Origin: an uncultured Barnesiella sp.
GTDB taxonomy: Bacteria > Bacteroidota > Bacteroidia > Bacteroidales > Barnesiellaceae
NCBI GenBank assembly: GCA_944320995.1
Contig: CALUJQ010000002.1
Location: 108,543-172,542, forward strand
Direction: 5' to 3'
Length of the DNA stretch: 64,000 nucleotides
The notes below the pieces were generated by a model that was not told the DNA's origin, searched no databases, and saw nothing but the letters and a program-made list of their open reading frames with translations. How positions within the stretch are numbered: position 1 is the first letter of the stretch; each line of letters starts with the position of its first letter. The position numbers and the translations under genes were made by a program. Below, piece after piece: positions 1 through 64,000 of the stretch.

Positions 1-815
1 ATATCTATCCCCGACTGCAATTTAGCATTCAGGAAAGGCAATATGCCTCCTCCCAGGCCACCGGCAGCGCCAGCCCCCGGTATCTGTGAAATATCCAGCC
101 GCTTCGACTCTTCGATGAGCCGGGCATAATGGACCATTCCCTTTTCCAGAGAAGCGACATCGGCCTCCGAAGCCCCTTTTTGAGGGGCATAAATCGCAGC
201 AGCTCCATTAGGGCCATAAAAAGGATTATTCACATCGCAGGCAATTGTAAAAGAGGTTTCTGCTACCGCTCGATTTACCGAGGATTCCTCTATCCGAACT
301 ATCTGCTCCAAATTTTTACCGATAGGCTCCAGCGCTTCGCCCTTCTCGTCTAAAAAACGATAGCCCAATGCCGCCAACAGACCAATCCCTGCATCGTTGG
401 TCGCACTGCCGCCTATCCCCATGACGATATGACGACAACCCCGACGCAACGCATCGGCTATCATTTCGCCGGTTCCCCATGTGGTTGTAAACAACGGATT
501 CCTTTTTTCTTGGGGGACCAAAGGCAAACCACTCGCCGCAGCCATTTCCAATATTGCCGTCGATCCATCGGCCGTGATGCCATACGAAGCCTCCATATCG
601 TTCATCAGAGGGTCATGTACGCGACAAGTCACCCGGGCAACTTGCCTATTAGAGCAAATGGCTTCGGTTGTTCCCTCACCACCATCGGCAATGGGAATAG
701 TCACTATCTCGCAATGCGGGAAAACCGAAGCAATTCCCAACTTTGCAGCGTCGGCAATTTGTCGCGATCCCACACAATCCTTAAAGGAATCAAAGGCAAG
801 AACTATCTTTTTCAT
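1..815 (-). CDS. Glycerate kinase, C-terminal end cut by window edge
   Basis: Phosphorylates glycerate with ATP in the cytoplasm (GlxK/GarK family). The minus strand reads from an ATG at 815 without a stop to the window edge, giving about 271 residues; the usual family length is near 380. It begins MKKIVLAFDSFKDCVGS. It contains the family motif IADGGEGT near residue 44 and GIGGSATNDAGIG further on, a glycine-rich segment typical of this kinase fold, and a late GAGAAGGLGGG segment. It starts 42 bp after the stop of the GH89 gene on the same strand, so co-transcription is possible but not shown. The family is clear; the isomer of phosphoglycerate formed (2- or 3-) cannot be read from sequence. 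Confidence 0.88.
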   Translation of the reverse strand, partial: MKKIVLAFDSFKDCVGSRQIADAAKLGIASVFPHCEIVTIPIADGGEGTTEAICSNRQVARVTCRVHDPLMNDMEASYGITADGSTAILEMAAASGLPLVPQEKRNPLFTTTWGTGEMIADALRRGCRHIVMGIGGSATNDAGIGLLAALGYRFLDEKGEALEPIGKNLEQIVRIEESSVNRAVAETSFTIACDVNNPFYGPNGAAAIYAPQKGASEADVASLEKGMVHYARLIEESKRLDISQIPGAGAAGGLGGGILPFLNAKLQSGID

Positions 816-857
816 TTTTTATCCGGCTTTCTTGTACAAAAAAACACAGTCTTGAAA

Positions 858-3017
858 TTACTTATATTTCTCTACCAAAGCAAGAGCCTCTTGCAAAGGA
901 TCGTCAAACGGCTTGGAAGTATTGTGCCACGGCGTTTTGATCCAATTTTCTTCCCACCGATCCATATCGGAACGCTGTTCCGAAAAATACAATTTCATAC
1001 GGGGAATGTAGTAATCTTTTATCAATCCGCTCCAAAAACGAGCCGCGTAATCTTCTTGGAAACCGCCCCATGTTGTAATCAATCGTTTGGCATTCGACTC
1101 ATAATTATCTTTTTCGGCCTCTGTCTGTCCCCAGTAACGAGCCATTTCGACCCACTCTTCCAACCTATACAACGGGTGAGATGCCAACAACCTATCTACT
1201 TCCAAAAGAATATCGACTGTCCTATCCAACTGTTGCATAGCAACCACTTTGTTCCCCAAAGAGTCTTCTTTCAACGCCTGTTTATAACTATCATCGGCTT
1301 TGGCTGCCAAATAGTACGAAGCATATTCAATCGCATCACTGACATAAAGCGGAGAGGATTTCAAACTATCGGCACACGACAAGAACGTTTCTACTCCCTG
1401 CAAGAAGGTATCGCTCACATCGATTTTGCTCACTCGCCTACGATCGGGAATAACGGTCTGCCAAGTAAAGCGCGGATAGGAATACAACGAACTATAAGCC
1501 GTTTGCTCAAACAAGTGCCAAGCGCTATCCATAGCCGCAGGACAGCCTCCATACCGAGCCTTGCAATAAACAGGTATCCAAGTATTCAAATCTATCGAAT
1601 CGCTTGTCCAACCCATATCGGCCAACAGTTCATACACGACTTCATTATTTTCAAGCCCTTCGGGAGCCGAACCGAACCCAATTAAATGACCGGCATTCCC
1701 ACTATGCAACGCCTCGGCCGACGACGTCGCATACATTTGTAAATCGCCTGTCATCGGAGTCTTCCCACCAAAGTTGGGCACATAACTGAATATCCACTTC
1801 TTGCCATAAAACCCATCGTGGTTTTTCCATGTTTGTTCTGTTCCCCAAACCCACTTAGGATAATCATTCCCCAAATCGATAATAACCATTTTGTCATCGG
1901 GGACCTTACTCAACAACGCTTGTAAACTCTCTCTATCCCAAAAATCATGTTGATAACCAAACGTCCAGCCTTGTGTTACCCAAACCGCATCAGGATTTCC
2001 TGCCGCAATCGATTTGTATATAGATTCACCATATTGCGCCAACAATTGGAGCTTACCCTCCTTGTCTCCCTCGGCAACCGGCAATTTCATCTCGTTGAAA
2101 CTATCGGACAAGTAGTAGGTGTTTTTCCCAAACTCCTTCTCCCACTCTTCGATAAACATTTTTCCTATCTCTTGGAAGTAGGGAGTCTCGGGTGGTAATA
2201 CATAGGCGTTGTATTTCTCTTCAAATCCGCCCCACTCCAAATGTTTGAATTGGATTTCAGGGTGTTGTTTGACAAATGCGTCGGGAACAAAACCGGCAAA
2301 AGCGGGAGCAATAGGCTCCATACCCAGTTGACGCATTCGATCCAAAATCTTATGTTGTAATTTTATCTGTTCCTCCTGCCATTTTCTCGACAAAGGGCCA
2401 TCCCAACTGTTCAGGTTGCCCATGCGATGCCACGGCAAGTGTGCAGGACCAGTAAAAAATTCTCTTATTTCGTCTTCTTTAAAACCCATTCTCAACCACA
2501 CCCGCTCGGCTATTGCCTCACTGGCGACAGTTGCCAACGGCATATTGACTCCCCGTAGAGCCATCCAGTCAATCTCTTTTTCCCAACGTGCCCAATTCCA
2601 ATAAGGAGCCGTATAACCGAATGTACATACATTCAAGAAATAACGATAATCATAGGGAGTCGTCTGCTTTTTCAGTGTACAATCGGGCCACGATTCAGGC
2701 CATTCGACATGTTCGCCGCTCCATGTTTTCATCGACGAGCAAGCTTCGCGCATATACGTATGAAATGCATAACAAATAGCCACCGCACTACTGCCCCTCA
2801 ATGTAAGAATTCCATTTTCTGCCTCTATCTCAAAAGTCTCTTTCCCGTTTTCAGGGGCAATCTCTTCCAGTTGAATATCGGCAGCTTTCGGTCCGATTTG
2901 CCGTTCGATCAATTCCAAGGCAGGTTGTGTGATACTTTGCTTCTCTCCCGTCGAACGACAAGCACACAACATCACTACAAAAATCACAAACAAACTATGG
3001 GATATAGGGTATTTCAT
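858..3017 (-). CDS. GH89 alpha-N-acetylglucosaminidase lipoprotein
   Basis: Secreted exo-glycosidase predicted to remove terminal alpha-linked GlcNAc (NAGLU family, GH89). The 719-residue product has a hydrophobic leader ending LCAC, a lipobox with Cys20 as the lipidation site, so it is probably anchored in the outer membrane or periplasm. Family landmarks are an N-terminal domain, a TIM-barrel with FNEM (Glu309, position of the human NAGLU acid/base) and APEG (Glu453, position of the nucleophile), and an all-alpha C-terminal domain. Length is normal for the family and both catalytic Glu are present. It is the last gene of the glycan locus but lies beyond a terminator, so it may have its own promoter. 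Known substrates of relatives include heparan sulfate ends and GlcNAc-alpha-1,4-Gal mucin caps; which applies here is unknown. Confidence 0.93.
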   Translation of the reverse strand: MKYPISHSLFVIFVVMLCACRSTGEKQSITQPALELIERQIGPKAADIQLEEIAPENGKETFEIEAENGILTLRGSSAVAICYAFHTYMREACSSMKTWSGEHVEWPESWPDCTLKKQTTPYDYRYFLNVCTFGYTAPYWNWARWEKEIDWMALRGVNMPLATVASEAIAERVWLRMGFKEDEIREFFTGPAHLPWHRMGNLNSWDGPLSRKWQEEQIKLQHKILDRMRQLGMEPIAPAFAGFVPDAFVKQHPEIQFKHLEWGGFEEKYNAYVLPPETPYFQEIGKMFIEEWEKEFGKNTYYLSDSFNEMKLPVAEGDKEGKLQLLAQYGESIYKSIAAGNPDAVWVTQGWTFGYQHDFWDRESLQALLSKVPDDKMVIIDLGNDYPKWVWGTEQTWKNHDGFYGKKWIFSYVPNFGGKTPMTGDLQMYATSSAEALHSGNAGHLIGFGSAPEGLENNEVVYELLADMGWTSDSIDLNTWIPVYCKARYGGCPAAMDSAWHLFEQTAYSSLYSYPRFTWQTVIPDRRRVSKIDVSDTFLQGVETFLSCADSLKSSPLYVSDAIEYASYYLAAKADDSYKQALKEDSLGNKVVAMQQLDRTVDILLEVDRLLASHPLYRLEEWVEMARYWGQTEAEKDNYESNAKRLITTWGGFQEDYAARFWSGLIKDYYIPRMKLYFSEQRSDMDRWEENWIKTPWHNTSKPFDDPLQEALALVEKYK

Positions 3018-3059
3018 GGAATTACATTTAAAAATTTATCTCTTTTTTTACAAAAAGGA

Positions 3060-3118
3060 AACCGCGTTGTGAGCTGCCAACCCCTACTGTGAGATTTGTA
3101 AGAACTCACAACGCGGTT
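3060..3118 (-). terminator. Hairpin terminator after the beta-helix gene
   Basis: A perfect 14-bp stem (3060-3073 and 3105-3118, arm AACCGCGTTGTGAG) has a 31-base loop. On the minus strand it is followed by a T-rich run. It lies 38 bp past the stop of the beta-helix gene and about 40 bp before the GH89 start, so it separates GH89 from the rest of the locus or attenuates it. Confidence 0.75.
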
Positions 3119-3155
3119 TTTATATGTCTGCTATAAATTTATATAATCTCGGTGA

Positions 3156-4739
3156 TTATCTAATCACAAGTTTATGAGTCGTCTTACCGATAACCATCAC
3201 ATAGATACCGTTCTCTACCGGTAAATTCAAAGCCAATTGATCGGCAATAACACCTTCGTAAACCAGTTCTCCCGTGAGGTTATATACTTTGGCAACCATT
3301 TCACCTTCCAAACCGGAAGCATAAACTACATTACCATCGTTCCATACACGAATCCCGTCTTTGAGCGCATTTTGAATCACACTTACCACCGACGAATACT
3401 CTACGGCACCTACGGCAGGAGCATCGGGACGAGTTTTGCCTAACTGGTCGGTTGTGGGTATTTCAATACCTTCATATGTTTTCAAGCCTTTCCCTATAAC
3501 CACACTATTCTCGGCAATCATGGCGACTCTCAAATCGCCCGACAAAGTAGCCGTCATGTGCGAATAATCGGAATCACCGTCGTCCCACGGATTTTGTTCA
3601 ACAGCAGCAAAAATAACATCATTCGAGAAATCGATAAGACCGTTATTGTCGGCTGCACCGAGAACTTGATAAAATTTATCATTGGCAGCAGCAAAATAGT
3701 TGTTTTTACAAACGGCAATTATGGATTGAGGTTGTTCCGTACCACCCGAAACATCACCTTCGAGATAGAATGCCTTCACGTCATTCAAGGCACTGGAAAC
3801 CCAAGGATCATAATAATTCTCGGCAAACAAGTTGTTGATAAATACAGGCTTCATCGGTTGGACTCCAGAGCTAGTACGAGCCCATACGTTGATTGCACCT
3901 CCATCGTCGCTGGTAGTAATCTCATTGAGGTTACCTACGAAGGTACAGTTCACCACTACCGGAGCAAATGAGCCCGTCTTTTCGTTGGCCTGCATATAAA
4001 GGGCGCCACCCCGGTTGAAGCACGTATTGTTGGCAAAGGTACAGTTGGCAATATATGCTTCGGGAACCACCCCTTTTTGAAGGACATTAATACCGATAGC
4101 ACCACCCGAAACGGCTTCGTTGTACTCAAACGTACAGTTGGTTACCCGCAATTTAGGAGCGGGGGCCCCTGCCGTATAAAAACAAAGGGCTCCGCCTCCA
4201 TAATCACCCGAACATTTGTTGTTGTAGAAATAGCATTGGTCAAACGTCGCATTACAGTTATTGATACGGGCTACACCACCGTTGTTCCCTTTTTCGTTCT
4301 TGGGGTCTCGGTTGCCGATGAACTGGCACTTGGAGGCCGAGAATGTACAGTTTCCCGACATCTTAAAGGCTATTGCCGTAAATCCTTTCACAATAAGATT
4401 CTCTATTGAAACATTCGATTCACCCGAAAGATTCAAGAAATAGTTGGCACCGCCTACAATAGTCACGGGGTTACCGTTTTTCTTGTTAAGGCCATCGAAC
4501 TTTACTGTCTTTCCAGCCAAATCAAAACCTTTGCAATCTTCCGTGTTATATTCCAATGTCTCTCCATCGAAATTAAACTCAATAATTGTTTCGGTTGCAT
4601 CGGGAATGTTTGCCATAACTTGCAACAAAGAGCCTTCGGTTGCTGCATTCATTTCGGCAGTCGTTACTTGTACGGTTTCTGCCATGAGTGTGCTTGAAAA
4701 AAGCGCAAACACACACAATAAAGATGTACTCTTTTTCAT
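3156..4739 (-). CDS. Secreted right-handed beta-helix protein with T9SS tail
   Basis: Predicted extracellular protein of 527 residues. It has a signal peptide (residues 1-20, ending LMAE). Residues about 90-370 carry polymorphic-outer-membrane/pectate-lyase-like repeats (NCTFANNTC, NCTFVGNL and similar NCTF or CQF units with GGAI/GGAL turns), indicating a parallel beta-helix. The last 75 residues resemble a type A T9SS sorting domain (VYNLTGELVYEG, ending in GIYVMVIGKTTHKLVIR). Beta-helix folds of this kind bind or cleave polysaccharide, but no catalytic residues of a named lyase family could be assigned. It lies 11 bp after the EEP/T9SS gene on the same strand, consistent with one operon. 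Function is best given as putative glycan-binding or glycan-cleaving cargo. Confidence 0.75.
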   Translation of the reverse strand: MKKSTSLLCVFALFSSTLMAETVQVTTAEMNAATEGSLLQVMANIPDATETIIEFNFDGETLEYNTEDCKGFDLAGKTVKFDGLNKKNGNPVTIVGGANYFLNLSGESNVSIENLIVKGFTAIAFKMSGNCTFSASKCQFIGNRDPKNEKGNNGGVARINNCNATFDQCYFYNNKCSGDYGGGALCFYTAGAPAPKLRVTNCTFEYNEAVSGGAIGINVLQKGVVPEAYIANCTFANNTCFNRGGALYMQANEKTGSFAPVVVNCTFVGNLNEITTSDDGGAINVWARTSSGVQPMKPVFINNLFAENYYDPWVSSALNDVKAFYLEGDVSGGTEQPQSIIAVCKNNYFAAANDKFYQVLGAADNNGLIDFSNDVIFAAVEQNPWDDGDSDYSHMTATLSGDLRVAMIAENSVVIGKGLKTYEGIEIPTTDQLGKTRPDAPAVGAVEYSSVVSVIQNALKDGIRVWNDGNVVYASGLEGEMVAKVYNLTGELVYEGVIADQLALNLPVENGIYVMVIGKTTHKLVIR

Positions 4740-4750
4740 AATTTAAAAAT

Positions 4751-5773
4751 TTAATGGTTAAGAATATATTTAAAAGTGCTGTTTTGATAGCCATTGTTTA
4801 CGTTCACAACGTAAATCCCTTTCCTACATCTTTCCGGGAAAAATATCGTTGTGCCATTATCGACTGTTTGGGAATCTAAAAGAGTTCCTTCCAAACTGTA
4901 AATATTTACTTGCGACAATGATTTGAGATTTTTAAGAGAAAAACCATTCTCTTCCCTTATAAACTGAATCTCTTCAAGGTCTTTCAATTGCTCTATTACA
5001 CTGGCTTTAACCTCCTCGATAACAACATATACAGGCAGATGATCCGATACATCGGACATGGTAAGCCCCGATACCGAGGTAACCACCCCGGTTTGTTTGA
5101 CGTTATATTCCTGTGAATCTTCACCGCAATACGAGATAATCATATCGATGCATGAGGTCGGACCCTCGGCCGGGAAAGTGTATTGCGACGTGTTGTTCAA
5201 GATCGTAAACCCGTTATTCTTGTATGTAACCATCGCCCGATAGGTAGGTTGGGCGTTAAAGTCTCCGGCAATATAGACCGTCTTGTCGCTTTGGCGCGCA
5301 AAATTGATTGCCCACGCCGTAGCGGTATCCCTATCATCGGCATTCAGCGAATAGTGTGTACAGAGAAAATAAAATTTGTCGAATTCGGCAATGAGAAATC
5401 CACGGGCTTCCTTGTCTTTCGATGTATCCGATGGATCAAAAGATTGAGTTTGCACCGATATAGGTTCTGTTTTCGACAAAATCCCTATTCCATAATAGGT
5501 CCCCACCAAAGCAAAAAACTGTGAGTGCATTCCAGTAGCCTCGGCCAAATCTGTCAAATAATCATACGGTATCGTTAGAAAACGATTATCGACCTCTTGT
5601 AGAGCCACTATATCGGGGGATTGAGCGTTAATAACAGCCGCTATATTGCCTATTCTCGACGAAGTCATACTATGGCCTTTAATATTGTACGAAAGTAATT
5701 TTATCGCCTCAGCCGAAAAGATACTCCCTACAAAAGAGAGCATCAAAATTGTAATTGTAATTATCCTTTTCAT
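4751..5773 (-). CDS. Secreted EEP-family phosphodiesterase/phosphatase with T9SS tail
   Basis: Endonuclease/exonuclease/phosphatase (EEP) fold enzyme of 340 residues, predicted to hydrolyse a phosphoester outside the cell. The catalytic set is complete: SYNIKGH near residue 28, ALQEVD (metal-binding Glu), GDFNAQP and SDHLPVY. A signal peptide (about 1-22) precedes it, and a T9SS-like C-terminal domain (VNIYSLEGTLLDS, GIYVVNVNNG) follows. The ATG at 5773 is preferred over an in-frame TTG two codons upstream. It is one of three EEP enzymes in this locus and the only one with a T9SS tail, so it is probably exported past the outer membrane. The fold also includes DNases, sphingomyelinases and inositol phosphatases; the substrate is not readable. 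Confidence 0.8.
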   Translation of the reverse strand: MKRIITITILMLSFVGSIFSAEAIKLLSYNIKGHSMTSSRIGNIAAVINAQSPDIVALQEVDNRFLTIPYDYLTDLAEATGMHSQFFALVGTYYGIGILSKTEPISVQTQSFDPSDTSKDKEARGFLIAEFDKFYFLCTHYSLNADDRDTATAWAINFARQSDKTVYIAGDFNAQPTYRAMVTYKNNGFTILNNTSQYTFPAEGPTSCIDMIISYCGEDSQEYNVKQTGVVTSVSGLTMSDVSDHLPVYVVIEEVKASVIEQLKDLEEIQFIREENGFSLKNLKSLSQVNIYSLEGTLLDSQTVDNGTTIFFPERCRKGIYVVNVNNGYQNSTFKYILNH

Positions 5774-5799
5774 AATCAATATTTTGAGTTTGTTTTTAA

Positions 5800-6538
5800 T
5801 TATTCTGTCGCCAATACCTCGGGAGGGATTTCCCCAAGACGAGCAAAGGGAAACATCGAAATTCTCAACGTCGTACGGCCATACAGCTCCAATCTAAGAG
5901 CCTGTGGGGTGGCATTATTGAGCGCATAAATCATTACCTCCCCTCGCCAATAACCCCGGAGTAACCGGAGCAAATACCTCTATATTGCATAAACTTCGTG
6001 CTGTATATCTCACCGTATCATTTCGATAGTGACAATCGAGAGCCTTTATAATTTTTTCATTATACGTTGCTTCATACTCGGCCATCAATCCTCGGAAAAA
6101 GACAGCATAAACCCATCGAGCCATATCTTCTGAGACGATACGAGGCCCTGAAAAGCCATCATCCCCAGCCTGAGCTATCGTTTGATAAATGGTCTTTTGA
6201 GCCTTATCGAGTAACGATGCGGAGTGCAACAAATGAGCCAAGCGAATCATTCCGTCGAAGTAATAGGCCGTCTGTTCATAGGGAACCCAGAACTCCTCGG
6301 TCACCCCATTTTTTACCCGAAGAAAAGGCTCTGCTCCCCAACCTCCTTGTGTAAAGGGGAAAGCGGTATTATCAAGAATCCCTGTAAAATTTCGCTCTTG
6401 ACTGCGCATCATCTCACCCAACCAACCCTGCGGAGTAAGGCAATCGAGAGGTTCGGTCAACAATAGACGGCCGCCCTTCGCACGCTCGGGTGCAAAAACG
6501 ACCATCATACACACTATAACCAAACAGAGAGTTCTCAT
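5800..6538 (-). pseudogene. Broken GH127-like (DUF1680) glycosidase remnant
   Basis: The ATG at 6538 opens a 207-codon frame with a signal peptide. A segment follows (LDCLTPQGWLGEMMRSQ, EEFWVPYEQTAYYFDG) that resembles the N-terminal part of beta-L-arabinofuranosidase-type (DUF1680/GH127-related) proteins. The frame stops at 5915, but the next frame continues to a TAA at 5800-5802. That frame encodes a tail (ALRLELYGRTTLRISMFP) that looks like the extreme C-terminus of the same family. Removing one base from the C run at 5940-5943 (GGGG on the coding strand) joins the two frames. Relatives are over 600 residues, so most of the catalytic middle is also missing. It is read as an internal deletion plus a 1-nt frameshift; the family assignment is moderate. 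Confidence 0.6.
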
Positions 6539-6560
6539 ATTCTTTTCGAATAACAGGGCT

Positions 6561-7340
6561 TTATTTTACATATATCAAGTCGGAAACAATAGGCAGGTGA
6601 TCCGACAATTGAGAGTGAACAGTTTGTGTCTTAACAAGTTTCCACCCTTTCATGGGTCGGGCAAACAGATAGTCGATTTTAATAATTGGCTCCCAAGCTG
6701 GAAAAGTAAACTCGTCGTTGGTAGCCGAAAACCAACTTTTCGACATGATGTTTACAATCACGTTTGAATAATGACGTGCATTGAAATCCCCACCAATAAT
6801 CACGGGATAAGGAGCATCCTCAAACCTCTCGCAAATAAACTGGGCCTGTATATTACGCAGGCTCTCACTGCTCACCTCCAAATGGGTAGTTGCAAAAATC
6901 AACGTGTCTCCATCGATTTCGAACAAACCTTGCAACAAAGCACGCTGTTCTTTCTCATCAGGGTTGGGCAACAACGTTTTCTCTACCGTAATATAGGGAT
7001 ATTTCGAAAGCATACCTATACCATAATATCCGCCACCATACTCTATGGTTTTTCCATACAACCCAAACATGCCGGTATAATAGGCCAGTTCTCCTATAAA
7101 ATCTTTCCCTTTTTGATGAGGGGCACGCTTGCGGTCGGTACGAACATCGACCTCTTCCAACGCCACAAAATCGGGTTTGAACGATTTGATATGATAGGCC
7201 AAATCTTCCAACGAAGAGAGCTCGCCGAAACGTAAATTATAAGTCATCACTCTCACTCTCAACGTATCCTGTTGAGCCGATACTACACCACAAGTCAGTG
7301 CGATAAAACAAAATGTCAATATTTTACGAAACATATTCAT
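6561..7340 (-). CDS. Secreted EEP-family phosphodiesterase/phosphatase
   Basis: EEP-fold enzyme of 259 residues with a signal peptide (MNMFRKILTFCFIALTCG, cleaved near VSAQQ) and no lipobox or T9SS tail, so probably periplasmic. The catalytic motifs are intact: MTYNLRFG, ALEEVD, TTHLEV, GGDFNAR, KIDYLF and SDHLPIV. It lies 9 bp from the neighbouring EEP lipoprotein gene and 22 bp before the GH127 remnant, in the same operon as susCD. An ATG two codons downstream of the chosen start is also possible. Like its two neighbours it should cleave a phosphomonoester or phosphodiester; the substrate is unknown, and the glycan-locus context suggests a phosphorylated carbohydrate rather than DNA. Confidence 0.85.
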   Translation of the reverse strand: MNMFRKILTFCFIALTCGVVSAQQDTLRVRVMTYNLRFGELSSLEDLAYHIKSFKPDFVALEEVDVRTDRKRAPHQKGKDFIGELAYYTGMFGLYGKTIEYGGGYYGIGMLSKYPYITVEKTLLPNPDEKEQRALLQGLFEIDGDTLIFATTHLEVSSESLRNIQAQFICERFEDAPYPVIIGGDFNARHYSNVIVNIMSKSWFSATNDEFTFPAWEPIIKIDYLFARPMKGWKLVKTQTVHSQLSDHLPIVSDLIYVK

Positions 7341-7349
7341 GATAAGCTT

Positions 7350-8207
7350 TTATTCTTCAATTCTCAAAACAGCGATAATGGGCAGATGGTCCGAGGCATT
7401 TACTCCGGTAACCACCGTGTGGGAAACCACTCCGAATTGCTCTTGGGGATAATATGCGATATAATCCAACTCTCGGTTCGGACTGTTCGACGGAATAGTA
7501 AATTTCGCCGGATCGGTATTTGTACGGGTAAACCCCGCCGCATCGAGAATCGATATGGTAGAATTACTGGGAGTTGCATTGAAATCGCCACCAATTACAA
7601 TAGGCCGTTTGATCGGTTTCAAAATATTCTCGACCGCATAAGCCAATTGCAAATCCCGTTCGCTTTGTGTCGTGGAAAGATGAACCGTGACAAAAGAAAT
7701 ATCTACTCCTTCAAAATTGATAATAGCAGTACCCACCGCATTGGCATTGGTCATCTTTTGTCCCTCGATTTCATCGGGAAAAGGATAAGTTTTTGTCTCT
7801 TTAAACGGTTTTTTGGAAAGCATAGCCAATCCATATTTACCACTCCGGTAATCCATTATCTTGAAAAAATGATAATAGGGATATTTGGCCAAATTGGCTA
7901 TTTCTTTTGCTTGATCCACACCCAAACTCCGAGTCGTGCAACTATCTATTTCTTGCAGAAACACCACATCGGGCATTTTGGCTTTTATGACATTGGCAAT
8001 ACCCTCTACACTGGGAGTGGTCTCTTCTCCACTCGCCCCATAATATGGAGCACAATGTCTTGTATTATAAGACATTACAGTGATGCGATTACTCGGAGTT
8101 CCCGGGATACCGGGTCCGCCGGGAGCAGCGGGTTCTCCGCTGCTCTCTTTGGAACACCCCGATAATAACAGAAGTAAAGAAACCAATACAAATAATTTAC
8201 GATACAT
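7350..8207 (-). CDS. EEP-family phosphodiesterase/phosphatase lipoprotein
   Basis: EEP-fold enzyme of 285 residues. The leader ends in the lipobox LSGC (Cys18), followed by an Asp-free, Gly/Pro-rich linker (PAAPGGPGIPGTP), suggesting surface or periplasmic membrane anchoring. The catalytic motifs are all present: MSYNTRHC, VFLQEID, TVHLSTT, GGDFNATP, ELDYIAY and SDHLPII. It directly follows susD (21 bp gap), the position where SusE/F-type surface lipoproteins or surface enzymes usually sit. It may therefore act first on the imported substrate. It differs clearly from the other two EEP proteins outside the motifs, so these are not recent copies. Confidence 0.85.
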   Translation of the reverse strand: MYRKLFVLVSLLLLLSGCSKESSGEPAAPGGPGIPGTPSNRITVMSYNTRHCAPYYGASGEETTPSVEGIANVIKAKMPDVVFLQEIDSCTTRSLGVDQAKEIANLAKYPYYHFFKIMDYRSGKYGLAMLSKKPFKETKTYPFPDEIEGQKMTNANAVGTAIINFEGVDISFVTVHLSTTQSERDLQLAYAVENILKPIKRPIVIGGDFNATPSNSTISILDAAGFTRTNTDPAKFTIPSNSPNRELDYIAYYPQEQFGVVSHTVVTGVNASDHLPIIAVLRIEE

Positions 8208-8228
8208 TTTTCTACGCCATTTTTATTA

Positions 8229-9962
8229 TTATTCCGGCCAACCGGGATTTTGACCTAACAAAGGATTCTTTACACGCTCGGCATAAGGTACCGGCCACAG
8301 ATAGTGGACATTGGGATCGAAATAACGGGGGCCTCCTTCGGCGGTAGATTTTTCATAAATAATATCGCCAAATTCATCGACACCCGTATCGGGATAGGGA
8401 TTAGCCCCCAAATCATTGATACAAACCTGTTCACTCGGACCCGTGATTGCCCGGCCGAAACGGAGTTCACCTTCACGCCAGCGCATTACATCGGCATATC
8501 TCATACCCTCGAGTGTCAATTCGATGCGACGCTCCCGTTTAATTTCGGTCCAAAGGTCAAGATTCCACGCGGCCAATTCCGTCAAAATCATACGGTGCAT
8601 GCCTACCCGGTCTCTCAATCGGTTAATAGTCATATCGATTTGGTCCTGAGTCAATGTCCCATTCATTTGATACAGCGCCTCGGCATAAATAAGCAATACC
8701 TCAGCAAAACGAATCACATTGAGGTTGTTATGTCCCATATTGTAATTCCCGGCAATATTCATGTCGTTATACTTCTTGAAATAAAACCCGGTACGAGCAT
8801 TTGCTCCATTATTCCCCGATTGCAAAGAGGGGAATCGCGGCAAATTGAATGTTTTGTTCGGTTTCTTAGTCTCGGCATCGCCATCGTCTCCTCCGGGCCA
8901 CTCGTCACCCGGGCAATACAATGTCATAGCCATACGAGGATCTCGATTCTGGAAATAATCGGCATAGTGCACTTCGGGGAACGTATACAAATCGGAGGTC
9001 ACAATATTCGCCCCTTTTTCTTTGTAGTATTCCAAACCCGCTTTGGCCGGCTTACCATCGGTACACAGATAGGCGTCGATCAACGATTTAGTAGGATTAA
9101 TACGAATATAATCCACCGGACAACAGGTTTCATTGGGCACGTTATGCATGCGAATATCCGAAACATACACACTATAAATCATCGATTCGTTGTTATCGGG
9201 ATTTATCTCGGTATCGCCCTCGGGTTGACATATCTTGGCATAATCATACAACCCATAGGGGCTATTATCCATAATCTCTTTCGCAAGACTGGCAGCCAGT
9301 TCATAACGCTCGTTTTGCAAGGCGATTCTTGCCTGCATGGCCAATGCACCCCAATGATCGATACGGCCTACATTTTCGCCTAACTGACGTTCACGGGGGA
9401 GTTTCGAAGCAGCCCACTCCAAATCGGTCATCAAATTGTCGATTACAATATTTCTCGGAGTACGAGCACAATAAGCCTCTTCGGCCGTAATCACATGATC
9501 TACCCAAGGCACATCGCCCCAGAACGTGGTCAACAAGAAATACATATAAGCCCTGATTACCTTCACCTCGGCGGCATATACATCTTTCACATCTTGGTCT
9601 ACTTCGGCCCGGTCGTAATTATCCAAAAAATTGTTACAAGTAAATATATACTCGTATGACTGTTGCCAATAAGTGGTAAAGGGAAATCCATCGGTATAGG
9701 TATGTTTTCCACCCGATACCTTGCTCAACCCGCTAGTGATATTTCCCCACATACAAGTCTCGGCGCAGCATTCGCTCCAGTTAATGAGAAAATCCTTGAA
9801 GAATGCCTCATAACAAGGATACAATGCGGCACGCAATTGCTCCTCGGTTTTCCAATAGGTTTCATTGGTAATCGAATCCTGAGGATAACGATCCAAAAAA
9901 TCTTCGCAAGAAGTCGTCAACAACACGACTACCGCCAATATATATTTATATACTCTTTTCAT
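8229..9962 (-). CDS. SusD/RagB-family outer-membrane glycan-binding lipoprotein
   Basis: Surface lipoprotein that caps the SusC channel and delivers substrate to it. The 577-residue product has a lipoprotein leader (TTSCEDFLDRYPQ, Cys19). The alpha-helical SusD fold is seen from NNFLDNYDRA, the TPR-like VKVIRAYMYFLLTTFWGDVPW segment, NVIRFAEVLLIYAEAL and RRIELTLEGMRYADVMRW, and the C-terminal LWPVPYAERVKNPLLGQNPGW. Length is normal for the family. It lies 14 bp downstream of susC, the standard susC-susD order. Ligand specificity cannot be told from the sequence; the neighbouring GH89 and EEP genes point to an alpha-GlcNAc-containing, phosphate-bearing glycan. Confidence 0.97.
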   Translation of the reverse strand: MKRVYKYILAVVVLLTTSCEDFLDRYPQDSITNETYWKTEEQLRAALYPCYEAFFKDFLINWSECCAETCMWGNITSGLSKVSGGKHTYTDGFPFTTYWQQSYEYIFTCNNFLDNYDRAEVDQDVKDVYAAEVKVIRAYMYFLLTTFWGDVPWVDHVITAEEAYCARTPRNIVIDNLMTDLEWAASKLPRERQLGENVGRIDHWGALAMQARIALQNERYELAASLAKEIMDNSPYGLYDYAKICQPEGDTEINPDNNESMIYSVYVSDIRMHNVPNETCCPVDYIRINPTKSLIDAYLCTDGKPAKAGLEYYKEKGANIVTSDLYTFPEVHYADYFQNRDPRMAMTLYCPGDEWPGGDDGDAETKKPNKTFNLPRFPSLQSGNNGANARTGFYFKKYNDMNIAGNYNMGHNNLNVIRFAEVLLIYAEALYQMNGTLTQDQIDMTINRLRDRVGMHRMILTELAAWNLDLWTEIKRERRIELTLEGMRYADVMRWREGELRFGRAITGPSEQVCINDLGANPYPDTGVDEFGDIIYEKSTAEGGPRYFDPNVHYLWPVPYAERVKNPLLGQNPGWPE

Positions 9963-9976
9963 GATATATCGAAATT

Positions 9977-12900
9977 TTAGAATGTTGCTGTTAATCCGAC
10001 AATAAATGTTTTCACTTGGGGGTATGCATCACCCGAACTGGTTCTTAACTCAGGGTCATAGGCTCCGAAATAGTCGGAGAGTGTGAACAGATTATCGGCC
10101 GAAACATAAACTCTCACATGATCGAGCTTACAAGGAGAAAGCCATTTCTTGGGTAGGCTATATCCGAGTTGGATATTTTTCAACCGCAAATACGATGCAT
10201 CTTCCATCCAATAGTCACAGAATAATAGGTTATGTGTTTGTGCTTGATACATACGAGGATATGTCGCATCAGGATTTGTAGGGGTCCAACGATCGAGATG
10301 CTCTACCTTGGGTACCGAATAATCATTAATAAAGCAGTGACGAGCTTCATCCGAGAGATATCCCTTTACATTTCCTATTCCTTGCAGATAGAAACTGAAA
10401 TCGATGCCTTTCCATTCTAACGATCCTTTCAACGCAAACGAATAGTGCGGATCTTTATCACCAAACACCACTTTGTCATTATCATCGATTACCCCATCGG
10501 GAACTCCATCGGGACCACTTATATCGCGATACTTAATGTCACCGGGTTGAGTCACAGCTTCAGAAGCCTTAGGTATCGCAAATTTCGGATCGATATAACG
10601 TCCATTCCCGTCAACACCTCCAAAATCTTCGATTTGGGCCAAACCATCGGTCAGATAACCATAATAAGCATCGATAGGATCACCCTCACGACGAATATAA
10701 TTACCCAACGAAGGTTCACTCGCACCTAAGTCGATAATCTTATTTTTAGAATCGGATAAATTAAAGGCAAGGCTATATTTCACTTGATCAATTCTATCTC
10801 GCCATTGAATCCACCATTCCCAACCTTTATTCTCTATCTCTCCCATGTTCTCGAACGGCAGATTAGCCGAACCCGAGATACCTACCAACGTAGGATAGAT
10901 AGGTTGCACTAACGCATCGATATTGTTCTTCTTATACCAGTCGAATGTGGTTGACAAGCGATTATCAAAGAATGAGAGGTCGATACCGATATTCAGCATG
11001 CGAATCGTCTCCCACTTAATATCCTTATTCCCCAACTTTTTTTGTTGAAATCCTACGTTATTGACTCCACCAATGGGATATGATTTATCTACTCGCTCGA
11101 TAGATGTCAGATAAGGATAATAGTTACTGCCGATATTTTGGTTACCCAATTCTCCCCATGATCCACGAATCTTTCCACTGGAAAGCACCGATTGAGCCCA
11201 TTCGAAAAAGCTTTCTCGTGCAAAGTTCCAACCCACCGAGAAGGAAGGGAAATATCCCCAACGGTTCTCCTTGGCAAACCGCGAAGTTCCATCAATACGT
11301 AAATTGGCTTCAAACAGATACTTATTATCATAGGCATAGTTCACACGTCCAAAGTAAGACCGTAAAGCCCACGACTGTTTTGTCCCACCATTGGCAATAT
11401 CTTCGGTTCCGGCGTCGATTACATAGATTCCATCGAGCAATATATTTTTACGACTGGCCGACAAAGTACTCCGATCCTCCCATTCTTGAGAGAATCCCAA
11501 CAAAGCCGATACCTCATGCTTCTTGGCAAATGTTTGATTATACTTCAAGGTTGTTTGGGCCGTTTGAGTAAGATAATTATACTGACTTTGTGATACGTAA
11601 TTTCTCAAATTCTCGTTCTCGCTACTGGGAGTACCGTCTTGATAAAACTGGTACATAGCCGGGTTAAACTCATTGGTCTCTCTCGAATAATAATTGACTG
11701 CATACTGTCCTGTCAAATGCAATTGGTCGATAATGCGAATGTCGGCACCCACGATACCATTGAATGTAAGGGTTTTACGTTCTTCGGTTCCCGAGTTGTA
11801 CGCGACATCTACCGGATTTCTTACCGTACCAAACGAATACCACTCCGTATCGCTCCATGTTCCATCTTCATTTTGTTGTTGCCATTTTACCGGCAATAAA
11901 GGAGAAATACGCTGTGCCAAACGGAACACGCCCGAAGTACCACTATATCCGGCCTCACTTCGGAAAAAATCGACATAACTTACATTACTCGTAATCTTAA
12001 TGCGATCAAATACTTCGGTATTGACCGACATACGGGCGTTGTGACGGTGAGAATTAAAAGCATCACCTACAACAAGACCTTCTTGATTCAAATAGCCATA
12101 AGAAATAAAATAACCACTCTTGGCCGTTCCGCCACGAATGCTTAAATTATGATTGGTCTGAAAAGCACTTTTTTTATAAATTTCGTCAATCCAATCGGTA
12201 TTCGAATAATCATTGGGATACATACCCGAATCGTATTTATCAAAAGCCGACTGATCGTATGGAGCAGAGAATCCGGCTGCAACCATAGCCTCGTTCGACA
12301 AAGTCATGTAGTCCCGGCCGTTTACCAACTCCGGAAGGCGTGTAGGACTTTGCCAACCGGCATAACCCGAATAAGTAAGTTTAGCCTTTTCATTCGATCC
12401 TGTTTTTGTCGTTACCAAAATTACGCCATTGGCAGCACGGGCTCCATAGATAGAAGCCGAAGCCGCATCTTTCAATACCGATATACTCTCTATATCACCG
12501 GGATTCAACAAATCTATATCACCTCCGGCTACACCATCGATAAGAACCAGTGGTGAGGTTTCACTATTGATCGTACTCACTCCACGGATAACAATAGAGG
12601 TCGCTGCACCCGGTTGACCTGTCGCACGAGTAACCGAAACACCGGGTAACTCTCCTTGCAAAGCGGCAGCCACACTGGTAACGGGACGACTCTCGATTTC
12701 ATCGCCTTTCAACATCGACACAGCTCCTGTCACATTTATTTTCTTTTGCACGCCATAACCAACCACAACAACATCATCCAATTGCGATGTAGCACTTTCG
12801 GTCAATGCAATATCCAAACCGCCTGATTGAAAAACCTCTTTTTGCAATTCCTTATATCCTACATAAGAAAATTTCAAAACACTTCCAACGGGTATCGACA

Positions 12901-13384
12901 AAGAATATTTACCATCTAAATCGGTGACCGTTCCTTTTGATGATCCTTCAACAACAACTGTCGCCCCAATAATAGGGTCGCCAGTAACACGGTCTACCAC
13001 TGTACCGCTAACCGTAATATTCTGTTGTTCCTTCACGGCCTTGCTGGTCCCTTCTTGTTTATCTCGATTATACAAGAGCACACTATTGTCCAAAAACCGG
13101 AATCCAATATTAGTTCCCTCAAAAAGTTGAGTCAACGCAACTTGCAAACTCACGCCCTCGACTTTTAAAGAGACCGGTTTATTTGGATCGACAAATTCTT
13201 TACTATATGCCACATTCACAGACGCTTGCTCCTTTATTTGTTCCATCGCCTGTTTCAACGTAACATTCTGAATATTCACCGAAATTTTCTGTTGCTGAGC
13301 AAAAGCAACCCACGGAAAAGCAAGACAAAGCCCTCCCACCATACACCATCTACGGATGTATGGAAAAATGTATTTTTCCAGCAT
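9977..13384 (-). CDS. SusC/RagA TonB-dependent receptor with STN signalling domain
   Basis: Outer-membrane TonB-dependent importer of 1135 residues. In order: signal peptide (1-29, ending VAFAQQQ); STN secretin/TonB N-terminal domain (about 34-105); carboxypeptidase-regulatory-like beta-sandwich (about 124-205, with GATVVVEGSSKGTVTD); plug domain (about 215-330, with the SusC-type VVVGYG motif before it); then the beta-barrel ending in VGLTATF. The STN domain is the module that contacts a FecR anti-sigma factor. Because fecR and an ECF sigma gene lie immediately upstream, substrate binding probably switches on this locus by transenvelope signalling. It starts 31 bp after the fecR stop. Confidence 0.97.
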   Translation of the reverse strand: MLEKYIFPYIRRWCMVGGLCLAFPWVAFAQQQKISVNIQNVTLKQAMEQIKEQASVNVAYSKEFVDPNKPVSLKVEGVSLQVALTQLFEGTNIGFRFLDNSVLLYNRDKQEGTSKAVKEQQNITVSGTVVDRVTGDPIIGATVVVEGSSKGTVTDLDGKYSLSIPVGSVLKFSYVGYKELQKEVFQSGGLDIALTESATSQLDDVVVVGYGVQKKINVTGAVSMLKGDEIESRPVTSVAAALQGELPGVSVTRATGQPGAATSIVIRGVSTINSETSPLVLIDGVAGGDIDLLNPGDIESISVLKDAASASIYGARAANGVILVTTKTGSNEKAKLTYSGYAGWQSPTRLPELVNGRDYMTLSNEAMVAAGFSAPYDQSAFDKYDSGMYPNDYSNTDWIDEIYKKSAFQTNHNLSIRGGTAKSGYFISYGYLNQEGLVVGDAFNSHRHNARMSVNTEVFDRIKITSNVSYVDFFRSEAGYSGTSGVFRLAQRISPLLPVKWQQQNEDGTWSDTEWYSFGTVRNPVDVAYNSGTEERKTLTFNGIVGADIRIIDQLHLTGQYAVNYYSRETNEFNPAMYQFYQDGTPSSENENLRNYVSQSQYNYLTQTAQTTLKYNQTFAKKHEVSALLGFSQEWEDRSTLSASRKNILLDGIYVIDAGTEDIANGGTKQSWALRSYFGRVNYAYDNKYLFEANLRIDGTSRFAKENRWGYFPSFSVGWNFARESFFEWAQSVLSSGKIRGSWGELGNQNIGSNYYPYLTSIERVDKSYPIGGVNNVGFQQKKLGNKDIKWETIRMLNIGIDLSFFDNRLSTTFDWYKKNNIDALVQPIYPTLVGISGSANLPFENMGEIENKGWEWWIQWRDRIDQVKYSLAFNLSDSKNKIIDLGASEPSLGNYIRREGDPIDAYYGYLTDGLAQIEDFGGVDGNGRYIDPKFAIPKASEAVTQPGDIKYRDISGPDGVPDGVIDDNDKVVFGDKDPHYSFALKGSLEWKGIDFSFYLQGIGNVKGYLSDEARHCFINDYSVPKVEHLDRWTPTNPDATYPRMYQAQTHNLLFCDYWMEDASYLRLKNIQLGYSLPKKWLSPCKLDHVRVYVSADNLFTLSDYFGAYDPELRTSSGDAYPQVKTFIVGLTATF

Positions 13385-13414
13385 AAATGTTGAGTGTTTA
13401 TTATGTTATTAGAC

Positions 13415-14356
13415 TTATTTTCCTTTTACAGCATATACATTTTCCGATATTTCATTGAACTTTATAGGGGTAATAGCAGACATCATTTCCAAAATACCCG
13501 ACAAGTTATTCAACTTACAGGTAAAATTATAAGTAAACTTAGAAATCTCTTCGCTACGCACGTCGAAAGCCACGTCAAACTGCCTCGACAATGTCGTTAA
13601 AACTTCGCCCAACGGCACATTCCTAAATACCAATTTATTATCCTTCCAATCCGAAGCGTCTTTATAATAGGCATTAGTCATCACTTTACAAATGTTCCGT
13701 CCCTTCTCATAAACAGCTGTTTGCCCGGGAATCATGTGATACGATCCCATCTTTTCGGCGTACGGATAGCTAATCACAATTCCCCCTTCGTCCAACGTAG
13801 TTGTAACTGCCGAATCAGTAGGATAAACCGAAACATTAAATCGAGTTCCTGTCACACGGATATTCATTTCATCGGCCTGTACCATAAAAGGCTTCGACAG
13901 ATCTTTCTTCACTTCGAAATAGGCTTCACCCACCAGCGATACTTCTCGTTTATCCTTGGTAAAATGTTCAGGATAAACCAACTTCGAGTCGGCATTCAAC
14001 CAAACCTTCGTACCATCTTCGAGCAAAACCACCAATCGTTCGCCCCTCAAAGCACATATCTCTTTATACTCAGGTTTGGAAATATCGATATTCTGATAGG
14101 CCAAATACCCGATATTCAGCAATACCAATACAATAGCGCATGCCCATTTACAGATTGTCCCGATACTAGTCCCCTCTTTTCGGCTTATTCGTTGTGACAA
14201 ACTCTCATAGACTCCAAATTTGTCGAAATCGGGCACGTCACGGCCTCCCATCGGCAAAGGATCGGCATTGAGCAACCGTTCTATATCTTTGTCAATATGA
14301 TCCGAGATATAATTTAATATCTCTTCATCTGTCCGATTTCGACGTTTTAAAAACAT
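13415..14356 (-). CDS. FecR-family anti-sigma factor
   Basis: Inner-membrane regulator of 313 residues that holds the ECF sigma factor and receives the signal from the STN domain of SusC. The cytoplasmic N-terminus (about 1-70) is followed by one membrane segment (about 74-95, CAIVLVLLNIGYLAY). The FecR domain follows (LRGERLVVLLEDGTKVWLNADSKLVYPE, then EAYFEVKKDLSKPFMV and VTGTRFNVS), with a C-terminal STN-interacting domain (LGEVLTTLSRQFDVAF). All landmarks of the family are present. It sits between the sigma gene (84 bp gap) and susC (30 bp gap), the classical order of Bacteroidetes hybrid sigma/anti-sigma glycan loci. Confidence 0.96.
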   Translation of the reverse strand: MFLKRRNRTDEEILNYISDHIDKDIERLLNADPLPMGGRDVPDFDKFGVYESLSQRISRKEGTSIGTICKWACAIVLVLLNIGYLAYQNIDISKPEYKEICALRGERLVVLLEDGTKVWLNADSKLVYPEHFTKDKREVSLVGEAYFEVKKDLSKPFMVQADEMNIRVTGTRFNVSVYPTDSAVTTTLDEGGIVISYPYAEKMGSYHMIPGQTAVYEKGRNICKVMTNAYYKDASDWKDNKLVFRNVPLGEVLTTLSRQFDVAFDVRSEEISKFTYNFTCKLNNLSGILEMMSAITPIKFNEISENVYAVKGK

Positions 14357-14440
14357 AATATATAAGCTTTCATTATATAATACACAATGAAAGATAAAAA
14401 GTATTATAAAAAATCTGATTTTTTTATTCCACGCCCAATC

Positions 14441-14995
14441 TTACATTAATAACAAAATTGCGCACTGGCGGATAATCTCTTTTATCTGCTTCAAAGATTG
14501 GCTGTATTGGAACTTAACGGTATTGACCGAGAGATGTAATTTCTCGGCTATCTCTTGATTTGAATATTTCCCGGTAATCTTCAATGAAAAAATCTTTCGC
14601 CGTTGGGGCGACAATTGATTGACTGCATGACGGATCAAATCCAACTGTTCTTTATCAATATCCTCATTATCATGAATGTCTCCATCTATTCTCTCCAACA
14701 GTTCCAAACAATCATCTAAAACAAAAATATTATTCTTGGAATCTCTGAGGATATGGAGCAAATCGTTTTTAAGAACGGTAAATAAAAAATGATTCAATGG
14801 ACGAGTCTCATCGAGCGAAACTCGCTTAGACCAAACTTTCATGAACAGATTTTGCACGGCATCTTCCGCCAGCTCCTTATTACACAAGTATTTAAAAGCA
14901 AGTCTATACGCTTGTTCAGAATATGTGTTATAAAGAATAGTAAAAGCTAACTGGTTCCCTTGTTTCAACTGAATCGTTAATGCGATGTCGTCCAT
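14441..14995 (-). CDS. ECF-type RNA polymerase sigma factor
   Basis: Sigma-70 family extracytoplasmic-function sigma factor of 184 residues that should direct RNA polymerase to the susC promoter. Region 2 is seen at about residues 10-80 (FTILYNTYSEQAYRLAFKYL, then AEDAVQNLFMKVW). Region 4, an HTH, lies at about 120-175 (LSPQRRKIFSLKITGKYSNQ, EIAEKLHLSVNTVKFQYSQS). This is the Bacteroidetes RpoE/FecI-like group that pairs with FecR. It is the first gene of the glycan locus and lies just past the terminator of the tRNA-Leu gene. No convincing TAnnTTTG element could be picked out in the 139 bases between that terminator and the start codon. Confidence 0.96.
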   Translation of the reverse strand: MDDIALTIQLKQGNQLAFTILYNTYSEQAYRLAFKYLCNKELAEDAVQNLFMKVWSKRVSLDETRPLNHFLFTVLKNDLLHILRDSKNNIFVLDDCLELLERIDGDIHDNEDIDKEQLDLIRHAVNQLSPQRRKIFSLKITGKYSNQEIAEKLHLSVNTVKFQYSQSLKQIKEIIRQCAILLLM

Positions 14996-15134
14996 TTTTA
15001 TATTACCAGAAATTTAAGAGCGATGCAATATTCAAAAAAAATAATGAAACCACAAAAAAAATTCAGTGAATTTAAAATTACAAAAAACTAAACTCTCCAA
15101 AAACTTTTATTATAAAACTCTATTTAGAATAAAA

Positions 15135-15166
15135 AAAGCGAAGAAATTTTTCAACTTCTCCGCTTT
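15135..15166 (-). terminator. Terminator of tRNA-Leu
   Basis: An 11-bp stem with one mismatch (15135-15145 and 15156-15166) is followed on the minus strand by a run of seven T. It begins 2 bp after the tRNA 3' end, so it is a typical intrinsic terminator for that gene. Confidence 0.85.
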
Positions 15167-15167
15167 G

Positions 15168-15251
15168 TACCCAGAGCCGGGATCGAACCGGCATGGAGGT
15201 TAATCCACTGGTGTTTGAGACCAGCGCGTCTACCAATTCCGCCATCTGGGC
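15168..15251 (-). tRNA. tRNA-Leu (anticodon CAA)
   Basis: The minus strand folds into an 84-base class II tRNA. The acceptor stem is GCCCAGA/TCTGGGT (one G-U pair). The D arm is GGCGGAATTGGTAGACGCGC. The anticodon arm is CTGGT-CTCAAAC-ACCAG with anticodon CAA. A variable arm and the T arm GGTTCGATCCC follow, with discriminator A. The 3' CCA is not encoded, as is usual in Bacteroidetes. It reads UUG leucine codons. Confidence 0.96.
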
Positions 15252-15263
15252 AGAAAGACGCTG

Positions 15264-15295
15264 CAAAAGTACACATAGATTTTAAATAACCCAAA
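15264..15295 (-). promoter_or_regulatory. Promoter of tRNA-Leu (Bacteroidetes -33/-7 type)
   Basis: On the minus strand TTTG (15295-15292), a 20-base spacer and TACTTTTG (15271-15264) match the TTTG / TAnnTTTG consensus of Bacteroidetes. The tRNA 5' end lies 13 bases downstream. Confidence 0.75.
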
Positions 15296-15392
15296 TAATC
15301 TCGATTTTTTTTCAAAAAAATTTATTCCGACTATCTTTCTAATAAAAAATAATTACATTAGCGGAAGATTTTATATATAAAATAGCACCACC

Positions 15393-16469
15393 ATGGAAAA
15401 TAGATATTGTGTAATAATGGGTGGCGGCGTAGGAAGCCGCTTTTGGCCATTTAGTCGCAACAACAGGCCTAAACAATTTCTCGACTTTTTTGGTATTGGA
15501 CGCTCTTTGCTCCAAATGAGTTATGACCGCTTTGTAAAGATAATTCCCAAAGACCATATATTTATCGTTACCAACGAGATATATGTCGATTTGGTAAAAG
15601 AGCAACTCCCCGACCTCCCCAATGAGAACATTTTGCTGGAACCGGCTCGCCGGAACACGGCTCCCTGTATTGCTTGGGCAGCCTACCATATTCAGGCGAT
15701 CAACCCCAAAGCGAATATCGTAGTTGCTCCATCGGACCACCTGATTCTTAAAGAAGATGAGTTTGCCCAATGTATCAATCAAGGTATCGATTTCGTGGCA
15801 AAATACCCGGCCCTGCTCACATTGGGAATAAAGCCCAACCGTCCCGAAACAGGATACGGATACATTCAAGTGGGCGAAGATGCCGAAGGCGATATTAAGA
15901 CCGTTAAAACGTTTACCGAAAAACCCAACCTCGAATTTGCAAAGATGTTTGTTGAGAGCGGTGAATTTTTCTGGAATTCAGGTATCTTTATTTGGAACGT
16001 ACAGACTATCATCAACGCCTTCCAAAGATTCCTGCCCGATATTTCCAACCGATTCGAAGCAAATATTGGCGTCTTCAATACCCCCGATGAGAAAAAATTT
16101 ATCGACGAAAATTTTGCAGCCTGTCCCAATATTTCGATCGACTTCGGCGTCATGGAAAAGGCGTCGAACGTATATGTGCTTTGTGCCGAATTCGGGTGGA
16201 GCGACTTGGGTTCTTGGAGTGCCTTGTATGACCACTCTCCCAAAAACAAAGATGGCAATGTAACCCAAGGGTGCAAAGCTCTGCTTTACAATACAAGTGG
16301 ATGCGTGGTGGCTGTGAAAGGCGAAAAACTGGTAGTTGTCGAGGGGCTGCAAGATTATATCATCGCCGAGGCCGACAATGTGCTGCTCATCTGTCCCAAA
16401 AACGAAGAGCAGAAGGTAAAACAGTTTGTTACCGACGCCAAAATGTCTTACGACGACACCTTCATTTGA
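15393..16469 (+). CDS. manC: Mannose-1-phosphate guanylyltransferase
   Basis: Makes GDP-mannose from mannose-1-phosphate and GTP in the cytoplasm, feeding O-antigen, capsule and glycoprotein glycans. The 358-residue product has the nucleotidyltransferase signature GGGVGSRFWPFSR with RPKQFLDFFG at residues 9-33. VAPSDHLI follows near residue 112, then ETGYGYIQVG and FTEKPN. There is no phosphomannose-isomerase extension, so it is the single-domain form. It stands alone on the plus strand between a minus-strand tRNA and deoC and ends in a shared terminator. A near-consensus -7 element, TATCTTTC, lies about 60 bases upstream. A glucose-1-phosphate specificity is unlikely given these motifs. Confidence 0.93.
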   Translation: MENRYCVIMGGGVGSRFWPFSRNNRPKQFLDFFGIGRSLLQMSYDRFVKIIPKDHIFIVTNEIYVDLVKEQLPDLPNENILLEPARRNTAPCIAWAAYHIQAINPKANIVVAPSDHLILKEDEFAQCINQGIDFVAKYPALLTLGIKPNRPETGYGYIQVGEDAEGDIKTVKTFTEKPNLEFAKMFVESGEFFWNSGIFIWNVQTIINAFQRFLPDISNRFEANIGVFNTPDEKKFIDENFAACPNISIDFGVMEKASNVYVLCAEFGWSDLGSWSALYDHSPKNKDGNVTQGCKALLYNTSGCVVAVKGEKLVVVEGLQDYIIAEADNVLLICPKNEEQKVKQFVTDAKMSYDDTFI

Positions 16470-16486
16470 TCACAAATTAATACAGA

Positions 16487-16526
16487 TACAACGAGAGCCG
16501 AAAGAAATCTTTCGGCTCTCGTTGTA
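16487..16526. terminator. Bidirectional terminator between manC and deoC
   Basis: A perfect 18-bp stem (16487-16504 and 16509-16526) closes a 4-base AAAT loop between two convergent genes. It lies 17 bp after manC and 12 bp after deoC, so it can serve both. Confidence 0.85.
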
Positions 16527-16538
16527 TAAACTGTTGCA

Positions 16539-17420
16539 TTAGAAAAATTTAGTAGGCGTTCCCCATATATCGGAGAGTAAATTATTAGCCAATCGGCTAG
16601 CTCCTATTCTGAAATATTCGTTTGTCAACCATTTTTCGCCAAGGACCTCTTTCACCACACAATAATATTTTACGGCATCGGCTGTGGTAGAGATTCCGCC
16701 GGCAGGCTTGAAGCCAATCATTGTACCGGTCTGTTCGTAATACTCCTTAATAGCTTGACACATTACATAAGCTGCTTCAAGAGTTGCGGCAGGCTCCGAT
16801 TTTCCCGTAGAGGTCTTAATGAAATCGGCTCCCGAATAGATCGACAACAAAGATGCTTTTTTGATATTCGAAGCCGTTTTCAATGCTCCCGATTCAAGAA
16901 TCACTTTCAAATGAGCTTCTTTGCAAGTCTGTTTAAGCTCCTCTATCTCTTGACACATCTCTTCATAATTCCCGGCCAAGAAATTTCCTATGTTGATGAC
17001 AATATCAATCTCGTCAGCGCCATCGCCAAGAGCCAACGCCGTTTCGGCCACTTTCACTTCGGTAAATGTCTGCGACGTAGGAAACCCACCCGATACAGCC
17101 GCAATATTTACCGACGAAACATCAAGATTGGCACGAACAGTCCCTGCCAAATTGGGATACACACATATGGCTGCCACATTAGGCATCTCGGGATGTTCCT
17201 CCTCAAAATCGTTTACGCGCTTTGTAAACCGGGTAATGGAATCGGTGTTGTCCTCAACATGCAACGATGTCAAATCTATGCAGTTAAACAAAAACTTATA
17301 TACATCGACATTACTGTTTGCCGCCAGATTGTCCCGTACGATTTTCTCCACAGCATCGGCTACTTGGGCATCGTCCAAATCGGTTGTATACCGACTCAAC
17401 ATTTCTTCGTATTTATCCAT
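16539..17420 (-). CDS. deoC: Deoxyribose-phosphate aldolase
   Basis: Cleaves 2-deoxyribose-5-phosphate to glyceraldehyde-3-phosphate and acetaldehyde in deoxynucleoside catabolism. The 293-residue TIM-barrel protein shows AICVYPNLAG, DEIDIVINIGNF and KVILESGAL. It also has the Schiff-base lysine segment ADFIKTSTGK and the phosphate-binding GFKPAGGIST. It is the longer DeoC form (about 290 rather than 220-260 residues). Its start overlaps the end of the MazG-like gene by 8 bases, so dtd, the MazG-like gene and deoC form one operon of nucleotide and tRNA clean-up functions. Confidence 0.95.
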   Translation of the reverse strand: MDKYEEMLSRYTTDLDDAQVADAVEKIVRDNLAANSNVDVYKFLFNCIDLTSLHVEDNTDSITRFTKRVNDFEEEHPEMPNVAAICVYPNLAGTVRANLDVSSVNIAAVSGGFPTSQTFTEVKVAETALALGDGADEIDIVINIGNFLAGNYEEMCQEIEELKQTCKEAHLKVILESGALKTASNIKKASLLSIYSGADFIKTSTGKSEPAATLEAAYVMCQAIKEYYEQTGTMIGFKPAGGISTTADAVKYYCVVKEVLGEKWLTNEYFRIGASRLANNLLSDIWGTPTKFF

Positions 17421-17748
17421 TTTTCGTCAATTTAGGATTATTAATATGTCTTGTTTTATCCCTGTTTGTCTTTTTCTCGATATTCTTTTCAAATGCAGCC
17501 GTCAAATCGACCCCTGTTTGATTGGCCAAGCAAAGCAGAACCCAGAAAACATCACACAACTCGTCCGACAAATCTCCATCTTCCTCTCCGGCTTTGAACG
17601 ATTGGTCTCCATATCGGCGAGCGATAATACGAGCGACTTCACCCACCTCTTCGGTCAGTATTGCCATATTCGTCAACTCATTGAAATATCTTACTCCCAC
17701 GCTCTTGATCCACCGATCAACCTCTTCTTGCGCCTCTTGTATCGTCAT
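17413..17748 (-). CDS. MazG-like nucleotide pyrophosphohydrolase
   Basis: Small all-alpha NTP pyrophosphohydrolase of 111 residues that probably removes unwanted nucleotides. The metal-binding pattern EEVGE (about residues 33-37) and the downstream DELCDVFWVLLCLANQ (E and D ligands) are present, as in single-domain MazG/iMazG proteins. The C-terminus is Lys/Asn rich. It lies 3 bp after dtd and overlaps deoC by 8 bp, so translation of the three genes is probably coupled. Exact substrate (dCTP, dUTP, damaged NTPs) cannot be set. Confidence 0.87.
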   Translation of the reverse strand: MTIQEAQEEVDRWIKSVGVRYFNELTNMAILTEEVGEVARIIARRYGDQSFKAGEEDGDLSDELCDVFWVLLCLANQTGVDLTAAFEKNIEKKTNRDKTRHINNPKLTKNG

Positions 17749-17751
17749 AAA

Positions 17752-18204
17752 TCACTCTTTATTTTTCGTATCCATACAAATCGTAACCGGACCATCGTTT
17801 ACCAATTCAACCTGCATATCGGCACCAAAAACACCCGTAGCCACGGGCTTGGAAATAGCCTCCGAAAAACTGCGACAAAACGCCTCATACATCGGAATGG
17901 CTCGTTCATGCCCGGCAGCCCGTATATAAGAGGGCCTATTCCCTTTTTTAGTCGAAGCCAACAACGTAAACTGACTCACAATCATAGCCTCCCCGTCAAT
18001 ATCGAGTAAAGAGCGATTCATAACTCCCTCTTCATCATCGAAGATTCGCAGATTGACACACTTCTTCACCAACCATTCGAGATCCGGCAAACCATCGCTC
18101 TCCTCTACCCCCAACAAAACCAAAAGGCCTTGTCCGATCGTAGAATATAGCTCCCCGCCAATCTGCACCGAAGCTCTCTTCACCCGCTGAACAACGACTC
18201 TCAT
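17752..18204 (-). CDS. dtd: D-aminoacyl-tRNA deacylase
   Basis: Hydrolyses D-aminoacyl-tRNA (and Gly-tRNA-Ala) so that D-amino acids do not enter proteins. The 150-residue product begins MRVVVQRVKRASV. It contains the catalytic SQFTLLAST segment (residues about 77-85) and, near the C-terminus, a GVFGADMQVELVNDGPVT segment that contains the NxGP-type motif (NDGP here). Length is normal. It is the first gene of the dtd-mazG-deoC operon and has a clear promoter 23 bases upstream of the start codon. Confidence 0.96.
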   Translation of the reverse strand: MRVVVQRVKRASVQIGGELYSTIGQGLLVLLGVEESDGLPDLEWLVKKCVNLRIFDDEEGVMNRSLLDIDGEAMIVSQFTLLASTKKGNRPSYIRAAGHERAIPMYEAFCRSFSEAISKPVATGVFGADMQVELVNDGPVTICMDTKNKE

Positions 18205-18226
18205 AAACTATTCGCTTGTATCTTTG

Positions 18227-18257
18227 CAAAGATAATACAAACACCGGGAGAAACAAA
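18227..18257 (-). promoter_or_regulatory. Promoter of the dtd operon
   Basis: On the minus strand TTTG (18257-18254), exactly 19 bases, then TATCTTTG (18234-18227), a perfect match to the Bacteroidetes -33/-7 consensus. The -7 element is half of a 16-bp palindrome (18219-18234, TATCTTTGCAAAGATA), so the plus strand carries the same -7 octamer. Confidence 0.8.
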
Positions 18258-18394
18258 TTTTATTTAACAGACTATCCGTTAACTACAAATAAGGCGTAGG
18301 AATAAATCAAAAACTAAGGAAGGCCTCAGGTAACGAAATTTTTGCTCAGGGTAAATAAGATTATTTGCTAATTATATGATTATCAACAATATAT

Positions 18395-20191
18395 CTATTT
18401 TAAAAACTCTTTTATAATTCGAGTTTTTGCCTCACCTACCACTGCTGCCAACTCTACCTCCGAAGCCTCTTTGATGCGCTTCACACTTTTGAAATGAGTC
18501 AATAACAATTCCTTACTCTTAGGACCTATGCCCGGAATAGAATCCAAAACCGACTTTACCTGTCCCTTGCTTCGTTTATTCCGGTGGAACGTGATTCCGA
18601 AACGGTGTGCCTCATCACGCATGTGCTGGATAACACGTAATGACTCCGAATTCTTATCAATGTACAACGGCAACGAATCACCCGGGAAATAGATTTCTTC
18701 CAACCGTTTGGCAATTCCCACAATCGAGACCTTTCCTCTCAATCCAAGAGCGTCGATCGACTCCAATGCCGCACTCAATTGCCCCTTCCCCCCATCGACG
18801 ATGATCAACTGCGGAAGCCCCTCGCCTTCATCAAGCAAGCGTCGATAACGGCGATAAATAATCTCCCTCATAGACGCAAAATCGTCGGGGCCCACAACCG
18901 TCTTAATGTCAAATTTACGATAATCTTTTTTCGAGGGTTTCGCCTTCCTGAACACGACACACGAGGCCACTGGATTAGTTCCTTGGATATTCGAATTATC
19001 GAAACACTCCATATGCCACGGAAGCTCGGGTAACCTGAAATCCTGCTGTATGCGGGAAAGAACCCGCATCACTCTTTGCTCGGGATTCAGTTTTTCATTT
19101 TGTTTCAAACGGTCAATCTTGTATTGCTTCACATTTTGTTCCGAAACCGCAAGTAGTTTCTTTTTATCCCCCCTTTGCGGGATCACAAATTCTATATCTG
19201 CAAAATCCGACTCCGGTAAAAACGGGACAAGCGCTTCCCTTGCAGAACTTCCAAACCGAGAACGCAGTTCGGCAATACCCAACGAGAGGATTTCAGAGTC
19301 CGATTCATCGAGTTTTTTCTTATACTCAATCGTAATACTCTGTACAATCGAACCACCCCTCACATGCATATAATTGACAAAGGCTACACCCTCGTCTTCG
19401 TCATAAGAGAAGACATCGATGTCGTGCAAAGTCGGGTTTACAATAACCGATTTTGCTTTATATTTCTCGATTAAATCATATTTTTCTTTGATTAATTGAG
19501 CCTCTTCAAAACGCAATTCGGCCGACAAAGCTTGCATCTCTTCGAGCAAATGATTACTCAACTGATGTATATCTCCGTTGAGAATTTGCCTGACCTGTTC
19601 GATGTATTCGTTATATTCCACCTCCCCGATCTTACCTTCACAGCACCCCTTACAATTTTTTATATGGTACTGCAAGCAAACTTTGAATCGCTTTTTACCA
19701 ATATTTTCGGGTGTAAGCGCATAATTACAAGTGCGAATAGGATATAACTCACGAATCAGAGCCAACACAGTTTTAGCCAAATGAACATTGGCATACGGGC
19801 CATAATACTTCGAGCCGTCCTTATGCACTTTCCGGGTAAGAAAAACTCGTGGGAAATGTTCATTGCGCAGACAAATCCACGGATAGGTCTTGTCATCTTT
19901 CAACAGGACATTATACCGTGGTTTATACTCTTTAATAAGGCTGTTCTCAAGATGCAAAGCATCTTCTTCGGTCTTCACGACAATATATTGCAGGTCATAA
20001 ATATTTTTGACCAAAATATTCGTTTTGGGAGAATCGTGCGTTTTATTGAAATACGACGACACCCGACGTTTCAAATTTTTGGCCTTACCTACATAAATAA
20101 TCTTGCCCGTTTTATCGAAATACTGATACACTCCCGGCGTATCCGGTAAAAGAGCAAGTTTATTCTTAATATTTTCGTTTTTACCGATCAA
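18395..20191 (-). CDS. uvrC: UvrABC excinuclease subunit C
   Basis: Makes the dual incisions of nucleotide excision repair after UvrA/UvrB recognise damage. The 598-residue protein has an N-terminal GIY-YIG nuclease (PGVYQYFDKTGKIIYVGKAK, residues about 19-38) and a Cys-rich stretch CLQYHIKNCKGCC. A UVR motif for UvrB binding follows (RFEEAQLIKEKYDLIEKY). The RNase-H-like 5' nuclease comes next (PWHMECFDNSNIQGTNPVA, IIVDGGKGQL), and the C-terminal helix-hairpin-helix is SIPGIGPKSKELLLTHF. The only start that keeps the GIY-YIG domain is a TTG at 20191, 6 bp after the apt stop, so it is probably translated from a TTG within an apt-uvrC operon. Confidence 0.95.
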   Translation of the reverse strand: MIGKNENIKNKLALLPDTPGVYQYFDKTGKIIYVGKAKNLKRRVSSYFNKTHDSPKTNILVKNIYDLQYIVVKTEEDALHLENSLIKEYKPRYNVLLKDDKTYPWICLRNEHFPRVFLTRKVHKDGSKYYGPYANVHLAKTVLALIRELYPIRTCNYALTPENIGKKRFKVCLQYHIKNCKGCCEGKIGEVEYNEYIEQVRQILNGDIHQLSNHLLEEMQALSAELRFEEAQLIKEKYDLIEKYKAKSVIVNPTLHDIDVFSYDEDEGVAFVNYMHVRGGSIVQSITIEYKKKLDESDSEILSLGIAELRSRFGSSAREALVPFLPESDFADIEFVIPQRGDKKKLLAVSEQNVKQYKIDRLKQNEKLNPEQRVMRVLSRIQQDFRLPELPWHMECFDNSNIQGTNPVASCVVFRKAKPSKKDYRKFDIKTVVGPDDFASMREIIYRRYRRLLDEGEGLPQLIIVDGGKGQLSAALESIDALGLRGKVSIVGIAKRLEEIYFPGDSLPLYIDKNSESLRVIQHMRDEAHRFGITFHRNKRSKGQVKSVLDSIPGIGPKSKELLLTHFKSVKRIKEASEVELAAVVGEAKTRIIKEFLK

Positions 20192-20197
20192 TTCGTC

Positions 20198-20722
20198 TTA
20201 ATATTTTATCAACGCCTCTACTTCAACATCGTTCGGGAATACGTCTCGGCCCTTCAAAAATTCCAATTCAACGAGAAAGTTGACGTAGATTTTCTTTGGA
20301 TTAAATCGTTTTACCAAATTATACGCGGCAAGCATCGTCCCTCCGGTAGCCAACAAATCGTCATGCAGCAATACAATGTCGTTTTCGCAAAGAGCATCTT
20401 TATGAATCTCTATTTCATCGATACCATACTCTTTGGTATAACTCTCCTTCCAAGTTTCAGCCGGCAGTTTCCCCGGTTTACGCATTGGCACAAATCCGGC
20501 ATTAATGCGAGTAGCCAATATGGGTCCCATAATAAAGCCACGAGACTCGATACCTACCACCTTGGTAATTCCTTTCTCGGCATATATCCCCGTAAGCATA
20601 TCAGCCAACTCTTTCAAACAATCCGGTTCTTTGAAGACAGTCGTCAAATCTCTAAAAACAATCCCCTGTTGAGGGAAATCAACGACATCACGAATCTTGC
20701 TTTTAATAATCTCTACACTCAT
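20198..20722 (-). CDS. apt: Adenine phosphoribosyltransferase
   Basis: Salvages adenine to AMP using PRPP. The 174-residue protein has the PRTase PRPP-binding motif VLLHDDLLATGGTMLA (about residues 118-133), the substrate hood GIVFRDLTTVF, and GIESRGFIMGP. Length is normal. It precedes uvrC by 6 bp on the same strand. The 70 bases upstream, between it and mnmG, contain the parS palindrome. Confidence 0.96.
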   Translation of the reverse strand: MSVEIIKSKIRDVVDFPQQGIVFRDLTTVFKEPDCLKELADMLTGIYAEKGITKVVGIESRGFIMGPILATRINAGFVPMRKPGKLPAETWKESYTKEYGIDEIEIHKDALCENDIVLLHDDLLATGGTMLAAYNLVKRFNPKKIYVNFLVELEFLKGRDVFPNDVEVEALIKY

Positions 20723-20776
20723 TTTTATTGGTTATTTATTTGTTCTTTCCCTTTATTTAAAGGCTTTTTGAGCTTT

Positions 20777-20792
20777 TGTTTCACGTGAAACA
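20777..20792. other. parS chromosome-partitioning site (ParB-binding)
   Basis: The 16-bp palindrome TGTTTCACGTGAAACA is identical to the general bacterial parS consensus bound by ParB/Spo0J. It sits immediately after the mnmG stop codon and 54 bp before apt, outside coding sequence. ParB spreading from such sites organises and segregates the origin region, so this suggests that the window is origin-proximal. Confidence 0.88.
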
Positions 20793-22667
20793 TTATCGTC
20801 CAACCAGCAGCAATAAAATGTTTATATCACTTGGCGAAATACCCGGGATACGCGATGCTTGTGCAATCGTCTCCGGGTCTATTCTCTCCAATTTTTGACG
20901 CGCCTCGGTCGATAAAGCCTGTATTTGGCTATAATCAAATTTTCCACGTATGCGAATATGTTCCAATCGGGCAATTTTCTCGGCAATCATCTTTTCCCGA
21001 TCGATATAGCCTTGATATTTCATCTTTATCTCGGCAGCTTCTACGACCTCTTCCCGACGGTTCTTGATCGAAGAAATTTCCCGTTTCAATGCAGGCACCA
21101 ATTGTGAAAGCTGTTTCAAGTCAAGTTGGGGACGAAGGACTAAATCGATTAGCCGCACGCCTTGTTTCAACGGAGTCGTTCCCAATGCTTCCAGTCCGGC
21201 ATTGATATAGGCAGGTTTTATAGAATAGTTGTGAGCAAAATCGATCAATCGTTCTACTCGCTCACGCTTCTCCTTCAACAAATCATATCGCTCTTGTGTA
21301 GCCAAGCCCAACTGGTAAGAGCGCTCCGTGAGGCGCATATCGGCATCGTCTTGACGCAATAAGATACGATACTCGGCTCTCGATGTAAACATTCGATAAG
21401 GTTCATCGACACCTTTGGTAACCAAATCATCGATAAGCACGCCTATATAAGCCTCATCTCGACTCAACGTAAACGGTGTACCTCCATGACAATTGATATG
21501 CGCATTTATCCCGGCGACAAGGCCTTGCCCTCCGGCCTCTTCATAACCGGTTGTTCCGTTTATCTGCCCGGCAAAGAAAAGATTTCGCACACGTTTGGTC
21601 TCTAAATTATGATTCAACTGTGTCGGGTCAAAATAATCATACTCTATGGCATAACCGGGACGATAGATGCGCAAATCACGCAAAGCGGGAATCTCCTGCA
21701 ATGCTCTCACCTGAACATCAAGCGGAAGTGACGAAGAGAAACCATTCAAATAATACTCCTGTGTGGTCTCACCTTCTGGTTCGAGAAAAAGTTGATGCTC
21801 CGTTTTATCGGGGAAAGTAACTATTTTAGTCTCGATACTAGGGCAATATCGTGGGCCTATACTTTGTATCTGACCGTTATAAAGCGGCGAATCGGGCAAG
21901 CCGTTGCGTAGGATTTCATGAACCTTATCATTGGTATAAATCGTCCAACAACTACGTTGTTTCAACGGTCGGGGCATAAAATCGAGGAAAGAGAATTTAT
22001 GAAAATCGTTCTCACCTTGCTGCTCGGCAGCTTCTTCGAAGTGTATGCTGCGGCCGTCGATTCGTACCGGAGTTCCGGTTTTCATGCGCCCGGCAGTAAA
22101 ACCAAGTTCTACAAGTTGTTCGGTAATACCGTGCGACGCCGGTTCCGAAATGCGACCTCCTTGCAATTGGGTACGTCCTATATGCATCAACCCGTTCATA
22201 AATGTACCGGTCGTTAGCACCACGCATTTTGCCGAAAAAGAGACATTCATATCCGTCACGACTCCGGCCACGCACCCATCTTTTATAACAATCTGATTTA
22301 CAGAATCTTGCCAAATATATAAATTCTCTGTATTTTCAAGGACAGAACGCCATGTGGTAATGAATTTCATTCGATCGCTTTGAGAACGGGGGCTCCACAT
22401 AGCGGGCCCCTTAGACCGATTCAACATTCTGAATTGGATTGCTGTCTTATCGGTAACGATACCCATGAAACCGCCCAAAGCATCGATTTCACGAACAATC
22501 TGCCCTTTGGCAATCCCACCGACAGCAGGATTGCAACTCATTTGGGCTATCTTATTCATATCCATGGTAATAAGCAACGTCTTCGACCCTAAATTGGCCG
22601 AAGCACATGCGGCTTCACAACCGGCATGTCCTGCCCCTACGACAATCACATCATAATTGAAATCCAT
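20793..22667 (-). CDS. mnmG: tRNA uridine-34 5-carboxymethylaminomethyl enzyme MnmG (GidA)
   Basis: FAD-dependent partner of MnmE that modifies the wobble uridine of several tRNAs. The 624-residue product starts MDFNYDVIVVGAGHAGCEAA (FAD dinucleotide fold) and has the family signatures QMSCNPAVGGIAKGQIVREI and GTFMNGLMHIG, as well as RPGYAIEYDYFDP and GQINGTTGYEEAGGQGL. The C-terminal MnmE/tRNA-binding helices end in ISPSDINILLLLVGR. An ATG 21 codons upstream is in frame but would add an unconserved leader, so 22667 is chosen. mnmG is often near the replication origin, and a parS site follows its stop codon. Confidence 0.96.
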   Translation of the reverse strand: MDFNYDVIVVGAGHAGCEAACASANLGSKTLLITMDMNKIAQMSCNPAVGGIAKGQIVREIDALGGFMGIVTDKTAIQFRMLNRSKGPAMWSPRSQSDRMKFITTWRSVLENTENLYIWQDSVNQIVIKDGCVAGVVTDMNVSFSAKCVVLTTGTFMNGLMHIGRTQLQGGRISEPASHGITEQLVELGFTAGRMKTGTPVRIDGRSIHFEEAAEQQGENDFHKFSFLDFMPRPLKQRSCWTIYTNDKVHEILRNGLPDSPLYNGQIQSIGPRYCPSIETKIVTFPDKTEHQLFLEPEGETTQEYYLNGFSSSLPLDVQVRALQEIPALRDLRIYRPGYAIEYDYFDPTQLNHNLETKRVRNLFFAGQINGTTGYEEAGGQGLVAGINAHINCHGGTPFTLSRDEAYIGVLIDDLVTKGVDEPYRMFTSRAEYRILLRQDDADMRLTERSYQLGLATQERYDLLKEKRERVERLIDFAHNYSIKPAYINAGLEALGTTPLKQGVRLIDLVLRPQLDLKQLSQLVPALKREISSIKNRREEVVEAAEIKMKYQGYIDREKMIAEKIARLEHIRIRGKFDYSQIQALSTEARQKLERIDPETIAQASRIPGISPSDINILLLLVGR

Positions 22668-22741
22668 TGCATTTTGTCTCCATGATTCTTGCCGAAAAAA
22701 GATTATTACACCTCCACGGCAAACGCTCATTTGTTTATTCG

Positions 22742-23155
22742 CTATCTCAACTTCAACGCCTCGTTTTCATGACGAGTCATTATCTCCCGTTCTCCCGGGC
22801 CCTTATCATTAATGCCACACAGATGCAAAACCCCGTGTATGATAATGCGATGAAGCTCTTCGTCATAGTCGGTTCCGAACTGTTCGGCATTAGACCTCAC
22901 CGTATCGACACTGATAAATATATCACCGCCGATTTTATCTCCTTCGGTATAATCGAAGGTAATGACATCGGTATAATAATCGTGCTGCAAATAAGCCTTA
23001 TTCACCTCAAGAATCTTCTCATCGGAGCAAAAAATATAGGCTATATCGCCGCATTTTTTCCCATATCCCGAGGCAACACGACGTATCCAATCGGTCGTCT
23101 CTCTCTTTTTTATCGCCGGCATTTTGACATCTTCGGCAAAATAACTTACAGCCAT
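22742..23155 (-). CDS. ybeY: Endoribonuclease YbeY, 16S rRNA maturation
   Basis: Metal-dependent RNase needed for 16S rRNA 3' end processing and ribosome quality control. From the ATG at 23155 the protein has 137 residues (MAVSYFAEDVKMPAIKKRET). It has the metal site HGVLHLCGINDKG; the third ligand position carries Asp rather than the His of E. coli YbeY (HGxxHLxGYDH). I recall DK at this spot being usual in Bacteroidetes. A longer frame from 23236 is rejected because a -33/-7 promoter lies inside that extension. mnmG follows 74 bp downstream. Confidence 0.92.
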   Translation of the reverse strand: MAVSYFAEDVKMPAIKKRETTDWIRRVASGYGKKCGDIAYIFCSDEKILEVNKAYLQHDYYTDVITFDYTEGDKIGGDIFISVDTVRSNAEQFGTDYDEELHRIIIHGVLHLCGINDKGPGEREIMTRHENEALKLR

Positions 23156-23181
23156 ATATATCTTTATTTCTATAATTTCTG

Positions 23182-23212
23182 CAAAGATAGCGCAATCCCG
23201 CAGCAGAAGCAA
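23182..23212 (-). promoter_or_regulatory. Promoter of ybeY
   Basis: On the minus strand TTG (23212-23210), a 20-base spacer and TATCTTTG (23189-23182) fit the Bacteroidetes consensus. The ybeY ATG is 27 bases downstream; this placement excludes the upstream ATG at 23236 as the start. Confidence 0.7.
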
Positions 23213-23278
23213 CAACTCTATCCTATTGCGCCTCATATCATGCCGCTTAGCAAAGATACGGAATTATTCTCATACGAT

Positions 23279-24511
23279 TTATTTGAAAAAGAAATAAGAA
23301 ACCGTAATGGCCGAAATCGCTCCTATCACATCGGCGAGCAAGGCGTATCCTACGGCATAACGAGTCTTACGCACACCCACACTGCCGAAATAGACTGCCA
23401 ATATATAAAAGGTCGTGTCGGTAGAACCTTGAACGGTGCAAGCCACTCGTCCCACAAAAGAATCCACACCGTAGGTTGACATCGCATCGACCATCATTCC
23501 CCGCGAGCCGCTCCCGCTCAACGACTTCATCAAAGCCGTAGGCAACGCTCCCACAAACTCCGTATCGATACCCAACCAGCCGAATACCGCCGCAAATCCC
23601 TCTACGATATAATCCATCGCCCCCGAGGCGCGAAAGATTCCGATAGCTACCAATATAGCCACCAGATAGGGAATAATCATCACCGCCGTCTTAAACCCTT
23701 CTTTTGCCCCCTCGATAAAGGCATCGTACACATTAATGCGCTTCACCAGTCCCGAGACGATAAAAATTACGATGATCGTAAACAGTATGCTGTTTGCTGC
23801 AAAAGCCGAATAGGTAGAAATTTTCTCCTCGGGCAGGGACGAAAAATAGTAGAAAATTCCACCCACAAAAGCAGTAAGACCCAATCCCCACAGCAAAATT
23901 ACCCGATCGAATATGTTGATACGCTGCTTGATACACAGAGCTAAAAGCCCCACGAATGTCGCCATAAAAGTGGCTATGAGAATAGGGAGGAAGACGTCCG
24001 ACGGATTGGCAGCCCCCATTTGAGCCCGATAGGTCATTACCCCGATAGGAATCAATGTCAACCCCGAAGCGTTCAACACCAAAAACATCAACATGGCATC
24101 GGTCGCCGTATCTTTCTTGGGATTCAGTTCCTGCAACTCTTTCATGGCCTTCAATCCCAACGGTGTCGCCGCATTGTCAAGCCCCAACATATTGGCCGAA
24201 ACATTCATAAACATCGAGCCCAATGCCGGGTGACCTTTGGGAACCCCGGGAAACAACCTTGTGAACAGGGGACTTATCAACCGAGACAAAACAGCCACCA
24301 CGCCTCCGCGCTCTCCTATTTTCATCAGTCCGAGCCACAGTGTGAGAACACCCGTCAATCCTAACGAAATATCGAATGCATTACGAGCCGAAGAAAACGA
24401 AGCATTCATAATATCGGTCCAAATATCCGTATTCCCATACACGACAGTTTGCACCACTGCAACGACAAATGCAATGACAAAAAATGCAATCCAAATGTAA
24501 TTAAGAACCAT
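23279..24511 (-). CDS. SpmA-SpmB fused nucleoside-recognition membrane protein
   Basis: Integral membrane protein of 410 residues with two nucleoside-recognition (Gate) domains. The N-terminal half (MKIGERGGVVAVLSRLISPL, GHPALGSMFMNVSANMLGLD) resembles spore-maturation protein SpmA. The C-terminal half (AIGIFRASGAMDYIVEGF, ALMKSLSGSGSRGMM, RVACTVQGSTDTTFYILAVY) resembles SpmB. About ten membrane spans can be seen. The organism type does not sporulate, so the spore name is only by homology; the role is probably transport, but the substrate is unknown. It is monocistronic or the head of the ybeY-mnmG group (123 bp gap). Confidence 0.88.
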   Translation of the reverse strand: MVLNYIWIAFFVIAFVVAVVQTVVYGNTDIWTDIMNASFSSARNAFDISLGLTGVLTLWLGLMKIGERGGVVAVLSRLISPLFTRLFPGVPKGHPALGSMFMNVSANMLGLDNAATPLGLKAMKELQELNPKKDTATDAMLMFLVLNASGLTLIPIGVMTYRAQMGAANPSDVFLPILIATFMATFVGLLALCIKQRINIFDRVILLWGLGLTAFVGGIFYYFSSLPEEKISTYSAFAANSILFTIIVIFIVSGLVKRINVYDAFIEGAKEGFKTAVMIIPYLVAILVAIGIFRASGAMDYIVEGFAAVFGWLGIDTEFVGALPTALMKSLSGSGSRGMMVDAMSTYGVDSFVGRVACTVQGSTDTTFYILAVYFGSVGVRKTRYAVGYALLADVIGAISAITVSYFFFK

Positions 24512-24952
24512 ACCGACCGATTTTCGTTTCAGAAAACAAAAATAACCATTTTAGGCAAACAATTCCTTTTTTCATTATTCAAAAAAAATTTTTTATCCTT
24601 CTCCACCATCATCGGCTCTATTTTACAACAAACCCAAGGTAGTCAATATTTGATATATACACCTATGTATCAAATAATTATATGATTTTTTACTTCATGA
24701 GAATCGAATATTTTTCACGTCTCTATCCCCTCTTCGAAAAATTTTCAGGCAAACCGCTCTATTTTAACATACAAAAACATTGTTGCAAACAACTATTGCA
24801 ACAAACAACCAGTTACACTTTGGAGTAAAAATTTTATCCATCTCTATATCCTCTCCAAAATCGGAGAAAAAACATATCCTCATCCGATCAGATTTTTACT
24901 TGTCTTGTTTTTTGTTTTACGCTATCTTTGTCAAGAGAAATCTCTCTTGACC
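24512..24952. other. Intergenic stretch between the SpmAB and AlkD genes
   Basis: This 441-bp AT-rich gap between divergent genes has no credible coding frame. It holds a minus-strand TATTTTTG element (24544-24537) near the SpmAB start and an imperfect 11-bp inverted repeat ATTTGATATAT / ATGTATCAAAT (24648-24675). A perfect 8-bp inverted repeat TGTTGCAA / TTGCAACA (24781-24803) and the plus-strand AlkD promoter also lie here. The repeats could be operators. Confidence 0.5.
24900..24930 (+). promoter_or_regulatory. Promoter of the AlkD-like gene
   Basis: TTG (24900-24902), 20 bases, then TATCTTTG (24923-24930). The ATG at 24953 lies 22 bases downstream. An upstream in-frame TTG at 24905 would lie inside the promoter and is therefore unlikely to be used. 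Confidence 0.72.
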
Positions 24953-25654
24953 ATGCATTCTGCCTCCGACATAGAAAAAGCAATACGAGCAGCCGCCAAG
25001 CCCGAAAAGGTAAAAGTCCTGTCGGGGTTCTTCAAAACCGATAAAGGGAAATACGGCGAAGGCGATGTTTTTATAGGAATACCCGTACCGGTAACCCGCA
25101 GTATCATCAAACAATATCTCGACACCCCGCTCGACCAACTCGAAATACTTTTACACAACCCTGTCCACGAGTTACGCATGGCCGCATTGCTCTGCATGGT
25201 GGAACAATACAAAAAAGCTTCTCCCGAAAAAAGGGAAGCCATATACCGCGCTTATCTGTCAAATACAACACACATTAATAATTGGGATTTAGTCGATCTG
25301 TCGGCAGCCCAAATCGTAGGAGCCTATCTCGAATGCCGAGACCACACACCCTTGTACCGATTGGCACAAAGTTCCCTCTTATGGGAACAACGCATATCCA
25401 TTGTTGCCACTTGGCAGTGGATTCGTAAAGACCATTACGACGACACCCTCGCCATCGCCGACATACTTTTGCACCACCCTCACGACCTCATACAAAAAGC
25501 CGTAGGCTGGATGCTGCGCGAAGTAGGGAAACGAGATAAAGCCCGGCTTTGTCATTTCCTCGAAATCCGATACCGCGATATGCCACGCACCATGCTGCGC
25601 TATGCTATTGAAAAATTTTCGCCCGAAGAACGAGCCTTTTACATGAAAAAATAA
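24953..25654 (+). CDS. AlkD-like DNA alkylation repair protein
   Basis: HEAT-repeat DNA glycosylase of the AlkC/AlkD superfamily, 233 residues, predicted to excise cationic N3- or N7-alkylated purines. Paired helices run through the whole protein. The AlkD active-site region is visible as NNWDLVDLSAAQIVG (Trp and Asp near residues 109-112) and KAVGWMLREVGKRD (second Trp). The ATG at 24953 is chosen because the promoter lies just upstream. It is convergent with the glycosyltransferase gene 25656-26540 with a one-base gap and no clear terminator. The family is secure; activity on a given lesion is inferred. Confidence 0.88.
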   Translation: MHSASDIEKAIRAAAKPEKVKVLSGFFKTDKGKYGEGDVFIGIPVPVTRSIIKQYLDTPLDQLEILLHNPVHELRMAALLCMVEQYKKASPEKREAIYRAYLSNTTHINNWDLVDLSAAQIVGAYLECRDHTPLYRLAQSSLLWEQRISIVATWQWIRKDHYDDTLAIADILLHHPHDLIQKAVGWMLREVGKRDKARLCHFLEIRYRDMPRTMLRYAIEKFSPEERAFYMKK

Positions 25655-25655
25655 T

Positions 25656-26540
25656 CTATAACAACCCATCGCGACGCCACTGCCGTTTATATTTCCAAAG
25701 GCGTTGCAACAGTTTCAACGAAGAAATGTGCCAATAGTACCGCTTGAAATGCACTCGGCAACATTGTTCGACAAAATCCCACGATCCCACACGCTTTTTC
25801 ATTAACATCCTAATGAAAAGAAACGACATTCTTATCTCCCTGAAATACGATACGATGAACGAAGGCTTATCGATATAAAACGGCAACCGGTCGGCCCACT
25901 TTTCATGGAAGCGGACCGTATCGTCGAGCCACGACTGATTATATGCCCCTTCCGAAAGATGTTCCACCAATACATCATTGGTCACATAGTTGATATATTT
26001 TTGTCCCACCGTCATCGATATGTCCAAGTCGTACAAGTGGAATCCTCGGAACAGCTCCTCGTCGAAGCGGAACTCGGCCCACACCTCCCGGCGCATAAAT
26101 AGGCACAACCCATCGAGTACAATCACGGGCGAAGCCGGTACTTTATCGGGATTGGCTATAAAATATTTAATCGAGCCATCTTTGAAATGTTGTATATAAT
26201 TATAACGTGTGTATTGCTTCATCGCTCCCCAACCCGAATAGGTGGCCAATTTGGCCGTCGATCCAGCAAAGCCCACTACTCCCGTCGTAGGCTTCTGCAA
26301 CAACGACTCGATAGACAGGCCCCAATTGGGTGTCTTGAAAAAAATATCTTCATGGGCAAAACACAAATACTCTCCCCGCGCTTTCCCGGCACAAAGATTG
26401 TACACATGAGTAATGCTATAACCGGTTTCCCGATTATCATGAACGATAAACTCACACGGGACGCCTATCGTTTCAAGGACGTTTTCCCGAAACTGCGCCA
26501 ACCTTTCGGTATTGATAGAACAAACTATAATAGAAATCAT
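25656..26540 (-). CDS. Glycosyltransferase-like protein (GT-A fold)
   Basis: Cytoplasmic glycosyltransferase-like protein of 294 residues. It starts MISIIVCSINTERLAQF, the beginning of a GT2-like nucleotide-binding fold. LCFAHEDIFF supplies the candidate Asp/His metal or sugar-nucleotide site, and VVGFAGS and FRGFHLYDLDISM follow, as in Glyco_tranf_2_5-type proteins. The C-terminal 80 residues are basic and helical, which could bind membrane. A longer TTG-started frame to 26642 is rejected. It is divergent from the DUF5672 gene. The donor and acceptor are unknown. Confidence 0.72.
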   Translation of the reverse strand: MISIIVCSINTERLAQFRENVLETIGVPCEFIVHDNRETGYSITHVYNLCAGKARGEYLCFAHEDIFFKTPNWGLSIESLLQKPTTGVVGFAGSTAKLATYSGWGAMKQYTRYNYIQHFKDGSIKYFIANPDKVPASPVIVLDGLCLFMRREVWAEFRFDEELFRGFHLYDLDISMTVGQKYINYVTNDVLVEHLSEGAYNQSWLDDTVRFHEKWADRLPFYIDKPSFIVSYFREIRMSFLFIRMLMKKRVGSWDFVEQCCRVHFKRYYWHISSLKLLQRLWKYKRQWRRDGLL

Positions 26541-26663
26541 AAGAAGAACCAGCCAACTCACGGGCAAAGATATGGAAATTCTCCGAGGTGACAAGTGAGA
26601 TAGTGCCAAAAAGAGAATTTGCCAAACCTCAAAAAATAGCAAAAGTTTTTAGAATTTTCTTGC

Positions 26664-26671
26664 TACTTTTG
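26664..26671 (+). promoter_or_regulatory. Probable -7 element upstream of the DUF5672 gene
   Basis: TACTTTTG matches TAnnTTTG and lies 53 bases before the ATG at 26725. No clear TTTG is seen at the -33 position. Confidence 0.4.
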
Positions 26672-26724
26672 TACACTATACCATTTGTGCCATAATCGTT
26701 ACACAACGACAAAAACCCGAAGAA

Positions 26725-27525
26725 ATGAGCGACACGCAAGCCATCATTGTTATCCCCATCTATACCACACGACTCGACAGCCGGGAGAGAGCCTCGTTGC
26801 AACAATGTTTCGACGTGTTGAAATCTTATTCCAGATGCTTTGTAAAGCCCCAGTCGCTCGATATAGAGCCCCTCATGCACGATTATCCGGCCGACCGCAT
26901 CGTATCCTTTCCCGATGACTATTTCAAGGATATTGCCGCTTACAACCGACTCATGATGTCACCCGTCTTTTACGAATCGTTTGCCCAATGGGATTATATG
27001 CTCATCTTCCAGACCGATGCTTGGATATTCTCCGACCGTTTGGCCGAATGGTGTTCCAAAGGATATGACTACATCGGGGCTCCATGGATTCCGAAAACCA
27101 AATACGACAAACTCTATTACCGTATTTTCACCGCATGTAAACGATTTTACTGTCGAATATCGGGAGCTTCGGATTACAGTCGCATATATTACCACGTGGG
27201 AAACGGCGGCCTTTCATTGCGACGGCCTCGTATATTTGCACAAATAGCCCGGGAAATGGCGCCTGCAATATCCCAATACCTCGCTCACCCCGGAACCGAT
27301 TTTTACAACGAAGATATATTTTGGAGTCTCGAAGTCAATCGAGACAGGCAACATCTTAAAATCCCCCATTGGAAAGAAGCCCTTCAATTCTCGTTCGACA
27401 AGAATCCTGCGGTATGCTATGCCCTCAACGGGAACAAACTACCCTTCGGGTGTCACGGTTGGTACAAAAAAAATATGTTGCCCTTTTGGGAACAACATAT
27501 ACAAACACTCAGAAACGACACCTAA
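26725..27525 (+). CDS. DUF5672-family putative glycosyltransferase
   Basis: Protein of 266 residues resembling the DUF5672 family, found in polysaccharide and glycan loci. It begins with a hydrophobic strand AIIVIPIYTT. QWDYMLIFQTDAWIF has a DxD-like Asp pair in the position of a GT-A metal site. GYDYIGAPWIP, HVGNGGLSLRRP and TDFYNEDIFWS follow, conserved family blocks with acidic residues. It has no signal peptide or membrane span, so it is likely cytoplasmic. It is convergent with the GT4 gene and divergent from the GT-A gene. Together they suggest a small surface-glycan assembly cluster. Confidence 0.78.
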   Translation: MSDTQAIIVIPIYTTRLDSRERASLQQCFDVLKSYSRCFVKPQSLDIEPLMHDYPADRIVSFPDDYFKDIAAYNRLMMSPVFYESFAQWDYMLIFQTDAWIFSDRLAEWCSKGYDYIGAPWIPKTKYDKLYYRIFTACKRFYCRISGASDYSRIYYHVGNGGLSLRRPRIFAQIAREMAPAISQYLAHPGTDFYNEDIFWSLEVNRDRQHLKIPHWKEALQFSFDKNPAVCYALNGNKLPFGCHGWYKKNMLPFWEQHIQTLRNDT

Positions 27526-27553
27526 GCATCGATCCGATATTCTCTCCCGGGAT

Positions 27554-28762
27554 TTACAGGAAAGGAATATATCGCGATATTTTTGTCCGCCTATTCGCCG
27601 ATGTCTGTACGAAACGATCTTCGGTAAACGATTTATCATCGAAACATTTCAAATAAACGGTATTCATTTCATCGGCAAGCCTTTTCGGGTCGAAACGAAC
27701 GACATACTCTTTTCCTTTCGCAATCATTTCGGTACGGAGGTTCTCATTCGAAAGCACTCGCTGCATAGCAGCTGCCATACCCTCTACATCGTCGGGGCCA
27801 ACATAAATCGAGTGTACACCTCCCGCCTCTTCCAAACAAGATCCAGTCGCAGCAATCACCGGAACACCTGCCGAAAGAGCTTCGATAATAGGTATCCCGA
27901 AACCCTCAAAACGAGAAGGATATACAAATAGCGAGGCCATATGGTACAGCACCGGCAAATCGCCGAATTTCAAATTATGAATGATATGTACTCTATCGGC
28001 CAACCCATGAGTTTCAATATAATCTTTCACCATTTCGGCATAATCGGTACTTTTCCCGACAGCTACCAAATGCACATCGGGCAATTTCTCGATAGCTTTC
28101 ACCGCCAGCATCAGGTTTTTACGCTCCTCTATCGTACCCACGCTCAATACAAACCGCTCGGGCAAACCATAAGACTTGCGTACCCGCTCTTTGGCTTCGG
28201 AAGAAACCGGTTGTGCAAAAACAGGATCACACCCTTGATAAACGACATCGATTTTCTCGGGCGAAATGCCATAGTATTTCACAATATCCCATTTCGTACA
28301 TTCGCTCACCGCCACAATCCGATTGGCTTTATGGCACGCATATTTGAACTTACGATTATAGATAAACCTATCTAAAAAATGATAATACTGAGGATACCGG
28401 AGAAAAATCAAATCATGAATCGTTACTACGCTACGAATCCCCGTACGATGAATGCCGACAGGCAACTCATTGCTCAATCCATGATACAACTGCACGCCGT
28501 CTTGTAACAGACCCCGTTTGATAAAAAAAGTTCTCCACAGAGACCTGCAAAACTTCATGAGCGAGGAATGAGGCTGTATCGAAGCGACATTCTTGTGCTT
28601 CAACAAAGAATCGTACAATGCATTTTTGCATTTCTTGGGAATATACATACGATACTTGTGTTCATTGCCGTATGTAGCCATTGTATCTACCATGAATCGG
28701 CTGTAATTTCCCAATCCGGTAAAATTGGCGTTAGCCCTCTTTGCATCGAACCCTATAATCAT
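27554..28762 (-). CDS. Family 4 glycosyltransferase
   Basis: GT-B fold retaining glycosyltransferase of 402 residues, probably acting on a lipid-linked or surface glycan from the cytoplasm. The acceptor domain begins MIIGFDAKRANANFTGLGNYSR. The donor domain shows VLSVGTIEERKNLMLAVKAI and the GT4 E-x7-E motif in PSRFEGFGIPIIEALSAGVP (residues about 300-320). A GTG five codons upstream is possible, but the ATG at 28762 is preceded by AAAGGA and matches the conserved N-terminus, so it is preferred. The donor is possibly GDP-mannose, given manC nearby; this is weak. Confidence 0.88.
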   Translation of the reverse strand: MIIGFDAKRANANFTGLGNYSRFMVDTMATYGNEHKYRMYIPKKCKNALYDSLLKHKNVASIQPHSSLMKFCRSLWRTFFIKRGLLQDGVQLYHGLSNELPVGIHRTGIRSVVTIHDLIFLRYPQYYHFLDRFIYNRKFKYACHKANRIVAVSECTKWDIVKYYGISPEKIDVVYQGCDPVFAQPVSSEAKERVRKSYGLPERFVLSVGTIEERKNLMLAVKAIEKLPDVHLVAVGKSTDYAEMVKDYIETHGLADRVHIIHNLKFGDLPVLYHMASLFVYPSRFEGFGIPIIEALSAGVPVIAATGSCLEEAGGVHSIYVGPDDVEGMAAAMQRVLSNENLRTEMIAKGKEYVVRFDPKRLADEMNTVYLKCFDDKSFTEDRFVQTSANRRTKISRYIPFL

Positions 28763-29072
28763 TCCTTTACAATCCACTTTGCTGTTTACTTAAATATAGA
28801 TGCAGAAACGTCTTGTTTTGCTGCATGGCCCTTGTAAATTTTACAACTTTCCATAAAAGGAGAATCAAAATACTCATTTATATAACGTTATAAACGAGAT
28901 TTTCCCCTATTCTCTTTTATTTTTTATACCCTATAAAATTCGGAAACTTCAATCCGATTAATTCTAAAAACAGTTTCCGGCCGCAAAGGTACACTTTGTT
29001 GCATTTATTTTTATCTTTGTGCAAAGAAAAAATGCGAAATCCACTTCGTATTTCCCAAAAACAGAAAGAAAG
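28763..29072. other. Intergenic region between the GT4 gene and nadB
   Basis: This 310-bp gap between divergent genes is AT-rich with no credible gene. It contains the 12-bp palindrome TATAACGTTATA (28881-28892) and, near the right end, the nadB -7 element. No RNA gene was seen. Confidence 0.5.
29012..29019 (+). promoter_or_regulatory. -7 promoter element of nadB
   Basis: TATCTTTG lies 53 bases before the nadB ATG at 29073. An alternative in-frame start at 29019 overlaps this element and is rejected. A -33 TTTG at the usual distance is not evident. Confidence 0.6.
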
Positions 29073-30656
29073 ATGATACAAAAATTCGACTTTTTAATCA
29101 TCGGTTCCGGTATTGCCGGAATGAGTTTTGCCTTAAAAGTAGCCCATAAAGGACGTGTGGCTCTCATTTGCAAAACCGAATTGGAAGAGGCCAATACCTA
29201 TTTCGCGCAAGGAGGTGTCGCCTCAGTGACCAACACGTTGGTAGATAATTTTGAAAAACACATTGAAGACACGATGATAGCCGGCGACTGGCTCAGCGAT
29301 CGTGCCGCCGTTGAAAAAGTAGTAAAAGAAGCCCCCTCTCAAATCCAAGAACTCATCAGTTGGGGTGTCGATTTCGATAAAAACGAAAAAGGAGAATTCG
29401 ATTTGCACCGTGAAGGCGGTCACTCCGAATTTCGAATCCTTCACCACAAAGACAACACCGGCGCCGAGATTCAAGACAGTTTGATAAAAGCGGTCAAAAA
29501 GCACCCCAATATTACCATATTCGAGAAACATTTCGCCATCGAAATTATCACACAACACCATCTCGGGATAACCGTTACCCGGCAAACTCCCGACATTGAA
29601 TGTTACGGCGCCTACGTTCTCGACCTGAAAACCGGTAAAGTAGATACCTTCCTCTCCAAAGTCACCCTCATGGCCACCGGAGGTGTCGGAGCTATTTACC
29701 AAACCACCACCAACCCGCTCGTGGCTACCGGCGACGGTATCGCCATGGTCTATCGAGCCAAAGGGACGGTGAAAGATATGGAATTTATCCAATTCCACCC
29801 CACCGCCCTCTATCACCCCGGCGACCGGCCCTCGTTCCTCATCACCGAGGCCATGCGAGGATATGGGGCCGTCTTGCGCACGCTCGACGGAAAAGAGTTC
29901 ATGCAAAAATATGATCCCCGCCTCTCTTTGGCTCCCCGCGACATCGTAGCCCGCGCCATCGACAACGAAATGAAAAACCGGGGCGACGACCATGTTTATC
30001 TCGATGTAACCCACAAAGACCCCGAGGAAACCAAAAAGCATTTCCCCAACATTTATGAGAAATGTCTCAGCCTCGGCATCGACATTACCCGCGACTATAT
30101 TCCGGTAGCGCCTGCGGCCCACTACTTGTGCGGGGGTATCAAAGTCGATTTGAACGCTTGCTCCTCGATCAACCGTCTCTATGCCGTAGGCGAATGTGCA
30201 TGCACAGGTCTGCACGGCGGAAACCGATTGGCCTCCAACTCTCTCATCGAGGCTGTCGTCTATGCCGATGCCGCCGCCAAACACAGCCTCCGAGTCATCG
30301 ACAACTACTCCTACCAAGAGAATATCCCCGAATGGAACGACGAGGGTACTCAATCGCCCGAAGAGATGGTACTCATCACCCAAAGTGTCAAAGAGGTGGG
30401 ACAAATCATGAGTACCTATGTAGGTATCGTCCGTTCCAACCTCCGCCTCAAACGGGCATGGGACCGCCTCGATATTCTCTACGAAGAGACCGAAAGCCTC
30501 TTCAAGCGCAGCAAAGCCTCGAAAGAGATTTGCGAATTGCGCAACATGATCAACACCGGATACTTAGTCATGCGCCAAGCTATGGACCGCAAGGAGAGCC
30601 GGGGACTCCACTACACCATCGACTACCCCCATACCGACAACTCTCCTCGTCCATAA
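29073..30656 (+). CDS. nadB: L-aspartate oxidase
   Basis: Flavoenzyme that oxidises aspartate to iminoaspartate, the first step of de novo NAD synthesis; its partner nadA is in this window at 51821-52810 but not adjacent. From the ATG at 29073 the protein has 527 residues. It has the FAD fold IIGSGIAGMSFAL, then FAQGGVASV and REGGHSEFRILHHKDNTG. MEFIQFHPTALYHPG and HYLCGGIKVD follow, with GECACTGLHGGNRLASNSL near residue 375. A C-terminal helical domain completes it. The motif set separates it from fumarate reductase FrdA. It ends in a strong terminator. Confidence 0.95.
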   Translation: MIQKFDFLIIGSGIAGMSFALKVAHKGRVALICKTELEEANTYFAQGGVASVTNTLVDNFEKHIEDTMIAGDWLSDRAAVEKVVKEAPSQIQELISWGVDFDKNEKGEFDLHREGGHSEFRILHHKDNTGAEIQDSLIKAVKKHPNITIFEKHFAIEIITQHHLGITVTRQTPDIECYGAYVLDLKTGKVDTFLSKVTLMATGGVGAIYQTTTNPLVATGDGIAMVYRAKGTVKDMEFIQFHPTALYHPGDRPSFLITEAMRGYGAVLRTLDGKEFMQKYDPRLSLAPRDIVARAIDNEMKNRGDDHVYLDVTHKDPEETKKHFPNIYEKCLSLGIDITRDYIPVAPAAHYLCGGIKVDLNACSSINRLYAVGECACTGLHGGNRLASNSLIEAVVYADAAAKHSLRVIDNYSYQENIPEWNDEGTQSPEEMVLITQSVKEVGQIMSTYVGIVRSNLRLKRAWDRLDILYEETESLFKRSKASKEICELRNMINTGYLVMRQAMDRKESRGLHYTIDYPHTDNSPRP

Positions 30657-30675
30657 AATCATAAAAGAGTTTCTC

Positions 30676-30711
30676 AAAAGAGCCGCATTTCACCTTGCGG
30701 CTCTTTTTTTT
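30676..30711 (+). terminator. Terminator of nadB
   Basis: A 12-bp stem (30676-30687 and 30696-30707, arm AAAAGAGCCGCA) with an 8-base loop runs into a series of T. It is 19 bp past the nadB stop. Confidence 0.88.
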
Positions 30712-30762
30712 GAACCATTTCGATTGCAAGCTGTTTTTATTGTACAAAAACAACTTGCGATT

Positions 30763-31338
30763 ATGAAATCTATTCAAGGAACCAAAACCGAACAAAACCT
30801 GCTGAAAGCCTTTGCCGGCGAATCTCAGGCACGAAACCGCTACACGCTTTTCGCCAAAACAGCGAAAGAAGAAGGCTATGAACAAATTATGGGCATATTT
30901 GCCGAAACCGCCGAGCAAGAGTTGGCCCACGCCACTCGCTTCTTCAAGTTTTTACCCGGCGGACCGGTTTCCATCACTGCCGAATATCCCGCCGGAAGAA
31001 TAGGCCATACGGCCGAAAATCTGCTCGAAGCCGCCGAAGGCGAAAAACTTGAATGGACCGCACTATACAACGATTTCGAACTGGTAGCTATCGACGAAGG
31101 GTTCAAAGATGTTGCCACGGCTTTCAAAATGATCGCGCAAGTCGAAGCGTTCCACGAATGGCGCTATCGCAAGCTATTGGAACGGCTTCAAAATGAGACG
31201 GTATTCAAGCGAGAAAGCCCCATTCGTTGGCAATGCCGCAATTGCGGATATATCTATGAGGGCAATGTAGCTCCTGCCCGCTGCCCGGCTTGCCTCGAAC
31301 CCCGCGCCTTTTTCGAGCCGGCCAGAGATAACTATTAA
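30763..31338 (+). CDS. Rubrerythrin
   Basis: Non-heme iron peroxidase that protects anaerobes from hydrogen peroxide. The 191-residue product has an N-terminal ferritin-like four-helix domain with the di-iron ligands in KAFAGESQARNRY, ETAEQELAHA and EAFHEWRY. A C-terminal rubredoxin-like knuckle with two Cys pairs follows (CRNCGYIYEG and CPACLEPRAFF). The ATG at 30763 gives the conserved start MKSIQGTKTEQNLLKAFAGE; a TTG upstream at 30724 is rejected. It is monocistronic, flanked by terminators. Confidence 0.95.
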   Translation: MKSIQGTKTEQNLLKAFAGESQARNRYTLFAKTAKEEGYEQIMGIFAETAEQELAHATRFFKFLPGGPVSITAEYPAGRIGHTAENLLEAAEGEKLEWTALYNDFELVAIDEGFKDVATAFKMIAQVEAFHEWRYRKLLERLQNETVFKRESPIRWQCRNCGYIYEGNVAPARCPACLEPRAFFEPARDNY

Positions 31339-31367
31339 AACAAAACTATCTATCTTTTCATACGACC

Positions 31368-31411
31368 ATACCCGCGGCGAACAAAATCTTTGTCCGTTGC
31401 GGGTATTTTTT
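31368..31411 (+). terminator. Terminator of rubrerythrin
   Basis: ATACCCGC (31368-31375) pairs with GCGGGTAT (31399-31406), with a further inner helix ACAAA/TTTGT. A T run follows. It lies 30 bp after the stop. Confidence 0.78.
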
Positions 31412-31445
31412 TGAGAAAAACATTCTCCGATACCTCCCCCACAAT

Positions 31446-32732
31446 CTATTGATCCCTCATCGCCGAACGGGAAAGCAATTTGTGCCCGATGCGGCAATAA
31501 AGGCATTTATGCGCCTGACAATACTCATTATTCAATTGTATGACAGCTTGACTTTCCAACGCATTCGTCACCCCGATACCTATCTCGGAAAAACGCCGTA
31601 CAATCGAGTTTTTCTCGGGACGCAACGATTCGAGTAACGCGAGAGCCCGGTCGGTCATCGCCTCATCTCCGACGTGTATCCCATAAGCATACAACAAAGG
31701 GGCCACGGCATTGATCAAAAGAATATCCACAGCCGATTCGCCCAAAACAACTTTCGACTCGGGCGATACATGCCCAAACAGATAGTGTGTACTCCAATAT
31801 CCCGTAAGCTCCACTTTGAAAATCCGGCGCAATGCCTCCTCGTCATCGGCCTCACAAATCCGGGAAAACAAATCGAATCCCCGGTGAATATACTGTGCCA
31901 ACATGGCCAACCGCCTGTGCGGAAAGTTGGCCGGACGCAACCGGAAAAATTTCCAGCTCTCCCGGTTCAACGGGGTTAACCCGAATTTATTTTTCAAAAA
32001 AGCATACTCATTGACCAATCGCGCATAATAATCGTCACCGATATACTCTCCTTCGACCAGCAAACCCGCCTGCCCAAACAAAAACGCCTCTACCTGCGAC
32101 AACGAATCGGCATGTTTCTGCATGAACAACAACGGGAGACTACGGGCCAGCCGCTCAAAAGCGTCGCCATTGATGCCGAAACCCAAACTACGGGAGACGG
32201 CAATATAACAAACCTCTTCCCAACTGCCCCTGTACAACGACAACCAGTCGTGCAATCGCTGCGATTTGGCCTGCAACCGTTCGACCGCCAGCGACGAGAC
32301 CCAATCGGACAAAAAAATCGGGTCAAGCTCTCCCATATAACGGGCGCAAGACTGCGTCGAGGAGTGAGAAACCAACGCCTCATAATCGTTCCGGAATGTC
32401 GGGGAACACGACAAAACCAATGTGGGAATCTCCTCCCCGTTGGATCTGCATACGGCCATATCGGCAATCTCGACAACATGCAATATCACCGAATCATAAG
32501 CCGGATCAAGATGATGGTTGTGCCGACGCCAATCCGAAGCCCGTCGGTGAATCTCGACATTTCCGGCCCATACGCAACCGTCCACCGCTATTTTGGCGTT
32601 GAAAAAATCGGGGCCCGCATCGGTATTCAGCCGCCCGACATCGATTACCCGCAATTTACGCCCGTCGGTGGTCTTCAATCCCGAGAAATCGAACAATCGA
32701 TGCTGCCATACATATTGCATGAGTTTTTCCAT
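31446..32732 (-). CDS. DUF2851 family protein
   Basis: Conserved Bacteroidetes protein of unknown function, 428 residues. The start ATG at 32732 gives MEKLMQYVWQHRLFD, the family N-terminus. Other landmarks are LNTDAGPDFFNAKIAVDG and WAGNVEIHRRASDWRRHNHH, as well as AYDSVILHVV and, at the C-terminus, QAVIQLNNEYCQAHKCLYCRIGHKLL with a CxxxxCxxC-like cluster. The early GPDFFNA and VEIH motifs recall a nuclease-like metal site, but this is only an impression. A longer frame to 32843 is not supported. No operon partner on this strand. Confidence 0.85.
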   Translation of the reverse strand: MEKLMQYVWQHRLFDFSGLKTTDGRKLRVIDVGRLNTDAGPDFFNAKIAVDGCVWAGNVEIHRRASDWRRHNHHLDPAYDSVILHVVEIADMAVCRSNGEEIPTLVLSCSPTFRNDYEALVSHSSTQSCARYMGELDPIFLSDWVSSLAVERLQAKSQRLHDWLSLYRGSWEEVCYIAVSRSLGFGINGDAFERLARSLPLLFMQKHADSLSQVEAFLFGQAGLLVEGEYIGDDYYARLVNEYAFLKNKFGLTPLNRESWKFFRLRPANFPHRRLAMLAQYIHRGFDLFSRICEADDEEALRRIFKVELTGYWSTHYLFGHVSPESKVVLGESAVDILLINAVAPLLYAYGIHVGDEAMTDRALALLESLRPEKNSIVRRFSEIGIGVTNALESQAVIQLNNEYCQAHKCLYCRIGHKLLSRSAMRDQ

Positions 32733-32770
32733 AAAAAACGTTTCTATTCTAAGAATTTCTCGATTTTCGC

Positions 32771-32778
32771 TATCTTTG
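32771..32778 (+). promoter_or_regulatory. Upstream -7 element, possible dapB promoter
   Basis: TATCTTTG on the plus strand, 152 bases before dapB. It is a possible second promoter; its distance makes it less likely than the one at 32844. Confidence 0.4.
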
Positions 32779-32843
32779 CATAAGATAGGAGGCGGCTTGG
32801 CAAAAAGTTCAAGCAAGTTTGACTTTCTGCACTCGCCTTTCAC

Positions 32844-32851
32844 TATCTTTG
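32844..32851 (+). promoter_or_regulatory. Promoter -7 element of the dapB operon
   Basis: TATCTTTG with a TTTG ending at 32821, 22 bases upstream. dapB begins 79 bases downstream. It probably drives dapB, both signal peptidase genes and the WbqC gene. Confidence 0.6.
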
Positions 32852-32930
32852 TACCTGCATACGTGCAAATTAAACCAACCTTATTGAATAAACCGGTATA
32901 AACCGAGATGTTTTGTAACAGAATTTAGAT

Positions 32931-33650
32931 ATGAAAATAGCACTCATCGGATATGGGAAAATGGGACATGCCATTGAAGAAGCCGCATTGTCCCGTGGGC
33001 ACGAGATTGTCTGTCGCATTGACAAAGACAATCAAGAAGATTTTGATTCACAACAGTTCAAGGAAGCCGATGTCGCCATCGAATTTACCGCTCCATCGGT
33101 TGCCATAGGTAATTACCGAAAGGCTTTCGCCGCGGGCATACCGGTCGTTTCGGGGACAACCGGTTGGCTCGAACATCTGCCCGAAGTTCGCGAAGCATGC
33201 GAGAAAGGACAAACCTTCTTTTACGCCTCCAATTTCAGTCTGGGAGTCAACATCTTCTTTGCCGTCAACAAATATTTGGCAGGAATCATGAATCACTTCC
33301 CGCAATATGCCGTGGAACTCGAAGAGATTCACCACGTCCACAAGCTCGACCATCCCAGCGGTACGGCCATCACACTCGCCGATGACATCATCGCCCGGCT
33401 CGACTCGAAAGAGTCGTGGACCGAAGAGTTGCCGGCTCCCGCCCACAGCATTCCGGTCGTTGCCCGCCGCGAAGGCGAAGTCCCCGGCACACACATAGTT
33501 ACCTACGACAGCGATGTCGATACGATTCGCATCACCCACGAAGCCAAAAGCCGTAAAGGATTTGCCCTTGGGGCCGTTGTCGCCGCCGAGTTTACGGTTG
33601 GGAAAAAAGGATTTCTCACCATGCAAGACCTATTTTCATTCCTCAAATAA
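32931..33650 (+). CDS. dapB: 4-hydroxy-tetrahydrodipicolinate reductase
   Basis: NAD(P)H-dependent step of the diaminopimelate/lysine pathway, supplying peptidoglycan precursor. The 239-residue product starts MKIALIGYGKMGHAIEE (Rossmann fold) and has VSGTTGW and YASNFSLGVNIF. The catalytic/substrate-binding block EIHHVHKLDHPSGTA lies at about residues 131-145. The Bacteroidetes form is slightly shorter than the 270-residue E. coli enzyme. It heads a tight plus-strand cluster with two signal peptidase genes (12 bp gap). Confidence 0.96.
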   Translation: MKIALIGYGKMGHAIEEAALSRGHEIVCRIDKDNQEDFDSQQFKEADVAIEFTAPSVAIGNYRKAFAAGIPVVSGTTGWLEHLPEVREACEKGQTFFYASNFSLGVNIFFAVNKYLAGIMNHFPQYAVELEEIHHVHKLDHPSGTAITLADDIIARLDSKESWTEELPAPAHSIPVVARREGEVPGTHIVTYDSDVDTIRITHEAKSRKGFALGAVVAAEFTVGKKGFLTMQDLFSFLK

Positions 33651-33662
33651 CACATTACCGTC

Positions 33663-35111
33663 ATGAATCAAACGACACCTTCGAAATATAGCCTCGTCGA
33701 ACGGCTGAAACAGGTCAAAAAGACCCGTTGGATACGCTTCTCAATCGTGGCTCTGCTCTATATCGGCTGGACCATTTGGCTCAACAACTATTATGTATTG
33801 TTCGGCTTGTTGCTCCTCATCGACATCTACCTTACCCAATACATACCGTGGGGCTGGTGGAAAAAGAGCAAAAACCCCGTCGTGCGTGTTATCATGGAGT
33901 GGGTCGATGCCATCGTTTACGCATTGGTCTTGGTCTATTTCATCTTCGCCTTCATCTTCCAGAATTACCAAATACCCTCCTCGTCACTCGAAAAATCGAT
34001 GTTGGTAGGCGATTTCCTGCTGGTCAGTAAGATGAGCTACGGCCCGCGTGTCCCCAACACACCGCTGCATTTCCCGCTCGCCCAGCACACCCTGCCGGTT
34101 CTCAATACAAAATCCTATATCGAATGGCCTCAATGGGATTACCATCGCCTCAAAGGGTTCGGGACGGTACAACGCAACGACATCGTCGTGTTCAACTTCC
34201 CGGCCGGTGATACCGTAGCCGTAAAACAACCCAATCCCGATTATTACACCCTCTGTTTTATGGAGGGACGAGAGGCTGTAAACCGTAACAAAGCCTTGTA
34301 TGGCGACATCATCTATCGGCCTGTCGACCGCCGCGAAAACTATGTAAAACGTTGTGTGGGACTACCGGGCGACACATTCAGCATCGTCAAGAACGACATC
34401 TATATCGACGGAGTGAAACAGCCTCGTCCTAAGAATATGCAATTGAACTATTTGGTGAAAACCAGCGGACGATTCCTCGGGAATGCCGACTTCGAGAAAT
34501 GGGGCATCAGCGTCGATGATCGAATGCCCATCGACATATCGAGCTACAATGCCCGCATGAATCTCGAAAGTTGGGGACTCACCCCCAACTCCAACGGCAC
34601 CATGAATCCCGTTTATGAACTCCCCTTGACACAGGCCATGATCGATATGATGAAAAAAGACCCCACCATAGAGCAAATCGTGGAAGAACCGGGATTCCTC
34701 GGCGGGCAAACCTATCCGTTGGTCCGCTCTAACACTTGGACTCGCTCCGATTACGGTCCGGTGTGGATTCCGAAAAAAGGAGCCACCCTCAAACTCACCC
34801 TCGAAAATCTTCCCATTTACGAGCGCCCGATCCGAAATTACGAACACAACGACCTGCAAGTCAAAGAGGGCAAAATATATATCAACGGTGAAGAGACCGA
34901 TTCCTACACCTTCAAAATGGATTATTACATGATGTTGGGCGACAACCGCGACAAATCGGCCGACTCGCGATACTGGGGATTTGTCCCCGAAGACCACATC
35001 GTAGGCAAACCCATGTTTGTATTCCTCTCGCTCGACAAGGACAAAGGCCTTTTCGACGGGAAGATTCGCTTCAACCGCATGTTCCGCTCGGTAAACAGCC
35101 TCGTAAACTAA
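33663..35111 (+). CDS. lepB: Signal peptidase I
   Basis: Inner-membrane serine protease that cleaves signal peptides from exported proteins. The 482-residue product is the long Bacteroidetes form. It has membrane spans at about 24-60 and 82-102. The catalytic serine is in box B, PSSSLEKSMLVGD (Ser108), and the general-base lysine in YVKRCVGLPGD (Lys229). Box E is GDNRDKSADSRYWGFVP. A large insertion lies between boxes D and E. All catalytic residues are present. It is one base from the next signal-peptidase-like gene, so the pair is co-transcribed. Confidence 0.95.
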   Translation: MNQTTPSKYSLVERLKQVKKTRWIRFSIVALLYIGWTIWLNNYYVLFGLLLLIDIYLTQYIPWGWWKKSKNPVVRVIMEWVDAIVYALVLVYFIFAFIFQNYQIPSSSLEKSMLVGDFLLVSKMSYGPRVPNTPLHFPLAQHTLPVLNTKSYIEWPQWDYHRLKGFGTVQRNDIVVFNFPAGDTVAVKQPNPDYYTLCFMEGREAVNRNKALYGDIIYRPVDRRENYVKRCVGLPGDTFSIVKNDIYIDGVKQPRPKNMQLNYLVKTSGRFLGNADFEKWGISVDDRMPIDISSYNARMNLESWGLTPNSNGTMNPVYELPLTQAMIDMMKKDPTIEQIVEEPGFLGGQTYPLVRSNTWTRSDYGPVWIPKKGATLKLTLENLPIYERPIRNYEHNDLQVKEGKIYINGEETDSYTFKMDYYMMLGDNRDKSADSRYWGFVPEDHIVGKPMFVFLSLDKDKGLFDGKIRFNRMFRSVNSLVN

Positions 35112-35112
35112 C

Positions 35113-36006
35113 ATGAAAAGAGAGACCATACGCACGATTCTTATCACGGTAATCATCATTATCGCGAGCGTATGGCTCATTCGTTTTTTTATTATAGAAC
35201 CCTATCGGGTACCTCCCGGACAAATGGAAAACAGCCTGCTCCCGGGCGACCGGCTGTGGACCGACAAATGGTCGTTTCGCTGGGGAAATCGAACACCCCA
35301 GTACCGCGACCTCGTGATATTCGAACTGCCACCGCTCCTCCAATCCCAATCGGGAACCACCGCAATTGCTATCGCCCGCTGCATCGGGCTGCCCGGCGAT
35401 ACGGTCGAAAGTACGGGGAACCAGCTTTTCATCAACCGAAAAGCAATTGCACAACCTCCCCTTATCCTCGAAGCCTATCTGTCGCCCGACTCGATGAAGA
35501 ACCGTGTGGACAGGGCAATGAGATTGCACCACTCTCGCTTTATCGAACAAGGAAAAATCAATGGCAACCGGCTGCTCTTTCTCTCCCGATTGGACTATGA
35601 AAAAGTACGCAATGAACTCTCGGCCGATTCACTGCTTTATCCCGTCTTTCTGAAACGGGACAGCTATGAAATCATACTCCCGAAAAAAGGAGAACAAATA
35701 CAAATCACCCCACAGAATGCCGAATTTCTCTACCGGATACTCTCGCATTACGAAAACCGAAACGTAACATACAACGAGGGAAAAATCTACGAAAACGGCA
35801 ACACATTGACCTCCTGTCGATTTAAACAAAACTACTACTGGGTTGTAGGTGACAACCGGGCCAACATGTCCGACTCGCGCACTTTCGGTGTGCTCCCCCA
35901 CACATTGCTTATCGGGAAAGGATTGTGGGTCGGGTACTCCCGCAATCCCGACGAACCATTTTGGCATTCCTTCCGCCCCGACCGTTTTTTCAAAACGCAA
36001 TTATGA
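35113..36006 (+). CDS. Signal peptidase I-like protein lacking the Ser/Lys dyad
   Basis: S26-family protein of 297 residues with one N-terminal membrane span (about 8-28). Box B reads VPPGQMENSLLPGD: the position of the catalytic Ser108 of the upstream LepB is Gln37. Box D reads AIARCIGLPGD: the base Lys is Ala88. Box E (VGDNRANMSDSRTFGVLP) is intact, so the fold is kept but peptidase activity by the usual dyad is not expected. It is one base from the active lepB and overlaps the next gene in ATGA, indicating coupled translation. A scaffold or regulatory role for LepB is inference; another nucleophile cannot be excluded. Confidence 0.85.
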   Translation: MKRETIRTILITVIIIIASVWLIRFFIIEPYRVPPGQMENSLLPGDRLWTDKWSFRWGNRTPQYRDLVIFELPPLLQSQSGTTAIAIARCIGLPGDTVESTGNQLFINRKAIAQPPLILEAYLSPDSMKNRVDRAMRLHHSRFIEQGKINGNRLLFLSRLDYEKVRNELSADSLLYPVFLKRDSYEIILPKKGEQIQITPQNAEFLYRILSHYENRNVTYNEGKIYENGNTLTSCRFKQNYYWVVGDNRANMSDSRTFGVLPHTLLIGKGLWVGYSRNPDEPFWHSFRPDRFFKTQL

Positions 36007-36629
36007 ATACCGCCTATCTCTCGACCGCCTATTTCGCTCCGGTTTCCTATTATGCCGCTCTGCTTGTCTACGACACGGTCGTCATCGAACAATGGTGTAA
36101 CTATACCAAACAGACCTACCGAAACCGTTGCCACATAGCCGGTGCCAACGGGCTCTTACCTTTGTCGGTTCCCGTAATCAAACCCGATACCCTCAAATGC
36201 CCGACACGCGATATCCGCATCTCGGACCACGGAGAGTGGCGGCATCTGCACTGGAACGCCATCGCCTCGGCCTACGGATCCTCCCCGTTCTTCGAATATT
36301 ACCAAGACGACATAAGGCCTTTTTTTGAAAAACGGTATGAATTTCTCTTCGACTTCAACGAAGAGATTCGCCACAAAATGTGCGAACTCCTTGAAATTAA
36401 ACCTCATATCGTTTACAGCACACAATATGCAGCACCCCTATCGGGAGAGACCGACCTACGCGAGACCATACACCCCAAGAAAAAAACGGCCGAAACAGTC
36501 CCCGCAATTCGGCTCAAACCCTACTACCAAGTCTTTGCCGACAAATACGGATTCCTACCCGACCTCAGCATCATAGACCTCCTCATGAACATGGGGCCCG
36601 AATCGATTCTTATTCTCAAAGATTCATAA
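36003..36629 (+). CDS. WbqC-family protein
   Basis: Protein of 208 residues of the WbqC family, found in polysaccharide loci but without an established reaction. From the ATG at 36003 it begins MNTAYLSTAYFAPVSYYAAL and contains VVIEQWCNYTKQTYRNRCHI, AGANGLLPLSVPV and the C-terminal FLPDLSIIDLLMNMGPES, all family blocks. The ATG overlaps the stop of the signal-peptidase-like gene (ATGA), so the two are translationally coupled. A longer frame from 35925 would lie wholly within the upstream gene and is rejected. Confidence 0.85.
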   Translation: MNTAYLSTAYFAPVSYYAALLVYDTVVIEQWCNYTKQTYRNRCHIAGANGLLPLSVPVIKPDTLKCPTRDIRISDHGEWRHLHWNAIASAYGSSPFFEYYQDDIRPFFEKRYEFLFDFNEEIRHKMCELLEIKPHIVYSTQYAAPLSGETDLRETIHPKKKTAETVPAIRLKPYYQVFADKYGFLPDLSIIDLLMNMGPESILILKDS

Positions 36630-36659
36630 GAAATAATCCTTAAAGGCTTCATTATCGGC

Positions 36660-36676
36660 TATCTTTGTTATCTTTG
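36660..36676 (+). promoter_or_regulatory. Tandem -7 elements upstream of cysE
   Basis: Two TATCTTTG octamers (36660-36667 and 36669-36676) lie 9 bp apart, about 100 bases before cysE and just after the WbqC gene. They may be alternative promoters for cysE. Confidence 0.45.
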
Positions 36677-36724
36677 CACAAAAATGCAGAAATAACCGGC
36701 ACAGCGACCCGAACCGAAGTTCCT

Positions 36725-36755
36725 TGTTTCGACTCCCGCTTTGCACTATCTTTGC
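36725..36755 (+). promoter_or_regulatory. Proximal promoter of cysE
   Basis: TTG (36725-36727), 20 bases, then TATCTTTG (36748-36755). The ATG is 22 bases downstream. A TTG start at 36724 would overlap the -33 element and is rejected. Confidence 0.72.
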
Positions 36756-36777
36756 AAAATCAAATATTTCATCGCAC

Positions 36778-37680
36778 ATGAGCAGCTACAAATACGCCGA
36801 AACATTGAAAGAGACGGTAAAAAATCTATCCGACTTTCTTTCGCTCAAAGAGTTGCATCACCAGCCTTGCAAAGGAGCGGTTCTCCCCTCCGAAAAGCAA
36901 CTTCACGAATTTATCGCACTATGTCGCTCGCTCATATTTCCCGGTTTTTATGGCACACCCGATATAAGCGACGAAAATCTTCTTTACCATACCGGTATCA
37001 ATATCGAAAGACTTTTCGAACTGCTGGTAAAACAAATTTCGGCCGGATTATTATTCAACAAAGATACCGACAACACCGTCGAAGATTTGAACCTGTTGCA
37101 TGAACAGGCCGAACAAAAAGCCATCGACTTCATTTCGTACCTCCCCGAAATGCGCCGTATGCTCTCTACCGACGTCACAGCCATGTACAACGGCGACCCT
37201 GCGGCACAAAGCAAAGCCGAGGTAATCCTGTGCTACCCGGCCATTCGCGCCATCTGCAACTACCGTATCGCCCATAAACTCTTGACTTTGGGTGTACCCC
37301 TCATTCCTCGCATCATTACCGAAATGGCCCACTCCGAAACCGGAATAGACATACACCCGGGTGCCGCCATCGGTGAATACTTTGCCATAGACCACGGAAC
37401 GGGTGTCGTCATCGGAGCGACCTCTATCATCGGGAACCGGGTGAAACTATACCAAGGCGTAACTTTGGGTGCCCGCAGTTTCCCGTTGGACGAAAACAAC
37501 AACCCTATCAAAGGCATTGCCCGTCACCCCATTATCGAAGACGATGTGATCATCTACTCCAACGCCACCATACTGGGGCGGATCACTATCGGGAAAGGCG
37601 CCGTCATCGGCGGTAACATTTGGGTTACCGAGAATGTGGCTCCCGGAGAACGACTGGTACAAGCCAAGGCCAAACAATAA
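36778..37680 (+). CDS. cysE: Serine O-acetyltransferase
   Basis: Acetylates serine to O-acetylserine for cysteine synthesis. The 300-residue product has an N-terminal helical domain with DVTAMYNGDPAAQSKAEVIL. A left-handed beta-helix hexapeptide domain follows (HSETGIDIHPGAAIGEYFAI, DHGTGVVIGATSIIGNRVKL, YQGVTLGARSF). The catalytic His/Asp pair is in DIHPGA and AIDHGTG. The ATG at 36778 is chosen from the promoter position. It is followed 36 bp later by the THUMP methyltransferase gene. Confidence 0.94.
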   Translation: MSSYKYAETLKETVKNLSDFLSLKELHHQPCKGAVLPSEKQLHEFIALCRSLIFPGFYGTPDISDENLLYHTGINIERLFELLVKQISAGLLFNKDTDNTVEDLNLLHEQAEQKAIDFISYLPEMRRMLSTDVTAMYNGDPAAQSKAEVILCYPAIRAICNYRIAHKLLTLGVPLIPRIITEMAHSETGIDIHPGAAIGEYFAIDHGTGVVIGATSIIGNRVKLYQGVTLGARSFPLDENNNPIKGIARHPIIEDDVIIYSNATILGRITIGKGAVIGGNIWVTENVAPGERLVQAKAKQ

Positions 37681-37716
37681 AAACATACAATTATATACTA
37701 CAATACATTACTCGTC

Positions 37717-39207
37717 GTGAATACCGAAAAATTCGAAATCGTAGCGAAAACTTTCCAAGGACTCGAAGACGTACTGGCCGAAGAGATAAAATCTATCGGG
37801 GGCGAAAATGTAGAACCCGGCCGCCGAATGGTCTCCTTCCAAGGCGATAAAACATTGCTCTACAAAGCCAATTTAGCCTGCCGTACAGCCTTGCGGATCT
37901 TAAAACCCATTTATAAATTCGAAGCCTCAAACCCCGACGAAGTCTATGAAAAGATGAAAACGTTCCCGTGGGAAACCCTTCTCTCCCCCGAAACGACATT
38001 CTCGATAGACTCCGTCACCTACTCCGACAGTTTCAAACATTCCAAATTTGTCACCTACCGGGCCAAAGATGCCATTGCCGACTATTTCATGGAGAAAACA
38101 GGCAAACGTCCCTCGGTGCGGCTGAACGGTGCCGAAATCGTATTGAACCTACACATCTCGCACATGAGTTGTACCCTCTCGCTCGACAGTTCGGGCGAAT
38201 CGCTCCACAAACGCGGATACCGCGTGGGACAAACCGAAGCTCCTATCAACGAAGTATTGGCAGCCGGCATGATTCTCAAAACCGGCTGGCACGGAGAAAA
38301 AGACCTCATCGACCCTATGTGCGGCTCGGGAACCATTCTCATCGAAGCCGCACTCATCGCTACAAATACCTATCCCGGTATTTTCCGTAAAAACTTCGCT
38401 TTCGAACGCTGGAAAGATTTCGACGAAGAACTCTTCGAAACACTCTACAACGACGATAGTCACGAGCGGGAATTTACACACCGCATATATGGCTCCGACA
38501 TTTCGCCGCGGGCCATCGACATTGCCTCACAAAATATCAAGAGCGCCGGTGTCGCTAAATATATCGACCTCAAAATCATGCCATTCCAACGATACGAAAC
38601 AGCTCCTTCACAGGAGGGAATACTGATTACAAATCCTCCTTACGGAGAACGTATCTCTTCGGGCGATTTACTGGGACTATACGAGACCATAGGCAACCGG
38701 CTCAAACATGTTTTCAAAGGATATGATGCGTGGATCATCAGCTACCACAAAGAGTGTTTCGACAAAATAGGACTGAAACCTTCGGTAAAAATAGATTTGA
38801 TGAACGGCGCGCTGGAATGCGAATACCGAAAATACGAAATATTCGACGGCCGTTACAAAGAGTTCAAAGGTGAAGGACGACACCTTGACAAACGGGGCGA
38901 ATATCCTCGCCGGACTTTCTCGCACACCCCTTCGCCTTACGACAAGAAAAAGAAATACGGCGGTAACCGCAATGATAGGCCGAACCGATTCGACCGCTCC
39001 GAGAAACCGAATTTCAACTCCGAAAACAAACCGGCAAAACCGAAAACATTCGACCGCCACGATCGCTTCAAACCCGAAGGCGAAAAAACAGAATGGATAC
39101 ATGGCGAAGAGGCGTTCCAAAAATTCGTCACCTTCAAACAGCCCTCTTTGAAACCAAGCGACCATAAAACAAGTCGCCGCAAAAAAGATACCGACAACCA
39201 AGAATAA
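37717..39207 (+). CDS. THUMP-domain class I RNA methyltransferase (RlmL-like)
   Basis: Probable 23S rRNA or tRNA guanine methyltransferase of 496 residues. The THUMP RNA-binding domain (about 5-160) precedes a Rossmann methyltransferase with DPMCGSGTILIEAALIATN (SAM binding) and the catalytic NPPYGERI, as in N2-methylguanine enzymes. The start is GTG at 37717; no suitable ATG precedes the THUMP domain. After about residue 385 comes a low-complexity Arg/Lys/Asp-rich tail (HLDKRGEYPRRTFS, RNDRPNRFDRSEKPNF) not needed for the fold, probably extra RNA contact. The exact target base is unknown. Confidence 0.88.
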   Translation: MNTEKFEIVAKTFQGLEDVLAEEIKSIGGENVEPGRRMVSFQGDKTLLYKANLACRTALRILKPIYKFEASNPDEVYEKMKTFPWETLLSPETTFSIDSVTYSDSFKHSKFVTYRAKDAIADYFMEKTGKRPSVRLNGAEIVLNLHISHMSCTLSLDSSGESLHKRGYRVGQTEAPINEVLAAGMILKTGWHGEKDLIDPMCGSGTILIEAALIATNTYPGIFRKNFAFERWKDFDEELFETLYNDDSHEREFTHRIYGSDISPRAIDIASQNIKSAGVAKYIDLKIMPFQRYETAPSQEGILITNPPYGERISSGDLLGLYETIGNRLKHVFKGYDAWIISYHKECFDKIGLKPSVKIDLMNGALECEYRKYEIFDGRYKEFKGEGRHLDKRGEYPRRTFSHTPSPYDKKKKYGGNRNDRPNRFDRSEKPNFNSENKPAKPKTFDRHDRFKPEGEKTEWIHGEEAFQKFVTFKQPSLKPSDHKTSRRKKDTDNQE

Positions 39208-39225
39208 CCCTTTAAACAGATAAAA

Positions 39226-40494
39226 ATGAACATTCTATTATTAGGCTCGGGAGGTCGTGAATGTGCTTTGGCCTGGAAACTGAAACAGAGCCCCAAAACC
39301 GACAGTCTCTACATCGCACCGGGAAATGCCGGGACCGCCGCTATCGGCACCAATGTGGAAATAGCTGCTACCGATTTCGAGACCATCGCCCGATTTGTCC
39401 TCGAAAAACAGATCGATATGGTTGTCGTCGGCCCCGAAGACCCTCTGGTAAAAGGAATATACGATTATTTCAAATCTCACGAAGAGATAAAACATATACC
39501 TGTCATCGGGCCTTCAAAAGAGGGTGCTCGCCTCGAAGGAAGCAAGGAATTTGCCAAAGGCTTCATGATGCGCCACCATATTCCCACGGCCCGATATGAG
39601 AGCTTCACCCGGGAAACGCTCGATGCCGGATATGCTTTCCTCGAAACCCTCCACGCCCCATACGTACTTAAAGCCGACGGACTGGCCGCCGGAAAAGGAG
39701 TACTTATCATCGACAACCTTCAAGAGGCAAAAGAGGAGTTGAAACAGATGCTCGACGGTATGTTTGGCAACGCCAGCAAAACCGTTGTTATCGAAGAGTT
39801 CCTCTCGGGTATCGAATGCTCTGTATTCGTACTCACCGACGGAAAAGATTACCGCATACTTCCCGTTGCCAAAGACTACAAACGCATAGGCGAAGGCGAT
39901 ACCGGGCTCAATACCGGTGGCATGGGGGCCGTTTCGCCCGTGCCCTTTGCCGACGACACGTTTATGAAAAAAGTGGAAGAGCGTATCGTGAAACCGACAA
40001 TCGAAGGACTGAAACAAGAGAAGATCGACTATAAAGGATTTATCTTCCTCGGACTCATCAACGTACAGGGAGAACCTATGGTCATCGAATATAACGTGCG
40101 CATGGGCGACCCCGAAACCGAAGTGGTCATGCTACGTATCCAATCCGATCTGGTCGAACTGCTCGAAGGCGTCGCACAAGGAACGCTCCATGAAAAACAA
40201 CTGACGGAAGATCCCCGTTGTGCCGTCACCGTCATGCTCGTCTCGGGCGGATATCCCGGCCATTACGAAAAAGGGAAAGAGATAACCGGATTGGACAAAG
40301 TGACCGACAGCATTCTTTTCCATGCCGGAACAGCCTTGAAAAACGGAAAAATCGTCACCTCGGGCGGCCGCGTAATAGCCCTCAGTTCATACGGCTTGAC
40401 CAAAGAAGAGGCCTTGGCCAACTCTTTCAAAAGTGCAAAAACCATCTCTTTCGAAGGGAAATATTTCCGTTCCGACATCGGGGCCGACTTGTAA
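39226..40494 (+). CDS. purD: Phosphoribosylamine-glycine ligase
   Basis: ATP-grasp enzyme for the second step of de novo purine synthesis (phosphoribosylamine plus glycine to GAR). The 422-residue product starts [20 protein letters not shown] and shows [32 protein letters not shown] and [33 protein letters not shown] carries metal-binding residues. Length is normal and all ATP-grasp motifs are intact. It is 18 bp after the methyltransferase gene and 3 bp before a membrane-protein gene, so it is in one transcription unit with them. Confidence 0.97.
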
Positions 40495-40497
40495 ACC

Positions 40498-41469
40498 ATG
40501 AACTTGAAACTATTCATAAACGGCAAATATACATCGGTCTGGGTGATTATCCTTTACCTGACCGGTGTATATCTTACAAGCCTATTCATAACCCTACCCG
40601 TCGATGAACCGCCGACGGGACTGTTGTTCCCCGGTGCCAGCCAATGGCTCCCACCCACCTTGCTCAACCGCGTGCTCAACAGCATTCTCATTCTCGGGAT
40701 AGCCATTGGGTTATTGCGTATCAACAACCTCTTTTCTCTTATCCAAAAACACACGCTGCTCCCGTTTTTCTTTTTCCTGCTGTTCGAACTTTGTACACCC
40801 TCTCTTTCGCTGTTGTGTAACGGGAATATAACAACCGTCATTTTTTTATTGATTCTGTTTATCTTTTTTTATGCCTACCAGCAAAACCGGGCACAGCCGG
40901 CGTTTTTCATCATGGGTATCATTTCGGTTGGTACACTTTTTTGTCCCAGCCTCTTTTACTATATCCCGCTATTTATACTCGGATTTTTACAGATAAGATA
41001 TTTTTCGGTAAAATCGTTGCTGGGTGCCCTTCTCGGCTTCATCACGCCATTTTGGATCTTGGTAGGAATGGATATCATACCCTTCTCCCGGCTGTCTCTT
41101 CTCCTTCCCGATTTTATTGTCGATATACCCGATACATTGCCTTATGACAATCCTCAATTTTGGATTATCGTTTTAACGGCCCTGTTAGGCCTTTTCTCGG
41201 GCACGACAATGCTCTATGCCCTATTCAACGAAAAACGTCAAATACGGGCTTACAATGGCTTTATAAACCTATTGGCCATTTATACCACTATCCTTTTGAT
41301 TTTGGACTATCGCAACTATACCCTCTACCTGCCCACATTGAACTTGGCAATAGCCATGCAATCGGCGTTCGTTTTTACCATGAATGGAAAAAGAGCGATG
41401 GTTATTTCGTTCTATCTCATTCTAACTCTCTACATAGGATTATTCATATGGAATTTATTGCCAATTTAA
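40498..41469 (+). CDS. Integral membrane protein of unknown function (DUF6427-like)
   Basis: Protein of 323 residues with about eight to ten hydrophobic segments spread over the whole length and no catalytic motif that I recognise. It resembles Bacteroidetes membrane proteins annotated as DUF6427, but this is from general appearance. It follows purD by 3 bp and overlaps the next gene by 22 bp, so it is transcribed with purD and the DedA-like gene. Function should be left open. Confidence 0.6.
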   Translation: MNLKLFINGKYTSVWVIILYLTGVYLTSLFITLPVDEPPTGLLFPGASQWLPPTLLNRVLNSILILGIAIGLLRINNLFSLIQKHTLLPFFFFLLFELCTPSLSLLCNGNITTVIFLLILFIFFYAYQQNRAQPAFFIMGIISVGTLFCPSLFYYIPLFILGFLQIRYFSVKSLLGALLGFITPFWILVGMDIIPFSRLSLLLPDFIVDIPDTLPYDNPQFWIIVLTALLGLFSGTTMLYALFNEKRQIRAYNGFINLLAIYTTILLILDYRNYTLYLPTLNLAIAMQSAFVFTMNGKRAMVISFYLILTLYIGLFIWNLLPI

Positions 41470-41918
41470 GCGAATGGGGATACTTCGGGCTCTTCATAGC
41501 AGCCTTCTTGGCAGGAAGTATCATTCCATTCAGTTCGGAAGTGGTTTTGGGCCTGCTACTGGTTGCGGGATACGACCCGTGGGGGTGTGTGTTCTCGGCG
41601 ACAATGGGCAATTGGTTGGGAGGTGTGACCTGCTACTATATAGGCTATTTGGGAAAAACCGAATGGATACACACCTACTTGAAAATGCCCGAAGAAAAAC
41701 TCTCGAAAATGCAGCGATTCCTCAAAGGAAAAGGCTCTTTGTTCGGCTTCTTTGTCTTCATTCCTGTTATCGGCGACGTCATGATTGTCGCCTTAGGATT
41801 GCTTCGTGCCAACCCCATAGGTACATTGCTCTCGATGATGATCGGTAAATTCGCCCGATATTACTTGGTCATAATCGGCGTCAATTATCTGAAAGAGTGG
41901 TTTCCTACTCTTTTTTGA
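41448..41918 (+). CDS. DedA/SNARE-associated (VTT-domain) membrane protein, YqaA-like
   Basis: Small inner-membrane protein of 156 residues with the VTT/DedA domain. GYFGLFIAAFLAGSIIPFSSEVVL includes a re-entrant loop and Pro/Ser motif, then GNWLGGVTCYYIGYLGK and GSLFGFFVFIPVIGDVMIVALGLLR follow. The family is linked to lipid flipping and envelope homeostasis. The ATG at 41448 lies inside the end of the preceding gene (22-bp overlap). A long extension to 41160 is a frame within that gene and is rejected. It ends one base before the convergent NUDIX gene. Confidence 0.88.
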   Translation: MEFIANLSEWGYFGLFIAAFLAGSIIPFSSEVVLGLLLVAGYDPWGCVFSATMGNWLGGVTCYYIGYLGKTEWIHTYLKMPEEKLSKMQRFLKGKGSLFGFFVFIPVIGDVMIVALGLLRANPIGTLLSMMIGKFARYYLVIIGVNYLKEWFPTLF

Positions 41919-41919
41919 C

Positions 41920-42453
41920 TTAAACCCAATATGAATCGTCTTTCAACAACAATCCGACCGCCCGACGAATAGAACTGAATGCAAACTCTTCGGGGCGAAT
42001 CTCTTCCCGCGACAACCAAAAGCAGGATTCCACATCGTCGTGCGCCGCCAAAGAGGAGAAATCACCGTCGCTCTTACACAAGAAAAACAAGTCCATCGTG
42101 TGTACATCGAACCCCGAATAACGATATATGTTGGGAAATGAATACAGATAACTCATTTGTTTCGGTTTCCACCCTATCTCTTCCGACAATTCCCGCACGA
42201 CAGCCTCCTCGGCTGTTTCACCGCATTCGGTAAATCCGCCCGGTAAATCGAGCATTCCGCGAGAAGGGTCAAATGCCCGACGACATACCAGTAATCGCGA
42301 TTGACTATTCATGACAAACGCCGCTACCGAAGCTTTGGGATTAAGGTAGTAAACAAAGCCACAATCTTCACAACGCTTTGAGGATTCGTCGTTCTCTACA
42401 AAACGATGCGAACCACACCGTGGACAATAGGCAAATAGGTGGAGCGGGTGCAT
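41920..42453 (-). CDS. NUDIX hydrolase with N-terminal zinc ribbon
   Basis: Pyrophosphohydrolase of 177 residues. The first 35 residues form a zinc ribbon (CPRCG and CEDCG), like the linker of NADH pyrophosphatase NudC. The NUDIX box is complete: GGFTECGETAEEAVVRELSEEIGW (Gx5Ex7REUxEExGU). It lacks the N-terminal domain of NudC, so the substrate may be a nucleoside diphosphate derivative rather than NADH. It lies 11 bp after porZ on the same strand, making an rdgB-porZ-NUDIX operon likely; two of the three are nucleotide-sanitising enzymes. Confidence 0.9.
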   Translation of the reverse strand: MHPLHLFAYCPRCGSHRFVENDESSKRCEDCGFVYYLNPKASVAAFVMNSQSRLLVCRRAFDPSRGMLDLPGGFTECGETAEEAVVRELSEEIGWKPKQMSYLYSFPNIYRYSGFDVHTMDLFFLCKSDGDFSSLAAHDDVESCFWLSREEIRPEEFAFSSIRRAVGLLLKDDSYWV

Positions 42454-42464
42454 AATCTCTTTTT

Positions 42465-44843
42465 TTAATTTACAACCAAGATTTTGGTGACTACTCCCGA
42501 CTGACTTCCCATAGAACCTCCACCAGACGAGGCAAAGACAAGATATATCCCGGTTTTCACTCGGTTGCCATTACGGTCGCGACCGTCCCACACAATTTGC
42601 CCACCATTGGAATATCCCTCAAAAAACAAATTCCCTGCCGTATCGGTAATCTTCACCAAACTATTATCCATCAAACCCGTTACCGAAATCCAACCTGCGT
42701 AATCGGGTCTCACTGGATTAGGAAAGGCATATACATTGCTATAATCATCGGCTGCCTGTATAGCATCGGACCGATAGGCTGCCAGACCTTTGGTTGTACC
42801 TACATAAGCTATACCGGTCACGGGATCGACAACCACTTCTGTTACAAAATCAGAAGGCAATTTACTGTTCTCCGATGTGAAATGATTCAATATCTCCGTA
42901 CCATCGGCACTCACCACATATAAGCCCGATTCTTGTGTTCCTATCCATTTACGATTTGCTCCATCGACAAATATGTCGGTAATGTTGATATTCTGCAATA
43001 AATAGTCGGCATTATCGGTGCCATCGTTACGGGCAATCTTTATGCGAGTACAACGAAAATTATCGTTAAATACATTATCGGGATTTGTAATGACAATAGG
43101 CCCTGCCGATGTTCCTATCCATATATTGCCATCATTATCTTCCTCGATACAAGTATAATAGTTTGGCGTAAAGGTTTTGTTGTCTTGATCTATGAACGAA
43201 GTGAAATTCTTTGTTTTGTCGTCGGCAATCGTGTTGTATGTCCCCTTATCATCAAAGACAAAAACAGAACCCGGCCATGCACCATATACTACCCATTTGG
43301 ATGTAGAGTGCTTAGGAATAAGAAATTTGGCATATTTGTTATTCGATATTTCCGAATAATCAAATTGGTACCAGTCGCTTATCGTCAAATCATCGGTATT
43401 TACCGACTGCTTGTTTCTGGGCAGCATACATATCGCAGGGGAACCTTTGGATACGACCCAAAGATTCTTGTCTTTATCAAATACCGCACAAGGCACGCTC
43501 ATCGCCCAATTCAACACAAAAGGTGAATTCTGATGAGTATAATGACCAACACATTGGTTCCCTGTTATTTTATACATTCCTTCAAACCAAGAACCTATAT
43601 AAAACGTATTCGGATCATCAGGATCAAAAGCCAAGTTATATGTCGAATATAAATACGGATCATACTTATAATTTATCAAAGGTACTTCTCCCACGTCGAT
43701 TACCGACCAATTATTATCCTCAAATACGCTTATTCTGGTTTTTACATACTGATCTTCTATACCTCGCCGAGGCCCCGTATTGCTCACATATAATTTATTA
43801 TTGTTGATAGTAAGATTCCAAGGATCTGAGACATTCAATACATTCGGGAAAAATGGTTCCTTCAACATGGTTATTTGATTACTTTCCATCTTGAAATGAC
43901 ACAACCCATACTCTCCTAATGCCCATATCGATTCATCTTTCTCATAAGAAGATGTCACTACACCTACCAAATAATTAGACGTTCCTTCAAAATTATAAAC
44001 ATTTCCCAATTGTATTTGCCCGTTGACTATATTAGAGCAAAAGGCTATATATACCAATCCTCGAAGTACAATGCTATCGTAATATTTATCTATGGCTCTC
44101 ACTCCCATATTCAATGTCCCCAATAAGGTTAATCCTTCGTCTCCAATAGCATAAGAATAGACATCTCCATTCCTTGAATAGAACAAATATTCGTCATTAA
44201 AAGTGATCATTTCAAATATCGTCAATCCCGATACCGAATCCAACTGTTTCCAATCGGAGAAATTATATTTAATAGAATCTTTCGATATATAATAAATAGC
44301 TTCGTCAGATGCTAAATACCAATATCGACTGCAAACACTTACCAAATTGATTTTTCTCCCATAATTATATGATTCGCTCACTTCATATTTTTCATCATTC
44401 AAAACAACGATGCCAAAATCGGTCGCCAAATAAATTTGATTCCCATAAAATTTCACATCATTAATGCTTTTTGATGCCGTCAATATCGCATTTTTTATAT
44501 CCGGTATATTATATATTTTTCCGTTATCGTACAAAATATCCACATTTGAGTTCATATATACGATAACCAAATACTTCTTGTCGTAATTGTAATAAATATT
44601 CGACACCTCTATGTCATTCAATTTATTATTCTTGTTATACATCTCCATCTCTTCGGTCTCTTTGTCGAAACAGAAAAGAGAGATTCCCGATACGTAATAA
44701 ACCCGTTCGGGAGTATCTATTACTTTTACAGGATCTCCTATCGAAGAATAAATCTGCCAATCTCCCACAGCCAACTGGCCTTTTGCCAAAAAGGCAAATG
44801 AGAACACGACAATACAAATGAAAACCAATACTTTTTTTGACAT
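42465..44843 (-). CDS. porZ: T9SS component PorZ-like beta-propeller protein
   Basis: Surface protein of the type IX secretion system in Porphyromonas, where PorZ is part of the attachment complex that links cargo to A-LPS. The 792-residue product has a signal peptide (1-23, AKGQ). Repeated propeller blades follow (YYVSGISLFCFDKE, IYLATDFGIVVLND, DGNIWIGTSAGPIVI, RKWIGTQESGLYVVSADG). A C-terminal domain (VYAFPNPVRPDYAGW, GNRVKTGIYLVFASS) resembles a T9SS sorting domain. This fold order and length match PorZ. It fits the T9SS-tailed proteins elsewhere in the window. It starts 9 bp after rdgB on the same strand. Confidence 0.8.
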   Translation of the reverse strand: MSKKVLVFICIVVFSFAFLAKGQLAVGDWQIYSSIGDPVKVIDTPERVYYVSGISLFCFDKETEEMEMYNKNNKLNDIEVSNIYYNYDKKYLVIVYMNSNVDILYDNGKIYNIPDIKNAILTASKSINDVKFYGNQIYLATDFGIVVLNDEKYEVSESYNYGRKINLVSVCSRYWYLASDEAIYYISKDSIKYNFSDWKQLDSVSGLTIFEMITFNDEYLFYSRNGDVYSYAIGDEGLTLLGTLNMGVRAIDKYYDSIVLRGLVYIAFCSNIVNGQIQLGNVYNFEGTSNYLVGVVTSSYEKDESIWALGEYGLCHFKMESNQITMLKEPFFPNVLNVSDPWNLTINNNKLYVSNTGPRRGIEDQYVKTRISVFEDNNWSVIDVGEVPLINYKYDPYLYSTYNLAFDPDDPNTFYIGSWFEGMYKITGNQCVGHYTHQNSPFVLNWAMSVPCAVFDKDKNLWVVSKGSPAICMLPRNKQSVNTDDLTISDWYQFDYSEISNNKYAKFLIPKHSTSKWVVYGAWPGSVFVFDDKGTYNTIADDKTKNFTSFIDQDNKTFTPNYYTCIEEDNDGNIWIGTSAGPIVITNPDNVFNDNFRCTRIKIARNDGTDNADYLLQNINITDIFVDGANRKWIGTQESGLYVVSADGTEILNHFTSENSKLPSDFVTEVVVDPVTGIAYVGTTKGLAAYRSDAIQAADDYSNVYAFPNPVRPDYAGWISVTGLMDNSLVKITDTAGNLFFEGYSNGGQIVWDGRDRNGNRVKTGIYLVFASSGGGSMGSQSGVVTKILVVN

Positions 44844-44852
44844 TTCAAACAG

Positions 44853-45434
44853 TTATAAAGTATTTAAAAATTCCGATAACTTTTTTACCGCTTTCGCCCG
44901 ATGGCTTATTTTATTTTTTTGACCTTCCCCCATTTGGGCAAATGTCTCTTCATATCCGTCGGGAACGAATATCGAATCATACCCAAATCCTGCGGAGCCC
45001 CGTCGTTCACAAATAATTTTCCCGGCTATCTCTCCATGAAAAATATGCTCGTGATTACCTTTTACCAAAGCTATACATGTGACAAATCTTGCTTTCCTAT
45101 TTTCTTTATTACCAAGATTGGCAAGCAACTTATCTATATTCTTTTCGGAATTCGATGGTTCTCCGGCATAACGTGCCGAATATACACCGGGAGCTCCATC
45201 CAATGCTTCTACTTGGAGACCTGTATCGTCGGCAAAACAATCATATCCATATCTCTCCTTTACATAACGAGCTTTCAACAAAGCATTTCCTTCAAAAGTA
45301 TCGGCTGTTTCGGGTATATCGTCGTGACAATCTATGTCGCTCAAACTGAGTATTTCTATCTTATCACCTACAATAGCCGATATTTCTTCCAGTTTGTGTT
45401 TATTATTCGTAACAAAAACAAGTTTTCCTTTCAT
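44853..45434 (-). CDS. rdgB: dITP/XTP pyrophosphatase (RdgB/HAM1)
   Basis: Removes deaminated purine nucleotides (ITP, dITP, XTP) from the pool. The 193-residue protein starts [20 protein letters not shown] and has [36 protein letters not shown] and the C-terminal [12 protein letters not shown] and [11 protein letters not shown], all family motifs. Length is normal. It heads the minus-strand group with porZ and a NUDIX hydrolase. Confidence 0.97.
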
Positions 45435-45475
45435 TTTTATCTCTATCTTTGATTCTCTAAATACAAATCGTTATA

Positions 45476-45483
45476 TATCTTTG
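45476..45483 (+). promoter_or_regulatory. -7 element upstream of the phosphoethanolamine transferase-like gene
   Basis: TATCTTTG, 54 bases before the ATG at 45538, with a second copy at 45444-45451. The -33 spacing is not ideal for either. Confidence 0.5.
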
Positions 45484-45537
45484 TAAAAATATGGAACTGA
45501 AATCGATATTAAGCACTTTTTTATACAAAAATAAAGA

Positions 45538-47061
45538 ATGAGATATATATCTGAAATTATTAACGTAAAACTTTATGCTTTAATTGTATTTTCAACTCTT
45601 TTTTACGGCCTTGCATTTACACTTTCCGATTTTTACGATTCTCCATTCAACGATACTTACGATTTGTTCATTCTCACATTGCAGTGGGGGGTCGTTGTCG
45701 CAGCCACTTTTGGATTTTTATACCTGATTATCCTCAATAAATACATATTTGCCATTGTCTTTCCTCTCCTTACAGTCTCTTGCAGTATCCTTGCTTATAT
45801 GAGATACGCTCTGCAAATATCGTTGACTCCCATGCTTATGGACTTAGCATTTGTCAACGATGCCCGAACATGGATGGAAAACTTTAATTTTCAACTTTTG
45901 GGGTGGATAATTACAGCCTTGACCGTATCGATTGTTTGTGTCTATTATCGTTGTAAATACATTACCGTCAAATATCCGTTTATACATGCAATTATTGCTA
46001 TATCTATCATTATTCTTACCAACAGTTGGTCTTTTCGGAGACCGGTTTCACAACGCATTCCCTACGTCATTTATTACAGTACAAAGGAGTTTATAAACAG
46101 TCGAAACATTGTTAAAGAAAAAAGAAATACTTTTGTAAAAAACGATGCCTCTACAAAAACCGATTCTCTTACTGTCATTCTCGTCTTGGGAGAATCTTTA
46201 CGTGCCGACCATTTACAACTGAATGGCTACGAAAGGAATACGACACCTTTACTTTCAAATGACTCAAATATTATTTCATACCCCAATATCTACACTCAAC
46301 CTTATTATACACATACGAGCATACCTCATTTACTCACTCGAGCCGACAGTATTTCGCCCGACAGAGCTTACGAAGAGGAATCATTTATTTCGCTTTTCAA
46401 GCAAGCGGGGTATAAAACCTACTGGATAGCCAATCAAGAATCTGTCTCGACCTATGTTTATTTCATGAATGAATGTGACACTCTCATCTATGTAAACGGA
46501 GGTAAATCACTCTATATTTTTGACAAATGGTTAGACAGCGATCTTTTACCCGATTATAAACTGTCAATTAACGGTAATCATGCCAAAACCCTCACCATAC
46601 TGCATACCATAGGATCACACTGGTGGTATAATGCCCATTATCCCGATTCTTTTGAAATCTTCAAACCTGTCATCAAAAGTCGTGTCGTAAAATCAAACAC
46701 TCGTGAAGAAATGATCAATTCCTACGACAACACTGTCATATACACCGACTTTATCATAAATCAACTTACTTGTGAGTTAAAAAACAGACCTGCTATTCTG
46801 TTCTACATATCCGACCATGGAGAATCTTTGGGTGAAGAAGGCTATTATTTACATGGAGAAGATCGCCCCGAATTACATAATCCGGCTTTCCTTATCTGGT
46901 ATTCCGACTCATATCGAGAAAAATTTCCACAGCATGTACAACAACTTATACGAAACAAAAACAACCGTTATCTGACAGACTTTCTATTTCATACCATTCT
47001 CGATGCTGCCAACATAGAATCTTCTTATAAAAATAAACAATTAAGCCTCATCAATCTATAA
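45538..47061 (+). CDS. Lipid A/LPS phosphoethanolamine transferase-like sulfatase-fold protein
   Basis: Inner-membrane enzyme of the EptA/CptA type, predicted to add phosphoethanolamine to lipid A or LPS core. The 507 residues comprise five N-terminal membrane spans (to about residue 165) and a periplasmic alkaline-phosphatase-like domain. That domain starts with VILVLGESLRADHLQLNGYERNTTPLL (metal Glu), continues with the presumed nucleophile Thr in YYTHTSIPHLL, and has the C-terminal metal ligands in YISDHGESLGEEG and HGEDRPELHNPAF. It sits just before an acyltransferase gene (4-bp gap); together they look like an envelope-decoration pair. The exact acceptor is unknown. Confidence 0.85.
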   Translation: MRYISEIINVKLYALIVFSTLFYGLAFTLSDFYDSPFNDTYDLFILTLQWGVVVAATFGFLYLIILNKYIFAIVFPLLTVSCSILAYMRYALQISLTPMLMDLAFVNDARTWMENFNFQLLGWIITALTVSIVCVYYRCKYITVKYPFIHAIIAISIIILTNSWSFRRPVSQRIPYVIYYSTKEFINSRNIVKEKRNTFVKNDASTKTDSLTVILVLGESLRADHLQLNGYERNTTPLLSNDSNIISYPNIYTQPYYTHTSIPHLLTRADSISPDRAYEEESFISLFKQAGYKTYWIANQESVSTYVYFMNECDTLIYVNGGKSLYIFDKWLDSDLLPDYKLSINGNHAKTLTILHTIGSHWWYNAHYPDSFEIFKPVIKSRVVKSNTREEMINSYDNTVIYTDFIINQLTCELKNRPAILFYISDHGESLGEEGYYLHGEDRPELHNPAFLIWYSDSYREKFPQHVQQLIRNKNNRYLTDFLFHTILDAANIESSYKNKQLSLINL

Positions 47062-47065
47062 ATAT

Positions 47066-48067
47066 ATGAAACGATTCGTTTGGATAGACTATGCCAAATC
47101 AATAGGTATATATTTTGTTGTATTAGGACATACCCATTTATATACCCCGTTAAGCAATGTGATCTATACTTGGCTTATGCCTGTATTCTTTTTTATATCG
47201 GGCTACCTTTTTTCCTTTGAAAAAAACACTTCACTGAAAACTTTTGCATGGAAAAGATTCAAAAGTCTGTTAGTCCCTTATCTTTGGATCAACCTAATCA
47301 CTTATCTTTTTTGGCTTTTTGTCGGTAGAAAATTCGGTGAAGATTCAACTTCAAACATCTGCTGGTATTCCCCTGCCATCCATACATTACTGGGAAACGG
47401 AAGGCAAATGGTACACAACATTCCTACATGGTTTTATATATGCTTGTATGGTTTGGAAATGTTTTACTACATATTTTTCAAACATGTAAAGAAAATATAT
47501 ATAGGCCTATTGATATTAATTGTTGCCGGATATCTCAACTATACATTCAACCCTTATCTATTACCTTTCAGTCTCAACACAGCTTTGGTAGGTATGATAT
47601 TCTATGCTTTGGGTAATGAGCTTAAAAATAGAAAATATACATTCAAATACAATATATTTTATATCGTATTGTTCCTATCTTTAATCATTATAGTAGCTCA
47701 CTTCAATGGAAGAATAAATATGTATAAAAACTATTATGCCAACTATATTCTTTTCTTGATAGGAGGATTTAGTGGAATTTATTTGATTGCTGCCATAGCT
47801 ACTTTCTTATCCGATCGATATAAAGAAAGAAAATGGATCACCTACATTTCAAAAAATACAATCATAATAAGTGGTTTTCACTTGCTCATATTTTCTTTTC
47901 TGAAAGGCTTCATGGTGTTTGTATTACACGTACCCATAGCTTTTCTTTATGAAAAAATAGCTATCAATATTCTTTTCGCGGCTATCAGTCTCATTTTATG
48001 CCTACCTATCGCCTATATAATAAACCGATATTTTCCCTTCATTGTCGGGAAAAAAAAATATCGGTAA
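47066..48067 (+). CDS. Membrane acyltransferase, acyltransferase-3 family
   Basis: Integral membrane O-acyltransferase of 333 residues with ten predicted helices, of the type that acetylates peptidoglycan, O-antigen or capsule. The signature is at the N-terminus: WIDYAKSIGIYFVVLGHTH (active-site His in GHTH) and WLMPVFFFISGYLFSFEKN, then FAWKRFKSLLVPYLWIN. It follows the phosphoethanolamine-transferase-like gene by 4 bp, so it is probably co-transcribed. It is AT-rich compared with neighbours, which may hint at transfer, but no mobile gene is present. Confidence 0.86.
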   Translation: MKRFVWIDYAKSIGIYFVVLGHTHLYTPLSNVIYTWLMPVFFFISGYLFSFEKNTSLKTFAWKRFKSLLVPYLWINLITYLFWLFVGRKFGEDSTSNICWYSPAIHTLLGNGRQMVHNIPTWFYICLYGLEMFYYIFFKHVKKIYIGLLILIVAGYLNYTFNPYLLPFSLNTALVGMIFYALGNELKNRKYTFKYNIFYIVLFLSLIIIVAHFNGRINMYKNYYANYILFLIGGFSGIYLIAAIATFLSDRYKERKWITYISKNTIIISGFHLLIFSFLKGFMVFVLHVPIAFLYEKIAINILFAAISLILCLPIAYIINRYFPFIVGKKKYR

Positions 48068-48082
48068 AAAAGAATAGATTTC

Positions 48083-48952
48083 TTATGCCTTTATCTTGTC
48101 AAATCCTTCGCCATAGACACCCACCACGTTGGATTGCGATATAAAGGCTTTGGAATCTATCGATTTGATCAAACGAAATATCCTTACCGACTCATTTCGT
48201 TTGGCCAATATCATCAACACTTTTTTCGGCTGTTTGGAGTACCAACCCATACCGTCCAAAATCGTTACACCACGACGTATATCTTGATTGACGTGAGTAG
48301 CTATCTCTTCGTATTTATCGGACAAGACCAATATCTGTATAGACTGACGCTTTCCGTTGATAAGCATTTCCATTGTATAACTCATTACTCCCATCACCAC
48401 ATAACCGAAAATCATCTTTTCCACGCTGTGAAACAGTACATACGAGCTAGCGATAATTAAGAAGTCGATGTACATCATCATCTTGGCAAACGATATGTTT
48501 TTATACTTGTTCACCATAGCCGCTATAATATCGGTACCTCCTGTACTACCATTCGATACAAATACGAGACCTACTCCTATACCACACAATATACCGCCTA
48601 TAATAGCCGACATAAAAGGTTGTTTATCAACTAACGCATCGTCTATGAATAATGGTAATATTGATAAAAACAAAGAACAAATAATCACACTAAATATAGT
48701 CCGTATGCAAAATTGAAGGCCTAATACTTTAACGGCAGCCAACAACAACAATACATTTATCGTAAAATAAGAAACCGATATAGGTATTTTCGTTCCATAG
48801 AATATCAATGCCGAAATACCGGTTACACCACCTGTAGTTATCTCGTTAGGTAATAAAAAACCTACCCAACCCAATGCATATAACAACAAACCAAAAATGA
48901 TTACAATGTAATCTTTTATCGCATACCAGATACTATTAAAAGGCAAATGCAT
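48083..48952 (-). CDS. YitT-family membrane protein (DUF161/DUF2179)
   Basis: Inner-membrane protein of 289 residues of unknown function. The first 190 residues carry about five to six membrane spans with LLPNEITTGGVTGISALIFY and VSNGSTGGTDIIA, typical of the YitT domain. The C-terminal 80 residues form a cytosolic DUF2179 domain (IQILVLSDKYEEIATHVNQD, RGVTILDGMGWYSKQPKKVL). Length and order are normal. A 14-bp hairpin lies just upstream between it and leuS. Confidence 0.88.
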   Translation of the reverse strand: MHLPFNSIWYAIKDYIVIIFGLLLYALGWVGFLLPNEITTGGVTGISALIFYGTKIPISVSYFTINVLLLLAAVKVLGLQFCIRTIFSVIICSLFLSILPLFIDDALVDKQPFMSAIIGGILCGIGVGLVFVSNGSTGGTDIIAAMVNKYKNISFAKMMMYIDFLIIASSYVLFHSVEKMIFGYVVMGVMSYTMEMLINGKRQSIQILVLSDKYEEIATHVNQDIRRGVTILDGMGWYSKQPKKVLMILAKRNESVRIFRLIKSIDSKAFISQSNVVGVYGEGFDKIKA

Positions 48953-48969
48953 AACTATATGTTTTTATA

Positions 48970-49005
48970 TTTAATGCCTGTACATAATTAAGTACAGGCA
49001 TTAAA
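48970..49005 (-). terminator. Hairpin after leuS
   Basis: A perfect 14-bp stem (48970-48983 and 48992-49005, arm TTTAATGCCTGTAC) with an 8-base loop starts 5 bp after the leuS stop and lies 18 bp before the YitT gene. No T run follows, so it may be a weak terminator or a 3'-end stabilising hairpin. Confidence 0.55.
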
Positions 49006-49009
49006 CTCA

Positions 49010-51781
49010 TTAAACAACTACATTCACTATTTTGTTGGGTACAACTATTATCTTTTTAGGTGTTTTACCATCGAGCCAACGTTGAGAAGACTCATGATTC
49101 AACACCAGTTTTTCAATATCTTCACGTGAAGTATTGACTGGTATCTCGAGATTGTAACGTGCTTTTCCGTTGAAGGAAATAGCATAATTTACAACGTCTT
49201 CTTTCAAATGTTCTTCGTTCCATTCGGGCCATTGAGCATCGCACACTGTAAAATCATTGCCCAATTCGTGCCACAATTCTTCGCTGATGTGGGGTGCAAA
49301 CGGTGTTAACAATATGACTATGTTTTCGAGTATTTGTTTATTATGTGATTTAAGCGAAGTCAACTCGTTTACACAAATCATAAAGGCACTTATCGAAGTA
49401 TTATAAGAGAAGTTCTCTATGTCCCACGATATTTTCTTGATGAGTTTGTGCAACGATTTCAATTCCTCTTTGGTAGGTTTGTCGTCTGTCACCACCAAAT
49501 TATCACCTTGGTAGAACAAGTTCCACAATTTTTTCAAAAAGCGGTGTACGCCATCTATACCATTGGTATCCCAAGGTTTACTTTGTTCGATAGGACCAAG
49601 GAACATTTCATACAAACGCAATGTATCGGCACCATACTTCTCCACAATGTCATCAGGATTTACTACATTGTACATCGATTTAGACATCTTTTCTACCGCC
49701 CAGCCACATATATAGCGTCCGTCGTCTTCGAAAATAAATTCTGCCGAAGCAAATTCGGGTCTCCATTTCTTGAATGCTTCTATATCGAGAATATCGTTAC
49801 TTACGATATTTACATCTACATGAATAGGTGTAGTATCATAATCTTTTTTCTTGTTGAGCGATACAAAAGTATTGGTATCCTTAATGCGGTATACAAAATT
49901 GGAACGACCTTGTATCATACCTTGATTGATAAGTTTTTTGAAAGGTTCATCCTCACAAACCACCCCTTTATCAAACAGGAATTTATTCCAGAAACGACTG
50001 TAAATCAAGTGTCCGGTAGCGTGTTCGGTTCCTCCTACATAAAGATCTACATTACGCCAATATTCATCGTTTTCTTTTGAAACCAAAGCCTTATCGTTAT
50101 GAGGGTCCATATAGCGCAGATAATAGGCCGATGACCCTGCAAATCCCGGCATGGTACACAACTCCAACGGATAGTGTTCGGCAGTCTCCCAATTTTTGGC
50201 GCGACCCAGAGGAGGTTCACCTGTTTCGGTTGGCAAGAATTTATCTACTTCGGGAAGTTCCAAAGGCAATTTACTTTCATCGAGCATATAGGGCATTCCC
50301 TCTTTATAATATACAGGGAAAGGTTCTCCCCAATACCGCTGACGACTGAATATGGCGTCGCGCAAACGGTAATTTACCTTTACCCTACCTATTCCTTTTT
50401 CCTTGATAAATTTTTTGGTAGCGGCAATAGCCTCTTTTACCTCCATACCGTTCAGGTCAAGACCATTTCCACAAGAATTTATCATTTTACCCTCCTTGGC
50501 ATCGAAACTCTCTTCCGATACATCGCAACCTTCTATCAACGGAATAATGGGCAAATCGAAATGTTTGGCAAAAGCATAGTCACGACTATCATGAGCCGGA
50601 ACAGCCATGATAGCGCCCGTACCATACCCAGCCAATACATAATCACTTATATAAATAGGTATGTGTTTATTATTCAAAGGATTTATAGCGTATGCTCCCG
50701 TAAATACACCGCTAACGCTACGGTCCATGAGACGTTCGCGTTCTGTACGGTGTTTAATACTTTCCAAATATTCATTTACAGCTGTTTCTTGATCGGGAGT
50801 AACCACCTGTTTGACATATTCGCTTTCGGGAGCCAAGACCATAAAGGTAACCCCAAAAACCGTATCGGCGCGTGTAGTAAAGATGGTAAATTCAATATCC
50901 GAATCTACTACCCTGAATTTCATCTCGGCACCTTCGGAACGTCCTATCCAGTTCTTTTGCGTCTCTTTCAACGAATCGGTCCAATCTATCTTATCGAGAC
51001 CTTCCAACAAACGTTGTGCATAAGCTGATACTCTGAGACACCATTGACGCATTACTTTTTGTTCTACCGGATACCCTCCACGTATCGAAACACCTTCGCT
51101 TACCTCATCATTGGCCAAGACGGTTCCCAGTTGCGGACACCAGTTTACCATCGTATCACCCAAGTAAGCTATACGATAATTCATCAATATTTTCTGTTGT
51201 TCTTTTTCTGTTTTGTTTTTCCACTCTTCGGCTGTAAAAACAAGTTCTTCGCTACAAGCTACATTCAAGCCTTCGGTACCTGTTGTTTCAAAAAGCTTTA
51301 CCAACTCTTCAATAGGACGGGCTTGTTGTTTGTCATTACAATAATAGCTGTTGAACATCTGGATAAAGGCCCATTGCGTCCACTTATAATATTCTGGATC
51401 ACAAGTACGTATTTCACGACTCCAATCATAACAAAAGCCTATTTTATCCAATTGTTCGCGATAACGGTTTATATTTTTCTCGGTAGTGATGGCGGGATGT
51501 TGACCGGTCTGTATAGCATATTGTTCAGCCGGAAGTCCGTATGCATCGTATCCCATCGGGTGGAGTACGTTGAATCCTTTCAAACGCTTGTATCTGGAAT
51601 AAATATCCGAAGCAATATATCCCAATGGGTGACCTACATGCAAACCTGCTCCCGAAGGATAAGGAAACATATCCAAAACGTAATATTTGGGTTTCTTTTT
51701 ATCCTCGGTAACTTTATAGATATTATTATCTTTCCAATATTTTTGCCACTTTTTCTCTATCTCTTTGAAATTGTATTCCAT
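49010..51781 (-). CDS. leuS: Leucyl-tRNA synthetase
   Basis: Charges tRNA-Leu, including the CAA tRNA seen in this window. The 923-residue class I synthetase has the HIGH motif in [16 protein letters not shown] and a CP1 editing domain ([34 protein letters not shown]). KMSKS is in [23 protein letters not shown] three codons upstream is possible, but the ATG at 51781 fits [16 protein letters not shown], the conserved start. It is 39 bp downstream of nadA on the same strand. Length is normal. Confidence 0.97.
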
Positions 51782-51820
51782 GATGAACAATATGATAAAT
51801 TACAATTAATATTCTTTTTT

Positions 51821-52810
51821 TCAAATTCCCAGTGAAGCCGATATATCGAGCATGCGTTGTATGGGTTTGATAGCTTTTTCGGCTATCTTTTCATCGACTT
51901 TTATTTCGGGTAATTCATATTTGAGTGTATTATACAATTTTTTCAAAGTATTCAATCGCATAAAATTACATTCATTGCAAGCACAAGTACTGTCATTGGG
52001 AGGTGCTGGAATAAATTCTTTATCGGGATTGATCTTTTTCATTTCATGCAATATCCCCGACTCGGTAGCTACGATAAAACATTTACATTCCGATTGTGTG
52101 GAAAAACGCAACAGAGCTGCCGTAGAACCCACTTTGTCGGCAATCAGCAATATATCTCTTTTACACTCGGGGTGAGCCAATACCAATGCATCGGGATATT
52201 GTTTTTTTAATTCCACTATCTTTTCCAACGAAAATTGTGAGTGCACATGACAAACTCCGTCCCATAGCAACATATTACGACCCGTAATGCTATTGATATA
52301 GTTTCCTAAATTTTTGTCGGGCCCGAAAATAATCTTTTCGTCAACAGGAAAACTCTCTACAATTTGGCGAGCATTAGACGATGTAACCACTACATCGGTA
52401 TGCGCCTTTACAGCTGCCGATGTATTCACATACGATATGACTTTATATCCGGGGTGCTTTTTCACGAATTCGGCAAAAGTATCGGCCGGACAACTGTCGG
52501 CCAAAGAACAACCGGCATTGAGGTCGGGAATCAACACTTTTTTGTCGGAACAGATGATCTTTGCCGTTTCGCCCATGAAATGAACACCGCAAAGCACCAA
52601 TATCGAAGCATCGGTCTTGGCAGCCCATTGGGCCAAAGCCAATGAATCGCCCACATAATCGGCAATGTCTTGTATCTCTCCCGACTGGTAATAGTGAGCG
52701 AGAATAACGGCATTTTTCTCTCGTTTCATCTTTTCTATTTCCGAGACGATATCTATGCCCTCCGGAACAGGCATGTCCACATAACCTTTCGAGATATTTA
52801 CATCGAACAT
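51821..52810 (-). CDS. nadA: Quinolinate synthase A
   Basis: 4Fe-4S enzyme that condenses iminoaspartate with dihydroxyacetone phosphate to quinolinate in NAD synthesis. The 329-residue protein shows ILAHYYQSGEIQDIADYVGDSL, CGVHFMGETAKIICSDKKVL, PDLNAGCSLADSC and CVCHVHSQF-like VCHVHSQFSLEKI. It also has AHPECKRDILLIAD and CACNECNFM, which provides a cluster Cys. nadB is elsewhere in the window (29073-30656), so the two are split although they form one pathway. It is the first gene left of the proposed origin. Confidence 0.96.
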   Translation of the reverse strand: MFDVNISKGYVDMPVPEGIDIVSEIEKMKREKNAVILAHYYQSGEIQDIADYVGDSLALAQWAAKTDASILVLCGVHFMGETAKIICSDKKVLIPDLNAGCSLADSCPADTFAEFVKKHPGYKVISYVNTSAAVKAHTDVVVTSSNARQIVESFPVDEKIIFGPDKNLGNYINSITGRNMLLWDGVCHVHSQFSLEKIVELKKQYPDALVLAHPECKRDILLIADKVGSTAALLRFSTQSECKCFIVATESGILHEMKKINPDKEFIPAPPNDSTCACNECNFMRLNTLKKLYNTLKYELPEIKVDEKIAEKAIKPIQRMLDISASLGI

Positions 52811-53327
52811 ATATATATTCTTTTTATTTTTAATTTTTAAAATCTTTATTGTTGATGATAATAGCCTGTTGAAAGCAGTGATAACTTTTCATTAAAAGAT
52901 TTGCTTTTTTTGTTGTCAAACTTTTATTTGGCTTTATCAATATCTTGTCAACGATTTTTTCTTTTTATAATGAGTCTTTTACGGGCTTTATCAACGTTCT
53001 GTTTACAAACTGCAAAGTTAATAACTTTATTCTATTTGTGTGATTGATAAATAGATATTTTAGGTGGATATGTCAACTAAAAACTCTCTGTATTATTATT
53101 TGTTTTTTTCGCATGAAACAGTGTATAAAAATTAATTTCAAAAATCAAAATTTAGAGTAATTTTTTATGATACTATTTTATAACGCTTTATAAACACATA
53201 ATAACAGCTTATACACAATTCTTATTTTCTAATGTATATTTATTGTTTTTGAAATAGCATTTGTATATAACTTTGCAGTAGATTCACTTTGTATTATCTT
53301 TGTTCATGCTTGTAATAAGTATTGTTT
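52811..53327. other. AT-rich intergenic stretch, left part of the proposed origin region
   Basis: This 517-bp region has no credible gene. It lies between divergent nadA and a SpoU methyltransferase. It contains an exact DnaA-box-like 9-mer TTATACACA (53209-53217), one with a single mismatch (53120-53128, minus strand TTATACACT), a TATAAAC copy (53189-53195), and the SpoU promoter near the right end. Strand skew is near zero here, changing from C-rich to G-rich. Confidence 0.5.
53272..53302 (+). promoter_or_regulatory. Promoter of the SpoU methyltransferase gene
   Basis: TTTG (53272-53275), exactly 19 bases, then TATCTTTG (53295-53302), a full match to the Bacteroidetes consensus, 25 bases before the ATG. 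Confidence 0.8.
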
Positions 53328-53858
53328 ATGAGAAAAAAGAGCATACTCGATTTGAATAGAATTTCGCAAGAGGAATTCAAGCATGTAGATAAAATACCTT
53401 TGATTGTTGTTTTGGATAATGTACGTAGTCTTAATAATATAGGTTCGGTATTTCGTACTTCCGACGCATTCAGGGTAAAATGCATATATTTGTGTGGAAT
53501 CACTGCTACCCCTCCTCATACCGATATTCATAAAACTGCTTTGGGCGCCGAAGATAGTGTCGATTGGATTTATGAGCAAGATACTTGTATCGTTGTTGAT
53601 AAGTTGTTAAGTAGGGGATATGAAGTTTATGCTATCGAACAGGTAGAAGATAGCATAGGTCTGACTAATATAAAGTTGGATAAAAATAAAAAGTATGCGG
53701 TCATATTTGGAAACGAAGTGAAAGGAGTACAACAATCGGTTGTTGATAAATGTACAGGCAGCATAGAAATACCTCAATTCGGTACTAAACATTCATTGAA
53801 CGTTTCGGTAACGGCCGGGCTGGTCATTTGGGATTTCTTCAAACAATTGGGATTATAA
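53328..53858 (+). CDS. TrmH/SpoU-family RNA 2'-O-ribose methyltransferase
   Basis: SPOUT-fold methyltransferase of 176 residues that probably modifies tRNA or rRNA ribose. Motif 1 is LIVVLDNVRSLNNIGSVFRTSDAF, with the Asn/Arg of the SpoU signature. Motif 2 is VIFGNEVKGVQQSVVD and motif 3 IEIPQFGTKHSLNVSVTAGLVIW. No N-terminal L30e-like substrate domain is present, so it is the short form. The ATG at 53328 is preferred over a TTG at 53322. Its last bases overlap the end of the convergent DUF4294 gene by 6 bp. Confidence 0.92.
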   Translation: MRKKSILDLNRISQEEFKHVDKIPLIVVLDNVRSLNNIGSVFRTSDAFRVKCIYLCGITATPPHTDIHKTALGAEDSVDWIYEQDTCIVVDKLLSRGYEVYAIEQVEDSIGLTNIKLDKNKKYAVIFGNEVKGVQQSVVDKCTGSIEIPQFGTKHSLNVSVTAGLVIWDFFKQLGL

Positions 53859-54455
53859 CGATCCTTGTTCTACCAATATACATATTCGTTCGATAGTTTT
53901 ATCCTCTCCATGGGGATCCCAATCGGTTTTTAAAGAAGCTCCGAACATTTTTCCGAAAAATTGCCAGAAATTGGCTCTGAAACTACCCAAAAATGCTTTT
54001 ATCAAATCGTATGAAGATTGATTACATTCTCTATTGATCAGTTTAATAAGCATCTTTCCCTGAGATAGTGTAAATTTTTTCAATACAGGTTTATATTGTT
54101 GAAACACCTCTTTTTCCATTTTTTTCATGTGTTCGGCCCGGGCTTCATCATCGGGTAGAGTCTCCAAATATTCATACGTTTCTATAAAAATAGCATAAAT
54201 GAGTTTGGCATACGGCAGTGTCTTTTTTACATCGCGAACCGTTTTCCAATAAAATTTTTCTTCTTTTTTGTTTTTGAATTTTTCGGGGGGAAAAACATAA
54301 AAAGTGCGTAATTCAACCAAAGGAACTGTATCATTATCGATTACCACCCAATAAAAATGTTTATAGGCCGGGTGTTCTTCCTTGATTACCTGTGAACGGA
54401 GGCAGGGAATTGACAGAAAGAAAAAAAGGAGCAATATGGACAGTTCTTTTTTCAT
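53853..54455 (-). CDS. DUF4294 family exported protein
   Basis: Bacteroidetes protein of 200 residues of unknown function. It has a signal peptide (MKKELSILLLFFFLSIPCLRSQ) and a family core: VVIDNDTVPLVELRTFYVFPP, FYWKTVRDVKKTLPYAKLIY and LIKLINRECNQSSYDLIKAF. The C-terminal FRANFWQFFGKMFGASLKTDWDP is also conserved. It is probably periplasmic. An ATG at 54455 is used; a TAnnTTTG element lies immediately upstream, so the mRNA may be nearly leaderless. It is the gene directly left of the DnaA-box cluster. Confidence 0.87.
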   Translation of the reverse strand: MKKELSILLLFFFLSIPCLRSQVIKEEHPAYKHFYWVVIDNDTVPLVELRTFYVFPPEKFKNKKEEKFYWKTVRDVKKTLPYAKLIYAIFIETYEYLETLPDDEARAEHMKKMEKEVFQQYKPVLKKFTLSQGKMLIKLINRECNQSSYDLIKAFLGSFRANFWQFFGKMFGASLKTDWDPHGEDKTIERICILVEQGSL

Positions 54456-54461
54456 CGGGTA

Positions 54462-54469
54462 CAAATGTA
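54462..54469 (-). promoter_or_regulatory. -7 element of the DUF4294 gene
   Basis: On the minus strand TACATTTG matches TAnnTTTG and ends 6 bases before the ATG at 54455, so transcription could start at or very near the start codon. Confidence 0.45.
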
Positions 54470-54771
54470 AATCTTTCGATTTTCATAACTACTAATTTTT
54501 GCAATAATTATAATATTCACAGATGTTTATATCGTGTGTGAATAAAATGTGCATATAAGGTTTATAAGTATGTGTATATTGTTGTAAGTATTTGATTATC
54601 AATAATTAATATATTTGTTGATAAATAAAAGAAAAGGTAGTTGAAATCTCGTGAATAAGTTGTGTATAAGAGAGGAAAAGAGTAATAGAAGTATGTAAAC
54701 GATTTTGAAGTTTACAAGGTGTTTATATGTATGTAAATAAGAAATATAAAAATATGATAATCATTTATTTA

Positions 54772-54799
54772 TTAGATATAAACATTTGTTTATATCTAA
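54772..54799. repeat. Perfect 12-bp inverted repeat in the candidate origin
   Basis: TTAGATATAAAC (54772-54783) and its complement (54788-54799) flank a 4-base ATTT loop. Each arm contains one GTTTATA heptamer. It is not followed by a T run, so it does not look like a terminator. Confidence 0.8.
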
Positions 54800-54849
54800 A
54801 TAGGAGATAGATTGTCACCTAATTTATGTGTCGAATGATATATAAACTC

Positions 54850-54857
54850 TATTTTTG
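54850..54857 (+). promoter_or_regulatory. -7 element of the radical SAM gene
   Basis: TATTTTTG fits TAnnTTTG, 20 bases before the ATG at 54878. AGGAG lies at the ribosome-binding position, which is uncommon in Bacteroidetes. No clear -33 element was seen. Confidence 0.5.
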
Positions 54858-54877
54858 TAGAATAAAATATAGGAGCT

Positions 54878-55657
54878 ATGCAGACTATACTGTTTCATGA
54901 AATCATATTCGGGCCTATACACAGCCGCCGTTTAGGAATATCCTTGGGAGTAAATTTGCTCCCGACCGATGGTAAATTATGCTCATTTGATTGTGTCTAT
55001 TGTGAATGCGGATATAATGCGCAAGGGGTAGGAAAGAGTGGTTTACCTTCGGCCGATCGGGTAGAAGAGGAATTGAAAAACCGTTTGCAAACCATGCACA
55101 AAGCAGGTGAGAAACTCGATGTGATCACTTTTGCCGGAAATGGAGAGCCCACGTTGCATCCCGAATTTGAAAAAATTATAGATACGACACTCTATTTGCG
55201 GGATCATTATTATCCCGAAGCCAAGATAAGTGTATTGTCCAATGCGACTCGCATTCACGACGAATCGGTATTCAGAGCTTTGAATAGGGTGGACAACAAT
55301 ATACTCAAACTCGATTCGCTTCATTCCGGGACGGTACGGTTGATAGACAATCCCAATGATCCCCATTTCGATATAAATAGGGTGGTAGAAGATTTGAAAA
55401 GTTTCTCGGGAAATGTAATCATTCAGACTATGTTTTTGCGGGGTTGGCACAATGGAGTACGCATAGACAATACCGTGGAAGAGGAGTTACAACCGTGGTT
55501 GGAAGCTTTACAGCGTATTTCACCCTGCTCGGTAATGGTTTATACCATCGACCGTAAAACGCCCGAGGAATCGCTCGAAAAGGTATCTCGCGAGGAGTTG
55601 GAACAAATAGCTGCCCGAGTGAAAGCATTGGGAATAGAGGTATCTGTCTCAGCTTAA
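54878..55657 (+). CDS. Radical SAM protein of unknown substrate
   Basis: Radical S-adenosylmethionine enzyme of 259 residues. The 4Fe-4S motif is CSFDCVYCEC (Cx3Cx2C), preceded by FGPIHSRRLGISLGVNLLP. FAGNGEPTLHPEFEKII is the GNGEPT block seen in wyosine-related and UPF0026-type radical SAM proteins. SVLSNATRI and KLDSLHSGTV follow. The pattern is common in anaerobes but the reaction is unknown. It is the first plus-strand gene right of the proposed origin and ends in a shared terminator. Confidence 0.88.
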   Translation: MQTILFHEIIFGPIHSRRLGISLGVNLLPTDGKLCSFDCVYCECGYNAQGVGKSGLPSADRVEEELKNRLQTMHKAGEKLDVITFAGNGEPTLHPEFEKIIDTTLYLRDHYYPEAKISVLSNATRIHDESVFRALNRVDNNILKLDSLHSGTVRLIDNPNDPHFDINRVVEDLKSFSGNVIIQTMFLRGWHNGVRIDNTVEEELQPWLEALQRISPCSVMVYTIDRKTPEESLEKVSREELEQIAARVKALGIEVSVSA

Positions 55658-55677
55658 TGTTATTCGTAAATAAAAGG

Positions 55678-55712
55678 AAAACCCTCGCAACTTAATTTGT
55701 TGCGAGGGTTTT
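55678..55712. terminator. Bidirectional terminator between the radical SAM and LRR genes
   Basis: A perfect 14-bp stem (55678-55691 and 55699-55712, arm AAAACCCTCGCAAC) with a 7-base loop lies between convergent genes. It has T-rich flanks in both directions. Confidence 0.88.
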
Positions 55713-55735
55713 CTCTCTGAATAAATAGAGAAATC

Positions 55736-58684
55736 TTAATCTACAACTACTTTTTGACAGAGGGTCGATTGAACGTTGTAAATCTTCACTATATATATAC
55801 CTTTGTTAAGGTTTAGGTTTCTTTCGTAATGGATTTTGCCTTCCCATATCAAATTTCCGTTTATGGAATATATTTGGGCTGATGCGTTTTCGGCTACGAT
55901 GTTGAGATAACCCGGAGTACTCCATATTTTTATATTCGAATTTTCTATTTCGCCAATAGACGAACCTTCTTCAAAGGCTGCTGTAACTACCGAAGCCATT
56001 TTTATAACAAATTCACCATTGGTTATACTTACACCATTCACCCATACATTTTTTAGATAGAAACCTTCATCGGGATTTCCGGTAACGGTAACGGTGGTAT
56101 TTTTAGTTATTTTGTCGCCCGAATTAATCACTTGGTTATCGGCATTGCGTAATTCCAATGAACCGTTTTCCGAAGGTTCTATGGTGATATAAGCCACATC
56201 ACAGCCGCTACCGTCACCCGGAACCGATACTTTCCAACCTTTTTTCGTAGCGATAGAGGTTTCGCTCGTTTCGGCTTCATTGGCATTGTTGTTTCCGGCA
56301 ATGAAGAGGTTGACATTTGTAGGTGTGGTAGCACATACGGGCAAATGATAGAACAAGTCGTTGAGTTCACAAGCCGTCATGCTGTTTCCGGCACACTCGA
56401 TATAATTAAGTTTTGTGTTGTTCGAGAGGTCGATGGGATCGAGTTGGTTGTCGTCGCAGAAGAGGCGTTCGAGTTGAGTATTGGCCGAGAGATTGAGAGT
56501 CGTGAGTTTGTTGTTCGAACAAGTGAGTTTAACCAATCCGGTGTTGTTATGCACATCGAGGCTGGTCAATCCGGTGTTAGAGCATTGCAGTTCTTGCAGG
56601 TCGGCGAGCATGCTCACGTCGAGTGTGCCCAATTGCGAGTTGTTCTGTATGTCGAGCAACAACAATTTCGTGTTGTTGGTCAAGTCTATGGTCGAGAGCA
56701 AATTGTTTTTAACAACGGCCTCTTCGAGTTCGGTGTTGGCCGAAAGATCTATTGCCGACAACCCGCAGTTGTAAGCAGTAAGTGAGAAAAGTTTGAGGTT
56801 TTTCGAAAGGTCGAGCGTTCCTATTTCGTTGTAGGAGCAGTTGGCTTTTGTTAATTCGGGATTTTTCGAGAGGTCGAGAGCGGTGATACCGGTCATATAA
56901 CAATCGAGGGTAGCCAATGTGGTATTATGGGTCAGGTCGAGCGAGATCAAGTCGTTTTCAGCACAATCGAAGTAGTCGATAAAACCGTTGATACGCACGG
57001 TGGTGCCTTTGGAATTACCGTCGATTCTTGTAATCGATTTGTTATCGATAGTCATGGTTTCCAATTCGCCGTTACCCCAGTCTATTTCTACTTCGGTTTC
57101 GGGGTCAATACCGCTGATACCGAATGAAAGTGCTGTGTTACTTTCGACTTCCATAGTGATGTAATTGTTCGAAGCAATGGGAGTAAAGACTACCGACACA
57201 GTTACATTCTCGGAAGTAGCGAAAATATTGCTGTTCAGCCGTGTACCATTTACTTCGTAGTAGCGGACTTGGTATCCCTCTTTGGGAGTAGCTATTATAT
57301 AGGTGGGGACACCACTTTCCAACAGGTTGTTTTCAATGGGGTGCAATTCGTGGGAAGTAAGATTGGGCTGGGCCAGCGATATGGTTCCAAATTCCGAGGT
57401 TTGTATCATTACTTCCACGCTGTTGCACGAAACGCTACCGTCACCTGTCACATCGACTGTCCATTTCAGTTCGGAGGCAATGGAAGTATCGCTGGTTTCG
57501 GCATTGGAACCTTCGAGTAAGAGGTTGGGGTAGGAACTAGTCTCATCCAAGCCCGAAAGAGTCTGGTACATAAAGTTGAGGCTGCAAGGTGTCATGTTTG
57601 CATTGTTGCGAATATCGATGTATTTGATGCCTTGGTTGTAGTAGAAATCGAGAAATGTGAAGCGGTTGTTTTGCCCCCAGAATCTTTCGAGGTAGCTGTT
57701 TTGGCTCAGGTCGATTTCGGTGAGTTGGTTGTCGCCGCATTTGAGCGATTGCAAGCGAGGCATATCCGACACGTTCAGTTCGGTGAGTTGGTTGCCATCG
57801 CACGACAGGTTGGTGATGTTGACATTGGCCGAGAGGTCGAGACTGCTTATTTGGTTGTTGGAGCATATCAGATCCAGCAATTTGGTATTGGTAAATACAT
57901 TTAATTCGGTCAGGAAGTTATCGTTGCAATAGATCTTTTCGAGCTGTTCGTTTTTTGTCAAGTCGAGCGACTGGACATAGTTGTTCCGCACATCGAGGTG
58001 CTGCAATTTGGGTAACATGGTTACATCTATATCTATCAATGAATTACCTTCCAAATTGACATAGTATAGATTGGAACAACCCGACAGGTCGATAGCGCTC
58101 AAATCGTTGTTGTAAGCCGTAATTGACTCCAATGCACCGCCTTCGGCGGGCAATATGATGGTGGTGATGGCCCCCCGGTCATCGGGATTCGATGTATCGG
58201 TTTTGTCGTACCGACAATCGAGGCTTATCAATTTTTTGTTGTCCGAAAGGTTGATAAACATCAATTTCGGGTTATTATAACAGTTGAGTGTTTCGAGATT
58301 GGGTGCGCCCGAAATATCGAGATTAGTACGCTCTATCTCATTTTTGTAACATTCGAGTGTGGTCAATTCGGGTTCATTGACAACCGAAATCGAGGTGATA
58401 TGGGAGTCGGAGCAATCGAGCAGTTTTAAAGGAGAAAGTATGCGAATCGTGTCTCCTACTTGGGTTCCGCTTATGTTGCGATTGAAAAGGCCATCGATAG
58501 TATACTCTTTTTGTTCTCCGTTTCCCCAGTCGACAATGACTTTCTTGTCCGACGATGCGGGGGTGGGATAGAGAGTAATATCGCTACCGAGTTCCAGCGA
58601 GGTGGTGAGTTTTATCTCACCTTGCGAGGTTGAAAATCCGAGGGTAGCACACAAAGTAAATAAAAAACATGTAATTTTTTTCAT
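55736..58684 (-). CDS. Secreted leucine-rich-repeat protein with duplicated module and T9SS tail
   Basis: Predicted cell-surface protein of 982 residues. After a signal peptide (1-20) come two homologous modules, about 48-502 and 508-905. Each opens with a small beta-sandwich (VDWGNGEQKEYTI; IDWGNGELETMTI), continues with about 21-residue LRR units (LDCSNNxLTxLDLSxNTx type) and ends in a KWTVDV/GWKVSV plus VEVMIQTSEFGT/ITIEPSENGS repeat domain. The last 75 residues (IWSTPGYLNIVAENAS, GIYIVKIYNV) are a T9SS sorting domain. LRR proteins of this kind mediate adhesion or protein binding; no enzyme motif is seen. The next gene upstream is a TPR-HTH regulator on the same strand. Confidence 0.85.
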   Translation of the reverse strand: MKKITCFLFTLCATLGFSTSQGEIKLTTSLELGSDITLYPTPASSDKKVIVDWGNGEQKEYTIDGLFNRNISGTQVGDTIRILSPLKLLDCSDSHITSISVVNEPELTTLECYKNEIERTNLDISGAPNLETLNCYNNPKLMFINLSDNKKLISLDCRYDKTDTSNPDDRGAITTIILPAEGGALESITAYNNDLSAIDLSGCSNLYYVNLEGNSLIDIDVTMLPKLQHLDVRNNYVQSLDLTKNEQLEKIYCNDNFLTELNVFTNTKLLDLICSNNQISSLDLSANVNITNLSCDGNQLTELNVSDMPRLQSLKCGDNQLTEIDLSQNSYLERFWGQNNRFTFLDFYYNQGIKYIDIRNNANMTPCSLNFMYQTLSGLDETSSYPNLLLEGSNAETSDTSIASELKWTVDVTGDGSVSCNSVEVMIQTSEFGTISLAQPNLTSHELHPIENNLLESGVPTYIIATPKEGYQVRYYEVNGTRLNSNIFATSENVTVSVVFTPIASNNYITMEVESNTALSFGISGIDPETEVEIDWGNGELETMTIDNKSITRIDGNSKGTTVRINGFIDYFDCAENDLISLDLTHNTTLATLDCYMTGITALDLSKNPELTKANCSYNEIGTLDLSKNLKLFSLTAYNCGLSAIDLSANTELEEAVVKNNLLSTIDLTNNTKLLLLDIQNNSQLGTLDVSMLADLQELQCSNTGLTSLDVHNNTGLVKLTCSNNKLTTLNLSANTQLERLFCDDNQLDPIDLSNNTKLNYIECAGNSMTACELNDLFYHLPVCATTPTNVNLFIAGNNNANEAETSETSIATKKGWKVSVPGDGSGCDVAYITIEPSENGSLELRNADNQVINSGDKITKNTTVTVTGNPDEGFYLKNVWVNGVSITNGEFVIKMASVVTAAFEEGSSIGEIENSNIKIWSTPGYLNIVAENASAQIYSINGNLIWEGKIHYERNLNLNKGIYIVKIYNVQSTLCQKVVVD

Positions 58685-58850
58685 ACGTTTTTTTTGATTT
58701 TTATGTTTTGTGATGAGTATTTCTGCTGAAATGAAATTTCAATAATACAAAAATCGAAAAAAAACATCTATTTGTTGTTATGGAAGGCGTTGCTATTTAT
58801 TTATAAATAATATTTGATAATCAGTATATTATAAAATAAAGCGTTGCAAA

Positions 58851-60251
58851 TTAACGTTTTGAAAGATTTTCATCGCCTAAAATAACGGTAGCCAATCCTT
58901 TGTCCAAGAAGTTTTGAGGGATTTTTTTCTTTATGCGAGTCCGTTGCGAACGTATGGTTTCGTTGCTTATCCCTCGGCAGGCAGCACACTCTTTCGTAGA
59001 AAATCCCAGTTGAAGAAGAGCACACAAAAAGGCGTCATTGTCGCTTAGCGGTACAATACTCGTGAGGTGTTGCAGGTAAGTATCGAATTCTTTAAGAATG
59101 ATTGTTTGGAATTTTTTTTGTTCGTTGTAACTGAGCGATTCTTTTTCGTGGGTTATTTTTTTATATAGAGAGGTATAGGTGTCGCTTGCTTTGAATTCTC
59201 GGCAACATCTTTCTCCGGCTTTGCGAATAATCTCTATGATTTGTATTTCTCGGTTTTCGTTTTCTTGGGCACGAGCCTCTTGCCGTTTCCATTTATGGGC
59301 GAAGATTTGTTCGTTTTTCCGTTTCAAATGTTTGCGGTAAGCAATAAAAGCCAATGCCGAGAGGAGTAATGCTATAACGATAGATGAGGTTATCGACAGG
59401 ATAAGTCGCTGGTAGTTCTTTTCTTCCAGATTGGAGGTTATTCTTAGGTGTTCCTGTCGGTCTATTTGGTGAGAGATGGCTTTGTTTTCGATGGAATCGG
59501 AGAGTCGGTAGGCCTCTTGCAGATAGAGGTATTTCAACGAATCGTTTATCCCGGCCTCCTTCGGTAATTCGGCCAGTTTGAAATAGGCCGAGGCCTTGAT
59601 CGATTCTTCTTCGCTGCGGCTTGCCTCTTTGAGGTAGAAGAGAGCCGAGTCGTATCGCATTTGCATGGCAAACAACTGTCCTCTCACTGCATAGTTTCGC
59701 AAGCGTTTTACGGGATTTTCGGTCAATTCCAAGGCTTTGGCATTATATTCCAAAGCTGTTGCAATATCGTTTTTTTGTTTATAAGCGCTGCTGAGGTTGT
59801 TATAAACCGATGATTGTTCTTCTCGGTTGTGTATCTCGTTGAGAAAGTGAAGTGGTTTTTCAAAATAAAGTAGCGCGCTATCACGGTTTTTATAGAGGAA
59901 ATAGAATTTCCCCATACCACGATAAGCATGGGAAAGATTGGTTTTGTCATCGAGATTTTTTGAAATTTCCTGAGCTTGCAGATAGGAATCCCAAGCTGTT
60001 TCGTAAAGATTGTGATAGAGAAAGAGGTCTCCTATTTGGTTGTATATACGGCTTTTCAGTTCGTTATTCTCCGAATTTGCGAGTTGTTTCAGAGCTTCGC
60101 GGTAAAGGATAACGGCCGAGTCGGGCATGTGACGTTTTTCCATTTCCCGACCGTTGGTATAGAGCATTTCGGCTTTTTCAGAGTGATAATGGTTGCACGA
60201 TAGCAGTAGTATGATAGATAACCATATCGTGAAAACAAACCTCCGTTTCAT
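58851..60251 (-). CDS. TPR membrane regulator with C-terminal LuxR-like HTH
   Basis: Protein of 466 residues that may sense an external signal and bind DNA. It starts with a lipobox-like leader (SIILLLSCNHYH, Cys19). Five to six TPR repeats follow (MLYTNGREMEKRHMPDSAVI, IYNQIGDLFLYHNLYETAW, SVYNNLSSAYKQKNDIATAL). One strong membrane span lies at about residues 280-303. The C-terminal part includes a coiled coil and an HTH-like segment (LCALLQLGFSTKECAACRG, ISNETIRSQRTRIKKKIP). The TPR part would be outside the inner membrane and the HTH inside. Related Bacteroidetes proteins have this layout, but the target genes are unknown. An ATG at 60251 is preferred to a TTG at 60257. Confidence 0.78.
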   Translation of the reverse strand: MKRRFVFTIWLSIILLLSCNHYHSEKAEMLYTNGREMEKRHMPDSAVILYREALKQLANSENNELKSRIYNQIGDLFLYHNLYETAWDSYLQAQEISKNLDDKTNLSHAYRGMGKFYFLYKNRDSALLYFEKPLHFLNEIHNREEQSSVYNNLSSAYKQKNDIATALEYNAKALELTENPVKRLRNYAVRGQLFAMQMRYDSALFYLKEASRSEEESIKASAYFKLAELPKEAGINDSLKYLYLQEAYRLSDSIENKAISHQIDRQEHLRITSNLEEKNYQRLILSITSSIVIALLLSALAFIAYRKHLKRKNEQIFAHKWKRQEARAQENENREIQIIEIIRKAGERCCREFKASDTYTSLYKKITHEKESLSYNEQKKFQTIILKEFDTYLQHLTSIVPLSDNDAFLCALLQLGFSTKECAACRGISNETIRSQRTRIKKKIPQNFLDKGLATVILGDENLSKR

Positions 60252-60365
60252 AACCAAATAAAAATAGAATGCTTCAAAGATAGCTATTAATTCATGATTT
60301 TGAAATATGAATATCGGCTTCTACCTTGTTGGATAGTCTCTTTTAAACAGGTTTAAGAGAAAAAA

Positions 60366-60396
60366 ACAAGGGTGCATCGTTGAGATGCACCCTTGT
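60366..60396 (-). terminator. Terminator of the frdCAB operon
   Basis: A perfect 13-bp stem (60366-60378 and 60384-60396, arm ACAAGGGTGCATC) with a 5-base loop is followed on the minus strand by a T run. It lies 23 bp after the frdB stop. Confidence 0.9.
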
Positions 60397-60418
60397 GAAT
60401 ATAAACAGACAAGATTTT

Positions 60419-61174
60419 TTAATCTTTCAGTTTCGCGCAGATAAACTCGCGGTTCAAGCGGGCAATGTTGGTCAACGAAATATTTTTGGGACATTCGGCG
60501 GCACAAGCACCGGTATTGGTACAGTTGCCGAATCCCAGTTCGTCCATTTTGGCAACCATGGCACGGGCGCGTTCGGCTGCCTCTACACGACCTTGGGGAA
60601 GGAGGGCAAATTGGCTAACCTTGGCCGATACGAACAACATGGCCGATCCGTTCTTACAAGCGGCAACGCAGGCACCGCAACCGATACAAGTAGCCGAGTC
60701 CATGGCCTCGTCGGCATCGATTTTGGAGATGGGGATTGCGTTGGCATCTTGGGCACCGCCTGTATTTACCGAAATGTAGCCTCCGGCTTGTTGAATTTTG
60801 TCGAATGCGCGACGGTCAACCATCAAGTCGCGGATTACGGGGAAGCCGGCCGAACGCCATGGTTCAATGGTGATTACATCGCCATCGTTGAACTTGCGCA
60901 TGTGCAATTGGCAAGTCGTTACGCTGGTGTCGGGTCCGTGGGGGTGTCCGTTGATATAGAGCGAACACATACCGCAAATACCTTCGCGACAGTCGTGGTC
61001 GAATACTACGGGCTCTTTGCCTTCGTTGATAAGTTGCTCGTTGAGCAAGTCGAGCATTTCGAGGAAAGAACTGTCGGTAGATACACCGTTGAGTTTATAT
61101 TCCTCAAATCTACCTTTTTCTTTGGGCCCTTTTTGGCGCCAAACTTTGAGTGTTATATTTATTGTTTTTTCCAT
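60419..61174 (-). CDS. frdB: Fumarate reductase/succinate dehydrogenase iron-sulfur subunit
   Basis: Carries electrons between the flavin subunit and the membrane quinone subunit. The 251-residue protein has a 2Fe-2S plant-ferredoxin domain ([18 protein letters not shown], residues about 60-77). A ferredoxin-like domain follows with [14 protein letters not shown] (4Fe-4S) and [16 protein letters not shown] (3Fe-4S). It is the last gene of frdC-frdA-frdB, 45 bp after frdA. In Bacteroidetes this complex is generally a fumarate reductase giving succinate, though the reverse reaction is possible. Confidence 0.95.
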
Positions 61175-61219
61175 AACTTTATCGTGTTATACCGGAATTA
61201 AAAACGGCGATTAAACAAA

Positions 61220-63241
61220 TTATTTCTTGTAGTTACGTTGTTGAACTTTGATGGCTTCGTATTTCAGCTCTTCTTTCAATAATTCGGGCTTTTTGTCTTC
61301 GCCTTGATATTTCCAGCAACTTACATACATAAAGTGTTCATCGTCGCGTTTGGCTTCTCCTTCTTCGGTTTGGTACTCTTCACGGAAGTGGCCGCCGCAA
61401 GACTCTTCGCGGTTGAGGGCGTCGAGAGCCATCAATTTGCCTATTTCGAGGAAGTCTTCCACGCGCAGTGCTTTTTCGAGTTCCACATTCAGGGTATTGG
61501 CTTCGCCGGGGATACGCACGTTGGTGTAGAACTCTTTTTTCACTTCGTCTATTTTCTTGAGTGCGGTTTCCAAACCGGCTTTGTTACGGCCCATGCCCAC
61601 ATAGTCAACCATAATACGGCCCAACTCTTTGTGGATAGAATCTACCGAGCGTTTACCCTTGATGTTCATGAGGCGTGCGATGCGGGCTTTGACAGCCTTT
61701 TCGGCCTCTTCAAATTCAGGCAGATCGGTGGAGAAACGAGGTACTTGAATCTGGTCGGACAGATAGTTTTGAATCGTGTAGGGAAGTACGAAATATCCGT
61801 CGGCCAAACCTTGCATCAAGGCCGATGCACCCAAACGGTTGGCTCCGTGGTCCGAGAAGTTGGCTTCGCCGATAGCGAACAGCCCGGGAATCGAGGTCAT
61901 CAATTCATAATCTACCCAGATACCTCCCATCGTGTAGTGCGATGCGGGATAGATCATCATAGGAGTTTCATAGGGGTTGTCGTCCACGATTTTCTCATAC
62001 ATTTGGAAGAGGTTTCCGTAACGGCTGGCTACGGCCTCTTTTCCTTTTATCTGGATAGCGGCAGCTTCTCCGCCCATGTTTTCGATTACGTGGTGATCGA
62101 GACCTTGAATGGCTTGTTTACCCAAACGCTCGATGCTCTCTTTGAAATCGAGGTAAACGGCATATCCTGTTGCCCCTACACCATAACCGGCATCGCAACG
62201 TTCTTTGGCGGCACGCGAAGCTACGTCGCGGGGTACGAGGTTTCCGAATGCAGGATAACGACGTTCCAAGTAATAGTCGCGGTCTTCCTCTTTGATGTCG
62301 GTCGGTTTTAATTTACCGGCGCGGATAGCTTCGGCATCTTCTTTTTTCTTCGGGACCCAGATACGACCGTCGTTACGCAACGATTCCGACATCAGCGTCA
62401 GTTTCGACTGGAATTCGCCGTGAGCCGGGATACAGGTGGGGTGAATCTGTGCGTAAGCGGGGTTGGCAAAATAGGCGCCTTTGTGGTAGCATTGAACGGC
62501 AACCGAACCGTTCGAAGCCATGGCGTTGGTCGAGAGGAAATATACGTTGCCATACCCACCGGTAGCGATTACTACGGCGTGAGCCGCAAAACGCTCGATT
62601 TCGCCGGTTACCAAGTTGCGGGCGATAATACCGCGGGCGCGACCGTCGATGATTACGAGGTCGAGCATTTCGTAGCGGGTATATTGTTTTACCGTACCTT
62701 TCTTTACCTGACGATTGAGCGAAGCGTATGCACCCAGCAGCAACTGTTGTCCGGTTTGACCTTTGGCATAGAATGTACGCGATACTTGTGCTCCACCGAA
62801 CGAACGGTTGGCCAGTTGGCCGCCGTATTCGCGGGCGAAGGGAACACCTTGTGCCACACATTGGTCGATGATATTGTTCGATACTTCGGCCAAACGGTAC
62901 ACGTTAGCTTCACGGGCGCGGTAGTCGCCACCTTTGATCGTGTCGTAGAACAATCGATATATCGAGTCACCGTCGTTCTGATAGTTCTTGGCGGCGTTGA
63001 TACCTCCCTGAGCAGCAATGGAGTGTGCTCGGCGGGGAGAGTCTTGGATACAGAAGTTTAACACATTGAATCCCAGTTCGCCAAGGGTGGCGGCAGCCGA
63101 TCCTCCGGCAAGACCCGTACCTACGACGATAATGTCAAGACGGCGTTTGTTGGCCGGGTTCACCAATTTTTGGTGAGCTTTATAATTGGTCCACTTTTCA
63201 GCCAAAGGGCCTTCGGGTATTTTAGAATCTATGGTAGACAT
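61220..63241 (-). CDS. frdA: Fumarate reductase/succinate dehydrogenase flavoprotein subunit
   Basis: FAD-containing catalytic subunit of 673 residues at the cytoplasmic side of the membrane. [21 protein letters not shown] is the FAD fold. [19 protein letters not shown] carries the His that binds FAD covalently. [15 protein letters not shown] and [21 protein letters not shown] follow, and the C-terminal helical domain ends in VQQRNYKK. Active-site Arg and His are in the conserved blocks. The length fits the Bacteroidetes/epsilon-type FrdA. It lies 37 bp after frdC and 45 bp before frdB. Confidence 0.96.
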
Positions 63242-63278
63242 AATAATTATTTTTCTGTGAATAAAATAGGTTGGTTTT

Positions 63279-63968
63279 TTAAAGGGTGCAAGATGTGCAA
63301 CCGATGAGGCTCATTACATAGAACGAGATGGCTACGGCGGCAAAACCCAAGCACACGATGGTCGTGAAGATATTGGAGATACATTTCCAGCGGTTGAACC
63401 ATACGTGGTTATTGATGCCGAGGGTCTGCATGGCGCTCCAGAATCCGTGTGTGAGGTGGAACCACAAAGCGGCAAACCAAATGAGATAAATAACTACATA
63501 GACAGGGCAACTGAATGTTTCACGAATCAAGGCAATACCGTCGTGGGGGTTCACTTCGGGCAAATGGCCTACGATTTCGTTCAACTGCATTTTGTACCAG
63601 AAGTTGAAAAGGTGCAATGCCAATCCCAATACTACAATAATACCCAAAACAAGCATGTTTTGCGAAGCCCATTCTACGGTTTGAGGGCGTGTGTTTACCA
63701 AATAACGGTCGTTTCCGCGGGCTTTCCGGTTTTGCCAAGTCAGCCAAAAGGCGTAGATGATGTGAATAATGGCTCCGGCAGCGATGATTACGGTTCCTAC
63801 CAAGGCATACCAGTTAGCTCCCAAAAATTGGCAAACAGCATTGTAGCCGGTAGGGCTGATTAACGCCACTAAGTTCATACACATGTGAAACGTTAAAAAT
63901 AGGACGAGAAAGAGCCCGGTGATACTCATGACTACTTTTCGTCCTATGGACGAGTTACTTAACCACAT
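63279..63968 (-). CDS. frdC: Fumarate reductase/succinate dehydrogenase cytochrome b subunit
   Basis: Membrane anchor of 229 residues with five transmembrane helices, of the di-heme (type B) kind. It binds menaquinone and passes electrons to frd[21 protein letters not shown] with HMCMNL supplies one heme-ligand His; further His lie in [26 protein letters not shown] and [13 protein letters not shown]. Length is normal. The start ATG at 63968 lies near the window edge, so its promoter is mostly outside; the 32 bases beyond it are AT-rich. Confidence 0.94.
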
Positions 63969-64000
63969 AGGATTTGAATTTAAGTTATTATTTGTTGTAA

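Follow-up and report, generated by a model that had tools for sequence, protein, structure and literature searches.

Where does replication of this chromosome begin, and is the start point the gap in which DnaA-box-like 9-mers are most crowded? The window, by which we mean the whole 64,000-nucleotide stretch analysed, forms the right-hand end of a 172.5-kb contig from an uncultured Barnesiella sp., whose draft genome comprises 2.85 Mb in 65 contigs. A preliminary description had nominated a gap next to a radical SAM gene as the best oriC candidate here. That choice found the right locus and apparently a real part of it, but the likely start point and a conserved, likely unwinding element lie in a second gap to the left. 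We are close to certain that the locus is the chromosomal oriC: skew on its own contig, a closed congener, parS in seven of nine genus genomes and conserved arrays all speak for it, and only the exact place had to be revised.

Gene order and relatives

From left to right, the locus comprises leuS (minus), nadA (minus), gap1, a TrmH-like gene (plus), a DUF4294 gene (minus), gap2 and a radical SAM gene (plus). We use gap2 for the gap of the preliminary description and gap1 for the nadA/TrmH-like intergenic region.

51821..52810, minus strand: nadA (quinolinate synthase), left neighbour of gap1
52811..53321: gap1, nadA/TrmH-like intergenic region, likely core half of oriC, found in 9/9 genus genomes
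53322..53858, plus strand: TrmH/SpoU-type RNA methyltransferase, spacer gene between gap1 and gap2
53853..54464, minus strand: DUF4294 protein, spacer gene between gap1 and gap2
54465..54877: gap2, DnaA-box array, likely second half of oriC
54878..55657, plus strand: radical SAM protein, right neighbour of gap2

The close named relatives of the window are Barnesiella, with DUF4294 protein identities of 85-89% in loci L034-L039, and all genus counts out of nine include the window's own genome. One locus, from Coprobacter sp. HAN010 (L045), carries the TrmH-like spacer gene on the opposite strand compared with the other loci, which may reflect a local inversion or an assembly fault. A scan of a viral collection found no relative of the radical SAM protein. 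Elsewhere in the window, 45538-47061 (plus) encodes a lipid A phosphoethanolamine transferase family protein that scores under the curated cut-off of every model listed, and 55736-58684 (minus) encodes a leucine-rich-repeat protein with a type IX secretion sorting-domain match (24.3 versus a cut-off of 23 bits).

An RNA or tRNA explanation of the locus was rejected, the sole match at gathering scores in the window being a tRNA-Leu at 15167-15251. Sigma-70-like promoter sites between 52700 and 55000 gave no signal (12 versus 12.2 in shuffles), and one terminator-like site was found in the same interval, versus 0.9 in shuffles.

A dense, mostly unidirectional DnaA-box array in gap2

Gap2 is AT-rich and without listed genes, as had been described, and it holds the densest DnaA-box cluster of the 172.5-kb contig, with three exact boxes and nine at no more than one mismatch in 300 bp (counting TTATNCACA and TTATCAACA). 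It thus offers the DnaA-box cluster in a gene-free region that is expected of an oriC.

54537..54545, minus strand: exact DnaA box TTATTCACA, exact in 3/9 genus genomes
54616..54624, minus strand: DnaA box TTATCAACA, exact in 7/9 genus genomes, one mismatch by the rule of the preliminary description
54661..54669, minus strand: exact DnaA box TTATACACA, exact in 4/9 genus genomes
54524..54794, minus strand: nine same-direction TGTNNATA sites (54524, 54537, 54548, 54571, 54616, 54661, 54720, 54732, 54787)
54772..54799: palindrome, 13-bp arms; the mirrored box-like pair inside it is kept in 7/9 genus genomes

The two exact TTATNCACA 9-mers originally singled out (54537-54545 and 54661-54669, both minus strand) are present as described. 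The four one-mismatch copies reported with them are an undercount, with six in gap2 (54513, 54548, 54571, 54616, 54650 and 54732), five of these within about 160 bp. Conservation of the singled-out pair is partial, each being exact only in the minority of genus genomes listed above, and the better-kept box is TTATCAACA at 54616. Eight sites in gap2 lie within one mismatch of TTATNCACA versus a mean of 1.4, and none of 2000 dinucleotide-model sequences reached eight. With the relaxed core TGTNNATA, 11 sites were found in both directions versus 1.3 expected; the two opposite-direction sites, at 54514 and 54777, form mirrored pairs with the first and last of the nine.

All nine genus genomes carry the array in gap2, each with two to four exact boxes and four to nine same-direction sites, many of them at closely similar offsets. 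Spacing of the sites in the window follows a period of 11.4 bp (p = 0.0035 versus sites placed at random there), which is the best period both for the window alone and for seven loci pooled. Helical phasing is not supported, since the 10.5 bp of the B-DNA turn yields no signal (-0.12 in the pooled test). The inverted repeat noted earlier is also present, with perfect 13-bp arms at 54772-54784 and 54787-54799; its core is a mirrored pair, TATNNACA/TGTNNATA, 10-11 bp apart, and the full arms are not conserved in the genus alignment. Mirrored box-like pairs, 10 bp apart, bound the array at both ends, at 54514-54531 (kept in four of nine genus genomes) and 54777-54794 (kept in seven).

GC skew, parS and the position of dnaA

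On the window's own contig, all 20 of the 8-kb bins before base 160,001 are negative in skew and both bins after it are positive. The skew change invoked for gap2 is real, and its cumulative minimum falls at window position 52844, in gap1, 1.6 kb to the left of gap2. On the way from this minimum to gap2 the cumulative skew climbs no more than 47 counts; taken by itself, skew therefore points to gap1 but leaves gap2 as a candidate. In G159, a closed chromosome of the same genus (3.08 Mb), skew is below zero in ten consecutive 15-kb samples (0.31-1.72 Mb) and above zero in the remaining ten, and all 20 fit a single origin in the gap1 region. Within a contiguous 130-kb stretch of G159 the minimum lies at 1,836,657, which is 33 bp into gap1 and the same offset as in the window; among its 26 5-kb bins, two of the 12 before the switch are positive and two of the 14 after it slightly negative. 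The cumulative GC-skew minimum expected of an oriC thus sits in gap1 and not in gap2, both in our draft contig taken alone and in the closed G159.

The window contains a parS site, as previously stated:

20777..20792: parS TGTTTCACGTGAAACA, sole perfect site in the assembly

Seven of the nine genus genomes have a single perfect parS, in all seven on the contig of gap1 and 20-39 kb from it; the other two lack a perfect site.

The preliminary description was also right that no dnaA lies nearby, as the gene sits on another contig of this genome. The encoded protein bears KKDHATVLHA, which we take to be a usual-looking DnaA DNA-binding signature. As an origin, the dnaA locus itself was rejected: the 30 kb around the gene on contig C3 contain one exact box and no negative-to-positive switch. 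The G159 record starts at dnaA (G159:C1:690-1175), and its gap1 lies at 1836624-1836922, 1.24 Mb away.

It could be argued that our locus is no origin at all, and that its switch is a gene-strand or rearrangement effect with the origin elsewhere, for example at dnaA, where the closed record begins; some relatives are also without a skew switch at gap1. We consider this highly improbable given the agreement of all 20 G159 samples, the near absence of boxes and lack of a switch around our own dnaA, and the parS site near gap1.

For a wider comparison, we took the best 80 of 438 loci found via DUF4294 alignment; 40 of these have a nadA/TrmH gap and, together with the window, yield 41 gap1 sequences. 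Of the 34 loci long enough for the test, 18 have their skew minimum inside gap1 and 27 show the expected signs, the remaining seven of 41 being too short. Parabacteroides bouchesdurhonensis (G150:C2) was set aside as a second complete-chromosome support: its skew samples flip between 0.96 and 1.14 Mb, 0.17-0.34 Mb from gap1 at 1.305 Mb, and the result, ambiguous and partly masked, was counted as evidence against. Rearrangement or scaffold order within 0.96-1.33 Mb could explain the displaced flip.

A conserved 75-bp element in gap1

At the skew minimum, gap1 reads from left to right as an AT-rich stretch, a trio-like repeat and two adjacent DnaA-box-like 9-mers.

52811..52850: AT-rich stretch with 2 G+C among its 40 positions, likely the DNA unwinding element
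52851..52925, plus strand: 75-bp element (alignment A3, model R1), conserved across Bacteroidales
52854..52864, plus strand: GATGATAATAG, DnaA-trio-like repeat, invariant in 9/9 genus genomes; 52854-52862 reads as three NAN trios
52867..52884, minus strand: two adjacent DnaA-box-like 9-mers, TGTTGAAAG and CAGTGATAA in plus reading, the boxes being read on minus
53011..53038: 28-bp block TGCAAAGTTAATAACTTTATTCTATTTG, invariant in seven aligned Barnesiella-type loci
53209..53217, plus strand: exact DnaA box TTATACACA in gap1

The AT-rich stretch, like parts of gap2, belongs to the lowest-GC 50-mers found on the contig. A 21-column motif at the start of the element occurs with at most two mismatches in 27 of the 41 gap1 sequences versus 0.28 in shuffles, having been derived from the same 41 sequences in which it was counted. 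The element could be aligned in 34 of the 41, nearly ungapped, with seven poor matches omitted and border cases decided by eye (L058 out, with three mismatches; L054 and L111 in, with four). Its consensus is GATGATGATAATAG-nC-TGTTGAAAn-nGTTnATA ... TTTGC ... GTTATTAA.

Basal unwinding systems are described, in the text available, as a DnaA box, a spacer of no more than 16 nt and at least three 3'-NAN-5' trios (PMC8287927). The window contains such an arrangement, with a two-mismatch box, a 4-nt spacer and three trios. The same rule finds a match in 26 of the 34 aligned elements versus 8% of shuffles, a comparison that is partly circular: the motif used to select the rows itself includes the repeat, and a match was accepted wherever it fell in the first 45 bp (in L036-L039 the placement is off the repeat). 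Taken together, these features make gap1 very probably the unwinding half of the origin, as far as can be judged from sequence.

Further into gap1, the 28-bp block carries TAACTTTGC on the minus strand and is a candidate nadA promoter or origin part. Presumably TAnnTTTG is a -7 motif, by which the block would possibly be the nadA promoter. The sequence GCAAAGTTA occurs in 18 of the 41 gap1 sequences.

The element across the order

We built R1, a sequence-only model of the 75-bp element, and ran it on 198 genomes of the order, our own included, with stricter filters and 24 first-look candidates scored per genome; its E-values are rough. Matches at E <= 0.01 were found in 92 of the 198 genomes and at E <= 1e-5 in 40, with one such match in each of the 40; no match at E <= 0.01 was found in the other 106. 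The best 30 R1 loci include at least five training genomes (the window's own and four others). In 27 of these 30 the element is flanked by nadA, and in three (L212, from the closed genome G133, L214 and L228) it persists without nadA within 1.5 kb. The idea that the element is a mere nadA promoter was rejected on the strength of these three loci and of its place among DnaA boxes in G133.

In G133, neither nadA nor TrmH lies within 1.5 kb of the element. Of the 13 exact boxes in a 100-kb stretch, seven fall no more than 0.3 kb from it, and skew reaches its local minimum 1.8 kb away; no perfect parS was found in the 100 kb examined. Its genome-wide samples are noisy, with six of nine to the left of the element negative and seven of eight from the element to 3.2 Mb positive. 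Because the boxes of G133 adjoin the element, an origin in two halves is not universal.

Ten further genomes from eight other families were picked from the top 30 R1 loci by contig room, and no training row was recognised among them. Skew to the left of the element is negative in nine and 0.000 in one, and to the right it is positive in all ten (down to 0.002). The skew minimum lies no more than 0.52 kb from the element in five of the ten and 4.2-16 kb off in the other five. Exact boxes number 16 in 15 kb near the element versus 37 in 330 kb elsewhere.

These results bear directly on the original proposal, in which gap2 alone would be the origin and gap1 merely a nadA/TrmH promoter region. Gap2 is AT-rich and more crowded with DnaA boxes than any other part of the contig, but the skew minimum lies in gap1 in both the window (by a small margin) and the closed congener, the gap1 element is kept in three of 30 loci with no nadA within 1.5 kb and sits among DnaA boxes in G133, and genus matches to gap2 are shorter than those to gap1 in seven of eight relatives. 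We therefore regard an origin confined to gap2 as unlikely in the extreme, if slightly less so than the absence of any origin here.

DnaA boxes in gap1 and gap2 of relatives

We next compared exact boxes (TTATNCACA plus TTATCAACA) between gap1, gap2 (set to the 420 bp counted from the start of DUF4294) and other intergenic sequence, the last being stretches of at least 60 bp in which neither strand has an ATG frame of 100 codons. In seven Barnesiella-type loci, gap2 contains 20 boxes in 2,933 bp, gap1 seven in 3,510 bp and other intergenic sequence none in 5,962 bp. The seven in gap1 are one per locus versus 0.40 expected from shuffles over all seven; for the single box in the window's own gap1, 7% of shuffles reach as many. 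In seven relatives with an adjacent radical SAM gene, the counts are 11 in 2,940 bp of gap2, seven in 2,482 bp of gap1 (five loci) and three in 10,473 bp elsewhere, and in 29 other loci they are 13 in 11,817 bp, 45 in 18,444 bp and five in 31,353 bp, respectively. Shuffle means for gap2 are 0.71 (seven Barnesiella-type loci), 0.44 (nine radical-SAM-adjacent) and 0.96 (28 others). Both gaps are thus enriched in boxes, and for gap2 the enrichment is strongest in Barnesiella and the genomes closest to it. Loci beyond the radical-SAM-adjacent group show only a weak signal in gap2, with 13 exact boxes in 28 loci and none in 17 of them; in 35 loci without a nadA/TrmH gap, gap2 has four boxes versus 0.62 expected.

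This distribution leaves some room for the main rival reading, in which gap1 alone is the origin and gap2 a separate cluster that titrates DnaA or controls the divergent DUF4294 and radical SAM genes between which it lies. The skew minimum and the order-wide element are both in gap1, boxes in the 29 more distant loci are mostly there (45 versus 13), and in G133 they adjoin the element. Within the genus, however, gap2 is the denser cluster, and in G060 the exact boxes nearest the element are at +1749, +1783 and +1863, which is the position of gap2. In two Barnesiella assemblies (L034 and L038), the radical SAM gene lies about 4.6 kb from the array, which is still beside DUF4294; the array is therefore not simply the control region of the radical SAM gene. 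We consider an origin in gap1 alone possible but doubtful.

A probable two-part origin

Sequence analysis shows a switch in skew, conservation of both the element and the array, a lone perfect parS in the vicinity and a dnaA that is far away; DnaA binding, looping, unwinding and initiation are inferred from these. Bipartite origins are described, in the accessible text of PMC4285127, as two subregions that each have a DnaA-box cluster, one of them with a DNA unwinding element (DUE). They are expected to have a spacer gene and to total up to about 2000 bp; here 52811-54877 measures 2067 bp and the spacer is the TrmH-like/DUF4294 pair, not the usual dnaA. Judged by its sequence, the locus is compatible with a bipartite origin, 2,067 bp long and with an uncommon spacer. 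We think it probable that gap2 is a working half of such an origin. With slightly less assurance, we favour a division of roles in which gap2 is the DnaA-loading half and gap1 the half with the skew minimum and the predicted unwinding element, with the TrmH-like/DUF4294 pair between them.

In such an origin, the regularly spaced and mostly same-direction sites of gap2 would be loaded with DnaA, as would the box pair at 52867-52884. Looping out of the 1.1-kb gene pair could then bring gap2-bound DnaA to gap1, where the protein would extend from the box pair into the trio-like repeat at 52854-52864. The AT-rich stretch at 52811-52850 would open as a result, and two forks would presumably start at the opened stretch. 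For the order as a whole, we lean towards the view that Bacteroidales replication starts at a conserved 75-bp core unlinked from dnaA, and that in Barnesiella/Coprobacter-type genomes the origin is split by a non-dnaA spacer, with the array 1.6 kb away.

In the Bacteroidales genomes examined, which belong to an order of major gut bacteria, the position of dnaA is no guide to the origin. Being searchable by sequence, the core element makes oriC testable in part of the order, puts right genome numbering that begins at dnaA and would aid growth-rate estimates that rely on origin position. Why some origins are bipartite is given as unknown in the available text of PMC4285127, and a split origin without a dnaA spacer, if true, would help to test the reason.

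Comparison with known systems

A literature search of titles and abstract openings, covering few subscription papers, turned up no paper that seemed to report an origin in two parts for Bacteroidales. The predicted oriC of Prevotella intermedia OMA14 (Ori-Finder/DoriC) resembles ours in combining a skew transition and DnaA boxes with a dnaA that is not near, but the accessible part of that report describes no two-part structure or conserved core element (PMC4755523).

Structural parallels also come from other phyla. Helicobacter pylori and other Epsilonproteobacteria have, according to the sections available, a bipartite oriC1-dnaA-oriC2 with unwinding in one cluster (PMC5043019). As in H. pylori, two box-bearing regions here, of which gap2 is a clear cluster, flank a spacer and one of them would unwind, as predicted for gap1; unlike in H. 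pylori, the spacer is the TrmH-like/DUF4294 pair and dnaA is far away. The sites of gap2 point mostly in one direction, an arrangement that the same text reports for only some epsilonproteobacterial sub-origins (PMC5043019). Gap1, in turn, resembles the basal unwinding system of Bacillus subtilis as outlined in the accessible text of PMC6669920 and PMC8287927, with a box pair, a short spacer, a trio-like repeat and then an AT-rich stretch. The B. subtilis oriC also has a second box cluster set off by a gene, by the parts available of PMC6669920, PMC8287927 and PMC4285127. The boxes of gap1 differ from those of B. subtilis in being degenerate (TGTTGAAAG/CAGTGATAA), and its trios fit the loose NAN rule, matching 3'-GAT-5' only in part.
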